NCBI GenBank assembly: GCA_037974665.1
Contig: CM075764.1
Location: forward strand, 80,065,825 to 80,129,824
Source: Ehretia macrophylla
Lineage: Eukaryota > Streptophyta > Magnoliopsida > Boraginales > Ehretiaceae
Direction: 5' to 3'
DNA length: 64,000 nt
The notes below the pieces were generated by a model. That model did not search any database and was not told the DNA's origin. It worked only from the letters and a program-made list of their open reading frames with translations. Positions 1 to 64,000 of this stretch are shown in pieces; within the stretch, counting starts at the first letter, position 1, and every line of letters starts with the position of its first letter. The position numbers were made by a program, and so were the translations under genes.

Positions 1-16
1 TCTCAAAGGGTCCCAC
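1..16 (-). mobile_element. GYP-B fragment 1: integrase C-terminal end, left of TRG-A
   Basis: These 16 bases are the continuation of the gypsy element that resumes at 4528. Read on the minus strand across the TRG-A insertion, the wording matches the GPY/F-type integrase tail (GKL-PR-VGPFE) of the related GYP-H element near 32160. The last six bases, TCCCAC, recur right after TRG-A ends and serve as its target-site duplication. GYP-B runs off the left edge of the window. Confidence 0.75.
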
Positions 17-813
17 TGATACGAACCTGGTCAACATGTGCCGAGACCCAACACCAAGAATGGTAAAACAAACCCTTATCTTTTCAAGAATGATGGAAAC
101 CGTGACCCGTTGCTTAGCAAAGCAAGAACCTTGGTATAATTGAGAATGATGGAAACTGCGACCTATTGCTTAGCAAAGCAAGAACCTTGGTATGGTGAAG
201 ATGCCACAAACGGGAATGGAAATCCACTTGATAAGTCGAGGGTGAACGCCACAAGGAATCCCTTGATAAGTTCAAAAGAGTCTCTTGGAGAACTCAAGGA
301 GAATAATCTCACAATTTAATAGTCAAAAACATCTTTTTTTTATTATCACAAAAACAGCCTTATATAGGAAATAACAAATAAGTATCCTACATGGAAAAGG
401 ACTCCTAAACCCTAGCCCAAGTAGGAAAAATGTGAATAGTAACCTAGGTCAAAGAAGTAGACTTGGAGCCCAAGAAAGACTCCTATTAACTATTCACGTG
501 AATAGTAACTAAAAAGGAAGCAAACTTGTAGCCCAAGAAAGGCTCCTTTCTAGAGTGAACACCTAACTTGTAGCCCAAGAAAGACTTCTCCCTAGTGTGA
601 ACACCTGATAAACTAGAATTCAAATTAAACTAAAACTAAAACTAAGATAGAATTACAAAAAAATCAAATCTTGACCAAATCTTCAAATCTTCTTGAAACT
701 TCTTGAAGAATCTTGAAGTTCTTGAATCTTGAAAATAGAATATTGACTTGAATCTTTGCTGGAAAATTTGCCCAAATTTATTGAACTTGGACGCTTAAGG
801 CTGGTTCTCATCA
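17..813 (-). repeat. TRG-A LTR (3' LTR in element sense)
   Basis: This 797-bp long terminal repeat matches 3730-4527. Its outer ends read TGATACGAACC...GGTTCTCATCA on the plus strand, so the sense strand is minus. A TATA box (CCTTATATAGG on the plus strand, 358-368) and an 18-bp palindrome with a CACGTG core (489-506) lie inside. In the first 155 bases that I compared, the two LTRs differ at about seven positions, which suggests a moderately young insertion. Confidence 0.92.
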
Positions 814-3729
814 TTCCCCCCCTCTTGAGAAGGATTTGTCCTCAAATCCTCCAGGTTCAAAGACCAGCCCTAGGGGGTAGACCATGTGGTATGTCCTCGA
901 GAAACACTTCCTCAAAATCTTGCAAAAGAGAAATAACAACACTGGACATTGCAGAGTCAAGTTGGTTAGTGTTTAAAAGAGTCTCCTTGTACTTGAGTAC
1001 AATCATTGGCCATTTTGAGATCAAAGCTCTCTTAACCTCATTTGCTTTTTCATATAAATTTCTTATTTTCCCCTCTGTTTTTACCTCCTTGGCCGAGCTC
1101 TTTCTTCTTTTTACTACCTCTCCAGCTTCAGCCTTGCTCTCTATCTTTTCACTCTCATTCTTTTGCTCACTCAGATTCTTTTGATCACTCGAATTCTATT
1201 GTTCACTCAATTTTTGCAACCTCACTTGATCCTTATAGACTTGTTCTGGTGTCATCAGAACTAGGGTGATTGTCTGCTGAGCAAATACAAATGAATACTT
1301 GTTGGTGAAGCCATCATGTTACACACATCAATCAAATTGCCACAGTCTTCCTAAGAGAAGATGTCCAGCATGCATTGGTATCACATCACACAATACTTCA
1401 TCTTCATATTTCCCAATTCGAAACGGTACTACAACCTATGGACTTGGGTGCTTAACTGTGTTGAGCTCTAGCTTTTCAACCATAGAAGCACTAGCAATGT
1501 TAGTACAACTACCACAATCGATAATAACACTACATACCTTGTCTTTCACGTGGCAACGAGTATGAAAGATGTTCTCACATTGTACTACCTCTTCCTCTTC
1601 TTTAGCTTGCAAGCTCAAGGCTCGTCATGCCACTAGTCCAAGCATCTTTCCATAATCTACCCCAAACTCCTCTGCTCCTACTGCGGTGTCCTCTAGTATA
1701 GGCATGTCATCAGAATATGTTTTGTCTTCAGATTCAATCTCACCACTTTCCAAGACTACCATTGCTCGCTTGTTTGGGCATTGGCTTGCTATGTGTCCTC
1801 ATCCCTGATATTTAAAACATTGAATCTCATTAGATCGAGTCATAGTAGAGGTTGTATTACCTTGAGAGGTCGTGGATGGTTTGAGCTCGGGCTTGGCCTT
1901 GGAAGTAGACGGATTTTCTTCATCCTTTGGGTAACTCGTCCTCCAAGGTGAAGGTGATGCACTCAAGTACTGTGGTGCTTGTCTTGGTCGTGTAACACCC
2001 CTCTTGAGTTGCTTCTCCACTTTAATTGCCATATGCACCAAATCCTCTAATTCCACATAATGATGCAACTCTATAGTGTTAGCAATCTCTTGATTTAGCC
2101 CATTCAAGAATCTGGCCATTGTTGCCTCTCGATCTTCCTCCACATTGGCTTTAATCATAGCAATCTCCATCTCTTTGTAATACTCATCAACACTCTTATT
2201 ACCTTGATGAAGACCTTGCAGCTTGAGGTATAAATCTCTATAGTAATGACTGGTACAAATCGCCTCCTCATCACCCTCTTCATCTCATCCCAAGTTACAA
2301 TTGGATGATCTCCACTCCGCCTCCTATTGATGCACAATTGATCCCACCATACAATAGCATAATCAGTAAATTCAATTGCGGGAAGTTTTACCTTTTTCAG
2401 TTCGGAATAGTTGTGACAATCAAAAACCAACTCTATCTTCTTTTCCCACTCCAAATATGCTTTGGGATCACTCCTTCCTTGGAAAGCAGAAATTTTCATC
2501 TTGATGCTTCCCAAATTGTTATCAACACGGTTCCTAGCTTCTCTATCTCGGCTATGTCTTCCATTGCTGCCTATTGACATCCGATCAAGTTCCTCATCTA
2601 TCTCTTCTTCTTCAAATTCATCCACAACTTCAATTTCTCTTCGATGCAACCTGTTCCTCCTTGGTGCGTTTGGAACAACTGGTGGCGGCACCCTTGGTGT
2701 TCTCTACCTTCTACTCTATCCATCCTCTCATGTAACTGCTCCAATTCAGTCCTCATCATCCGTCTTATCTCAGCCATCAATGCATGCATCTGTAAATTAT
2801 GTCCAACTGGTTGTTGAACACCTTCGTTTGCATTTCCCTCTTGATTATTAAACATTATTAAAAATCTGCCCTCACGCCACTCAACTCAATATGGCTTTTA
2901 CCCTCTAATAATCTCACACACTCTGCCTTTTTCTTCTCGTATTCTCCCTTTAGGTTGTTTGAAACTAATCAACACTATCAAGAAGAACCAAGCAGCGAAA
3001 CAATTCTGTCACGGAATCTGAATTTTCGTATTTTTTTTGGCAAACAGGTCTCCAAGACGTGGAGAACAAGATTAGAACAAAGAATTAAGACAAAGAAGGA
3101 AAAAGAAACCTAGAGTGATTAGAAAAGTTAAAGAAAATCTATGCGAAAACACAAAAATTGTCAAAAACACCTAGTAAACGATGGAATTTGGTCAAAAGAG
3201 GGTGGTGCTTACTGCTTAGCAGTGAGTTATGCTCAAAACATCGTTTCCTTTTAGAAAAGTTTAGTCTTGAAGGCTGATTCAATTTTTTTTTCAGATCTTT
3301 TTTGTTTCGTTTTTGTTTGTTTTTCTTTCTTTTCTTGATTTTTCTTTTCTGCTTTTTTTTTCCTTTCCAGAAACGAAACACAATGAGCAAGTCACAAGAA
3401 TTCAAATTTAGAAGCACAAAAAACCCTAGTTCACGTTTCTAGGGTTTGGCCAATTGAAAGCAAGAAACGGAATTGAAACACAAGACTCAAGAAACGGAAT
3501 ACAAGACTCAAGACACGGAATCGACACAAGACAAAGACGAAATTGAAAGCAAGAACGGATTTAAGACAACCTAAAACAGAATTGAAACAAGGCAAGAAAT
3601 GGAATTGATAACAAGACTCAATCAAGAACGAAGAAAGAAACTTAAAACCTAAACCTAGACACACGAAATCGACCAATAAAACAAGAAAATGATAGGCAAA
3701 CCTAATAAACCTAAGCTCTGATTACCAAT
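814..3729 (-). mobile_element. TRG-A internal region: Gag plus retropepsin-like domain, no polymerase (TR-GAG-type fossil)
   Basis: On the minus strand, after a leader with an initiator-Met primer site (3711-3729), the region encodes a Gag. It has an N-terminal coiled/charged stretch (about 2598-2855), a capsid-like retrotrans_gag domain (about 2155-2691, with the wording AYLEWEKKIELVFDC), a CCHC knuckle and a retropepsin-like DGGSCTN-type motif near 1530. It then runs to the start of a gypsy polymerase (FPEEIPHGLPP-type wording) and stops at the polypurine tract beside the LTR. No reverse transcriptase, RNase H or integrase is present. The copy is broken in several places. It is probably non-autonomous and moved in trans, which is an inference from the missing domains. 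Confidence 0.85.
3711..3729 (-). promoter_or_regulatory. TRG-A primer-binding site (tRNA-iMet type)
   Basis: Directly inside the 5' LTR, the minus strand reads close to TTGGTATCAGAGCTTAGG. This is the usual plant initiator-methionine tRNA complement. It fixes the element's orientation as minus. Confidence 0.8.
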
Positions 3730-4527
3730 TGATACGAACCTGGTCAACATGTGCTGAGACCCAACACCACGAATGGTAAAACAAACCCGAGATCTTTTCA
3801 AGAATGATGGAAACCGTGACCCGTTGCTTAGCAAAGCAAGAACCTTGGTATAATTGAGAATGATAGAAACCGCGACCTGTTGCTTAGCAAAGCAAGAACC
3901 TTGGTATGATGAAGACTCCACAAACGGGAATGGAAATCCGCTTGATAAGTCGAGGGTGAACGCCACAAGGAATCCCTTGATAAGTTCGAAAGAGTCTCTT
4001 GGAGAACTCAAGGAGAATAATCTCACAATTTAATAGTCAAAAACGTCTTTTTTTTATTATCACAAAAACAGCCTTATATAGGCAATAACAAATAAGTATC
4101 CTGCTTAGAAAAGGACTCCTAAACCCTAGCCCAAGTAGGAAAAATGTGAATAGTAACCTAGGTCAAAGAAGTAGACTTGGAGCCCAAGAAAGACTCCTAT
4201 TAACTATTTACATGAATAGTAACTAAAAAGGAAGCAAACTTGCAACCCAAGAAAGGCTCATTTCTAGTGTGAACACCTAACTTGCAGCCCAAGAAAGACT
4301 TCTCCCTAGTGTGAACACCTGATAAACTAGAATTCAAATTAAACTAAAACTAAAACTAAGATAGAATTACAAAGAAATCAAATCTTGACCAAATCTTCAA
4401 ATCTTCTTGGAACTTCTTGAAGAATCTTGAAGTTCTTGAATCTTGAAAATAGAATATTGACTTGAATCTTTGCTGGAAAATTTGCCCAAATACATTGAAC
4501 TTGGACGCTTAAGGCTGGTTCTCATCA
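3730..4527 (-). repeat. TRG-A LTR (5' LTR in element sense)
   Basis: This partner LTR of 17-813 has the same TGATACGAACC and GGTTCTCATCA ends and is followed by TCCCAC, the same six bases that precede position 17. The matching flanks show that TRG-A inserted as one unit into the integrase-end region of GYP-B. Confidence 0.92.
4072..4082 (-). promoter_or_regulatory. TATA box of the TRG-A 5' LTR
   Basis: The minus strand reads CCTATATAAGG within the 5' LTR, a good pol II TATA box. The same word occurs in every long TRG LTR in the window, about 350 bp from the TTCGTATCA end. A TAATAAA-like word lies just downstream in the sense direction. The assignment is by motif only. Confidence 0.6.
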
Positions 4528-7500
4528 TCCCACATATCTTGGATTGAGTTTACCCCCTTTTCCATGCTGAATCAGACCTTTTTGAGGAGAGATTTTAAGG
4601 AATACCAGTCACCCACGACAAACTCTAGATCACGCTGACGTCTATTTGCATAACTCTTTTGTCAGCTCTGAGCTGTAAGCATTCTTTTCCTGATAAGCTA
4701 CATATTATCAATCATTTTAACCATTTTAGGCATTAAAGCAGGATCAACAGTTTTCATATCTCCAACTTCATCCCAATATAAGGGAGATCTACATTTACGC
4801 CCATAAAGTGCCTCATAAGGTGCCATGCCAATAGTAGCTTAGTAACTATTGTTATAGGCAAATTCTGCAAGTGGAAAATTCATTTCCCAACTCTTACCAA
4901 AGTCCAGAATGCAGGCTCGTAACATATCTTCAAGTATTCTATAGTTCTTTCAGATTGCCCGTTAGTCTGCGGGTGATATGTTGTGCTGAAGTTCAATCTA
5001 GTGCCCAATGCTTTTTATATTTTTTGCCAGAATTGAGATGTGAATCTGAGATCTCTGTCTGACACAATACTCTTTGGAGTTCTATGAAGTCTAACAATAT
5101 TCTCAATGTATAACTCAGCTAATTTGTCCAGGCTGTCAGATTTATTTGTGGCAATAAAATGAGAAGTCTTTCTCAGTCTATCAACCACAAGCCAAACTGA
5201 ATCATTACCCCTCGGAGTCCTCAGGAAATCAAACACGAAATCCATAGTGATATGATCCCATTTCCATTCAGGAATAGCCAAAGGCTGTAATAACCCAACA
5301 GGTCTCTAATGCTTAGCTTTAACTTTCTAACAAGTTAAACATTTAGCCACATAGTTAGCAATCTCTCTTTTCATGTTATTCCACCAGAAGTTCTTCTTCA
5401 AATCCCTATACATCTTAGTACTACCTGGGTGAATAGTATACTTTGAACTGTGTGCCTCTGCAAGTATTTCATTCTTTAATGTTGACTCACTTGGAATACA
5501 GATTCTGCCTTTAAACTTGAGAATGTCATCGTCATGAAGTTTAAAATCTGATTCCCTCCTTTTGACTTTTCTAGGATTTTCAACAATTGAGGATCAGTTT
5601 GCTGTGCTTCTCTAATTCTTGACAACAATAAGGACTGAATTTGCAAACTTGCAACCCAAATACCTGATTCAGAAGTTTCCGGTTTCCACAAGTATAGTTC
5701 TTCCATAAACTCCCAATTCTTGATAATCAGGCTGGCAACTGTAGCCTTTCGGCTTAAAGCATCTGCAACAATATTGGCTTTACCTAGCAGACAACTAATA
5801 GTGTAGTTATAATCCTCGGGTAGCTCCAACCAACGCCTCTACCTCATATTCAACTCTTTCTATGAAAACAGATACTTTAGGCTCATGTGATCTGTGAATA
5901 TCTCAAATTTATTACCCCATAAGTAGTGACGCCATTTCTTTAAAGCAAAGATAATAGCTGCAAGCTCAAGATCATGTGTAGGATAGTTAAGTTCATAGGG
6001 TTTCAATTTTCTTGAGGCATATGCAATCACTTTTCCATTTTGCATCAATACACAACCTAAACCCTCTTTAGAAGCATCACTATAGATCACAAAGTTGTCA
6101 GTTCCTTTAGGCAACGCAAGAATAGAAGCAGTAGTTAATCTTTTATTCAGTTCTTGGAAGCTAGCCTCCCATTTATCATCCCAATTAAACACAGTTTTCT
6201 TTTGAGTAAGTTGAGTCAAAGGCCTAGCAATTTTAGAGAAATCTTTGACAAACCTTCTATAATAACCTATTAACCCCAGAAAACTGCAGATTTCTGTAAT
6301 AGTTTCAGGTTGTTTCCATGACAATACTACCTTTATCTTTGCCGAATCAATAGAAATACCATCATGTGAGATTATATGACCCAGAAAAGCAACTTGTTTC
6401 AACCAGAATTCACATTTACTAAATTTAGCAAACAGTTTATGCTCCTGTGAAGTCTGCAATACAATTCTCAAATGTTGTTCATGCTCAGCCTCAGATTTCG
6501 AATATACCAGTATATCATCAATAAAAATTACCCCAAACTGGTCTAAATATGGTCGGAATACTCTCTCCATTAAATCCATAAATGCGGCAGGAGCATTAGT
6601 TAATCAAAACAATAACACAACAAACTCATAATGACCATATCTTGTTCTAAAGGCTGTTTTAGGTACATCATCCTTTCGGATTCTCAACTGATAATAGCCT
6701 TGTTTTAAGTCAAACTTGGAGTACACCCTAGCACCTTGTAATTAATCAAATAGTTCTTCAATCAAAGGTAAAAGATACTTATTCTTTATTGTTACCTAAT
6801 TGAGTCCCTTGTAGTCAATACACAAAAGGAGAGATCCGTCTTTCTTTTTAACAAACAAGACCGGTGCACCCCAGGGTGAAGAATTAGGCTGAATGAATTC
6901 TTTCTCAAGCAAACCCTGCAGTTGTACTTTCAGTTCTTGTAATTCAGGGGGAGCCATTGTATATGGAGTCTTAGAGATAGGAGAAGTCCCTGGCAATAAG
7001 TCAATCACAGACTCTATCTCTCTATTAGGTAGTAAACCTGGAAACTCCTCAAAAAACACTCCCGAAAACACTTTTACAATTGGCACCCCATTCAGTTTTA
7101 ATTTGTCCCCAGGTTGATTAATCAAATATGCAAGATACGCCTCACAACCCTTACCCAGCATTTTAGATGCTTTAATTGAGGAAATTATAGGGGTCCCAAT
7201 TGATTTCTGACTCCAAACTATTTCAATTATAGGTTGGTTAGGCATTTCCAGTTTTACAATCTTCTTCTTATAATCAAGTTGTGCATAATATCTTCCCAAC
7301 CAATCAATCCCCAATATAATTTCAAAGTCGCGAAAAAGTAGAATAATCAAATCGGCAGGAAATGTGCGACCCTCACAATACAAATATTGCATGCTTTACA
7401 AACAGACTCTGTAACAAATTTCGGACCCATAGGTGTATACACCATAATCTTATGCAGTAATTTATCATGTTTCAAATTATCATTTTGTGCACAATTAGGT

Positions 7501-8612
7501 GTAATAAATGAATGTGTGGCTCCCAGAGTCAATTAAAACTTTAACCGACTGATCATTAAGAAGAAAAGTACCTTCTACTACTGCTGTCGTATCAGGTAGC
7601 TCATCCTCATCCAAAGGAAATACCCGAGCCTGATCTCACTGAGTTGGCACTGCACTTGCTGCTCTAGTTTGTCCAGTTTGGCCTGAGGTCTATCCTTGAG
7701 GATTCCTGTACTTAGGGCAGTCTCTAGCTCGGTGCTAATCACTATCATATCTCGTGTGCCAACCCATTTTCCTCCAACAATTATCCATAGTGTAACCCTT
7801 GCGCTGACAGAAGCTGCATTGCTGGTCTTTACTTGCAGTATTGCCTCCCGTAGGAGCTCTGTATGTAGAAGTAGTATTGCTACCCTGCTATGATTTAGCT
7901 GCGACAGGTTCAGTCTGACTCTGCATCTGACTCTGCACTGGTCCGGTCTGTGACTGCAACTGTACCGCCCCTGGATAACTTTGGGTCTGAAACTGTCTTT
8001 GTTGTTGACTCTGAACCTGACCGGTTGACTGTGTCTGTCTGGGTGCCCACTGACTCTGGGAAATAACCTGCCTCTTACTAGGATGATTAGAACTTGCAAT
8101 CAATTCGGCCTTACGCTTCTCAAACCGTGAAGCCGCTTATATTGCCTCTTAAAAGTTGGCAAAGGTATGGGTAGACAATTTCAAATTGATGTCCCCGCTC
8201 AAACCCCCAAACAAATCTCTAAATTCTGCGTCTCTCGGGTCGAATCAACTCTACCATATAGCGGGACAACCGATCAAATGCAGCCTCGTACTGGGCAACA
8301 GTCATATTACCCTGTTTTAGGAAAACAAACTATTCCTCATGCCTTTCTCTAGTCACCTCAGAGGTGTATTTCTCTCAGAATTCTCTTATAAAATCAGCCC
8401 AGGTATATTGTACTGCCTCATCTGTCCATCTCTGCTGCATAGTCCTCCACCACTCTTCAGCATCACCTTCTAGAAGGAATGTAGCAAAGTGAATCCTCCT
8501 ATCATCATTGTATTCCAGCAGATTGAAGATATTATCAACTTTATTGATCCATCTCTCATCTGCCTCATCGTCAAGCTCATCCAGAAAGCTTGTTGCCCCA
8601 TGTTTCAAAACC
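4528..8612 (-). mobile_element. GYP-B fragment 2: chromovirus-like Ty3/gypsy polyprotein (fossil)
   Basis: On the minus strand from right to left the parts are as follows. Gag capsid lies at about 8375-8612 (wording LEGDAEEWWRTMQQRW), and a Gln-rich Gag tail and zinc-knuckle region at 7580-8100. The protease region lies at about 7300-7530. Reverse transcriptase lies at about 6850-6200, with [10 protein letters not shown] at the catalytic site, and RNase H at about 6200-5860 ([14 protein letters not shown]). The integrase zinc-finger and core follow at about 5500-4850, and the integrase tail reaches 4528. Order and wording fit the chromoviral (Tekay/Del-like) gypsy class and match GYP-H closely. 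It is broken, with roughly half a dozen or more frame breaks, and also carries nested insertions at 17 and 8613. Confidence 0.88.
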
Positions 8613-9482
8613 TGATACGAACTACGCCAACATGTGATGCGACCCAACACCAAATATGGCAAACAACCCCAAGACCTTTTAGGAATGGATGGAACCGCGA
8701 ATCTATGCTTAGCAAAGCTAGAACCTTGGTATAGTTGAGGATGCCACAAACGAGGATGGAGATCTCGTTTGATAAGTCAGAGTTGAACGCCACAAGAATA
8801 ATCTTGATAAGTTCGAAAAAGTTCTTGAGAACTTAAGGAAAATAATCTCACAAATTTAATATCAAAGTTGTCTTTTTTTTTTTTATTATCACAAAAAACA
8901 ACCTTATATAGGCAATAACAAATAAGTATCCTGCTTGGAATAGGACTCCTAAACCCTAGCCCAAGTAGGAAAAACGTGAATAGTAACTAGGTCAAAGAAG
9001 TAGACTTGGAGCCCAAGAAAGACTCCTATTAACTATTCACGTGAATAGTTACGTGAATAGTAACTAAATAGGAAGCAAACTTTCAGCCCAAGAAAGGCTC
9101 CGTCCTAGTGTGAACACCTAACTTGCAGCCCAAGAAAGACTTCTCCCTAGTGTGAACACTTGATAAACTAGAATTCAAATTAAACTAAAACTAAAACTAA
9201 GATAGAATTACAAAGAAATCAAATCTTGACCAAATCTTCAAATCTTCTTGAAACTTCTTGAAGTTCTTGAATCTTGAAAATAGAATCTTAACTTGAATCT
9301 TTGCTGGAAAATTCGCCCAAAAATGGTTCAACGAACATGGACGCCCAAATGGTTCATTGAATGTGGACGTGTATGGGTTCATTGAATGTGGACGATTCAA
9401 TGAATGTGGACATGTTGTAGGGCTGGTTTTGGCTCTTTGTTGGATCAAATTTGATGAGTAAAACTAGCCTTTGTCCTCATCA
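8613..9482 (-). repeat. TRG-C LTR (3' LTR in element sense)
   Basis: This 870-bp LTR has the TRG ends and is flanked on the left by AAACC, repeated at 12485-12489. It belongs to a second LTR subtype, reading ATGTGATGCGACCC where TRG-A reads ATGTGCCGAGACCC. It also carries extra copies of a short TTCATTGAATGTGGACG-like repeat at 9330-9415. A perfect CACGTG-core palindrome lies at 9032-9049. Confidence 0.92.
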
Positions 9483-11607
9483 TTCCCCCTCTTGAGAAGG
9501 ATTTGTCCTCAAATCCTCTAGGTTCAAAGACCAGCCTTGGTGGTAGACCATGTGGTATCTCCTCGGGAAACACATCCTCAAAGTCCTGCAAAAGAGAAAC
9601 AACAACACTAGGGAATGCAGGGTCAAGTTGGTTAGTGTTTAAAAGAGCCTCTTTGTACAAAAGTACAATCATTGGCCGTTTTGATATCAAAGCTCTCTTA
9701 ACCTCACTTGCTTTTGCATACAAATATCTTTGTTTTCCCTCTGTTTTTACCTCCTTGGCAAAGCTGTTTTCTCTTGTTACCTCCTCTCCAGATTCGGCCT
9801 TACTTTTCTTTTCACTCTCATTCTTTTGCTCTCTCAAATTCTTTCGATCTCTCAGATTCTTTTGTTCACTCAATTTTTGCAACTTCACTTGATCCTTATA
9901 GACTTGTTTTGGTGTCATCCGAACTAGGGTGATTGTCCGCTGACCAAATACAAATTAATACTTGTTGGTGAAGCTATCATGCTGCTCACATCGATCAAAT
10001 TTCCACAGTCTTCCTAAGAGAAGATGTCTAGCGTGTATTGGCACTACATCACACAATACTTCATCTTCATATTTCCCAATTCGAAACGGTACTACAACCT
10101 GCTTTGTAACCTTTACCTCACCACAATCATTCAACCATTGCAGTCTATATGGACCTGGGTTATAGAAGCACTAGCAACGTTAGTACAACTACCACCATTG
10201 ATAATAACACTACATACCTTGTCTTTCACATGGCAACGAGTATGAAAGATGTTCTCACGTTGTATTACCTCTTCCTCTTCTTTAGCTTGCAAGCTCAAGG
10301 CTCGTCGTGCCACTAGTCCAAGCATCTCTCCATAATCTGCCCCAAACTCCTCTTCTTCACCTACTTCGGTGTCCTCTAGTATGGGCATGTCATCAAAATA
10401 TGTTTCGTCTTTAGATTCAATCTCACCACTTTCCAAGACTACCATTGCTCACTTGTTTGGGCATTGGCTTGCTATGTGTTCCCATCCCTGACATGTAAAA
10501 CATTTAATATCATGAGATCGAGTCGTAGTAGAAGCTGATTTACCTTGGGAGGTCATGGCATTGGTGGATTGTTTGGACTTGGGCTTGACCTTATATATTC
10601 TTTCAAACCTCTCATGTATTTGTTCAAATTCAGCTCTCATCATCCGTCTCATCTCTCCCAACAAAGCTTGCATTTGTAAGTTCGAAACAGCGACTTGTTG
10701 ACCTTCTTCGTTTGTGTTGTCCGCTTGATTTTGAGACATGATTAATTTTCACTCCCTCACGTGTTTCACTCAACTCAATTTGGCTTTTACCCTCTAATAA
10801 TCTCACACTTTGCCTTTTTCCTCTCGTATCCTCCCTTTAGTTTGTTTGAAACTAATCAATACTATCAAGAAGAACCAAGCAGCGAAAATAATTCCGTCAT
10901 GGAATCTGAATTTTTTTTTTTGACAAACAAAGGTTCTGGAAAATAGGACTCTAAGAAGTGGGAACAAGATTAGAAAAAAGAATTAAGACAAAACAGCAAA
11001 AAGAAACCTAGAGTAATAAGAATAGTTAAAGAAAACCTATGCAAAAACACAAAAAACACCTAAAACGCCTAGTAGAAGATGGAATTTGACCTCAAGAGGG
11101 TGGTGCCCATAGCAAATCTATGGGTTCTGCTCAGAACGCCGTTTTCCTTCAAAAAAGCTTGGCCTCGATGGCTAGTTCCACAAAAAAAAAAATTCTGCCT
11201 CTGTTTTTTTTATTTTTTATTTTATGGTTTTCTTGACTTTTCTTTTCTTTTCTTGATGTTCTTTTCTTGAGTTTCAGAAACGAAAACAATGAGCAAGTAA
11301 CCAAGAATTCGAATTTAGAAGCACAAGAAACCCTAATTCAAGAATCTAGGGTTTGGCCCATTGAAAGCAAGAAACGAAATTGAAAAACCAAAAAAAAAAT
11401 AAACCTAGCAAGAAACAGAATTGAAAACTAAAAAGACACGGAATTGAAAAAACTAGCAAGAATGAGGAATCAAGAAAAAGAATTGAAACAAGACTCAATC
11501 AAGAACAAAGAAAGAAACTTAAAGGCCTAAACCTAGACACACGAATTGACCAAGAAAACAACAAAAAGGATAGGCAAACCTGATAAACCTAAGCTCTGAT
11601 TACCAAC
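9483..11607 (-). mobile_element. TRG-C internal region, short-Gag form (TR-GAG-type fossil)
   Basis: On the minus strand this encodes a Gag N-terminus at 10449-10739 (starting MSQNQADN, with a CFTCQG-type knuckle at its end). A retropepsin-like part and the polymerase-threshold wording (VSLLQDFEDVFPEE) follow at about 10445-9500. It is clearly shorter than TRG-A because the capsid-like domain is absent. TRG-I shares this short form, so it is a subfamily trait rather than a private loss. An initiator-Met primer site and a leader rich in T and A homopolymers sit at the right end. The copy is broken in several places. Confidence 0.83.
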
Positions 11608-12484
11608 TGATGCGAACCACGCCAACATGTGATGCGACCCAACACCAAATATGGCAAACGACCCCAAGACCTTTCAGGAATGGATGGAACCGCGACCCTA
11701 TGCTTAGCAAAGCTAAAACCTTGGTATAGTTGAGGATGCCACAAACGAGGATGAAGATCTCGTTTGATAAGTCAGAGTTGAATGCCACAAGAATAATCTT
11801 GATAAGTTCTAAAAAGTTCTTGAGAACTTAAGGAGAATAATCTCACAAATTTAATATCAAAGTTGTCTTTTTTTTATTATCACAAAAAACAGCCTTATAT
11901 AGGCAATAACAAATAAGTATCTTGCTTGGAATAGGACTCCTAAACCTTAGCCCAAGTAGGAAAAATGTGAATAGTAACTAGGTCAAAGAAGTAGACTTGG
12001 AGCCCAAGAAAGACTCCTATTAACTATTCACATGAATAGTTACGTGAATAGTAACTAAATAGGAAGCAAACTTTCAGCCCAAGAAAGGCTCCGTCCTAGT
12101 GTGAACACCTAACTTGCAGCCCAAGAAAGACTTCTCCCTAGTGTGAACACTTGATAAACTAGAATTCAAATTAAACTAAAACTAAAACTAAGATAGAATT
12201 ACAAAGAAATCAAATCTTGACCAAATCTTCAAATCTTCTTGAAACTTCTTGAAGAATCTTGAAGTTCTTGAATCTTGAAAATAGAATCTTAACTTGAATC
12301 TTTGCTGGAAAATTCGCCCAAAAATGGTTCAACGAACATGGATGCCCAAATGGTTCATTGAATGTGGACGTGTATGGGTTCATTGAATATGGACGATTCA
12401 ATGAATGTGGACATGTTGTAGGATTGGTTCTTGGCTCTTTGTTGGATCAAATTTGATGAGTAAAACCAGCCTTTGTCCTCATCA
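11608..12484 (-). repeat. TRG-C LTR (5' LTR in element sense)
   Basis: This is the 877-bp partner of 8613-9482, with the same subtype words and the same extra TTCATTGAATGTGGACG-like repeats. It is followed by AAACC, the target duplication shared with 8608-8612. The LTR pair differs by only a few per cent in the parts I compared, so it is moderately young. Confidence 0.92.
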
Positions 12485-12875
12485 AAACCTTTTCAAGTTG
12501 ATTATTATTGCTGTTACCACCTGTGCCCTACTACCCTCAGCTCTATCTTTGCCACGACTAGGATTACCTACTGGTTGTGCCCCTATCTGTTTCTATTCCT
12601 CAATATATTGAGTGATTCTATAATTGCAGTTGCCAAACTGGTTATCACCTACTCATTACTCGGCTGCAGACCCAAATCTGGCTGTTCAGCATCCTGTGCC
12701 CGAACGTCTATGTGGTCCCATTGCAGAAACTAGAATGCAAAAGTATTATGACAAGCATATATACAATTCACAGATATTTCACATAAGAACAAGTTTGAAC
12801 AAGTTCACATGAAGTCATACAAGATCATACAAAACACTTTATTCACAAAAGTTACATACAAATCACTTAACATAC
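12485..12875 (-). mobile_element. GYP-B fragment 3: Gag N-terminus and leader
   Basis: Read on the minus strand, this is the sequence upstream of the Gag capsid that was displaced by TRG-C, including a Gag N-terminal stretch to about 12730 and a short AT-rich leader. It ends where COP-D begins at 12876. No 5' LTR of GYP-B is visible, so that end is lost or hidden by the later insertion. Confidence 0.7.
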
Positions 12876-14083
12876 TGTTAGCTTAAAGGGCTTGTAAATC
12901 TTGGTTTTGATGATTACAAATCTTAACTATGTTTAATGAGTTTGTTTAAATGTGCATAAGTAAAGATGAATCAAGTTTGACTCCGATTTCAAGTTCATCA
13001 AAGCTGAAAAAGGAAGAAGAACATCTATCAACTCAAAGAAAAGATTTGAAGAAAGAAGATGGAGTTATAAGGAAGGAGATGGAAGTCATAAGGGGTACCG
13101 GTTGGGACTTGACTGGGGTTTTGGGGCTTACAAATGGTATATGCTCAATAATGATTCTCAAACAATGTTTTTTAAATGTGTGGAAAATACCTTACAAGAA
13201 GTTCTCAAAAGAAACACTTTCAAAAGAACCAACCCTGGTAGTTTTGATCCTACCGGATGACCCCACGGTGACCGGTCGACCGGTGGCCAAAGGGTCATCA
13301 ACTCGAGTCTTGTCCACCAGATGAGGGTCTCTCGACCGGTTGACCGGCGAAACAGGGGTCGACCGGTCGGGCCAAAATGTTGATTCAAAATATAGCAATT
13401 TGTGAATGTTGGGAGCATATTACACCATTTTTTCAACTCTATTAATGTCTCTCAACTGCAAAATCTTAGAGCATTGATTGAAAACAATTACACTTGAGTT
13501 CTTTCATTATCCTTATCTTTGAATCATCATTGAGCTATACTTGAGCAAGAAATTGTGAGCATTGTTGAGAGAGAATCATTCATTGTATTCATCTACCCTA
13601 AAAGAGGGCTTTCATTGTGAATCTCAACACTTATCAAAAGAGAGAGTTAAACACTTTGAAATGATGGATTTCCTTGTCAAAGGTGTTAGAATTAAAGCTT
13701 TGTATTGAAAAGGGTTATTTTCTATTGTAAAAGCTTGAACTACCATTGTAGTTGGTTTGTGGACTCACCAACATTTGTAGAGCCACCATAGTGAAAATTG
13801 TTGAAATTCTAAGCGGGGAGCTTGGGTCGTGGACTTAGGCGGGGGCCGAACCACACAAAAATCACGATTTGTAATCTCTTTCTCTCAACTTTCTCTTTGC
13901 ATTATTTTCTGCTCACCAAGTGTTTGATAAATTGTCTCACTTATATTTTATATTGATAAAGTGCGTATCTATTTAAGATCATTTTTTATTAATCATTGCT
14001 ATCATATTGCCTAATCGAAAAAGTAGTATTATTGCCTATATAACCTAATTCACCCCCCTCTTAGGTTTAATTAAGGGACAACA
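12876..14083 (+). repeat. COP-D 5' LTR (Ty1/copia, long LTR)
   Basis: This LTR of about 1.2 kb starts TGTTAGCTTAAAGGG and ends GGGACAACA two bases before the primer site. It contains the plant copia R/U5 wording (GTGGACTTAGGCGGGGGCCGAACC near 13830, then TTTGTAATCTC). A dense cluster of ACCGGT palindromes lies at 13250-13375. The flank on the left is CATAC. No 3' partner is present because the element is cut at 16841. Confidence 0.85.
13250..13375. repeat. ACCGGT-rich cluster in the COP-D LTR
   Basis: Short palindromic words (GACCGGTCGACCGGT, TCGACCGGTTGACCGG, GTCGACCGGTCGG) recur within 125 bp in an otherwise AT-rich LTR. The cluster is upstream of the presumed transcription start. It may be a regulatory array or a low-complexity expansion. 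Function is unknown. Confidence 0.7.
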
Positions 14084-14085
14084 AG

Positions 14086-14100
14086 TGGTATCAGAGCTAG
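14086..14100 (+). promoter_or_regulatory. COP-D primer-binding site (tRNA-iMet type)
   Basis: TGGTATCAGAGCTAG follows the LTR end after two bases. It is the standard initiator-Met tRNA complement of plant copia elements and confirms plus orientation. Confidence 0.88.
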
Positions 14101-14141
14101 GACTTTCCATATAGCTTAACATCTAGCCAAGAAAAGATAAA

Positions 14142-16840
14142 TGGCAAACAATACTACCTCTCCTTATTTTGAAGGTTACTATACTAATAGGCCTCCATTG
14201 TTTATAGGTACTAATTTCAATTATTAGAGAAACAAGATGGAGACATACATACAATTCGTTGACTATGCTCTATGGTCATTGGTAGAAGATGGCCCTTATG
14301 TTCCAATGAAGGAGGTAACGGTCAAAGATGCTCCAAGTGCAAGTGGAGTCGAGAAAGTCAAAACCGTTCAAGTGCCCAAAGAAAGGGGAGAGTTCAATGA
14401 TCTTCATCGTGATGATCAAGAACTCAAAAGCCAAGAACATCCTCTATTGTTCTCTAAACGAAACCGAGTATAGTCGTGTAAGTCAATGTGAAACCGCTCA
14501 CGAAATTTGGAAAATGTTACACATGTCGTATCAAGGAACGTCTTAAGTGAAGAATACCAAGATTGATCTTCACATTCATGAGTATGAGTTGTTTCGTATG
14601 AAGTCCGGAGAGTCACTAAATGAAATGCATCAAAGATTCTCCAAAATTGTAAACAACTTAAGTGCTCTCGGAAAGAAGTATCCAAATGAAGAACTCAACC
14701 AGAAGATTCTTATGCCTCTTCCAAAAGAATACAAACCAAAGGTGACATCAATTAGAGAATTAACCGACCTCTCTAAGATTATGGTGCATGAACTCATTTG
14801 CAATCTTGAGACAGGAGGAACTTGTATTGAATCAAGAAAAGATAAGAGATGAAGAAGAAAAGAAGTCAAGAAAATCACTTGCACTCATTGCTCAATCTCA
14901 ATCGAGTGATGAAGACAAAGACGATAGTGATCATGATGAACTTGCACTTCTTGCAAAGAATTTTAAGAAGCTTTTGAAATACAAAAAGATGAGGAAATGA
15001 GAGCCCATCAACAACAATATCAAGAGAAGATTCAAAGAGAGAATTGGAAAAACCAAAGAGGAGATCAAGTGCTTCAATTGTGACAAACTGGGACACATCA
15101 AAGCAAAGTGTCCAAAATTGATCAAAGGAAAAACAAAAGGCTATGAAGGCTTGTGTCGAGGATGATATATCAACCGGTGACAAAAGTGGAAGCGAAACTG
15201 AAGTGGCCAAGCTTGTGTGCTTCATGGCTAGAGATGATGAGGTTGCCCTAAAGGTGAAGTATAAAGATACTTGGGTAATAGATAGTGGGTGCTCAAGGCA
15301 CATGACGGGAGATGTATCTTTCTTTTATGAGATTGACAAAGATTTCAAAGGTAAAGTTAGTTATAGAGGAAATGAAGGAGGCAAAGTCATTGGTAAGGGT
15401 AGCATAGGATATATAAACTCTCTCATTCATGATGTCTTGTATGTTAAAGGTCTTAGACATAATTTACTAAGTGTAAGTCAATTTTGTGATAATGAATTTA
15501 GAGTTGAATTTTTATCTACTTGTTGCAAAGTATATGATAGAGATAATAAAGTGTTATTTGTTGGAAATAGATGTGATAATGTGTATGTGATCAATTTTCA
15601 TGAATTGAAGTGCCAAAATGTGACGTGCTTAGTTACTATTAATGAAGATTCATGGTTATGGCATAGAAGACTTGGTCATGCCAAAATGGATTTAGTTGCT
15701 AAGCTTTCGAGAAAAGAACTTGTCATAGGTCATCCTAAGACTAGATTTCAAAAAGACCATTTATGTGATGCATGTCAATTTGGAAAACAACACAAGACAT
15801 CTTTCAAAACAATTAGCAAGGTAACCACATCAAGAGCTTTACAAAAATTACATATGGGTCTATTTGGTCCAATGGATGTGGCAAGCCTAGGTGGATCTAG
15901 ATATGTCTATGTTATTATAGATGATTACACTAGATTCACATGGGTGAGACCTCTTGCACATAAAAATGATGCCTTCAATGAATTTGCTAAACTTTGTAAT
16001 AAGGTGCAAAATGAGAAAATGAGGTAGTAGAAAGGAAGAATTGAACACTACAAGAAATGGCAAGAACAATGTTGAAAGAAAACAACTTGCCAACATACTT
16101 TTGGGGTGAAGCCGTAAATACCGCATGCTATGTGTTAAATCGTGTACTAATTAGACCTTTTCTAAAGAAAACACCCTATGAATTATGGAAAGGTAGAGCA
16201 CCAAATGTGTCTCATTTTAAAGTATTTGGTTGTAAGTGTTTCATCCTAAATACAAAAGAACATCTTGGAAAATTTGATTCTAAATCCGATGAAGGACTTT
16301 AAAGCTTATAGAGTCTTTAACAAGAGAAATATGCTTATCGAAGAGTCTATGCATGTGGATTTTGATGAAACTAATCCTTTTGCCCCGAGAAAGAATGATG
16401 ATGATGTAGGTGTTTCCGAAGTTGACACTCAAATCTCACCTACAACCATTGGAAATGAGGGAACCTCAACTGATCCAAAGGAGACAAATATTGAAGAGGG
16501 TCAAACCTTAAAGGATGGTGAAGCACTAGCAAATCCACAAGGCAACGTACAACAAATGCAAAATGACCAAGAAGCTACAACAAATGATGGTCTACCAAAA
16601 TGTTGGAAGTTTGTAAGAGATTACCCAAACGATCTAATTCTTGGTGATCCTTCAAAGGGAGTAAGAACTCGTTCTAATCTAAATGCATATTGTGAACATG
16701 TTGCTTTTCTTTCTCATGTAGAGCCTAAAAATGTTAAAGAAGCCTTAGAACATGAAGATTGGATAATTGCCATGCAAGAAGAATTAAATCAGTTTGAAAG
16801 GAGTAAGGTATGACATCTAGTTGAAAAACCTAAAGATCAT
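14142..16840 (+). mobile_element. COP-D coding part: Gag, protease, integrase, start of RT (fossil, 3' half missing)
   Basis: Gag starts at 14142 (MANNTTSPYFEGYY), with a UBN2-type Gag body to about 14850 and a CCHC knuckle (CFNCDKLGHIKAKC) near 15070. The aspartic protease motif DSGCSRHM is near 15285. The integrase zinc finger (H-H-C-C from WHRRLGHA to CDACQFGK) is at 15655-15790, and the integrase core spans 15850-16300 (DDYTRFTW). The first block of reverse transcriptase reaches 16835 (wording EDWIIAMQEELNQFE). At 16841 the LTR of GYP-E begins, and the rest of COP-D is not in the window. It is broken, with a handful of frame breaks, and about one third of the coding region is intact as a 294-codon frame at 15143-16027. 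Confidence 0.87.
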
Positions 16841-19446
16841 TGTAACGCCCTATCCCCTCACGGAAACAGGAGCTCTATATATCCACTAAACACAACCCGA
16901 TCCAAAACCCAAGTCATAAAAGTTTAGGGGAAACGGACAAAGTCTCCCCTGTACCATGGACATTTCGAAAACCTGTAAGCATTCAAATAAAACCACAAAG
17001 TAAAAAGAACAACATTTCTAATTGAAATCCCAACTTCAAGGCCATCCGAGCCTTAAACAGCACAAGACAATATAAATACATACAAGCATGCATTCCCAGT
17101 ATAACTTCTTTACAGAAACCGCTTATCATACCACTCCATGATAACATTTAAACATACTTAGAATTTAAAGACAACCATTTCAACCCCCACGGCCAACACA
17201 CAAGCATGCAGGAAACTAAAAGTAAGAATGCTAGTTATTACATGTCATGGATACTTATCATACATTAAATTCAAACTTATAACTAAACAATATATAGATG
17301 AGCTCAAGGCTCCAAAATAGAACATAAACAACTAGCAGATTCTCCACATAACAGCAGAAACATATCCACCTCAAGAGTAAAGAACACAACAACTATGGTA
17401 ACAGTTCCGCCTGTACCTCCTGCTCCTCACCCTCAACTAAATCAAGTAAGGGATAAAGTTTACGAGGTATGAGCAACCATTATTGCTTAGTGAGGGATAA
17501 AGTTTACCCGGGGCTTGCAATGCGACAATTATAGCAATTAAGCAATAAAAACAAGTAAACTACAATTGAAATAGCAAATAACCACACATATCAAAGGATA
17601 TGATACACTTAACCCCAACACTCCAGAATTCTCCTATCTCCGATCACGAACCACGAACCACGTTCAACGTGCAGTCATAAACCCCCAATCACTCCAATGG
17701 TTACTCCGAATGTACCCGATCCTACGACCCAACACCCCTTGGCATACTCCATACCAGGCGAGTGAGGGAATAGGGTACGGAGCTAAAGCACCAACCCCGG
17801 CAAGCCCAATGCCGCCCAGAGAGGCCCGTTGAATCCGCCCCGAACAATGAGGTTGCGCAACCATAATGCAATGCAAGTATGATGACAATGACAATATATT
17901 CAATAAACACATTTAAGGACAACAAAGTAGGTTGTCCTCACACATGAATTTCCATTAACAAGCATTTGTAACCTAGATAACATAATACTTCCTAGTTGAC
18001 ATATAAACGAGCACATAACAATACAATTAAAGTAATTAAACAATAACTCATAATCTACACGATAACCATCATAATGAAAAATCAATGAATCAGTTAAGAT
18101 GCCAAGTATGATGCAACCCTCACCTTTACCGAGCTCCAAGATACAAGAAACAACTCAATAGATCGACCCTATCATGCAATAGAATATATATTTATCACAA
18201 GGATTCACATAGCTAACATTTATAACCGATATAACCAAGTCCATATCATATAAGCATTTAACAATGTTATGTCTATATATCATTCAACTAAGCAATATAG
18301 CCATGAAATGCAATAACACAAGTAATTCTCAATTTCAACTATTATGATTAAAGTCAATAGAAATTATGAGCCTATGAACTCATATAATAACCAAACTCGA
18401 AACCGACTTCACACCCATTCAAGGATATTTTATGACCCACTTAAAAGTTACGAAACCCCGGTTCCGCCCACGTTTACCCCAAAACCCGGATTGCCCTCTT
18501 ACGGTTTTACAAAGGAGCTATATCACGCGAAACCCCAACCGAATAAAAATGAGCAAACAGACAACTCTGTTTTTCGGCCCCGACTTAAATTAGGTCCGTT
18601 TTCATGATTTTCTCAAAGAGCACCTCAATTTTATTCCACATTATGTCAATCTAACATGCCAAGGACCTACACAAGCGAGGAATTCGAAATCCGAGACAAA
18701 AATATTTCTAGATCATTTTCATAGCAAAAGTACTATTCAATCATCTTCCCCAAGTGCCATTTTCATTTTCAAGCATTCAACAAGTATTTTAAACCATCAA
18801 ATATATTCTATGAAGTCATTAGAGCATATAAGAAGCAACATAACAGGCATTAAACCACTACAATATTAGATTACAAAAATAATAGCACAAACTTTAATTG
18901 AATATAATACAAGAATGGAATGCACCCTCACCTCTTTTGAAGATCAAAGAATGGTCTTAAGGTCCTAAGGATGAAGCACAACCAATTTGGGAAGCAACAG
19001 AAGTAAGAATGAAGCAATGAGCAAATTTTTTTTTTTTTTTGGAGAAGTTACTATTCTCGTAACTCTTTTTTGGCCATTTTTTTTACCCTTTTTTTTTATT
19101 TCTTGGCTTATAATGTTCTCATGAGATAGTCAAAGGGTGGGTCAAGCAATTAGGGCATTTTAGTAAGGGTAAATGGGTCACTTGGGTGATTAAATTTCAG
19201 CAAAACAAAATGCCAAAAATCTGAAAAATCTGGAAAAAAACCCCACTGGTACTATTGATAAGAAATTTCGTGAATTTTTTCCTGTTGATCTCGATATGCA
19301 ATGCACGCACGGTCAGGGCCTATAGTCCCCTAAAAATATGTAGTATTTTATAAAAATATAAAATACATGAAGTAATTAGCTAAGTTACATATAAGTTAAC
19401 CATTTAATGAATGCAATTAATGAAGTGCTGGGTTCGGGATGTCACA
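16841..19446 (-). repeat. GYP-E LTR (3' LTR in element sense, about 2.6 kb)
   Basis: This LTR reads TGTAACGCCC...GGGATGTCACA on the plus strand, so the sense strand begins TGTGACATCCCGAACCC. A polypurine tract (GAGGGGAGGA on the minus strand) adjoins the right end, making this the 3' LTR of a minus-strand gypsy element. Inside, 17700-17870 carries a block shared with GYP-H, K and L (GGCTTGCC, CCCTCACTCGC and GGGGTGTTGGGTCGTAGGAT on the sense strand). A homopolymer-rich stretch lies at 19027-19110. The left flank is COP-D sequence ending GATCAT. Confidence 0.83.
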
Positions 19447-19649
19447 TCCTCCCCTCACAAAAATTGTGTCCTCGCAATTTCTTGAGCTGAAATGTAGTTG
19501 AATTTATGGAAATATGAAAAAATGAAGTAATTAGCTAAGTTACATATAAGTTAACCATTTAATGAATGCAATTAATGAAGTGCTGGGTTCGGGATGTCAC
19601 ATCCTCCCCTCACAAAAATTGTGTCCTCGCAATTTCTTGAGCTGAAATG
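19369..19649. repeat. Direct duplication across the GYP-E LTR/polypurine junction
   Basis: A 126-bp unit at 19369-19494 is repeated almost perfectly at 19524-19649, separated by 29 bp. Each unit holds the last about 78 bp of the LTR plus the adjoining polypurine tract and about 48 bp of internal sequence. It may be replication slippage, template switching during reverse transcription, or repair. Sequence identity appears close to complete, so it is recent relative to the LTR or an assembly effect. Confidence 0.88.
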
Positions 19650-20724
19650 ACTTCCAAGAACTGCAACAGTTTCCGTCGGACTTGAAGTCAAGAAGTGTAA
19701 TGCCGAATGAGACTAAGAAGAGCGAACGTCAATGAAGGAAGCCCGAGTGGGGTAGCTAAATAAAGGCTCCTATGAAAATACCCAATAGGAGTCCGGTAAG
19801 AATGTCACAAGAGGAGGCCATTCACTAATGCTGAGAGAACACCAAAAGAAATCCCATTAAGAAGAGTATGTAGCTAATATCCAAAACGCCCGGATAATAT
19901 CAAGAAATCCCAAGAAGGAAGTCCGGTGAATCCCAACTCTAACTTGTCAAATAAAGGCTCAAGATTGCCAAATAAAGGCCTAATTAGAAGTCCAGCTTGG
20001 GACTCCGAGAAAATACCACTAATAAATCTGATTAAGGATGCCAAATAAAGGCTCCGAATAAGTATACGAATCCAGAAGTCCAAATAAGAATCTCTCTAAT
20101 TATGAATCACCATATAAGAATCCCCAATATGCTCGTTATACCAATAGTCTAGAGGAAATCCCAAATAATCTCTAGGCAAGAATACCATACTAAAACACCG
20201 AAGAAAATACCCAATAGGAATATCAAGGTGGTACCATAGGTAAAATCCCGAACAAGAAATCCAAGTGGGAATGTGCGCAAGGAATACTGACCAATACTCA
20301 TAAACATAAATTCTTTCGAATAAGAGTATCAAATAAGACATCCATATATGATGCCAACTAGAAGATCTATCCGAGATTCCCAAATAGGAGTTCCAGCCAA
20401 GAAGTACCATTTAAGAAGTGCCAAGAGAGTTCGGATTTAACCTCGGGGCATCAAATCCCTTCACTGATCCCAATAGCCGGTTGAACCATTATTCTTTTTC
20501 CAGTCAACATCAATGGCCATCTCTTTCAGGGGAGAATGCTTACTTACCGATTTAAGGGGACAATGCATGAATGCCAAGATATCACCTAATGTAATTGACG
20601 AAATGTTCATATATCAAGAGATTATGACATGTATCACACAAGTTATTATATAACCAGAAGTTTTATAACACAAAGTTAATCAACAAGATAGTTCAAATAT
20701 GAGTCACACGCAATGAATACAATT
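19650..20724 (-). mobile_element. GYP-E 3' internal non-coding region with degenerate short repeats
   Basis: No coding frame of note was found. From 19740 to 20420 variants of two words recur every 20-40 bp: CAAATAAAGGCTCC (19755, 19948, 19968, 20041) and AGGAGTCCGG/AGAAGTCC (19785, 19913, 19988, 20071, 20383). This looks like an old minisatellite between pol and the 3' LTR, as is known for some large plant gypsy lineages. The rest of the element upstream of 20724 is replaced by a LINE. Confidence 0.6.
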
Positions 20725-22391
20725 TTTTTTTTTGATAATTCAGTAAAATTTTATTCAAAGAAAAACAAAGTACAAGTACAACTATGGAAATGAAACCAAA
20801 ACAAAAAAGAAAAACAAAAAACAAAGCCGAATGAAAAAGAAAGAACAAAACAAAAAAGCAAATGAATTACTAGTTAAGGTAATTCCGTAGTCCCCAGCCC
20901 TCCAAAATATCACGATTAAGAGATGTGTTCTTGAATTTTTTGCCCGTGAGGATTTTGGAGTTGACATTGTTTTGGATAGACTTATATATTTGTTCTTCGG
21001 TAAAAGCTTCTTCTCTGAAAATACATCTATTTCTCTCAATCCATATATGATAAACAGCAGCACAAAGAAAAGTTCTAAAAATCTGGACTTTGGTATCATA
21101 ACTCCTGATATCAATAGAGCTAGAAGTATCCAAAATTTTGGGAAGAGTGAAAAGTGAACAATCAATGGAAAGTGCCAACAATCCCTGTCTCCAGATTCTC
21201 CGGGTGAAGGAACATTCAAAGAATAAATGCTTATTTGTTTCACAGCCTATGTAGCAAAAAACACAATTAGAATTATCTTGAATGCCCCAAGAAACAAATC
21301 TGTGCTTAGTAGCCAACTTATTCAAGATTGCAAGCCAAGGGATGAAACTATGTTTAGGGATGCAATTGTTGAACCATATAAGCTTATACCAATGAATCTT
21401 ATCCCTTTTAACTCTAATGTTTTCCCAAGTCTTTTTGAAAGGAAACTTCCCATTAGAAACATGAGCCCAGTTGAAAGTATCATCATCATCATTAGGAGAT
21501 AAATTAGCACCATGGTGGAGGTTGGCCAATGAAGGAGGGTGGTGAGGCCAAATCCAGTTATAGTTGTAGATGATATCTGCAACTCTAGCATCAATAGATG
21601 GATAGAATGTGTCTACCCCATAAAGAGTATGAAGATTTCCTGAAAAATGCCAGTTATCATGCCAGAAAAAAAGTAGAGTTACCATTACCAAGACAGTGAG
21701 TAATAAAGTTTTTAGCCAAACATCTGAGTTGCAAGATTTTTCTCCAAGTCCAGCTACAATCTTTGAGGGTAGGGAGAGTCCAAATATATTTATCTTTGAT
21801 GTGGTTAGTCCAAACCCAATTCGCCCAAAGCGAATAACGAGATGAGTAAAATCTCCAGAAAAGTTTCAAAAGTGCAGTTTTGTTTGTTTCCTCAATTTTT
21901 TGAATACCAAGGCCACCCTCATCAATTGGTTTACAAACATATCCCAGACAATCTTCGGGCCACATCCTCGCCACAAGAAAGCACAAAATTTGCCTTCAAT
22001 GACAGAAATAAGGCCTTTTGGGAGAAAGAGTGAGCTAGTCCAATGAGTATACATACCAGACAAAACAGACTTGATTAACTGAAGACGACCCGTAAACGAA
22101 AGCCAACGAGTAGTCCAGTTATCAATTCTTTTCGAGATTTTATCAATGATAGCCTGGCAGTCAGTTTTTTGGAGTCTGCCAGAAATGGGAGGAACACCAA
22201 GATAGTTAACTGGAAGAGAACCCTCTTCAAAGCCAAGAGTAGAAAAAATCAAGTTAATCTTCTCCTGAGAACAATTGCCATAGTAAATTTCACTCTTTTC
22301 AGGATTGCAAAACAATCCCGAACATTTGTGGAAATAAATAAGAGTAGTAGAGATAGATCTAATAGTATGCTCATCAGCTTTACAAAAAATT
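20725..22391 (-). mobile_element. LINE, 3' part: RT C-terminus, zf-RVT region, 3' UTR and poly(A)
   Basis: The run of T at 20725-20735 is the poly(A) tail of a minus-strand non-LTR element, preceded in sense by an AATAAAATTTTACTGAATTA-like end. The ORF2 parts are a region right after the reverse-transcriptase active site (FCKADEHTIRS, 22320-22391), the fingers/thumb region (LGVPPISGRLQKTDCQ; 21866-22315), and a zf-RVT cysteine/histidine domain (CVFCYIGCETNKHLFFEC, 20870-21691) ending in GWGLRNYLN. There is at least one frame break between 21657 and 21986. At 22391 the element is cut in mid-RT by a TRG LTR. Its N-terminal RT part resumes at 30180, but the sequence in between (about 200 residues, including the palm and the FADD site) is absent. 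Confidence 0.88.
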
Positions 22392-23193
22392 ATGCGAACC
22401 AGCCATCCACATTCATTGCACCATTTGGATGAATTTCCAGCAAAGATTCAAGTCAAGATTCTATTTTCAAGATTCAAGAACTTCAAGATTCTTCAAGAAG
22501 TTTCAAGAAGATTCGAAGATTTAGTCAAGATTTGATTTCTTTGTAATTCTATCTTAGTTTTGGTCTTAGTATTAATTTGAATTATAGTTTATTAGGTGTT
22601 CACACTAGGAAAAATACTTTCTTGGGCTGCAAGAATAGGTGTTCACACTAGAAAGGAGCTTTTCTTGGGTTGCAAGTTTGCTTCCTTTTTAGTTACTATT
22701 CATGTTACTATTCACATGAATAGTAAATAGGAGTCTTTTCTTGGTCTTCAAGTTTGTTTCCTTTGACCTAGTTACTATTCACATTTTTCCTACTTGGGCT
22801 AGGGTTTAGGAGTCCTTTTCCAAGCAGGATACTTATTTGTTATTGCCTATATAAGGCACTTTTTGTGATAATGAAAGAGACAATTCTAAAATTAAATTGT
22901 GAGATTATTCTCCTTGAGTTCTCCAAGAGACTCTTTCGAACTTATCAAGGGATTCCTTGTGGCGTTCAACCTTGACTTATCAAGCGGATTTCCATCCCCG
23001 TTTGTGGCGTCTTCACCATACCAAGGTTCTTGCTTTGGTAAGCAATGGGTCACGGTTTCCATTATATTCACTATACCAAGGTTCTTGTCTTGCTAGGCAA
23101 AGGGTCGCGGTTCCATCCATTCTTGAAAGATCTTGGGTTTGTTTTACCAATCTTGGTGTTGGGTCTCGGCACATGTTGGCGTGGTTCGTATCA
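22391..23193 (+). repeat. TRG LTR in plus orientation, left end of the F/G array
   Basis: This is a complete-looking LTR of the TRG-A subtype in the opposite orientation to the two units that follow. It starts (TT)ATGCGAACCAGCCATCC and ends GTGGTTCGTATCA. It joins LINE sequence on the left and is followed by the start of a primer site (TTGGTATCA) before an abrupt switch into inverted LTR sequence at 23211. Confidence 0.87.
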
Positions 23194-23210
23194 GTTGGTA
23201 TCAACTGATA
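23189..23210. repeat. 22-bp palindrome at an LTR/LTR head-to-head junction
   Basis: TATCAGTTG-GTAT-CAACTGATA joins the end of the plus-strand LTR to an inverted partial LTR. The arms are 9 bp and perfect. The left arm is LTR end plus primer-site bases, and the right arm continues into inverted LTR interior. Confidence 0.9.
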
Positions 23211-23554
23211 ACTAGGTCAAAAGAAACAAACTTGAAGACCAAGAAAAGACTCCTATTTACTATTCACGTGAATACCAAGAAAAGCTCCTTTCTAGTGTGA
23301 ACACCTATTCTTGCAGCCCAAGAAAGTATTTTTCCTAGTGTGAACACCTAATAAACTATAATTCAAATTAATACTAAAACCAAAACTAAGATAGAATTAC
23401 AAAGAAATCAAATCTTGACTAAATCTTCGAATCTTCTTGAAACTTCTTGAAGAATCTTGAAGTTCTTGAATCTTAAAAATAGAATCTTGACTTGAATCTT
23501 TGCTGGAAAATTCATCCAAATGGTGCAATGAATGTGGATGGCTGGTTCGCATCA
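23211..23554 (-). repeat. Partial inverted TRG LTR (3' LTR of TRG-F)
   Basis: This matches the inner part of the LTR at 26288-27083, from the ACTAGGTCAAA word to the GGCTGGTTCGCATCA end, so only about 340 bp is present. It directly adjoins the TRG-F polypurine tract. Confidence 0.88.
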
Positions 23555-26287
23555 TTTCCCCCCTCTTGAGAAGGATTTGTCCTCAAATCCACCAGGCTCA
23601 AAGACCAGCCTAGGTGGTAGACCATGTGGTATCTCCTTGGGAAACACATCCTCAAAATCCTGCAAGAGAGAAACAACAACACTAGGCAATGCAGAGTCAA
23701 GTTGGTCAGTGTTTAAAAGAGCCTCTTTGTACATAAGTACAATCGTTGGCCTTTTTGAAATCAAAGCTCTCTTAACCTCACTTGTTTTTGCATAAAAATT
23801 TCTTTGTTTTCCCTCTGTTCCTCCTTGGCCGAATTCTTTTCTCTCCTCACTACCTTTCCAGATTTGGCCTTGCTCTTTTTCTTTTCACTCTCCATCTTTT
23901 GCTCTCTCAAATTCTTTTGATCACTCAAATTCTTTTTATCACTCAAGTTATTTTGATCACTCAATTTTTGTAACCTCACTTGATCCTCATAAACTTGTTT
24001 TGGTGGCATTGGAACTAGAGTGATTGTCCGTTGATTGAACATGAATGAGTACTTGTTAGTGAAGCCATCATGCTGTACACGTCGATCAAATTGCCATGGT
24101 CTTCCTAAGAGAAGATGTCCAGCACGCATTGGCACCACATCACACAATACTTTATCTTTATATTTCCCAATTTGAAACTGTACTACAACCTGCTTTGTAA
24201 CCTTTACCTCACCACAATCATTCAACCATTGCAGCTTGTATAGACATGGATGCTTAATTATTGTGAGCCCTAGCTTTTCCACCATAGAAGCACTAGCAAC
24301 GTTAGTACAACTACCACCATCAATAATAACACTACATACCTTATCTTTCACGTGGCAGCGGGTATGAAAGATGTTCTCACATTGCACTACTTCTTCCTCC
24401 TCTTTAGCTTGCAAGCTCAAAGCTCGTCGTGCCACTAATCCAAGCATCTCTCCATAATCTGCCCCAAATTCCTCTTCACCTACTTCGGTGTCCTCTAGTA
24501 TGGGCATGTCATCAGATTGCGTTTCATCTTCAGACTCAATCTCCCCACTTTCCAAAACTACCATTGCCCTCTTGTTTGGACATTGGCTAGCTATGTGCCC
24601 TCGTCCCTGACATTTAAAGCATTGAATCTCACTAGATCGAGTCATAGTAGAGGTTGTATTAGCTTGAGAGGTCATGGCAATATTGGATAGTTTGAGCTCG
24701 GGCTGGCCTTGGAAGTAGACGGATTTTCTTCATCCTTTGGGTAACTTGTCCTCCAAGGTAAAGGTGATGCACTCAGGTATTGTGGTGCTTGTCTTGGTCG
24801 TGTACCACCACTCTTGAGTCGCTTCTCCACATTAATTGCCATATGCACCAAATCCTTTAATTCCACATAATGATACAACTCGATGGTGTTAGCAATCTCT
24901 CGATTCAACCCATTCAAAAATCTAGCCATTGTCACCTTCCGATTTTCCTCTACATTGGCTCTAATCATAGCCATCTCCATCTCTTTGTAATACTCATCAA
25001 CACTCTTATTACCTTGATGAAGACCTTGCAGCTTGAGGTATAAATCTCTGTAGTAATGACTGGGTACAAATCGCCTCCTCATCACCCTCTTCATCTCATC
25101 CCAAGTTGCAATTGGACGATCTCCATTCAGCCTCCTATTGATGCACAACTGATCCCACCATACAATAGCATAATCAGTAAATTCAATTGCGGCAAGTTTT
25201 ACCTTTTTCAGTTCGGAATAGTTGTGACAATAAAAAACTAACTCTATCTTCTTTTCCCACTCCAAATATGCTTCAGGATCACTCCTTCCTTGGAAAGCAA
25301 GAATTTTCATCTTGATGCTTCCCAAATTGTTATCAACACGGTTCCTGGCTTTTCTATCTCGGCTATGTCTTCCATTGCTGCCTACTGATATCCGATCAAG
25401 TTCCTCATCTATCCGTTCTTCTTCAAATTCATCCACAACTTCAATTTCTCTTCGATACAACCTGTTCCTCCTTGGTGAATTTGGAGTAACTGGTGGTTGT
25501 ACCCTTGGTGTTCTCTGTTCTACCCTATCCATCCTCTCATGTAGTTGATCAAATTCAGCCCTCATCATTCGTCTCATCTCTCCCATCAATGCCTGCATCT
25601 GTAAGTTATGTCCAACGGGTTGTTGAACACCTTCATTAATGTTGTCTGCTTGATTTTGAGACATGATTAAATTTCACTCCCTCACGTGTTTCACTCAACT
25701 CAATTTGGCTTTTACCCTCTATTAATCTCACGCACTCTGCCTTTTTCCTCTCGTATTCTCCTTCAAGTTCCCTAGAACTAATCAAGAGTACCAAGATAGG
25801 CACTAAAGCAGCGTATTACTTTTTTTTTTCAAAATTTGATGATTTTTTTTAAGACCTCTAAGACTCTGGAAACAAGGTTAGAGAAAGAAACTTGAATAAA
25901 ACTCGAAGAAAGAAACCTAGAAAAATAAGGAAAGTTGCAAAAACCCTATTCTAAAACACAAAAATGCCCAAAACTCATAGAAAACGTTGGAATTTGGCCC
26001 TAAGAGGGTGGTACCCACATCTTTTCTATGGGTTATGCTCAGAACGTCGTTTCCCTTCAGAAAAGCTTGGCCATGAAGGCTAATTCAACAAAAACAAGTT
26101 TTTTTACTGTTCACTATTTTGCCTTTTTTTTTTTTTTTTTCAGCTCCGAATTTTTTTTTTCTTTTCTTGAAGTTTCTTTTCTTTCTTGATGTTCTTTTCT
26201 TGATTTTCAGAAACAAAGACAATGAGCAAGTAACCAAGACTTCGAATTTAGAAACACAAGAAACACTAATTCAAGATTCTAGGGTAC
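23555..26287 (-). mobile_element. TRG-F internal region: Gag and retropepsin-like domain (TR-GAG-type fossil)
   Basis: On the minus strand, 24672-25664 is an open 330-codon Gag N-terminal and capsid-like frame (MSQNQADN; AYLEWEKKIELVFYC; VWWDQLCINRR). Next, 23761-24675 carries the CFKCQGRGHIASQC knuckle, the IIDGGSCTNVASASM retropepsin-like motif and a Lys/Glu-rich tail. The polymerase-threshold wording follows at 23552-23764. This is one of the two best-kept Gag sequences in the family here. It is broken in a few places and has a shorter leader than TRG-G. No polymerase is encoded. Confidence 0.87.
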
Positions 26288-27083
26288 TGATACGAACCAC
26301 GCCAACATGTGTCGAGACCCAACACCAAGATTGGTAAAACAAACCCAAGATCTTTCAAGAATGGATGGAACCGCGACCCTTTGCCTAGCAAGACAAGAAC
26401 CTTGGTATAGTGAATATGATGGAAACCGCGACCCGTTGCTTAGCAAAGCAAGAACCTTGGTATGGTGAAGACGCCACAAACGGGGATGGAAATCCGCTTG
26501 ATAAGTCAAGGTTGAACGCCACAAGGAATCCCTTGATAAGTTCGAAAGAGTCTCTTGGAGAACTTAAGGAGAATAATCTCACAATTTAATTTCAGAATTG
26601 TCTAACTTTATTATCACAAAAAGTGCCTTATATAGGCAATAACAAATAAGTATCCTGCTTGGAAAAGGACTCCTAAACCCTAGCCCAAGTAGGAAAAACG
26701 TGAATAGTAACTAGGTCAAAGGAAACAAACTTGAAGACCAAGAAAAGACTCCTATTTACTATTCACGTGAATAGTAACGTGAATAGTAACTAAAAAGGAA
26801 GCAAACTTGCAGCCCAAGAAAAGCTCCTTTCTAGTGTGAACACCTATTCTTGCAGCCCAAGAAAGTATTTTTCCTAGTGTGAACACCTAATAAACTAGAA
26901 TTCAAATTAATACTAAAACCAAAACTAAGATAGAATTACAAAGAAATCAAATCTTGACTAAATCTTCGAATCTTCTTGAAGAATCTTGAAGTTCTTGAAT
27001 CTTGAAAATAGAATCTTGACTTGAATCTTTGCTGAAAAATTCATCCAAATGGTGCAATGAATGTGGATGGCTGGTTCGCATCA
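26288..27083 (-). repeat. TRG LTR shared by TRG-F and TRG-G
   Basis: This full 796-bp LTR of the TRG-A subtype lies between two internal regions in the same orientation. It serves as 5' LTR to TRG-F and 3' LTR to TRG-G. It carries a perfect CACGTG-core palindrome at 26758-26775, the TATA word, and the TGATACGAACC / GGTTCGCATCA ends. Confidence 0.92.
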
Positions 27084-30075
27084 TTCCCCCCCTCTTGAGA
27101 AGGATTTGTCCTCAAATCCACCAGGCTCAAAGACCAGCCTAGGTGGTAGACCATGTGGTATCTCCTTGGGAAACACATCCTCAAAATCCTGCAAGAGAGA
27201 AACAACAACACTAGGCAATGCAGAGTCAAGTTGGTCAGTGTTTAAAATAGCCTCTTTGTACATAAGTACAATCATTGGCCTTTTTGAAATCAAAGCTCTC
27301 TTAACCTCACTTGCTTTTGCATAAAAATTTCTTTGTTTTCCCTCTGTTTTTACCTCCTTGGCCGAATTCTTTTCTCTTCTCACTACCTTTCCAGATTCGG
27401 CCTTGCTTTTGTTCTTTTCATTCTCAATCTTTTGCTCACTCAAATTCTTTTGATCACTCAAGTTATTTTGATCACTCAATTTTTGTAACCTCACTTGATC
27501 CTCATAGACTTGTTTTGGTGTCATTGGATCTAGAGTGATTCTCCGTTGATTGAACATGAATGAGTACTTGTTGGTGAAGCCATCATGCTGTACACGTCGA
27601 TCAAATTGCCATGGTCTTCCCAAGAGAAGATGTCCAGCATGCATAGGTACCACATCACACAACACTTCATCCTCATACTTCCCAATGCGAAATGGTACTA
27701 CAACCTGTTTTGTAACCCTTACCTCACCACAATCGTTCAACCATTGAAGTCTATATGGACCTGGGTGCTTAACTATGTTGAGCTCTAGCTTTTCAACCAT
27801 AGAAGCACTAGCAACGTTAGTACAACTACCACCATCGATAATAACATTACATACCTTGTCTTTCACGTGGCAACGAGTGTGAAAGATGTTCTTATGTTGT
27901 GCTACCTCTTCCTCTTCTTTAGCTTGCAGGCTTAAGGCTCGTTGTGCCACTAGTCCAAGCATCTCTCCATGATTCGCCCCAAACTCCTCTGCTCCTATTG
28001 CGGTGTCCTCTAGTATGGGCACATCATTAGAATATGTTTTGTCTTCAAATTTAATCTCACCACTTTCCAAGACTGCCAATGCTAGCTTGTTTGGGCATTG
28101 GCTTGCTATGTGTCCTCGTCCTTGACATTTAAAACATTGAATCTCACTAGATCGAGTCATAGTAGAGGTTGTATTACCTTGAGGAGGTCATGGCAATAGT
28201 GGATAGTTTAAGCTCGGGCTTGGCCTTGGAAGTAGACAGATTTTCTTCATCCTTTGGGTAACTTGTCCTCCAAGGTAAAGGTGATGCACTCAGGTATTGT
28301 GGTGCTTGTCTTGGTCGTGTACCACCCCTCTTGAGTCGCTTCTCCACATTAATTGCCATATGCACCAAATCCTTTAATTCCACATAATGATACAACTCGA
28401 TGGTATTAGCAATCTCTCGATTCAACCCATTCCAAAATATAGCCATTGTCACCTTCCGATATTCCTCTACATTGGCTCTAATCATAGCCATCTCCATCTT
28501 TTTGTAATACTCATCAACACTCTTATTACCTTGATGAAGACCTTGCAGCTTGAGGTATAAATCTCGATAGTAATGACTTGGTACAAATCGTCGCCTCATC
28601 ACTCTCTTCATCTCATCCCAAGTTGCAATAGGACGATCTCCATTCCGCCTCCTATTGATGCACAACTGATCCCACCAAACAATAGCATAATCAGTAAATT
28701 CAATTACAGCAAGTTTTACCTTTTTTAGTTCAGCATAGTTATGACAATCAAAAACCAACTCCATCTTTTTTTCCCACTCAAGATAGGCTTCCGGATCACT
28801 CCTTCCTTGAAACGCAGGAATCTTCATCTTGATGCTTCTAAGTTGTTATCAACACGATCAACACGATCCCTAGCATCTCTATCCCGACCATGTCGCCTAT
28901 TGCTGCCCACCGAAACTCTATCAAACTCTTCATCTAAACCTTCCTCATCGATCTCATCAACATCTTCAACTCTTTGCTGCAATCTGTTCCTCCTTGGTGT
29001 ATTCGGAACAACTGGTGGTTGCACCCTTTCCGGCCTCTGTTCTACCCTATCCAACCTCTCATGAATCTGCTCCAATTCAGCCCTTATCATTCGTTTCATC
29101 TCTCCCATCAATGCCTGCATCTGTAAGTTCTGTCCAACGGGTTGTTGAACACCTTCATTAATGTTGTCTGCTTGATTTTGAGACATGATTAAATTTCACT
29201 CCCTCACGTGTTTCACTCAACTCAATTTGGCTTTTACCCTCTATTAATCTCACGCACTCTGCCTTTTTCCTCTCGTATTCTCCTTCAAGTTCCCTAGAAC
29301 TAATCAATAGTACCAAGATAGGCACTAAAGCAGCATATTACTTTTTTTTTTTTTTGAAATTTGATGATTTTTTTTAAAACCTCTAAGACTCTGGAAACAA
29401 GGTTAGAGAAAGAAACTTGAATAAAACTCAAAGAAGGAAACCTAGAAAAATAAGGAAAGTTGCAAAAACCCAATTCTAAAACACAAAAATGCCCAAAACT
29501 CATAGAAAACGTTGGAATTTGGCCATAAGAAGGTGGTGCCCACAGCTTACTGTGGGTTATGCTCAGAACGTCGTTTTCTTTCAGAAAAGCTTGGCCACGA
29601 AGGCTAATGCAACAAAAACAAGTTTTTTTACTGTTCACTATTTTGCATTTTTTTTTTTGTTTTCAGCTCCGAATTTTTTTTTTCTTTTCTTGAAGTTTCT
29701 TTTCTTTCTTGATGTTCTTTTCTTGATTTTCAGTAACAAAGACAATGAGCAAGTAACCAAGACTTCGAATTTAGAAACACAAGAAACCCTAATTCAAGAT
29801 TCTAGGGTTTAGCCAATTGAAAGCTTAACAAGAAATGAAATTGAAAGCAAGAAAACAAAATTGAAGACAAGACTCAAGAAACGGAGAACAAGACTCAAGA
29901 CACGAAATTAAAAGAACAAGAACGGAATCAAGACACAACCAAGAAAACGAATTGGAAGCAAGACACAATCAAGAACGAAGAAATGAATTAAAACCTAGAC
30001 CTAGACTCAAGGAATTAACCAAGAAAAACAAGAAAAGGATAGGCAAACCTGATAAACCTAAGCTCTGATACCAAT
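27084..30075 (-). mobile_element. TRG-G internal region: best-preserved Gag-protease copy (TR-GAG-type fossil)
   Basis: On the minus strand, a leader with a clean initiator-Met primer site (about 30057-30074) leads into Gag: N-terminus 28824-29186, then capsid-like domain 28174-28827. A single 359-codon frame (27081-28160) follows, holding the CFKCQGRGHIASQC knuckle and the DGGSCTN retropepsin-like motif. It also holds a KNLSEQK-type charged linker and the FPKEIPHGLPP threshold of a gypsy polymerase. That frame runs to the very edge of the LTR. There are only about two or three breaks. The part list shows that the family is truncated before RT by design, not by decay. Confidence 0.88.
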
Positions 30076-30179
30076 TGATACGAACCACGCCAACATGTGA
30101 TGCGACCCAACACCAAATATGGCAAACGACCCCAAGACCTTTCAGGAGTGGATGGAACCGCGACCCTATGCTTAGCAAA
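30076..30179 (-). repeat. TRG LTR fragment (right end of the F/G array)
   Basis: This is the first 104 bases of a TRG LTR, of the TRG-C subtype (ATGTGATGCGACCC) rather than the subtype at 26288. It ends directly against LINE sequence. The subtype switch within one array points to recombination between two TRG copies. Confidence 0.87.
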
Positions 30180-30429
30180 AGAGAAGTAGAATGGAAGAAA
30201 GAAAGAATAGCTTCAATAACATCTTTTCCCACAATATGCCAAGCAATTTTGTAGAAATGAGCAGTAAAGCCATCAGGTCCAAGACTTTTATTGCCATTGA
30301 GGGAAAACATTGATGATATGATTTGAGAAATGTCACGTCATCAATCTTAGTCATCAAATGAAAAGACAAATTAGTGATTGGGCATGCACATGTGGCGTGT
30401 GAAATGAGTAGGATTGTCCATGTCATCAA
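30180..30429 (-). mobile_element. LINE, N-terminal RT part (continuation of the LINE at 20725-22391)
   Basis: On the minus strand 30180-30310 encodes SMFSLNGNKSLGPDGFTAHFY, the conserved NK-PGPDG block at the start of plant LINE reverse transcriptases. Weaker LINE-like wording, with a probable frame break, runs to about 30429. The element is truncated beyond that. Between this piece and 22391 about 200 RT residues are missing, so the TRG array does not simply interrupt the LINE; a deletion accompanied or followed it. Confidence 0.82.
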
Positions 30430-30721
30430 TCCTAGTCTTCAAATTTGAAATCAATGGTTAAGATTGAATATTGAATAAAGACAAAAGAATCCTAGCCATT
30501 GTTTTTGATGATAAGTGCTTTTTGCCAAGTGTTAAGAGAGAGAGAAAGTAAACCTTTGGATTGTAATGATTGCAATCCTAGGATTTGCATTTATTTAAAG
30601 AAGATAGTAATTGTGATTGGCCATCAAATAAAGTAAGAATAATAGATATATAATAGTGATTATATATATAATAAAATGAAGACAAATTCTCTCTCCTCTA
30701 AGCCTCTAATTTTCGGCCATA
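30430..30721. other. Unassigned AT-rich spacer with TATA-like words
   Basis: No coding frame was found. Imperfect words such as CATCAATC(C/T)TAGTC recur at 30340 and 30425. A TATATATATAATAAAATG stretch (about 30661) is followed by a CT-rich stretch (TCTCTCTCCTCTAAGCC). This resembles a promoter or LTR core, but no partner copy is visible here. Confidence 0.35.
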
Positions 30722-32566
30722 GCAAACTCAATTACCTTACACATGATCTTGAATTAGCTTCAATTGTCTTTGCTTTAAAGAAGCGGCGTCATTACTTGTG
30801 GGGCAACAAGTTTGAAATTTTTACAAATCATAAAAGCCTGAAATACTTGTTCTCACAGAAAGACTTGAATATGAGGCAAAGACGCTGGTTAGAATTATTG
30901 GATGATTACAATTGTACCATTAAAGATGCCAGGTAACGCTAACATAGTTGCTGATGCATTAAGTCGAAAAACTATTGTTGTCAGTTTGAATATTAAGAAT
31001 TAGGAGTCTATTAAAGAAATTTGCTTGTGGAAACCAGAAACTACTGAAAATGGTATTCGGTTTGCAGGATTACAAATTCAATCTCTGTTGTTGGCTCGAA
31101 TTCGTGAAGCTCAATAGACTGATCCACAAATTCAGAAGATCCAAGATAAATCAAAAGGGAGAGAGACGAACATCAAAGTTCATGATGATGGCATCTTTCG
31201 ATACAAGAACATAGTCTGTGTTCCTGGTGACCCGCCTTTAAAGAACGAGATTCTTTCTCAAGCCCATAGTTCTAAATATACTGTCCACCCAGGTAGTACT
31301 AAAATGTACAGGGACTTAAAGTAATACTTCTGGTGGAACAATATGAAGAGAGAAGTTGCTGAATATGTATCCAAGTGTTTGACTTGCCAAAAGGTTAAAA
31401 CAGAGCACCAGAGACCAGTTGGATTGTTACAGCCGTTGTCTATTCCACAATGGAATAGGAACATGTTACTAAGGATTTTGTGACGGACTTGTCGAGAACT
31501 CTGAAGGGTTGTGATTTTGTTTGGGTTGTTATGGATAGGTTGACTAAGATATCCCATTTCATTGCTATGAACAAATAGGATAGCATTGAAAGATTAACTG
31601 AACTTTACATTGCAAACATTGTAAAATTTCACAGGGTGCCAGCAAGCATTGTGTCAGACAGAGATTCCCGTTTCACATCTCATTTCTAGTAGAAGTTAAA
31701 AAAGGAATTGGGAACTAGATTGAGTTTTAGCACTGTGTATCATCCTCAGACGAATGGACAATCTGAGAGAACTATCAGAATTCTAGAAGACATGTTGCGA
31801 GCTTGTGTCTTGGACTTTGGTAGGAGCTAGGAAAGATACTTACCGCTTGCGGAGTTTGCATACAACAATAGTTATCAAGCTACTATTGGTATGGCTCCCT
31901 ATGAGGCATTATATGGTCGTAAATGCAGATCTCTATTATACTGGGATGAGGTTGGAGAAATGAGAGCAGTTGATCCGACTATGTTGCCTGAAATGGTAAA
32001 GATGATAGATAATGTTCACCTCATCCATAAAAGAATGCTCACAGCTCAGAGTCGGCAGAAAAGTTATGCCGATAGATGTTGTCAAAATTTGGAGTTTGCC
32101 GTGGGTGATCGAGTGTTCTTAAAAATCTATCCTCGGAAGGGTTTGATTCGACACGGTAAGGGTGGTAAGCTTAGTCCTAGATTTGTGGGACCATTTGAAA
32201 TCATTGAAAGGGTCGGAGCTTTGGCATACAGACTAGCTTTGCCTCCCAGTTTAGCGAGGTTGCATGATGTGTTTCACGTGTTGATGCTAAGAAAATATCA
32301 TCCGGATCCTTCACACATTCTTGAGCCAGAACCTTTGCAAATCAGTGAGAGTTTGGCATATACGGAGAAGCCAATTCAAGTTGTAGATCGGAAAGTTCAA
32401 GAATTTCGTACTAAAATTATTTTGATGGTGAAAGTTTTGTGGGATCATCACAGGATCAAGGATGCTACATGGGAGAGAGAGGATCAGATAAAGGATCGGT
32501 ATCCAGAGTTATTTGCCGAATCATGTAAGGAATTGCGGGCACACAATTAGTTTAAGGGGGAGAAGG
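30722..32566 (+). mobile_element. GYP-H coding remnant: RNase H, integrase and chromodomain end (fossil)
   Basis: The remnant starts in RNase H ([19 protein letters not shown], 30722) and runs through the RNase H end (about 30930). The integrase zinc-finger region (about 31290-31420) and core (DRDSRFTS-like to about 31870) follow. A 219-codon open frame (31891-32550) holds the integrase tail with GGKLSPRFVGPFEIIERVG and a C-terminal chromodomain-like block (VLWDHH...ATWERED). A polypurine tract AAGGGGGAGAAGG (32554-32566) follows. This is the same chromoviral family as GYP-B in opposite orientation. The 5' two thirds (Gag, protease, RT) are absent, and several breaks lie upstream of 31891. 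Confidence 0.88.
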
Positions 32567-33940
32567 TGTGACACCCAAGCCTGAGCTTAAAATTTTACTA
32601 CTTTACTGTTTTCGTATATTCCCCATATTACGTGTCACATATCTAGCATATGTTCTGTAAGGCCCCACATTTTTCCTATGTGCATTTGCATCATTTTGTG
32701 TGCATCCATATGTGTAATTATATGATTATGAGGGCAATTATTTGTTTTGAATAAATAGTTGATTAAAGTGTGCCTGCCTAGCATGTTAATAATACATTTG
32801 AATTAGAAGACACTAATTTTGACCTTCGGACTTTCAATTTTAGTTGAATATTTAACTTCAATATTCAAAATTAGAAGACTTTAACTTGACTTTTGACCAA
32901 GTCTTCCATGTAAGGCCCAACATGACCATAAGTGCATTTACGTGATTATATGTGCTCTTACTTTTTCCAATTACTCAATTAGAAGTAATGCGCATGATTC
33001 AGAAGCCATCTAGCACCTTTAAGACCTAATTAACCTAGCTGGACCTACCATGGCCATCTATTTAGTGGTTTTAGCTTAAGAGACCCTAGTTTGACCAAGT
33101 CTTTCACCAAGGTTGACCAATTGACTAACCAATGCCCCACCTACTAACCAGCATGCTAACGAGACCAAAAAAAAAGAAAGAAAATAAGGCCATATGCCTC
33201 AGCTAGTAGGAAAAAAAAAGAATTTATGGCCTTATAATTGTGCTTGGTGTTATAGCTTGAATGCCATGTGTATCATTGTGTTTAGGCTCCTTGCTATTTG
33301 AACTATATTCGCTAGATTAGTTATCTTCTGATTCCAATAGGATTAGTAACTAATCATTTAACCAACTAATTCCTACTTAATTTTATGGTAATAGCTAAAT
33401 CACTAACTTTAGTTAATTAACTAGCATTAACCTAGTCACCATCTAACTAATTGAGTTAACCTAGGCACTAGCTCCCAACTAATACTCAACTTGGCTAAGG
33501 AAATAGCAAATGGCAAGGCCTAGTGGCCTGTCATGTACAAGTAAAAGGAAAGGAATAATGTTGCTTTTAAGTTATGCCTAGTTGTCCTAAAGCTCATTAT
33601 TATCACTAATACTTGATTTGTATTTTACCTTGTACATCATCATCATTCCTTATCACACTTAATAAACAACAACTAGAGGACAAAAAGGGGGTGGGGTACA
33701 CAACCATAGGGGGCAAGAAAAATCAGGAAATGTGGACAAAAGTTTGAGTACATTCATAGCTTGTCATAAGGTGCAATCATGCCTTTTTGTCTTGCCTTTG
33801 ACCCCAACCACTACCACTTGCATATAGCTCTTACACAACCTTACAATACACTTAAAACAACTGCAAATTGGCCTGAATTGAGCCAGGTTGGCCAACTACA
33901 CAAATGGGTAAAAAAGAGTCATGATTGTTGCTTGAAGTGT

Positions 33941-34110
33941 TTTTTTTTTTTTTTTGTTAATTCAGTGTTCATTTCAATAAAAAAAAAAGGTGGTACAAAG
34001 TACAAGGAAAATCCAGCAGGAAAAACAAATAGGCCAATGGCCAAACAAGGAAAGCAGATCAAAAGACAAAAAGTACAGGTCATGATTATTTCCACTTTGC
34101 CTCAGCCTTT
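33941..34110 (-). mobile_element. LINE 3' tail, 5'-truncated
   Basis: A T run (33940-33955) is followed by GTTAATTCAGTG and a TTGTACTTTGTAC word on the opposite strand. This is the same end (CACTGAATTAAC then poly(A) in sense) as the LINE tail at 57346-57860 and close to 20725. GTCATGATT occurs on both sides (near 33921 and 34079) as a possible target-site duplication. It lies inside the GYP-H LTR. Confidence 0.6.
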
Positions 34111-34565
34111 AATACCACTACCTAGCATACTTAAAACACACAAAAATCTGATGCCAAGGGAGGGTAGAATGCACTACTAAGGTAGAGAGAGAAGGAGAGG
34201 GAAAGAAAGCAAAAAAGAAAGAAGAATAGGAGGAAGAAACAATTTGGGAATTTCTGTCAGCTTGTAGCCATTTCTCAACCATTTCTCTTGTTAATTCTTG
34301 CATCTCTAAGCTAAGGTGAGGAAATAAATCATTTCTTAAAAAGTTCATGAGCATTTCTATGTGTTATCTTGCCATGCATGTAGCTAGAAATAAAGATAAT
34401 GCAAGTTAACTTGAACTAGGCAGTTTGTTCTTTTCTAAGCAGTGTTTTTGTTGCCTCATTTGACAAAGAAAACTTTCATGGAATTAGATGAATTTTGGAT
34501 ATGTTATATAAAACTTCCAGTTTAACAACTTTCATGTTTTAAGAAAAAGCTAATTATGTGGTTAA

Positions 34566-34643
34566 GGTTGAGTTTTTGAGTGATTTCAGTTTGTAACTGC
34601 GTGCATGTATGAAATCTGAGCTATTTCACTCAAAAACTCAACC
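34566..34643. repeat. Perfect 18-bp inverted repeat (hairpin) in the GYP-H LTR
   Basis: GGTTGAGTTTTTGAGTGA at 34566-34583 is exactly complementary to 34626-34643, with a 42-base loop. It may be a DNA or RNA hairpin or the ends of a very short insertion. No target duplication was seen. Confidence 0.85.
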
Positions 34644-35774
34644 TATGGTAGATCGTGATGATAGATCTGCCTGGTTTTGGCTAACTTCTACCTATGGTAT
34701 ACTATAATTATATTAAAACATGTCCCATGTGGTTGCATGTGTTAATCTTGTGGATAAATCCTCGAATGAAAGCTATTTCTGCTGGGTACATATATGAATT
34801 TACTGCATGTAGATTTTTAGTTTGTTAACTTGCATCCTGAACTTGCGTAACCACTTTGACATAGTAAACCTTAACCAAATGAGCCCATTTTTGGATATGT
34901 TGTACACAAGACCTAATAGAACAAACTTCATGTTGAGTCATCAAATTCTAACCAAAACCATTTTAAATAAGGCCACTCCAGTGAGTTTCTCGTTCTCACG
35001 CTGGGTAGGCAGAATTGAGTAATGTTTTTGTAAATGCTATAACTTGCTCATTTCAACTCCGAATCCAGATCTATGTAATTCTAGGACTATCTACTTTTAA
35101 TGACCTATCTACCTGTGAAATTTGAGCAATTTTCATGTACTGTAAGGCTGTCAACTGAACTGAAGAATTCACTACATGTGTCACTTAGGCTTTTCAGTTT
35201 GTATTCCTTGAAGTTTTAAGTTCTTGCATGTGTTCAACGGTTAATAAATCATGGTTATAAGCTTGTATATGGAGTCCCAATATGTGTATATGCATGCTAG
35301 ACCTACTTGTACTTGAATTTGATGCATGATAGTTGTTACAAATGTGTGCTTCATAAGGTTAGGCTTACATGTTAACTCGGTATGACTTTATCACTTGTTA
35401 ATGTCTATTATGTCGTTAACATGAACCAATGGTCTAGTATGTGCACCTTAATTGTTTCAAGAGAGATGTAATGTTAAAAGAACGTTAACGGATGGGCAAC
35501 CTACTTCGTTGGCCGACCCTATTTGTTTAAATTGCTAAATGACTTGTTTACGTGCTACGTGTTCTATTTTGATACTAATGTGAATAAGAAAGCGAAGCAA
35601 AGAGAAACATATAATTGCAACCATAAAACAGATGTGATAACGTTCGTGTTGCACTGAATAGTATCAGACTGTCAGACAATGGCACGACTACCGATGTTCT
35701 AGTCCCTAACCTTAATTAAGGAGTGTCATAAGGGTGTAGGTCGTAGTATAGCATACATGCAAAGTATTGCTTGG

Positions 35775-35959
35775 TGATGAGAACCAGCTTTAAGCGTCCA
35801 AATTCAATGAACCATTTGAGCGAATTTTCCAGCAAAGAATCAAGTCAAGATTCAAGAATTTCAAGAAGCTTGGAAGATTTGGTCAAGATTTGATTTCTTT
35901 GTAATTCTATCTTAGTTTTAGTTTTAGTTTAATTTGAATTCTAGTTTATCAAGTGTTCA
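35775..35959 (+). repeat. TRG-I 5' LTR, partial
   Basis: This starts TGATGAGAACCAGC and follows TRG LTR sequence for about 185 bp, then passes into TRG leader sequence. The left flank is CTTGG. Confidence 0.85.
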
Positions 35960-37769
35960 AAAATATGATTCGAAGCTGAAAAGTAAAAAAAAAAAAAAAA
36001 GCAAAACAGTGAATAGTAAAAAAACCTTTTTGTTGAATTAGCCTTCGAGGCCAAACTTTTCTGAAGGAAAACGATGTTCTGCATATAACCCACAGTTAAG
36101 CTATGAACACCACCCTCTTAGGGCCAAATTCCGTCGTTTACTAGGGTTTTTGGGTATTTTTGTGTTTTCGAGTAGAGTTTTTTCAACTTTTCTTATTTCT
36201 CTAGGTTTCTTTCTTCGGGTTTTGTTCAATTTTCTTTGTCTAACCTTGTTTCCAGAGTCTTAGAGGTCTGTCAAAAAAAAAAAATTCAGATTCCATGACA
36301 ATTGTTTTCGCTGCTTGGTTCTTCTTGATAGTGTTGATTAGTTTCAAACGAACTAAAGGGAGAATATGAGAGGAAAAAGGCAGAGTGTATGAGATTAATA
36401 GAGGGTAAATGCCAAATTGAGTTGAGTGTTTACGTGAGGGAGTGAAATTTAATCATGTCTCAAAACCAAGCAGACAACACCAACGAAGGAGGTCAACAAG
36501 CTGTTGTTCCAAATTTACAGATGCAATCTTTGATAGGAGAGATGAGATGGATGATGAGAGCTGAATTTGAACAAATACATGAGAGAGGCTTGAACAAATA
36601 TATAAGGTCAAGCTCGAGTCCAAACAATCGACCAATGCCACGACCTCCCAAGGTAAATCGGCTTCTACTATGACTCGATCTAGTGAGATTAGATGTTTTA
36701 AATGTCAGGGATGGGGACACATAGCAAGCTAATGCCCAAACAAGAAAGCATTAGTAGTCTTGGAGAGTGGTGAGATTAAGTCCGAGGATGAAATGCATTT
36801 TGATGACATGCCCATACTAGAGGACATCACAGAGAGAGAAGAGGAATTTGGGGTAGATCATGGGGAGATGCTTGGACTAGTGACATGACGAGCCTTGAGC
36901 TTGCAAGCTAAAGAAGAGGAAGAGGTAGCACAACGGGAGAACATCTTTCACACTCGTTGTCATGTGAAAGATAAGGTATGTAGTGTTATTATTGATGGTG
37001 GTAGTTGTACTAACGTTGCTAGTGCTTCTATGGTTGAAAAGCTAGGGCTCACAACAATTAAGCATCCACGTCCATACAAGTTACAATGGTTGAATGATTG
37101 TGGTGACGTAAGGGTTACAAAACAGGTTGTGGTGTCGTTTCGCATTGGAAAATATGAAGATGAAGTATTGTGCGATGTGGTACCTATGCATGCTGGACAT
37201 CTTCTCTTAGGAAGACCATGACAATTTGATCGATGTGTGCAGCATGATGGCTTCACCAACAAGTACTCATTCATGTTCAAACAGCGGACAATCACTTTAG
37301 TTCTGACGATACCAAAACAAGTTTATGAGAATCAAGTGAGGTTACAAAATTGAGTGATCAAAAGAACTTGAGTTAACAAAAGAATTTGAGTGATCAAAAG
37401 AATCAGAGAGAGCAAAATAATGAGAGTGAAAAAAGAGTAAGGCCGAATCGGGAGAGGTAGTAAAAAGAGAAAAGAATGCGGCCAAGGAGGTAAAAATAGA
37501 GGGAAAACAAAGAAATTTTTATGCAAAAGCAAGTGAGGTTAAGAGAGCTTTGATATCAAAACGACCAATGATTGTACTTATGTACAAAGAGGCTATTTTA
37601 AACACTAACCAACTTGACTCTGCATTGCCTAGTGTTGTTGTTTCTCTCTTGCAGAATTTTGAGGAAGTGTTTCCCGAGGACATACCACATGGTCTACCAC
37701 CTAGGCTGGTCTTTGAACCTGGAGGATTTGAGGACAAATCCTTCTCAAGAGGGGGGGGGGGGGGGGGAA
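35960..37769 (+). mobile_element. TRG-I internal region, short-Gag form (TR-GAG-type fossil)
   Basis: Leader to 36454, then a Gag N-terminus (36455, MSQNQADN). A knuckle region is near 36700, and the retropepsin-like motif (IIDGGSCTNVASASM) lies in an open 108-codon frame at 36895-37221. The polymerase-threshold wording (VSLLQNFEEVFPED) is at 37550-37740. Like TRG-C it lacks the capsid-like domain. The polypurine tract is an unusual run of 17 G (37751-37767). It is broken in several places. Confidence 0.83.
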
Positions 37770-38520
37770 GGAGGAGAACCAGCCTTAAGCATCCAAGTTC
37801 AAAGAACCATTTGGGCGAATTTTTCACCAAACAATCAAGTCAAGATTCTGTTTTCAAGATTCAAGAAATTTAAGATTCTTCAAGAAGTTTCAAGAAGCTT
37901 GGAAGATTTGGTCAAGATTTGATTTTTTTGTAATTCTATCTTAGTTTTAGTTTTGGTTTAATTTGAATTCTAGTTTATCAAGTGTTCACACTAGGGAGAA
38001 GTCTTTCTTGGGCTGCAAGTTAGGTGTTCACACTAGAAATGAGCCTTTCTTGGGCTGCAAGTTTGCTTCCTTTTTAGTTACTATTGATGTTACTATTCAT
38101 GTAAATAGTTAATAGGAGTCTTTCTTGGGCTCAAGTCTAGTTCTTTGACCTAGTTACTATTCACATTTTTCCTACTTGGGCTAGGGTTTAGGAGTCCTAT
38201 TCCAAGTAGGATACTTATTTGTTATTGCCTATATAAGGTTGTTTTTGTGATAATAAAGAAGACAATTTTGATATTAAATTTGTGAGATTATTCTCCTCAA
38301 GTTCTCAAGAACTTTTTCAAACTTATCAAGATTATTCTTGTGGAGTTCATCCTTGACTTATCAAACGGGTTTTCTATCCTCGTTTGTGGCGTCTTCAACT
38401 ATACCAAGGTTCTAGCTTTGCTAAGCATAGGGTCGCGCTTCCATCCAATCCTGAAAGGTCTTGGGGTCATTTTCCATATTTGGTGTTGGGTCGCGTCACA
38501 TGTTGGTGTGGTTCGTATCA
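37770..38520 (+). repeat. TRG-I 3' LTR
   Basis: This 751-bp LTR of the TRG-C subtype end (GTTGGGTCGCGTCACATG) ends TTCGTATCA. The right flank is TATAA, which does not match the left flank CTTGG of the same element. Confidence 0.88.
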
Positions 38521-40080
38521 TATAAAATCAAAACAAGAATTTACATAAACTTAACCAAAACTATAACTACAAAATAAATGCAATTCCCTCAGCCAATATA
38601 AGTTGTATATGCAAGGAAATGGCTTATGATGGCTCTAACACACTTGATTCAAGCTTGGAAGACACTACAAGATCAAACCCTAAGACAATTTTTTTTTCTT
38701 CCTTTTTCTTCTCGCTGTCGAGTTTGGGGGGCTTTTTGGCTTCTTTTTTTTGTTAAGTATATTATGTATGTGATATATATGTCTATATATTATAGTGTAG
38801 TATAGTTGGGCTTTAGGAAAATATACAATAAAAACTAAAACAAAGCCCAAAACCAACTAAAATCTAAGTAACCCAAAAGATGCAACAATGTTTTCACTAT
38901 TCATTCAGGACACAAAACATTTTTATCTCACTCACCCGACATGTAATGCACATAATTCCAATGCACGTGTCACGACCCTATTTCTCTAATCAGGTCTCTG
39001 ATACCACCGTTAGCCTAATAAGCCTAATTATCCCTACACCGTTCATTTTAGGGTCGTGATGCCACGGGCTTAAAAAGATCACTCCTCCTAAGTCCGCTAA
39101 GATGCACTACATTAGCCTGTGCACTAATAACTGCTAGGTTCCAAGTCATCATTTCATATTCGAGAAGTACGTTTCTGCAAGGATAGCTCCTAAGGAGTTT
39201 GGAAACGACAGTCGGTCATTGGATAAGATACTTAGATATAACTTAAGCTAAAACTATTTTCCTTGATATACTCCGTAATCTTTGCATCTTCTTTAGGTGA
39301 TCTTAACTCACTTAGTATTATTCCTATATAATTCTCGTAGCCTAAGCTCTTCTGAAATTGAAATTCGATTTGCAGCTACAACATCTTTGCTATAAGCAGT
39401 AATTAACTTCACGATACATCGTGATGAACGTTAATTGGATCTAGAACTACCCGGTTTCACCCATTAAGTTCTGACACCATAGCTAAACATTGGATGGAAG
39501 CCTAAAGACAAATGGCTAAGTCTAAGAACCTTAACCCGCAAATACATACATATCACAAAGCTATAAATCAGAATCACAAGATAAGGACACGAGTTAATTA
39601 TAAATCTGGGTACTAGATTTAAAATGTACCATAGCAAGCCTAGCAAATATAAACATACCAAGTAGGCTAATATCCCACTTCAAGAGTCTACCGCAAAAAA
39701 ATTAAAATGTAACATACACAAACAAGATCCTAATCACAAACAGGTACAGATCCAAGTCAAGATAACAGCATATCAGACATAATGTTTAATTTTGACCTCC
39801 TTATTCACGTACTACACATACTCTATCTCAGGCTCACTTGAAATATTGGCAAATAGGAATGAGTTTTATCAACTCAATGAGGAAAAGAGGATAGGGAAGT
39901 TTTGAAGCTCGTTTTATTATGAAAACCCTTTTGAAAATATGCCAAGCAACAACAGATATATAACAAGTATAATTGTGTAAATACCGAAAGGTACATAAAC
40001 ATTCATTAAAGGATGATTTCGCTTCGCTTTGCTGATACCGTCTCATTTCATTTCATGAACACCTATCCCTAAACACCAAG
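38521..40080 (-). other. Inverted segment between TRG-I and TRG-J (continuation of gypsy LTR sequence)
   Basis: Read on the minus strand, the segment continues the GYP-H LTR from 35774. CTTGG joins CTTGGTGTTTAGGG, and later words (CTTGGCATATTTTCAAAAGGGTTTTC) align with the equivalent part of GYP-L near 45700. Near 39000 the minus strand reads ACGGTGGTATCAGAGACC and TAGGGTCGTGACACG, a primer-site-like word and an LTR-end-like word. Its left end TATAA is the complement of TTATA after TRG-J, and its right end CCAAG is the complement of CTTGG before TRG-I. No gene was found. Confidence 0.75.
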
Positions 40081-40836
40081 TGATGAGAACCAGCCTTAAG
40101 CGTCCAAGTTCAATGAAACATTTGGGCAAATTTTCCAGCAAAGAATCAAGTCAAGATTCTGTTTTCAAGATTCAAGAATTTCAAGATTCTTCAAGAAGTT
40201 TCAAGAAGCTTGGAAGATTTGGTCAATATTTGATTTCTTTGTAATTCTATCTTAGTTTTAGTTTTAGTTTAATTTGAATTCTAGTTTATCAAGTGTTCAC
40301 ACTAGGGAGAAGTCTTTCTTGGGCTGCAAGTTAGGTGTTCACAGTAGAAAGGAGCCTTTCTTGGGCTGCAAGTTTGCTTCCTTTTTAGTTACTATTCATA
40401 TTACTATTCTTGTGAATAGTTAATAGGAGTCTTTTTTGGGCTCCAAGTCTACTTCTTTGACCTAGTTACTATTCACATTTTTCCTACTTGGGCTAGGGTT
40501 TAGGAGTCCTATTCCAAGCAAGATACTTATTTGTTATTGCCTATATAAGGCTATTTTTGTGATAATAAAGAAGACAATTTTGATTCATAAAATTTGTGAG
40601 ATTATTCTCCTTTGAGTTCAACAAGAAACTCTCAAACTTATCAAGATAATTCTTGTGGCGTTCAACCTTTGACTTATCAAACGGGTTTCCCATCCTCGTT
40701 TGTGGCGTCTTCAACTATACCAAGGTTCTAGATTTGCTAAGTATAGGGTCGCGATTTCATCCATTCCTGAAAGGTCTTGGGGTCGTTTGCCATATTTGGT
40801 GTTGGGTCGCGTCACATGTTGGCATGGTTCGTATCA
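40081..40836 (+). repeat. TRG-J solo LTR
   Basis: This is a complete TRG LTR (TGATGAGAACC...TTCGTATCA) with no internal region. Flanks are CCAAG on the left and TTATA on the right; they do not match each other but pair with the flanks of TRG-I after inversion of the segment between. It is a product of recombination between LTRs or of the event that made the inversion. Confidence 0.88.
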
Positions 40837-42100
40837 TTATATGTAAATATAATGCTTGATTGTTGTATATTTTAGTGTTTCCTAAGTATAGACTTGTTTT
40901 TTGGTGTTGAATGGCTTTGATTGCTAACTTTTGCAAATAACCTAATGAAGAAGATGATGAATAGTAGATTTTAGGGTAAGTTGGTGTTTCATGGTTATAG
41001 GCCTGATTCTATGTTATCTAAGCATGCCATAATTGCTAATGTAACTAAATTGATGTCCAAAATGGTTAGAACTTGCTTAGAACTTGATATTTTGAAATTG
41101 AACATAAAGGGGAAATTGTAGTTTATAGGTTAATTGTTTAGTTTAAAGCTTAATACTTGTGCCATAGGTGTTTATAAGACTAGACAAAGGTGTAGATTAG
41201 CTAGATTAGGGTTAAAATGGATTATGAGCAATTGAACACTAAAGGGGCCGTGTGTGTGTTTGTGTTGTCCATGTGTGTTTGTGTGCTTTAGGGAGCTTGG
41301 TAGTAGTTCATTAGTGGTTGTGGTGTGCCTAGTAAGCTTGTAATGTGTCCTTATTGATAGATAACTTGTCTAATGGCTAGAAAATGTAAAGGGTTAGTTT
41401 ATAGAAAATTGAATTGGTTGTAGTAGTTGTCTTGCAATTGACTAGCTAAGTGAACTTGTTTAGAATGTTTATCTAATCGGAGAAGTTTTGTGAGTTGGAT
41501 TCCATGTATACTTTGTTATGAATGGAGTGCATATGCATGATCTTTTGTTTATATTGTTAAGTTGCTTATTAATTGTAACATACGTGCGAGGGTAACCTAC
41601 TTTGTTGTCCCTCAATTATATGTTTATTGAATTGTCTCGATTATTGTTATCTTGTATGGATCGTATCGTGGTTGCGTAACCATATTGTCTGCACGAATGT
41701 GTTGGATCTTCACTGGACGGCAGCGGGCTTGCCAGTAAGTATTCAATCTCCATGCTCTAGTCCCTCACTCGCTTAGTCCGAAGATCGCCAGGGGGTGTTG
41801 GGTCGTAGGATTTCGGGATACATCCAGAGTACACCCATTGGAATGATTGGGGTTATGCTGGCAAATTATTCATATTCGTGGTTCATGGTTCGTGATTCGA
41901 GATCGAGATCAAGACGTTGGAGTGTTTGGGGTTATTGAAATCGTATCATTTTTAATGTGTGCTATTTAGTTGTTAAATTGTTATCTATCTTGTATTGTTA
42001 CTTAATCTTGTGAATATTTGTTGCATTGCACGAAAATGGTTTTGAAAACACCCCGGTTGTAAGGACTTGTACCTACATCCTGAATGGTAGTATATGGAAC
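40837..42100 (+). repeat. GYP-K LTR stretch (related to the GYP-E LTR)
   Basis: At 41640-41900 the plus strand carries GGTTGCGTAACC, GGGCTTGCC, CCCTCACTCGC and GGGGGTGTTGGGTCGTAGGAT in the same order and spacing as the minus strand of GYP-E. GGTTCGTGATTCGAGATCG and ACACCCCGGTTG follow. The LTR starts somewhere in the inverted segment and its end is not clear. No coding region is attached. Confidence 0.6.
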
Positions 42101-44279
42101 AAGTGTTCCTCATGTGTTTGGCTTATATCACTTTTGTGTCTGGTGTTTTTATAATAAGAAGATGTGTTACAACTAGCATATCAAGCTAAACATGCGTTTC
42201 AATTAACAAATAAATTAAGATAATTTGTGCTGGGAAGTGAATGAAAATGTTAAAGTTACGAAATTCTATTAACTACCTTAGCTAGATAGGATTGCTAAGA
42301 AATGGAACAGTAATAAATTGCGAACTCAGATTTATGTTCTGGCTTTTAACCTTGAGTACTATCATTGGAGTTATCATTTGAGTTGCTAGAGTGGGCTATG
42401 AGCAAAATATTAGGAGCAACGGGGTAACCTGAAACAATCGGTATTATCTTTTAAATGAACTATGTGGAATGATTTTGAGTGATGCTAAATAAGAGTTAAA
42501 TCTGGGACAATAGCTAAGGATAAGCCACATACCATTAGGACTGGTGTCTACTGGTATTACTAAAAATAGTTGGGGTGATTGCTCATCTTCCTTTGTTGCT
42601 TAACTAGTTGTAGATAGATGTTACCTTATTTGAAGAAACATTGCCAGGTTGTCTGCGAATTATTTTGTTAACTTGTAAAAGATGAAAAGTTGGTGATCTC
42701 AGATTACTAAAGGATTTCAATTTGGGGTGCTCATACTACCTCGTGCTAGAATAAAATAGAGATAAACAATATGATTTACTAAGGTCCATTATAGTGTGAA
42801 GTTATGAATGACAGAATTAGGTTAACTAGCATTTTGCTACCTTTATTTAAGTTACTATAAGATAGGAAATTTGGTTGAACTACTTAATAGTGGTGTTAAT
42901 TTATGGGATAGGAGGTTTAGTCTATCTACTTCGTGGAATATTAGGATTGAAATTTCCTAACTAGGTAACATTAAAAGGTTTCAATAAATTAGGGACGCTC
43001 GTTCACCTCTTGTTTAATTCATTATTATAAATAATTAGTTAACCTCCACATAGATGATTCAGTCATTAACTAATACTTAGTGAGGAGAAGTCAGTGAACC
43101 AAACAATTGGAGAATAGAAATAAGTAAAGACTTAGATGTTAAATTAAGTTTCCTACTCAAATAATTGCTAAGTTAATGTAGTAGGAATTTTAGTTTCTAT
43201 GCATACTAAATTAGCTAGAAGAATAAATTGAAATACCTTGTTCTTTTCCTAAGTGTTAGAAACAATGTAGAAGAGATAAAAGAATTTTAGCACGGCACTT
43301 CTTTAACCATTTAATTATTTGATGCTTAGCTATTTAATTTGTCTACCTGACCACATCTATGTTAGACTTCACCACTACCACTTTCACTATCATTTAAGCT
43401 TAGGTCATAAAAGGTTGTTGGTATTTTGGTTTATGCATTTCTTAAAACATAGCATTTCTTAAAACATTTTATTGAGTCAACTTATTAACATTACTTATTA
43501 GAATTTCGTTATTAGTTAAGTCTTAAACTCAGTAAGCCATTAGCCACCCGACCTCGCCACTACACGTACATGAAGATCGAAGCATGATATAATTTCCGTC
43601 AAGTAGCAATTGTTCGCCTGCGAGTTTGATAAAATCCGCGTGACGTCCATCTTCAAGTTACTAAAATGAGCAGCCAGCTTAATAAGGACAAGCCTCATTA
43701 TAATCATTGCCTAAGTATTTAGCTTTGCTCAATCACCAGGCTGCATGAGCTACTGCATTAGCGACACCAAGGAAAATCGGGGACAGCCATTGGTTGAGAA
43801 ACTTATCATGACTATCTAGAATTAGACTAATGGTGTTGTCACTTTAATTCAAGAAGCAAGCTATGAATCAATTCTTCATCTAGCCGCGTGGACTCCTTGC
43901 ATGTTTTGCTGGGCGTCGGAAGTAAACACGTAGGAACCTGCTTCATGATAGCTAATTACTAGGAGTAGATTCTATAATAATTTAGTAATGTTTCCTTGTT
44001 GACAACGAAACACATTAGCTGAGCTTAGTCATAAGCCGCAGACCAATTAGAACAAATTTGAAGTAATATAAAAGCTGCAGTATTTCAGGTTTTAAAGCAC
44101 AAACAAATTAAATCCTATTAGTTATTAGAATATACTTGGCAAGTCAAATTCACAACCAGGTGCGGGTTTACTCTTGAAACAAGCATTCTTTTGTGATTAT
44201 GTTGATTTCTATTAAATAACTTGATTTCTTAGAATACTTTGTGATTATGTTGGTTTCTGTTCAGTAATTTGATTTCTTA
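42101..44279. other. Unassigned AT-rich stretch, probably old retroelement sequence
   Basis: No open frame above about 60 codons and no recognisable domain was found. A 17-bp word CATTTCTTAAAACATAG is nearly tandem at 43436-43465. It may be LTR or leader sequence of the K/L elements, but I cannot show it. Confidence 0.3.
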
Positions 44280-44560
44280 CACTACCACATTTTTTAGTTC
44301 TTGCAATATTTGAAAATCGTTGCAGAAGAACTAAAAACCGTTGCAAATGACATTAGGCAACGGTTTTCTTACCGTTGAATCTGTTCTCGTTGTCTAATCT
44401 CTACTGTAACAGTTTTTTTAGAAATAAATAGTAACGGTCAAAAAGCCATTGCAACTGATTCTTTTTGGAACGATTTTTTTTTTAAAGATTACATGATAAT
44501 TTTTTTCCTATTTGCAACGGTTTTCAAAAACATAAGCAACAATTATTTTACAATTGTAAG
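44280..44560 (+). mobile_element. CACTA-like transposon end with subterminal repeats
   Basis: The stretch starts CACTACCACATTTTTTAG. Over the next 250 bp the word CCGTTGC or its complement GCAACGG (allowing one change) recurs about seven times in both orientations (near 44312, 44338, 44359, 44372, 44432, 44450 and 44516). A CACTA terminus followed by short subterminal repeats is the hallmark of plant En/Spm elements. No transposase and no opposite end were found, so it is a fragment. Confidence 0.5.
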
Positions 44561-44585
44561 TTCACCATTCTTAAAAAAAAAAAGA

Positions 44586-44587
<2 letters not shown>

Positions 44588-44622
<35 letters not shown>
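44588..44622. repeat. (AT)n microsatellite
   Basis: This is a 35-bp uninterrupted AT dinucleotide run, preceded by an A-rich run. It is likely polymorphic in length. Confidence 0.97.
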
Positions 44623-44625
<3 letters not shown>

Positions 44626-44679
44626 CTCTTTCTTTTTTCTTTATTGAGTTGCACTTAGATAATTTATTCTATATAGGTT

Positions 44680-44770
44680 GTGATGAGACTCGAACCAAGG
44701 ACCTTTTTGAAAATGAACTCTATAACTATATCAAACTAACCATTTCATCTAACAGTTAAGTTGTTAGATA
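44680..44770 (-). repeat. tRNA-promoter-like repeat (possible SINE fragment)
   Basis: The minus strand reads TGGTTAGTTTGATA (44729-44742, A-box-like) and, 32 bases on, GGTTCGAGTCTC (44685-44696), an almost perfect pol III B box. The spacing fits a tRNA-type internal promoter. The sequence does not fold as a full tRNA by eye. It could be a SINE head or a decayed tRNA-like repeat. Confidence 0.35.
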
Positions 44771-45299
44771 AAAACTTATTATATTCATTTATATCTCTAA
44801 TAGCCAACACTTTTGTAAAAATTTTTAGAAATATAAATATAGTCTTTTACAACTGCAATGCTCTTTTTCATAAACTTGCCTCGAATTTTTAACTAGTCGA
44901 CAGTAGTTTAGAACTAAGAAACAACGAAAAATCTAAATTTTGACAAAGAAAATTGTAGAAATAAAGGAGTAAAAAATGAAACCTAATTAATCAACTTTTA
45001 AAAAAAAAATTTGTTTCTCTTTGTTTCAAATAATTAGTTGTAATAGTTTCTCATTTTCAATAACTAAAACTCAAATTTCTATGACTCTAATTCCTTATTT
45101 CCCGAACTACAATATACGCTTACAATTACCCATTAAGGAACATAAAGTGCCATTAAATATCAATTGGAATGAAATGTATCATTTTAAGTAATAGTAATGA
45201 GTTAATTCATAGAATCTATTTTATACTAAGACAAGTTACTCATAATGCTATTGGTTGCATGGCCCCACTTGAGTTATTTGAATTTTCAATGAATTTATA
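44771..45299. other. AT-rich stretch without recognised content
   Basis: Homopolymer-rich, with no coding frame and no repeat partner seen within the window. It may be the upstream part of the GYP-L LTR. Confidence 0.3.
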
Positions 45300-46859
45300 T
45301 TGTTAAATGTACTTGACCGGGGTCAGCCTTTTTCGTTGTACCCCACATATGTGTTTATCGAACTACGTGATTGTTCCTATCAACTGTGTGCTATGTGACT
45401 ACTTGTGCATGCTTGTGTGCTACTGGACTTGGGGGTTGCAACCTCAGGCACGATAGTTGTCACGAACGCTGAGCGGTATAGGGCTTGCCGGTGCTCCCAT
45501 GACTATCGTGGTCCTATTCCCTCTCCCGCTTGGCGATCTCCACCCTTAGGGAGCTGGGTTGTAGAATTCGGGTACAATCCGGAGTACCCTCTTGGGAGAT
45601 AAGAAGTTGTGAGCTTGAACCGGCCGGCCATCTTGAAGACAAACTGTATCCTTTGCAACGTGATTTGTACATGTCATTTATATATTGATATGCTTGATAT
45701 ACTTGCATTGCACCATGGTTTCAAAACTCGAAAATGTTTTGAAACTACCCCGGTTGACTTCCCCGCACTAAGTTCATTTGAGCTCACAACCCTTTCCCCC
45801 CTATTATAGGTGAAAGAGAAGAAGATTATAAAACTAGATAGTGACAATATGTGCCTGTTCTGCTACATGGGCAACCCTGATCTTTTAATTCCAAGGTTTA
45901 TCGAGGTCAATGCACATCAGCAGGGCTCACACAGTGAAGACTACAAGAATCTTAACATACCCTACCATCTAGTGTATGAGGTTGTGGTTAATGCTGTTCT
46001 AGTTGACTTTGGTTTTGGACCATGGGAGACAGCCTATGTACTTTACTTTAGTCCAGATTACGTGATGTAGGCCATATGTAGTAGTTGAATTTTTTCCAAG
46101 CTTATTTTGACGTAGTTGAGTCTGGGCTAGGAAACGGTTGTAACTTCAGATGTTATATAATATATGATACTAGACCTGCCTTTTGTAGGTTTAGATTTGC
46201 AAATGCAGACTCTTTATCTAATCTTGAGAAAGGTTGGGTTTGGGGTCGTTAAACCGGTTAACTGTTCTTCCCATCACTGAGCAATTGTGTTTTGCTTATT
46301 CCTCTTTCTAACATGTTCGGGAGAGGTTGAGGAAGATCCTCAGCTGATTATTGAGGAAGAAGAAGTGCAAGTTGAACCTTTGCCTTGATATTGCTTGCTG
46401 AGGTTGGAATGATTGCTTGTGTGGCTTGTGTGCTCAATCACTGTGCTGGTTGTAAAGAGCGTTAGCTTGTTGTATTTATGTTCTATTTTGAGACCTTAAA
46501 GGTCTTGTAAGTATTTATATTATCTTTGGAGGTTTGTATATCAAAGTCTTGGAGTAGTTGGCATGTTATAACTTAAATGCTTAGTTTTATTGTCTAGTTA
46601 GTGTGCATGCTTGAATTGGACTAAGTTATGATCATGTTTGGCTAAGTCTAGAGCTATCTTGAAAACTTAAATGGAAAGGCATAAGAATGTATCGTAGTTA
46701 TATCTTGTTGGTATATGTTTGTATATTGCTGTTGTGGCATATTATTCTGAGTGTAGGTATCTTGATAATCCACAGTACAGAGAAGACTATGTCCATTTGT
46801 CGGGTCCGAACTTACCTTTTAGCATGGGATTGGGTCAGGGCCTGACACGTGTGGTTCCA
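45300..46859 (+). repeat. GYP-L LTR stretch
   Basis: At 45430-45600 the conserved LTR block recurs (GGGCTTGCCGG, CCCTCTCCCGCTTGGCGA, GGGTTGTAGAATTCGGGTACA). TTTTGAAACTACCCCGGTTG follows at 45740, as in GYP-K. The stretch ends GATTGGGTCAGGGCCTGACA at 46859, resembling the GYP-E end GGGGATAGGGCGTTACA. The middle (about 45830-46290) holds an 86-codon open frame with no known domain, which I take as chance. The LTR start is not clear and no primer site follows. Confidence 0.55.
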
Positions 46860-47723
46860 CTTCTTGTTTTGCAGGCACCGAGCCCAGTCACCTAAGCTCT
46901 AGAGTTTTTACCTTATCAGATTTTATTTTAAAATCTGTTTTAATTTTATAATTATATTTAAGCTACAACAATTTGAATTACAATTTATTTAATGTTAGTT
47001 TAATATTTGATTACTAATTGCATTATTTTATTTTTTAGTTTTTACATTAATAGATGGATTCAGAAAAGTTCCTATTACAAAAATTTATTTGACAATAAAA
47101 AATTGTTGTTAAAAATGTTGGCTCACAATCATACTACACTATTCATAATAAAAAATAAAAATATTAATATTTGGAAGTAGAAAATAATCATTAACAATTA
47201 AAAATTTAAAATATAAAAATAATGTGTTTAGTTAATGAAACTAAAATAAGGATCCCTACTATATGAAGTGTAGTGGGAGCAAAAGTAAAATAAGGAGTTC
47301 TTAACATATGCCACTAAAAATAGGGAATGTTATTAGAGTCAAACTAAAAAAAGTACCTAGACTCCTTATTGTAGAGAAAGATTAGGGGTATTAAAAATGG
47401 CCTTAGAAGCTTGGATTTATAAGCACTTCAGCCAAATACTTCCGGTGAACTTGTAAGCCTTAAATCTCATGATGAAGAGAAGACAAAACCGATCAAAATA
47501 GACCATCAAGCAAGAGAGGACGTAATAGAAACAAATCAAGACATCAAACAACAGAATGAATTAGTTGTATGAATGACAAATTAAGTAATACTTGCATTTA
47601 AAGAGGAAGGAGGGTATCTCGTATTTTGTTATCCTCCATGCGATAACCCATCTATTTCACATCCCTTCCTCTGAAATACAGAAAGTCCAAGAGTATTCTG
47701 GAAATGAAATTTAAATAGTCTTC
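46860..47723. other. AT-rich 3' flank of the prenyltransferase gene
   Basis: No coding frame. The part next to 47723 will hold the 3' UTR of the minus-strand gene. Around 47245-47390 related words (AATAAGGATCC, AATAAGGAGTTC, ACTCCTTATTG) in both orientations hint at a small old transposon, but no clear ends were found. Confidence 0.35.
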
Positions 47724-47765
47724 TCATCGAACTAAAGGAATGAGTAGGTACTCTGCATAGAAGAG
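47724..47765 (-). CDS. Prenyltransferase last exon (13 codons and stop)
   Basis: Acceptor ACCCATGCAG. It encodes [13 protein letters not shown] and a TGA stop, the typical C-terminus of this enzyme family. The 251-bp intron before it holds a 26-bp direct repeat. Confidence 0.92.
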   Translation of the reverse strand, partial: LFYAEYLLIPLVR

Positions 47766-50700
47766 CTGCATGGGTAATATAAGCTAATTAATTCCTTCAT
47801 TATGTGAAAAAAAAAAAAATTAGTCTAACAGGTTGTGAGAAGATAGATATAAGTCCTCTAAGCATTACTTTTGATTGAGAAAAAGAATGCCTGATAGATA
47901 TAAGACCAACGAAGCATTTTGATGCATTTAAGTGAAGTTTCATTTTCATCGTACATACTGTTTAATTAGTCTAACAGGTTGTGAGAAGACAGATTTGCAA
48001 AGGGTCATATACTTGCCTTCCAAATGAACATGTAAAAGGAAGTTATAGATGGTTGATTGTAGAGGTTAACAGACTGAGCCCGAACGAGAAGAAGGAGAGC
48101 AAATGTAAAGTGACCCCCTACCTGTACAATATGTGCATATATCAATTAGCTAGCATATATAACAGAGTAAAGTATAATCGTAATAAATGTGTCAATGAAT
48201 AAACATCAAGGCATGCATACAGTTATGAGTTTGCTCACAAGGCTCGAGGAAGAAGCTCCTATTATCATGGCAGCTCCATATGCCACTAAAAGTGTGCTAA
48301 TACAAAGCCAAAAGACCTTTTATGGATGATAAGAAAAGCTTGTTAACATAATTGAATATTTTGAAATCTAACTTTTTTGGATGCTTGATTCAAGAACCAC
48401 ATTATACAGAAAAAGAAGGACAAAGTAAAAAAAAGACAATGAACTTGTTTATACTAACTCGTTCTTGCCCAAGACTGACGCTTAATGATCGAATGCCAAA
48501 GTCCCTGTCACCATCCACATCAGGTATATCCTGTGAAAATGACATTCAAAAATTATGCTTTTCCTTGCATTGTTGAGTTTAATATGATGGAAATGCAAAT
48601 GGTGATAACATTTGAAAGGCAATGAGAAATGAAGATATTGTATGCTATTAATGTACAGATTCAGAATAGGTTTAATTGTGATAAACATACATTATATTCT
48701 GCTAATTATTCTTTTGTTATAGAAGGCTATGAGTTGGACAAAGATGAGAGATTGTTGCAGATATGAGCTCATGGTTTGACAAATAAATGGTGAAATTTCC
48801 TTCCCAAACATCTATTTCTTTCAAGATATACAACAGTTAAGAGGCCTATACTGTGAAAAGAATGGTTAAGATTGGATAACGATCTGAATGTGTTGTTCGC
48901 CTTAGGTTGGATGAGTCTCCAAGTACCTGCAAAACGGCCCTGGGGGTTGCCCCCCTTAGCCCCCTCCAATAAGTTAGAGTAGGTCGGGAAAATAAAACTA
49001 TGAATGAAAGGAAGAAGTCAATGGATCAGTAAGTCTTACCCCTTTTTATGGGTGGACTCATCTATTTATAGGCTTCATAGGATTAGGGTTTCTGAAGTGT
49101 ACCATGTAGTCGGGGTGCCCTGGACGTCGGGGTGCCCAAGAGATCTCTCCCGGACTTGGGGTCCAATGGTGATCGGGTTATTCTCTTGGACGGGGTGCTC
49201 TATGAAGTTGCAGAGGTGCAATTGGGTCATGAGAGCCTTGGTTATTCCCTTTTGTTGTTCTTAACTTTTTGGACCCCCATTATTTGCCCCTGTTCCCTTT
49301 ACATTGAATCGTTCGATCGAGGGAATAATTCTGATCTGCCGCATTTATTGAATGACTTCTGGATTTATTCTTGGGATAGCATCTTTATGACAGTCGTTAT
49401 ATCAGCCGTCCTTCCATCTTTCTCCTTGTCAGTTCTTGCACACCTTTCGACCCTAGTGTTTCCCCCACTTAAATGACGTCCCTTCATCTCTCCAATTATA
49501 ACTCCTTTTTCGGTTATGCAATTATGACTACCACATTCTTACCACTATATATAGGGGGTGACTGCTTTTCGTTATCACTTTCAACTTTCCTCCTTCTATA
49601 TCCCCCGACCTGTGGAACAGATTCCCTCATCTTTCCCTTTCCTGCCTTTCTCGCACCGGTTCTACTCGAGCTGTTTTACCCTTCATAGGTATTTGAGTTT
49701 TGTCTTTTCAATTTTTCTTGTCTATTCCTTTTTCCTTGGGTTTGTCATAGAGTCCGAATCTTTTGATAAAGTTAATTCAGCGAGGCATGAGGAGGACACG
49801 GGGTCTTCTTCCTCAGGCTCCACATAATCTTCTTCGAGCTTTAAGGGGTCCTCATCAGGCTCTTCTGACGGATTGCCTCTTCTTGATTGATGCGAACCAG
49901 CCGTCCATCTTCATTGAACCATTTGGGCGTCCACATTCAATGAACCCATAGACGTCCATGTTCATTGAACCATTTATTTGGGCGAATTTTCCAGCAAAGA
50001 TTCAAGTCAAGATTCTATTTTCAAGATTCTTCAAAAAGTTTCAAAAAGATTTGAAGATTTGGTCAAGATTTGATTTCTTTGTAATTCTATCTTAGTTTTA
50101 GTTTTAGTTTAATTTGAATTCTAGTTTATTCCCTAGAGTCTACTATGGACGAAAATTAGGTGTTCACACTAGGAAAGAGTTTTTCTTAGGCTGCAAGTAG
50201 GTGTTCACATTAGGAAAGAGTCTTTCTTGGGTTCCAAGTTAGGTGTTCACACTAGGAAGGAGCCTTTCTTGGGCTGAAAGTTTGCTTCCTTTTGAGTTAC
50301 TATTCATATTACTATTCACATGAATAGTTAATAGGAGTCTTTCTTGGGCTCCAAGTCTACTTCTTTGACCTAAATACTATTCACATTTTTCCTACTTGGG
50401 CTAGGGTTTAGGAGTCCTATTCCAAGCAGGATACTTATTTGTTATTGCCTATATAAGGTTGTTTCTTGTGATAATAAAGGAAGATAACTTTGATATTAAA
50501 TTTGTGAGATTATTCTCCTCAAGTTCTCAATAACTTTTTTTCGAACTTATCAAGATTATTCTTGTGGCGTTCATCCTTGACTTATCAAACGGGAGACCAA
50601 GTATGCTTCTCTTGTTGACACGGTCGGGGTCGACGGCAGGAAAGCCGTGGAATCTTTCAAGCAAAACGCTGAGTTTAAGGTTCTGGTTGGGAAGTTTAGG

Positions 50701-53700
50701 AGTCCCTTTTACGCAGCAAGGCGCGCAGAAGTCTACCAGGAAGGTTTTTCAGAGGTTAAGGTTAAAGTGCAAGATGCATACCCCGACCTCGATCTTAGCT
50801 TCCTTGGTAGTTCTCAGCCCAATACTCCTTTGATCCCTGTCGAAGATGATCTTCCTTGGGAAGGTGATGCTCCTAAGGTTCAGGCTAATTCTTCCGAGAT
50901 CCATCCCAATGTCAGCATTCCCTTTGCCTAAAATTAGCAAAATGGATTTTGTGTGCTGTAAAAGCCTTCATGCTTTATTCCCCTTAGCGGGGCTTTTCTT
51001 GTAGCGACTTTTCTTCTTTAATGTAATTCGACGTTTTTCAACTATTGGTATGTTTTTATGCTATTCGTAGGTTTTTCTTTTTCCTTTTGTGTTCGTACTT
51101 ATATGTTTATGGCCTTGTTAAAGGAATTTCTAGCTACCTATGGCTAGGTTGGGGTTTTTGGCCCCATATGGCTGTTCTGGCCGGACAAGTTTGTTTCTAC
51201 CTTGTTATGGTTCTATTAACTTTTCAATATTTTTTTATCCTTTTCTTGTTATGGCTCTATTGGCCATTAGGGTTTTTCTACCCTTATCTTTTTATTACGA
51301 CTCTAACTGCCTTTTTATTCGGGAGTGTATCCCAAGTGCGGTTTTCCTTTTTATAACACACAATTCTTGTTCGTGTTCATCTTAAAAAGACACGAATTGA
51401 AACTTTCATTGATTGAGAATTGCGGCTCAAAAAAGATTTTTCAAGGCATTACAATCTAGACAAAATATCTGAAGATGTTCCATATGCCATGCGTTTTTCA
51501 ACTCTTTTCCATCTTAATCATACAGGACATAAGTGTCTGGCTTGATTTTTCTTTCCACACGATATGGTCCCTCCTAGTTGGGCCTAAGCGTCCTATCGGC
51601 GGGGTTGCTTTTGAAAATGGTTTTCCTAAGCACAAGGTCCCCACCCCGATGGGTTTTGGCTTGATTTGTTTGGAGAAGGCTTTCATCATGGCCCTTTTTC
51701 CAACCAGCATCTTTATTTAGGCCTTGGTCCTCAATTTTTCTACTAGGTCCAAATTTTCTCTGAGGAGTTGTGCCTTTATTCCTTCTTGATGCTGCTGCCC
51801 TCTAAGGCTTGGAGACCCGACCTTCACTTGAACGACTGCTTCTGAGCCAAAGGTCAGGCAGAACGGGGTTTCTCTTGTCCCCAAGGTCGGGGTTGTCTTG
51901 TATGCCCACAGCACCTCGGGGAGGACATTTGGCCAATCCCTTTTGCCTCTGTCAACTTTGTTTTTAGGCCCTACAAAATAATTTGGTTAGTGACTTCCAC
52001 TTGGTCGTTAATTTGCGGATGTGCAACAGAAGCAAATCTTAGATTGATTCCCAATTTCGCGCAGCTTTCTCTAAAATATGCACTGTCGAATTGTCTGCCA
52101 TGGTCGGTTATGATTGCTCGTGGTACCCGAACTGACATTCTACCGTCTTACATACGAAATTCCAGGCCACTCTTTCTATGATGCTTAAAGTGGCCTCTAC
52201 TTCAACCTATTTGGTGAAGTAATCTACTGCTACGAACACATATCTTTTCTATGCTACTCCCGATGGCAAACGACCAACAATGTCTAGTCCCCATTAAGCA
52301 AAGGGCCATGAACTAATGATACAAGTGAGGTCAATGGTCGACTGTCATTGGATTTTGGCGAATTGCTGGCAGACATCACACTTTTTGACAAAATCTTTAT
52401 TATCTTGTTGTAGTATTGGCCAGAATTACCCTGCCTGAGTGTTTTTCATGTTACAGCTCGCCCTCCAATATGGTTTCCACATATGTCCTCGTGCATTTCT
52501 CTTAACACATAGTTTCCATCCTCGGGGGTAACGTGTTTGAGTAAGGGCCAAGCGAAAATCACTTATAAAGTTACCCCCCAAGAATAACGAACTGCAAGGA
52601 CAGTTGTTCTATCTTCCTAGCCGTGTTCTCATCCTCGGGCAGTTCTCCTGACTCTAAATATTCTCGAATAGGCTTGGTCCAGTCAGGCCTTACATTGATC
52701 TCAATTATGGCTTTTCTTACTCCAGCGATATTGGTCTCAACAACTTCTTTGATTACGATCCCCGAGGGACTATTTCGCCCCAATGCCAACCGGGAAAGGG
52801 TGTATGCCTTCTTATTTTCTTCCCTTGGTATATGTTGTATAACGAATTAATTAAAGTTAGCACCACTCCTTTACTTTTTCCAAGTACGCTATCATAGTTG
52901 GCTTTTTTGCTTCGAAGGTCCTTGTGACCTGTTGGGCGACCAACTATGAATCCGTGAATATCTTGATAGCTTGTGCCCTGAGGTAGGCTGCTACCTTTAA
53001 TCTCACTATCAAGGCCTTGTACTTGGCCTTATTGTTGAGGCTGAAAAGACGAATTTAGAGAATACTAATAGACTTCCCCATGAGGATCAATTATGACTAC
53101 TCCCGTACCACTTCTTTGCTTGCTTGATGCTCCATCGACTTGGATTATCCACTTTGGTTTTGCGCCCGTCGGGGCCAAACTGGTAAACTCCACCACAAAG
53201 TCAGCCAGGACTTGGGCTTTTATTGTTGTTTGGGGTCGATACTCAACATCAATTTGGTTGAGTTCTGTTGCCCATTTGAGCAATCTCCTCGAAACTTCTG
53301 GCTTGCGTAACACCTGCCCAAGTGGCATATTGGTTATTACTTTGATGGGGTGGGCATCAAAGTAGGGCTTCAGTTTTCTCGAAGCTACAACTAAGGCCAG
53401 GGCTATCTTCTCTATTGTTGGGCATCTACGCTCTGCCCTTCTTCAGATCTTGCTAACATAGTAGACCGACTTCTGGGATCCGCCCTCTTCTTTGATTAGG
53501 GCCACTAACACCGCTATGCCCGAGCAAGCCTGGTAGATATAAAGTTTTCTCTCTTCTCTGGCCAGGATAACAGTAGTGGAGAGGATAGGTAACCTTTGAG
53601 CTTTTCAAATACCTCTTGGCTCTCCTCTGACCATTCAAAATTCCTTGGACTCCTTAAGAGTTTGAAGAAAGGTGCATATTTGTCAGTGGATCTGGACGTA

Positions 53701-56700
53701 AACCTGCTAAGGCTGCGACTTTTCCTGCTAGTTTCTGTACCTCATTCACATTTCGTGCTGGTAACATGTCCAGGAGCGCTTAGACTTTCTCGGGATTCAC
53801 CGCGATCCCTGAACGCGCACTTTTTTGGATTAAGCTTGATCCTTATCTTTCTCATTACCCTAAATGCCTTCGTAAGATCTGACAAGTGGTCCTCAACCTT
53901 CTTGTTTTTAACCAACATATCATCTATGTATATTTCCATGTTTCTTCCCAATTGGCTTTTAAAATCCCTGTTCACCATTCTCTGAGAGGTTGTTCCTACA
54001 TTTTTTAGCCCGAATGGCATAACTTTGTAGTAGTACACCCTTCTCTCAATGATGAATATGGTCTTTTCTTTGTCTTCAGGGACCATCCTAATCTGATTGT
54101 ACCCCTTGAATGCATCTATAAAACACAACAGCTTGTACCCCGAGGTGGTATCCACCATCTGATCAATATGCGGAAGAGGGTAACAATCCTTTGGACATGT
54201 TTTGTTTAGATCAGTGAAATCTATGCACATCCTCCATTTCCCTGGGGTCTTTCTGACCAAGACCACGCTCGCTAGTCAGGTCGACTATTTGAGCTTTCTT
54301 ATGTGCCCCCCCGTCCAACAACTTTTCAACTTCTTTATTTATAATCTGGTTTTCCTAGGAGTGGAAGTTCCTCCTCCTTTGTTACACCACTCTATGGGTT
54401 GGGTCCACATTCAAATGATGGGTAATAAATGCTGGATATATACCTATCATATATGTGGCAGACCATGCAAATACCTTCTTTTTGGTCAGGGCTCAGCTCA
54501 GCTCTTACTTTGGCCTTTCTGGTACTCTTGCTCAGCTCCACTTCTTCCAAGTCCTCGGAGGGGGTTTATTTTCTCTCATCCCTCTCCTCCTCGGGGAAGT
54601 TCATAGGGCCTTCTTCATCATCCTCGACCTCAAGGAGGCTGCGTAACATTCTCGGGCGATCTTTTGGTCTCCCCTTAGCTCTGCAATTCTACCGGGTGTT
54701 AGAAATTTCAGCCTAAAGTGAAAAGTCTCGACTACAACATGAAAGTGGTAGAGGGCCAATCTCCCAATGATTGCGTTATATGTTGAGTTATATTTTACCC
54801 CTATGAAGTTGGCCATTATGCTTATTTTTTTATCCCCGAGCTCGAGCGTAAGTGGGAGAGTAGTTACATCCTCGGGTCAGATGCCTTCTCTGAAAAATCC
54901 AACTAACGAATTCTTGAGGGGTCTCAGCATTTCCCTCATCTGCCCCAACTTCTAAAATGTATCATAGAATAGCATATCTGCTGAGCTGCTCATATCCACC
55001 ATCACTCTCCTGACCTCGACTCTCGATATTCGGACGGTGACTACCAATGGATCATCGTGGGGCAGAATTAATCCTTCTAGGTCTTTCTCTGAGAATGTCA
55101 GTTCTTCCGTAACTTTCAACCTTTTGGTCGGGGACTACTCATCCACCGCCTGTAAGTACCTTTTCCTTGCATTGCTACTTTTTCCATCAGCGACCAATCC
55201 TCTTGTAATAGTTTCAATTACCGCTATGTACTAGTTATCGTGCCCTCGTCGGGGGCTCTTCTCCCTCTCATATCTTCTTCCCTGATTGTTCCTATGTTTC
55301 GTAGTGTTGAATCTCTATAGCCTTTCCCTTTGTATTAAGAAATCAATCTCGTCCTTAAGCACCCTACAATCGTTTGTGTGATGACCATGGTTGTCATGGA
55401 ATTTGCAATGCAATCTCTTGTCTCGGGATTTTGGGTCACTTGTCATTTTCTTGGGCTATCTCAGCCCTTCTTCATGCTTGATCTCCATCAGTACCTCTGA
55501 GGGGGGCATTGTGAGCGGAGTATAATGTGCAAAATACCCCGGCTTCTGCGAGCTCTTGAGATCGGGCTTTGGTTTACCCCCGCTTATCCCATCTCAAGGT
55601 CTGCTTTCTTCTCTGGACTTGCTTTTGCCTAAATCCAACTTCCTGCTACCTTCGTGCTCCTTGCCCTCGTCTTTCTTCACCTGGAGGGCTTCTTCGGCAT
55701 GGATATATTTTCCTGGTCAGGCCATTAGGTCAGTAAGGCTTTTTGGAGGCTTTTTGGCCAAGGCATCCTAGAAGTTCTGGGGTCTCAACCCTTGTTGGTA
55801 AGCCACCATGGCTACGGACTCCTCCAAGTCAGGGACGTCCAAGGCCACCTAGTTAAAGCGGGAGGTATTCTCCCTCAGTATTTCATCCTTGTGTTGTCTA
55901 ATGGTAAGAAGGTGCGACGTGAGTCTCGTCGGCCTTTAGCTGCTGACAAACCGGTCCAAGAACAGCGTTGTTACTTGCTAGAACTCATCAATAGAATTTT
56001 CAAGCAACACTTTAAACCACCTCCGGGCTGGCCCCGTAAAGGTAATTAAGAACGCCCAGTACCTTAAAGGGTCTGGAATATTATAGAACATCATACTCTG
56101 GTTGAAATTCATGAGATGATCCTTGGGGTCCCCGACCCCATTGTAGAATGACAACGGGTGTAGCTTGTATCCTTGAGGTATGGGCTCGGCCATAATATCT
56201 ACTATGAAGGGTCCATTATTTTGACCCACTATGACTTGGGAAAGATTCCCTGGGCCCGCTCTAGATGCCTTGTGCCCGCCAGGGCTGGCCACGGGTCTTC
56301 TACCTCTGGCCACCTCTATCTTTTTGTTGTGACTAGGGAAACCCGTTTCATTCTCTACCACCGTCGCAGGTCTCACAACTTCGGTTCTGTGGGCTAGTAG
56401 AGAGAGGCAGCCCCCGAGGGAGGGGTTGATTCTGAGTAGGCTGAGTCTAAGGGGTTTCTTTGTTCGACCCTGCTTTGCCAGGGTCGCCTGTATCTCTTGC
56501 ACCATCTGATAGAGGGTTGGTATGTCCATAATCGCATGGGTGGTGAGATTGGTGGGGCCATATTCACAATTGGGACAATGTATACTGGCTGAGTTTAGGA
56601 TGGAACTACATAAGTGGGCATGATAGTAGTGTAAGGGATAACTGATGTTGGTTGAGTTGGCAGAACAGGCGGGATTGGGAAAAAGCTAACAACCACTGAT

Positions 56701-58737
56701 GAATTGGTGCCAAGGGGGTAATTGACTACGGACGATGGCTCAACCATAGGCGTTAGGCTAATTGGAGGTGGATGAAGTTCGCATTGTAATGGCTTTGAGG
56801 CCTGATTTGCTATTATCCCTGGCGGAGGCAGTTCTTGCTCATGGTAAGCCTGACTTCTTGTGCTAACCATTGTGGTATTCTCAGTGGAAAGATTTTCAGT
56901 TTCTTACAGACGACGCCACCTGATAAGGATCTGAACGTGTTGTTCGCCTTAGGTTGGATGAGTCTCCAAGTACCTACAAGAATGTCCCTGGGGGTTGCGC
57001 CTCTTAGCCCCTTCCGATGTTTAAGTTAAAGTAGGTTGGGGGAATAAAGCTATGAATGAAAGGAAGAAGTCAATTGATCAGTGTGTCTTACCCCTTTTTA
57101 TGGGTGGACTCATCTATTTATAGGTTTCAGAGGACTAAGGTTTCTAACGTGTACCTTGTACTCGGGGCGCCCTAGATATCGGGACGCCCTAGAGATCGGG
57201 GCTTTCCCAGACTCGGGGTCCCTTGGTGATCGGGTTATTCTCGTGGTTGGGGTGTTCTATGAAGTTGAAGAGGTGCAGTCGGGTTATGGGTGCCTTGGTT
57301 ATTCCCTTTTGTCATTCATAACTTTTTGGACCCCCATCAAAAGATCTCTTAATTGATCGTTCTCAATTTTAACAAAAGAAACAGGTCACTTATTCAGCCA
57401 AGCCTGCAAATGGGACTAATGTTAGTATCCCTAAGCTTCAAAATTCTGGTAACCAAGCTCAGAAAATGTCGGCCACTCCGTTCCCATCACAAGGTTCTAA
57501 AGATAAAAATTTTACAACTGCTACAGGCAAAGTCATTTCAAATTTCAGTTCTTCTAGCAAGGAAAATTCCGTTGCCTCAACTTCAAGAGTTAAATCCTCT
57601 TTCGACTACACTCGGGCAGTCTAAGGCATCTTCAATGGAAGACCACCTGATCGAAAAACTCAATGATGATGTTGTTGTTGTTGTTTCGTTTTGTCCGTTT
57701 TCAAGTTTTTTTGCTTACGGTCTGCAACCGATTTGATTTTCGTTTGTTTCTTCATTGTTCTTGTTTATGACACCAGTTGTCATGCAATTTGTACTTTGAT
57801 GTACTTTTTCATTTTCTATCAATAAAATCCCACTGAATTAACAAAAAAAAAAAAAAAAAAGATTAATGGTAATCTCTATCTGTAGTCATCTTATCCTGCT
57901 AGTCATCAAGGAAGTATGATGGCCATTAAAGAAGTTCAAATGTAGGCTTTGACATTATACAACTGTACCAAGGCAACAAATTGAACTCACTGTCTCACAT
58001 GGTAGATCGAAATAATTTCATATTCGGAAAAACTTGACCGGATTCTATGCTTTGTTGATCTAGAATAGACAACTATGCTAGCATATTGAATTATTTCTTT
58101 AGGTGAATACGGCAAAGAACTTCATAACTTTCATGGTAGTGGATTTCTCTAACGCACCCTAGATTTGGCATAAAGCCATTTCTTATTCTTCTACTTCGCT
58201 TGACTATAGAATTAATGAAATCATGTTGCAAACTAATATTATATATGCATCTAGTATCACTTTAGTTGGTCATACAAGTATAATAGTTTGAGCAAAGACA
58301 TATTTTATTCTTCGAGTAAGTTGGACATATCAGTGGTTAGAAGTTATTATCATCATACAAATAAATTCCCTGAGGTTCTTTGAACTTGTTTTGTAATGCA
58401 ATTAGGATTAGTGTGCAATCTTGTGAACGATGAGTGTTACCTTGAAAAGTGCTATGACAATGGAGAATAAGCACATGAAAGCAACTGCGAAAATCAATGA
58501 TCTTGTAAACATTATTGGTCTATGAAGCACATATTTCTGTATAAATTAAACCACCTTCTGTTAGTTATTTCAGACATATATAGAAAACCAAAAGTAGAAT
58601 TAGTTTCTGCTTCTTAAAAGAAAGCAATTTACTACCTGAGTATGTATGAAGAAGGCAAACTGAACTACGATTCCTCTTACAAGCACAATGCATGTTGCAG
58701 CAAGAAATCCATTTTTTTTCCATCTGAGTGAAGGTAG
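47724..58737 (-). CDS. Homogentisate phytyltransferase-like aromatic prenyltransferase (UbiA family), 3' six exons
   Basis: Six exons with consensus borders and phase-0 joins give an unbroken 170-residue C-terminal part of a membrane aromatic prenyltransferase. Such enzymes attach a phytyl, solanesyl or dimethylallyl chain to homogentisate or flavonoids, usually in plastid membranes. Evidence: the second Asp-rich motif KDIPDVDGD (prenyl diphosphate and Mg2+ binding) spans exons 58441-58536 and 48459-48530. The family wording [34 protein letters not shown] and [18 protein letters not shown] is present, as are several hydrophobic helices. The full family length is about 390-410 residues, so the transit peptide, first Asp-rich motif and first helices lie beyond the right edge. 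No stop or frame break is seen. The 48531-58440 intron carries GYP-M and a LINE tail, and COP-P sits in the next intron upstream. Which branch it belongs to (VTE2 or flavonoid prenyltransferase) cannot be told from this part. Confidence 0.9.
47818..47989. repeat. 26-bp direct repeat within the last intron
   Basis: AATTAGTCTAACAGGTTGTG and the next six bases (AGAAGA) occur at 47818-47843 and 47964-47989, 146 bp apart. The second copy lies close to the unusual GC donor at 48015-48016. It may be a footprint or a local duplication. Confidence 0.85.
48017..48121 (-). CDS. Prenyltransferase exon (35 codons) with apparent GC donor
   Basis: Acceptor TTGTACAG. It encodes [20 protein letters not shown] and then [11 protein letters not shown]. 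The natural exon end after FIWK is followed by GCAAGT rather than GTAAGT, which fits the minor GC-AG intron class; the rest of the donor is consensus. Confidence 0.88.
48221..48316 (-). CDS. Prenyltransferase exon (32 codons)
   Basis: Acceptor CATAAAAG, donor GTATGC. It encodes [20 protein letters not shown] and the following [11 protein letters not shown], a hydrophobic helix and loop matching the family. Confidence 0.9.
48459..48530 (-). CDS. Prenyltransferase exon with the second Asp-rich motif (24 codons)
   Basis: Acceptor CATTTTCACAG, donor GTTAGT. It encodes [20 protein letters not shown] then GQER. With the K ending the previous exon this forms KDIPDVDGD, the conserved metal/prenyl diphosphate site. 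It lies 9.9 kb from the preceding exon. Confidence 0.93.
48873..49282 (-). repeat. GYP-M LTR (3' LTR in element sense)
   Basis: This 410-bp LTR matches 56921-57339 (shared words TTCGCCTTAGGTTGGATGAG, CCCTTTTTATGGGTGGACTC, ACTTTTTGGACCCCCAT). Flanks AAGAT (48868-48872) and AAGAT (57341-57345) look like a target duplication. The two LTRs differ visibly throughout, so this is an older insertion than TRG-A or TRG-C. Confidence 0.88.
49283..49887 (+). mobile_element. GYP-M antisense ORF region, promoter and N-terminal part
   Basis: Between the GYP-M 3' LTR and pol, the plus strand (antisense to pol) carries a TATA box (49545-49554), a CT-rich leader, then coding-like sequence ([20 protein letters not shown] near 49770). 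Antisense ORFs in this position are known in the Tat lineage of plant gypsy elements. It is interrupted at 49888 by TRG-N. A fossil; product unknown. Confidence 0.55.
49545..49554 (+). promoter_or_regulatory. TATA box for the GYP-M antisense ORF
   Basis: CTATATATAG followed by GGGGGTGACTG, with a pyrimidine-rich leader downstream, fits a pol II core promoter facing away from the element's own LTR direction. Motif evidence only. Confidence 0.5.
49888..50593 (+). repeat. TRG-N partial LTR inside GYP-M
   Basis: This TRG LTR starts TGATGCGAACCAGCCG and carries three copies of the CATTGAACC/GTCCA repeat near its start. It ends at CTTATCAAACGGG, before the usual GTTCGTATCA end. Beyond 50593 GYP-M antisense-ORF sequence resumes. 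Confidence 0.85.
50594..50931 (+). mobile_element. GYP-M antisense ORF region, C-terminal part
   Basis: The plus-strand open frame ends at 50931 and encodes a stretch with [20 protein letters not shown] and [12 protein letters not shown], rich in acidic and polar residues at its end. No known catalytic domain. Position and orientation match the Tat-lineage antisense ORF. The stretch 50940-51480 that follows is non-coding, with a pyrimidine-rich run. Confidence 0.6.
51481..56920 (-). mobile_element. GYP-M Gag-Pol: Tat-lineage Ty3/gypsy element (fossil)
   Basis: In sense order, a short ORF starts [12 protein letters not shown] (56870). Gag follows, with a capsid-like block ([18 protein letters not shown], about 56000-56100), Gag tail and knuckle to about 55200. 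The protease end ([13 protein letters not shown]) is near 54770. Reverse transcriptase ([29 protein letters not shown]) lies at 53740-54266 and RNase H to about 53340. A second RNase H-like domain ([20 protein letters not shown]) starts at 53160. Integrase core runs to about 51720 ([16 protein letters not shown]), and the integrase tail is near 51500. The extra RNase H before integrase plus an antisense ORF define the Tat/Ogre-type lineage. There are ten or more frame breaks. Confidence 0.85.
56921..57339 (-). repeat. GYP-M LTR (5' LTR in element sense)
   Basis: This 419-bp LTR starts TGATAAGGATCTG on the plus strand. The adjoining internal end reads GGTGGCGTCGTCTGTAAG on the minus strand, a primer-site-like word of the non-iMet type used in this lineage. 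It pairs with 48873-49282. Confidence 0.88.
57346..57860 (+). mobile_element. LINE 3' tail with poly(A), 5'-truncated
   Basis: A degenerate coding stretch (Ser/Lys/Asn-rich, about 57380-57620) is followed by a 3' UTR with TTTGTACTTTGATGTAC, AATAAAATCCCACTGAATTAAC and a run of A (57841-57859). The same tail words occur at 33941 and, less exactly, 20725. Words AATGGT(TAAG)ATCTCT before GYP-M and AATGGTAATCTCT after the poly(A) could be its target duplication, with GYP-M having landed in it. Confidence 0.65.
57861..58440 (-). other. Intron sequence of the prenyltransferase gene
   Basis: No coding frame or recognised repeat was found. It lies between the LINE tail and exon 58441-58536 and is probably original intron. 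Confidence 0.6.
58441..58536 (-). CDS. Prenyltransferase exon (32 codons)
   Basis: Acceptor TTTATACAG, donor GTAACA. It encodes [17 protein letters not shown] and a hydrophobic run ending IVIALFK, the lead-in to the second Asp-rich motif. The 99-bp intron to the previous exon is normal in size. Confidence 0.92.
58636..58737 (-). CDS. Prenyltransferase exon (34 codons, first visible)
   Basis: The exon starts after GGGTTACAG and ends CATACTCAG before GTAGT. It encodes a stretch beginning [12 protein letters not shown] and ending QFAFFIHTQ, matching the family block PLLRWKRFA...VQIAFYLHIQT. It includes one hydrophobic helix. Confidence 0.9.
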
Positions 58738-58922
58738 CTGTAACCCATACAAATATATGAAATGACAAAATTTAACAAAAAAAAAAACTCAAGTTAGAGC
58801 ATCAAATTAGTTAAACAAGTCTAGAGAATGGATTGAAGTCCTGAAACCTATTCTGAGGGGTTGAGCTTTGGGGATTGGGCGATGGGTGTTTATGCCCACA
58901 AGGGCTTTAATCATATAATGCT

Positions 58923-59346
58923 TGTTGGAAAGTAAACTTGAATTTGGGCTAAGTATCAAGCATTGGGCTAGCTATAACATTTCTTTGGTCCAAAAGAAAA
59001 AAATGTTGGTCCAATTGAGAGCTCAAGATAGAAAATTATCTAGCCCAAATTCTAGAAGAAGTCTTGGAAGAATATCATGGAAAATTATCTAGAAGAAAAT
59101 TAATTTATTCTAAATATATTTGACTAGCTAGAAGATTCCAAGCATCTTCAAGAATATATTGTGTGTAGAATGCTCCTTGAGCACCTATAAATAGGGGACA
59201 ACTACAAGCATTTGTAACCAAGCCAAAAATTGTAATCTCCTCTTCAATACAAACTTCTCTAGTTCTTCCATATTTTCCTGTTCTACTTCCTAAATATTTC
59301 CTACATTAGTTTTAGTTCTCCAAATTAGTTTAGGCCTATCACAACA
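58923..59346 (+). repeat. COP-P 5' LTR
   Basis: This 424-bp LTR (TGTTGGAAAGTAAAC...GGCCTATCACAACA) pairs with 63440-63874. Flanks ATGCT (58918-58922) and GTGCT (63875-63879) fit a one-mismatch target duplication. The LTRs differ by several per cent, so this is not a recent insertion. The primer site at 59350 is a variant (TGGTATAAAGATCTAGG). Confidence 0.92.
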
Positions 59347-62300
59347 AAGTGGTATAAAGATCTAGGTTGTGGCGACATCAAGTGTAGCATTCCCATTTCC
59401 AAGGCTCTTCAACGACAACTATAAAAGGTGAAGCATCCAAATGAAGACATATCTTAGCGGCCAAGATATATGGAATGTTGTTGAAGAATGTTATGAGGTA
59501 CCCGAAGATGAGGCCATTCTTACTCAAGCACAAAAGAAGGCTTTGAAGGATTCTAAGATGAAAGACCAAAAGGCTCTTTCAATCATCCAACAAGCCGTAG
59601 ATGATGCCACGTTTGAGAAGATTGCCCAAGCTTCAACAGCTAAGAAAGCATGGGCGATTCTTGAGAAAGCATACCAAGGAGTTGTTAAGGTAAGAAAAGT
59701 TTGTCTTCAAGCTCTTAGAGTTGAATTTGAAAACTTACAAATGAAAAAATCCGAGTCAATTTCCGACTATGTTTCAAGAGTTCAATCCATAGTTAATCAA
59801 TTACAAACAAATGGTGAAAGCATAGGTGATGTTCGGGTCATTGAAAAAATTCTCCGATCATTAGATTCAAAATTTGACCGTATGGTAGTAGCAATTGAAG
59901 AATCTAATGATCTCGAGAAAATGACCATTGATAAACTCATCGGTAAACTTCAAGTACATGAAGAGAAGGAATAAAGAATCACTCGACCAAGTCTTGCAAG
60001 CCAAGCTCAACCTCAATCAAGGAGATCGAGACCTTGGTGATAAAAGAAGCCAAAGAGGACAAGGATGTGGACAAGGACAAGGACGTGGACGTGGACGCAG
60101 TCGTGGTCGTGGCTGAGGAAGAGGAGGATACTACACACCCTACAATGAGAAGGAGGATAACAATGGATCATCAAACAGACATGGAAGAAGAGGAGCTCAA
60201 AGACCAAGGTATGAAAAGTCCGAAGTTGAATGTTACAATTGTCACAAATTCGGTCACTATGCCTCAGAATGCCAAAGTTCAACCAAGAATGTTGAGGATA
60301 GAACCAAATACGCTGAACAAAAGAATGATGAGGTAGACTTCATCCTCTTACTCGCATACAAAGGATATGGAGATGGAGAACAATATATATAGTACCTCGA
60401 CACAGGTGCAAGCAACCACATGTGTAGTAACAAGAACATGTTTGGCGAGCTTGATGAATCGATGAATGGAAATGTCACATTTAGAGACCTATCTAAGACT
60501 CCGGTCAAGGGCATAGGTAAAATACTAATCCGCCTAAAAGATGGAAGACACCAATTCATCTCCAATGTATACTACGTGCCCAATATGAAGGCCAATATCT
60601 TGAGTATAGGTCAACTCTTAGAAAAGGGCTATGATATCCACATGAAAAATCATAGTCTCTTCCTAATAGATCAAACAGGAAACTTAATTGCCCAAATGCC
60701 CATGACCAACAATAGAATGTTTCTATTGAACATTCAAAATGATAGCCTCAAATGTTTGAAAGCATGCTTGGAAGACACTTTTTGGCTATGACACTTGAGG
60801 TTAGGTCATCTCAATTTTTTAGGAATAAAGCTACTATTAAAGAAGTATATGGTCAAGGGGCTGCCTTCCATCGATCACCCCAATCAAATATGTGAAGGAT
60901 GTCTACTTGGCAAGGAATTCCGAAAAAGCTTCCCACAAGAGGCATCATCAATAATAAGGAGTCCATTGGAGTTAGTTCACACCGATGTGTGCGGCCCAAT
61001 TAACCCAGCATCATTTGGCAAAAATAGATACTTCTTTCTCTTCATCGATGATTTCAGCAGAAAGACATGGATGTATTTTCTAAGAGAAAAAACAAAGGTC
61101 TTCAATGCCTTCAAGAAATTCAAGGCTCTTGTGGAGAAATAAAGTGGATATACGATAAAGGCAATAAGATCCAATAAAGAGGGTGAATTCAACTCACATG
61201 AGTTCAAGACATATTATGAAGAAAATGGAATCAAACGTCCACTTATTTTTCCTTACTCACCACAATAAATTGGAGTTATAGAGAGTAATAACTAATCCAT
61301 CCTTGACATGGCAAGAAGCATGCTCAAGAGTAAGATGTTTGACAAAGGAATTTTGGGCCAAAGCTATGGATTGTGCAGTGTATCTATCAAATCGTTCTCC
61401 CACAAGGAGCGTGTGGAACAAAACATCCCAAGAAGCATGAAGCGATCATAAGCCAAGTATTGCACACCTTCGAGTATTCGAAAGCATAGCATATGTACAT
61501 GTTCTAGACCAAAGAAGATCAAAGCTTGATGATAAGAGCTAGAAGTACATCTTCGTCGGTTATGATCAAAACTCAAAAGGACACAAGTTATACAATCCAA
61601 GTACAAGGAAGTCCATCTTTAGCAAAGATGTGGACTTCAATGAGAAAAACTCATGGGATTGGAGTAAACAAGAAAATGAGCAATAGCAGTTCTTCCCAAT
61701 GCACGAAGAAAACCCACCAAGAACTGAAGAAGCAACTAACCGTGACTCCGACTTCATCACCAATAACTCTACAAGAAGCAACATCATCATCAATGGAGAG
61801 CTCAGATGAAAGGCCTCACCGAATGAGGACTTTACAAGAAATTTATGAGGTAATAGAGAATCAGAACGACCTCACTCTATTTTGTCCATTTGCTGATTGC
61901 GAGCCCTTCAACTATTAAGAAGCCATAAAAAGTAAAGAATGAAGAAAAGCTATGGATGAGGAGATTAAAACAATTAAGAAGAATGACACGTGGAAGCTAG
62001 CAACCTTACCAAATGGACACAAGGCAATTGGAGTAATATTGGTCTACAAAGCTAAGAAGAATGCCAAAGGAAAAGTTAAAAGATAAAAAACAAGATTGAT
62101 GGCTAAAGGATACAAACAAAGAGCTGGCATTGACTATGATGAAGTCTTCGCTTCAGTTGCTCGACTAGAAACAATAAGATTGTTGATCTTAATAGCAGCT
62201 TAGAAGAAGTGGAAGATCTATTAGATGGATATTAAGTCAGCATTCTTATATGGATTTCTCGAAGAAGAAGTATACCTTGAGCAACCTAAAGGCTACATCA

Positions 62301-63439
62301 TTCGAGGCCATAAAGACAAAGTCTTGAAGTTAAAAAAAGGATTTGTATGGGTTGAAGTAAGCTCATCGAGCATGGAATACTAGAATCGACAAGTACTTCG
62401 AAGAGAATAATTTTAGAAAATGTCCTCACGAGCACATATTATACACAAGAGTGGATGGAAAATGAGATATTATGATTGTCTGCCTGTACGTGGATCACTT
62501 GATCTTCACTTGAAGCAATCCAAAAATGTTCAAAGACTTCAAGAAGGCAATGACACGAGAATTCAAAATAACGGACATTGGGCTCATGGCATACTATCTC
62601 CGAATTGCAGTAAAATAGATGGATGATGACATCTTTATATCCCAAGAAGGATATGCAAAGGAAATTCTTAAGAAGTTCAATATGGACAACTGCAAGCCGA
62701 TAAGTACCCCAGTAGAATGTGGAGTAAAGCTGTCAAGATATGACGAAGCTAAGAAGGTGGATCCAACATTGTACAAGAGCCTGGTCGGGAGTCTACGATA
62801 TTGGACATGCACAAGACCAGACATCCTATTTGGAGTAGGACTCATCAGCAGGTTCATGGAGACTTCAACAACTCATCACTTCAAGGTTGTAAAAAGAATC
62901 CTTCGATACATAAAAAACACTATTAATTACGGTATCTTTTATCCCTCTTCAAACAACTTCAAGCTAGTAAGATACAGTGATAATGATTGGGCTGTAGACA
63001 TGGATGATCGAAAAAATACATCAGGGTTCGTGTTTTACTTTGGAGACACAACATTCATATGGACCTCAAAGAAGCAACCAATAGTTACATTATCAACATG
63101 TGAAACTGAATATGTAGCCGCTACTGCAATTGTGTGTCATGTGCTATGGCTACGAAACTTGCTTAAGGAGCTCAACTTTTCTCAAGATGAAACAACATAA
63201 ATATTCGTGGACTAGTCAGCAATTGCGTCGGCAAGGAACCCTATCTTCCATGATAGAAGCAAGTACATTAATACAAGATATCACTTTATCAGAGAATGCG
63301 TGACAATGAAGGATGTCTAGATAAAGTACGTGAAGCCACAAGACTAGTTAATGGATATGTTCACTAAGCCTCTCACGACTGAAGTTTCTCTCAAGCTGAG
63401 ATCTCGTCTTGGAATAACAAATTCAATTTTAAGAGGGCG
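59347..63439 (+). mobile_element. COP-P Gag-Pol: Ty1/copia element, full length but broken (fossil)
   Basis: Gag lies in an open 177-codon frame at 59441-59974 (UBN2-type: AWAILEKAYQG, VRVIEKILRSLDSKFD). An Arg/Gly/Asp-rich linker and a CCHC knuckle are near 60230. The protease motif [10 protein letters not shown] is near 60405. The integrase finger and core lie at 60795-61340 (LVHTDVCGPI, FFLFIDDFSRKTW). Reverse transcriptase lies at about 61960-62650 and RNase H at 62619-63200 (TSGFVFYFG, CETEYVAATA). A polypurine tract AAGAGGGCG adjoins the 3' LTR. Domain order protease-integrase-RT-RNase H is copia. About ten frame breaks. It sits in an intron of the prenyltransferase gene, antisense to it. 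Confidence 0.9.
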
Positions 63440-63874
63440 TGTTGCAAAAGTAAACTTGAATTTGGGCTAAATATCAAGCATTGTGCTAGCTATAACATTT
63501 ATTTGGTCCAAAAGAAAGAAAATGTTGGTCCAATTAAGAGCTCAAGTTAGAAAATTATCTAGCCCAAATTCTAGAAGAAGTCTTGGAAGAATATGTTGAA
63601 AAATTATCTAGAAGAGTCTACAAGAAAAATAATTTATTCTAAACTAGGAATATTATCTAGCATATTCCAAGCATCTTCAAGAATATCTTGTGTGTAGAAT
63701 ATTCCTTGAGCACCTATAAATAAGGGCAACTCCAAGCATTTGTAACTAAGCCAAAAATTGTAATCACCTCTTCAATACAAAGTTCTCTAATTCTTCCATA
63801 TTCTCCTCTTCCACTTCTTAAATATTTCCTACATAAGTTCTAGTTCTCCAAATTAGTCTAGGCCTATCACAACA
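63440..63874 (+). repeat. COP-P 3' LTR
   Basis: This 435-bp partner of 58923-59346 starts TGTTGCAAAAGTAAAC and ends GGCCTATCACAACA. AATAAGGGCAAC near 63720 is the likely core region. Confidence 0.92.
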
Positions 63875-64000
63875 GTGCTTTTGTTGGTTCATTCATGTAA
63901 TCATAGATTATATATGTTATAGGAACTTCAAAAGCACTGGGTCGGGTTTCAGAATGTAGCAAGTTGGGATCCATGGTTCATTACTTAGATTGGTAAGGTA
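63875..64000 (-). other. Intron sequence at the right edge
   Basis: The sequence resumes after COP-P. No exon of the prenyltransferase was recognised here, so the upstream exons are beyond the window. Confidence 0.5.

Follow-up and report, generated by a model that had tools for sequence, protein, structure and literature searches.

A complete 12-exon gene of the homogentisate phytyltransferase branch, with retroelements in two introns, in Ehretia macrophylla

The window, a stretch of 64,000 nucleotides on contig C1 of Ehretia macrophylla haplotype b (C1:80065825-80129824), carries the 3′ half of a complete nuclear gene with 12 exons, called the window gene here. The accessible text of PMC11153487 describes this haplotype assembly as 20 scaffolds and 1.58 Gb. 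With a confidence somewhat above even, we regard the window gene as a complete member of the homogentisate phytyltransferase (HPT) branch, an old duplicate of HPT that is predicted to encode a plastid-envelope prenyltransferase with an acceptor in place of, or in addition to, homogentisate.

The six phase-0 exons of the sequence-only reading, with 170 of 170 residues open, were recovered on the minus strand with exactly the same ends (58737 and 47724); they are exons 7–12 of the gene (Table 1). That reading had made its proposal depend on the state of the upstream exons, and exons 1–6 were found intact just to the right of the window. Flanks of 80 kb on the right side and 10 kb on the left were compared with the translated exons of the closest paralog, an HPT gene on contig C16, and exon-wise tblastn with these exons gave pieces of exons 2–6 to the right of the window among the matches listed. 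The borders of exons 2–6 were read from the sequence. For exon 1, 69 pairings of an ATG with a donor within 3 kb upstream were compared by phase and donor, and the one with the top score was taken; this exon is the weakest, with no homology support. The full model spans 19.5 kb and encodes 397 amino acids in 1194 coding bases, with 0 internal stops and 0 frameshifts. Intron 1 is in phase 1; starting with exon 3, the exon borders lie in phase 0. Among the matches listed for the C16 paralog protein against the window, exons 7–8 were reached at 1e-17 and exons 10–11 at 1e-11, with exons 9 and 12, which are short, giving just 4e-4 and 0.01 by themselves. A first motif search missed the window gene because introns split its motifs: the last codon of exon 8 is the K of the motif KDIPDVDGD, so only the portion after K was visible.

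Table 1. Exons of the window gene and retroelements in its introns, on the window scale unless a contig is named.
Feature	Position	Strand	Description
Exon 1	67209–67254	−	15 codons; intron phase 1; best donor
Exons 2–6	65740–64250	−	Borders read from sequence
Exons 1–6	C1:80133078–80130074 (67254–64250)	−	Right of the window
Intron 6, window part	58738–64000	−	Extends to 64249, past the right edge of the window
Exon 7/12	58636–58737	−	34 codons, LPSLRWKK...FIHTQ; phase 0; 102 nt, also in the C16 paralog
Exon 8/12	58441–58536	−	32 codons, KYVLHRP...IALFK; 96 nt, also in the C16 paralog
Exon 9/12	48459–48530	−	24 codons; second Asp-rich motif; 72 nt, also in the C16 paralog
Exon 10/12	48221–48316	−	32 codons; same length in the C16 paralog
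Exon 11/12	48017–48121	−	35 codons; followed by the sole non-GT donor of the gene
Exon 12/12	47724–47765	−	13 codons and stop; all 13 residues identical in the C16 paralog
Copia-type LTR retroelement	58920–63874	+ (antisense to gene)	In intron 6 (64249–58738); about 5.0 kb between outer LTR ends
LTR retroelement, read as gypsy-type	48875–57337	− (sense to gene)	In intron 8 (58440–48531, 9.9 kb); 8.5 kb

The splice borders claimed earlier were recovered. They are AG acceptors and GT donors, except for the donor after exon 11, which is GC and had gone unmentioned. Over the whole gene, 10/11 introns are GT-AG and 1/11 is GC-AG. This GC donor (AAG/GCAAGT, intron 11; the slash marks the exon border) is the one splice base that departs from the C16 paralog. 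The intron-5 donor ATG/GTTAAT is weaker than the ATG/GTAAGT of that paralog.

The family call of the sequence-only reading, an HPT or related aromatic prenyltransferase, agrees with our profile searches. The joined 170 residues of exons 7–12 matched Pfam UbiA at 4.3e-19, which goes beyond chance, and the C16 paralog also shares the exon lengths. The 397-residue protein matched Pfam UbiA (PF01040) at 2.8e-35 over residues 129–385, with 122.2 bits against a gathering score of 34.2, and its score with the NCBIfam homogentisate phytyltransferase model NF009525, 281.3 bits, exceeds the cut-off of 226. The C16 HPT scored 314.6 bits with the latter model, and the HST of the same genome also lies above the cut-off (272.3 bits); a pass thus marks the wider VTE2 branch without deciding the substrate. 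UbiA enzymes bind the prenyl diphosphate, together with Mg, at Asp-rich motifs and transfer its chain within the membrane to an aromatic ring. Two such motifs are present in the window gene, NQLFDINID in exon 4 and K/DIPDVDGD across exons 8/9. Their residues N160, Q161, D164 and D168, as well as D294, D297 and D301, are invariant across the window gene, the C16 HPT and HST. Hydrophobic stretches run across residues 110–396, as in the C16 HPT, with an unreliable helix count. Residues 1–96, where a plastid transit peptide would lie and which include exon 1, the weakest exon, hold 5 D/E, 18 K/R and 13 S/T. Sequences of solved structures gave two weak matches to the 170 residues, both chlorophyll a synthase (7e-4 and 8e-4). 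Assignment of the predicted product to the membrane aromatic prenyltransferases of the UbiA superfamily, in the VTE2-1/HPT branch, is supported.

The genome (1.58 Gb, 20 contigs) was searched for relatives. With the 170 residues as query, at least 13 protein matches were obtained, five of them the gene itself, seven at two C16 loci and one, weak, on C4; a 281-residue query gave at least 18, nine of them self and nine at the two C16 loci. One of these loci, C16:527206-533953, is an intact HPT gene of 400 amino acids and 12 exons, with 11/11 GT-AG introns, and is likely the true HPT; the other, at C16:3.93 Mb, is HST-like. Its exon lengths equal those of the window gene in all ten core exons (3–12), including all six in the window. 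The phase of intron 1 is also common to both genes, and exons 1 and 2 are unlike in length. Because this separate, intact HPT has the same ten core exon lengths, the window gene would be an old, diverged HPT paralog. DNA probes from exons 7–8 with their intron and from exon 2 matched the window gene alone, in a kind of search that can miss sequence, which argues against a recent copy. No further copy of the window gene was found by the protein and DNA searches of the genome. Ten further UbiA loci were read as candidates for a closer paralog: seven of the ten match ubiquinone- or PGT-type queries, not HPT, and two match none of the five queries. The remaining locus, on C4, resembles the window gene weakly in a single match (33.8%, E 0.003). 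The genome also holds intronless UbiA arrays and PGT-like single-exon genes.

Across exons 3–12, the window gene and the C16 HPT are identical at 163/281 residues (58%), and identity at codon positions 1, 2 and 3 is 0.67, 0.80 and 0.45. The proportion of nonsynonymous differences (pN 0.265) is below that of synonymous ones (pS 0.676), with pN<pS in 500/500 bootstraps. The corresponding dN/dS is about 0.19, a ratio that averages two lineages and has a dS near saturation. Trees were built from the three Ehretia proteins and four bacterial ones, and a second version added one Arabidopsis VTE2-1 sequence, used as a lead. The bacterial sequences came from a prokaryote scan with 22 loci, the 18 shorter or weaker matches being dropped; a prokaryote scan with another query gave no matches. 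In the tree with HST and the four bacterial sequences, the branch of the window gene measures 0.76 and that of the C16 HPT 0.29. Tajima-type relative-rate tests of the two with three outgroups gave chi2 values of 3.27, 0.56 and 3.79; since these fall short of significance, faster evolution of the window gene is suggestive only. Identity to this Arabidopsis sequence, which serves as a lead only, is 77.7% for the C16 gene and 59.2% for the window gene. The second tree places the window gene outside the pair of C16 HPT and Arabidopsis VTE2-1, with a support of 72 that does not settle the order of duplication and split.

More than 13 kb of inserted elements had been reported in two introns, and this was borne out by one LTR element in each of introns 6 and 8 (Table 1). 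In the copia element, the LTR matches (58920-59346 and 63437-63874) show 39 differences in 426 columns, a gag domain (PF14223) lies at 59441-59971, and the flanking 5-mers ATGCT and GTGCT were read by eye as a target-site duplication with one change. The LTR matches of the intron-8 element (48875-49280 and 56922-57337) show 50 differences in 406 columns. It carries a reverse transcriptase (PF00078) at 53745-54266, and no target-site duplication was recognised at its ends. Of 18 open reading frames of at least 150 amino acids in the window, seven were scanned; five have retroelement domains, and the other two, at 55981-56529 in the intron-8 element and 62619-63197 in the copia element, match no family. 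LTR distances are 0.098 ± 0.016 for copia and 0.136 ± 0.020 for gypsy. At rates of 1.3e-8 or 7e-9, these correspond to insertion ages of 3.8–7.0 and 5.2–9.7 million years, respectively.

The LTR divergence in the gene's own introns provides a local neutral clock. Since the copia or gypsy insertion, an unselected copy would be expected to accumulate 58 or 81 coding substitutions, respectively. Expected new stops number 2.2 or 2.5 (probability of none 0.11 or 0.08), with none observed. In the 44 splice dinucleotide bases, 2.2 or 3.0 changes are expected (probability of none 0.11 or 0.045); the one base observed to differ from the C16 paralog, in the GC donor, is of a tolerated kind. For indels, the expectation is 8.4 or 4.4 (probability of none 2e-4 or 1e-2), resting on few LTR gap openings (six in copia, three in gypsy), and no frameshift was observed. 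Stops and indels are thus expected under neutral change yet absent, and selection probably kept the window gene after both insertions. The evidence for retention is good, short of overwhelming, because LTR sequence may change more quickly than gene sequence and the gap openings are few. Since these insertions the frame has stayed open, and all splice dinucleotides but the one at the GC donor have been kept, which strengthens the earlier proposal of possible continued expression.

Several other explanations were weighed against a retained gene with another acceptor. The window exons are each just 13–35 codons long, so that a chance assembly of short frames, or of unrelated exon fragments carried by elements, could be imagined. 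Its probability is close to nil: order is colinear, borders are in phase 0 from exon 3, the paralog has ten exons of the same length and the same residue at 163 of 281 positions, and the two DNA probes matched this locus alone. The completed 12-exon model refutes it. It is quite unlikely that the window gene is dead or silent, its frame being intact by luck or recent death, or its full transcript being blocked by the same-strand LTR in the 9.9-kb intron or by spreading silencing. The surroundings are indeed rich in retroelements, as seen in five of the seven scanned frames, the sense-oriented intron-8 element would bring its own signals and could end transcripts early, and the gene has one GC donor (intron 11) and one weak donor (intron 5). 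However, LTR distances of 0.098 and 0.136 have built up with no stop or frameshift in 1191 coding bases, and AAG/GCAAGT is an accepted form of minor GC-AG introns. There is also a precedent in Arabidopsis, where genes with heterochromatic intronic TEs are transcribed, according to the accessible text of PMC4417168.

A second tocochromanol enzyme is unlikely, though it deserves more weight than a silent gene. The window gene would then be an HPT, or an HGGT with geranylgeranyl diphosphate, that kept homogentisate as its substrate in a tissue-specific role. Its score above the HPT equivalog cut-off speaks for this, as do the retained motif aspartates and exon layout. However, HST passes the same cut-off, an intact HPT is already present on C16, and the branch of the window gene is about 2.6 times longer, with relative-rate tests that are not significant.

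The reading that we prefer, an HPT duplicate with an acceptor other than or besides homogentisate, is built as follows. The window gene would have arisen by an old HPT duplication and probably evolved faster than the retained HPT. Its product would act in the plastid envelope, where the two Asp-rich motifs would bind Mg and the prenyl diphosphate, and the prenyl chain would be moved onto the aromatic acceptor. Both LTR elements would be spliced out with their introns and would have been tolerated for millions of years. As the C16 gene can serve tocopherol synthesis, the window gene may have been free for another substrate.

HPT duplicates are the source of many plant aromatic prenyltransferases. 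The flavonoid, coumarin and phenol prenyltransferases of legumes, citrus, hop and Apiaceae derive from the HPT branch and have the two-motif layout. Citrus enzymes of this HPT-derived kind are mentioned in the accessible text of PMC6603238. For Ehretia, the accessible text of PMC11885236 lists prenylhydroquinone, 4-hydroxy-3-prenylbenzoic acid, dimeric prenylbenzoquinones and the isopentenyl flavonoid ovalifolin, from E. longiflora, E. microphylla, E. buxifolia and E. ovalifolia, not from E. macrophylla. Because Ehretia species make such prenylated phenols, benzoquinones and an isopentenyl flavonoid, a specialised aromatic prenyltransferase would be the best reading. No substrate is singled out, since PGT-like single-exon genes could equally yield prenylhydroquinone and 4-hydroxy-3-prenylbenzoic acid. 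Only tentatively do we suggest that the window gene is an HPT-derived specialised prenyltransferase of Boraginales, apart from the retrotransposed PGT family that makes shikonin precursors, and that it might supply the prenylated flavonoids, hydroquinones or benzoquinones of Ehretia. If so, two branches of UbiA enzymes, HPT and ubiquinone, would have been recruited in Boraginales. In the accessible parts of the open-licence literature, no enzyme was described for the prenylated phenols or quinones of Ehretia, and an Ehretia mention concerned another gene family. With an intact candidate gene and its full model, prenylation in Ehretia becomes a testable question. The locus also illustrates an annotation hazard, as a gene stretched to 19.5 kb by intronic retroelements is easily split or masked.

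Among known systems, the C16 HPT resembles the window gene in its 12 exons, ten core exon lengths, motif aspartates and identical C-terminal 13 residues. The two differ in the second motif (DIPDIIGD in the C16 HPT, DIPDVDGD in the window gene), and the GC donor, the two intronic LTR elements and the longer branch belong to the window gene alone. HST (VTE2-2, C16:3.93 Mb, named from its motifs) is of the UbiA family and 33% identical to the window gene, with an exon structure that, as read by eye, is unlike. The flavonoid, coumarin and phenol prenyltransferases of other plants are akin to the window gene in stemming from the HPT branch and in having two motifs. The Lithospermum PGT is likewise a UbiA prenyltransferase of Boraginales specialised metabolism; however, in the accessible text of PMC7261806 it is a single-exon gene that arose from a ubiquinone-type prenyltransferase by retrotransposition, whereas the window gene has many exons and belongs to the HPT branch. 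The window gene is thus a known type of enzyme in a known type of setting, and a good biochemical candidate.

Intronless UbiA genes lie in tandem on two contigs of the Ehretia macrophylla genome. On C12, open frames of 327 codons were found at five loci, together with one split copy; these copies are 96.2-99.7% alike, and the usual first ATG is absent from one of them, L004. The two C10 genes encode 373 aa each and are ~71-73% like those on C12. The 4-hydroxybenzoate octaprenyltransferase model was passed by both of the loci scanned out of the eight (L001 and L006). In addition, all seven loci that we read in four multi-exon regions (L019-L021, L023-L025 and L027) matched ubiquinone/PGT-type queries, and the sequences point to an apparently expanded ubiquinone-type prenyltransferase family in this genome. 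L022 shows weak similarity to the C-terminal portion of the window protein (33.8%, E 0.003) and may be a UbiA gene that is either decayed or distantly related.

Positions of UbiA loci and of a flanking host gene (G000, the E. macrophylla genome searched)
Feature	Position	Loci or match
Intronless UbiA genes, tandem	G000:C12:33303128-33414087	L001-L005, L008
Intronless UbiA genes, tandem	G000:C10:62515203-62535165	L006, L007
Multi-exon UbiA gene pieces	G000: C15:0.54-0.60 Mb, C3:9.85-9.92 Mb, C7:5.55-5.65 Mb, C5:43.97 Mb	
Weak UbiA-like match	G000:C4:8977309-8977509	L022
TRAPPC9/Trs120 exon, host gene	L016:3119-4048	PF08626

In the window gene, the donor of intron 11 is GC, set in a strong context (AAG|GCAAGT, window 48016); the C16 HPT paralog has AAG|GTAATG. 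The second Asp-rich motif reads DIPDVDGD in the window gene, DLPDVEGD in HST, the second C16 locus, and DIPDIIGD in the C16 HPT (exon 9, L017:6382-6453), where an isoleucine occupies the position that is acidic in the other two. Within intron 8, a stretch with a terminal A-run adjoins the LTR (window 57340-57861); judged by eye, it resembles the 3' terminus of a LINE-type insertion. The TRAPPC9/Trs120 exon, not necessarily from the closest host gene, lies ~73 kb past the right edge of the window.

In PMC7261806, the single-exon PGT family is described as having arisen by retrotransposition in the ancestor of the shikonin-producing Boraginaceae. The Ehretia intronless genes resemble this family, and their presence in this genus suggests that the retrotransposition may be older.
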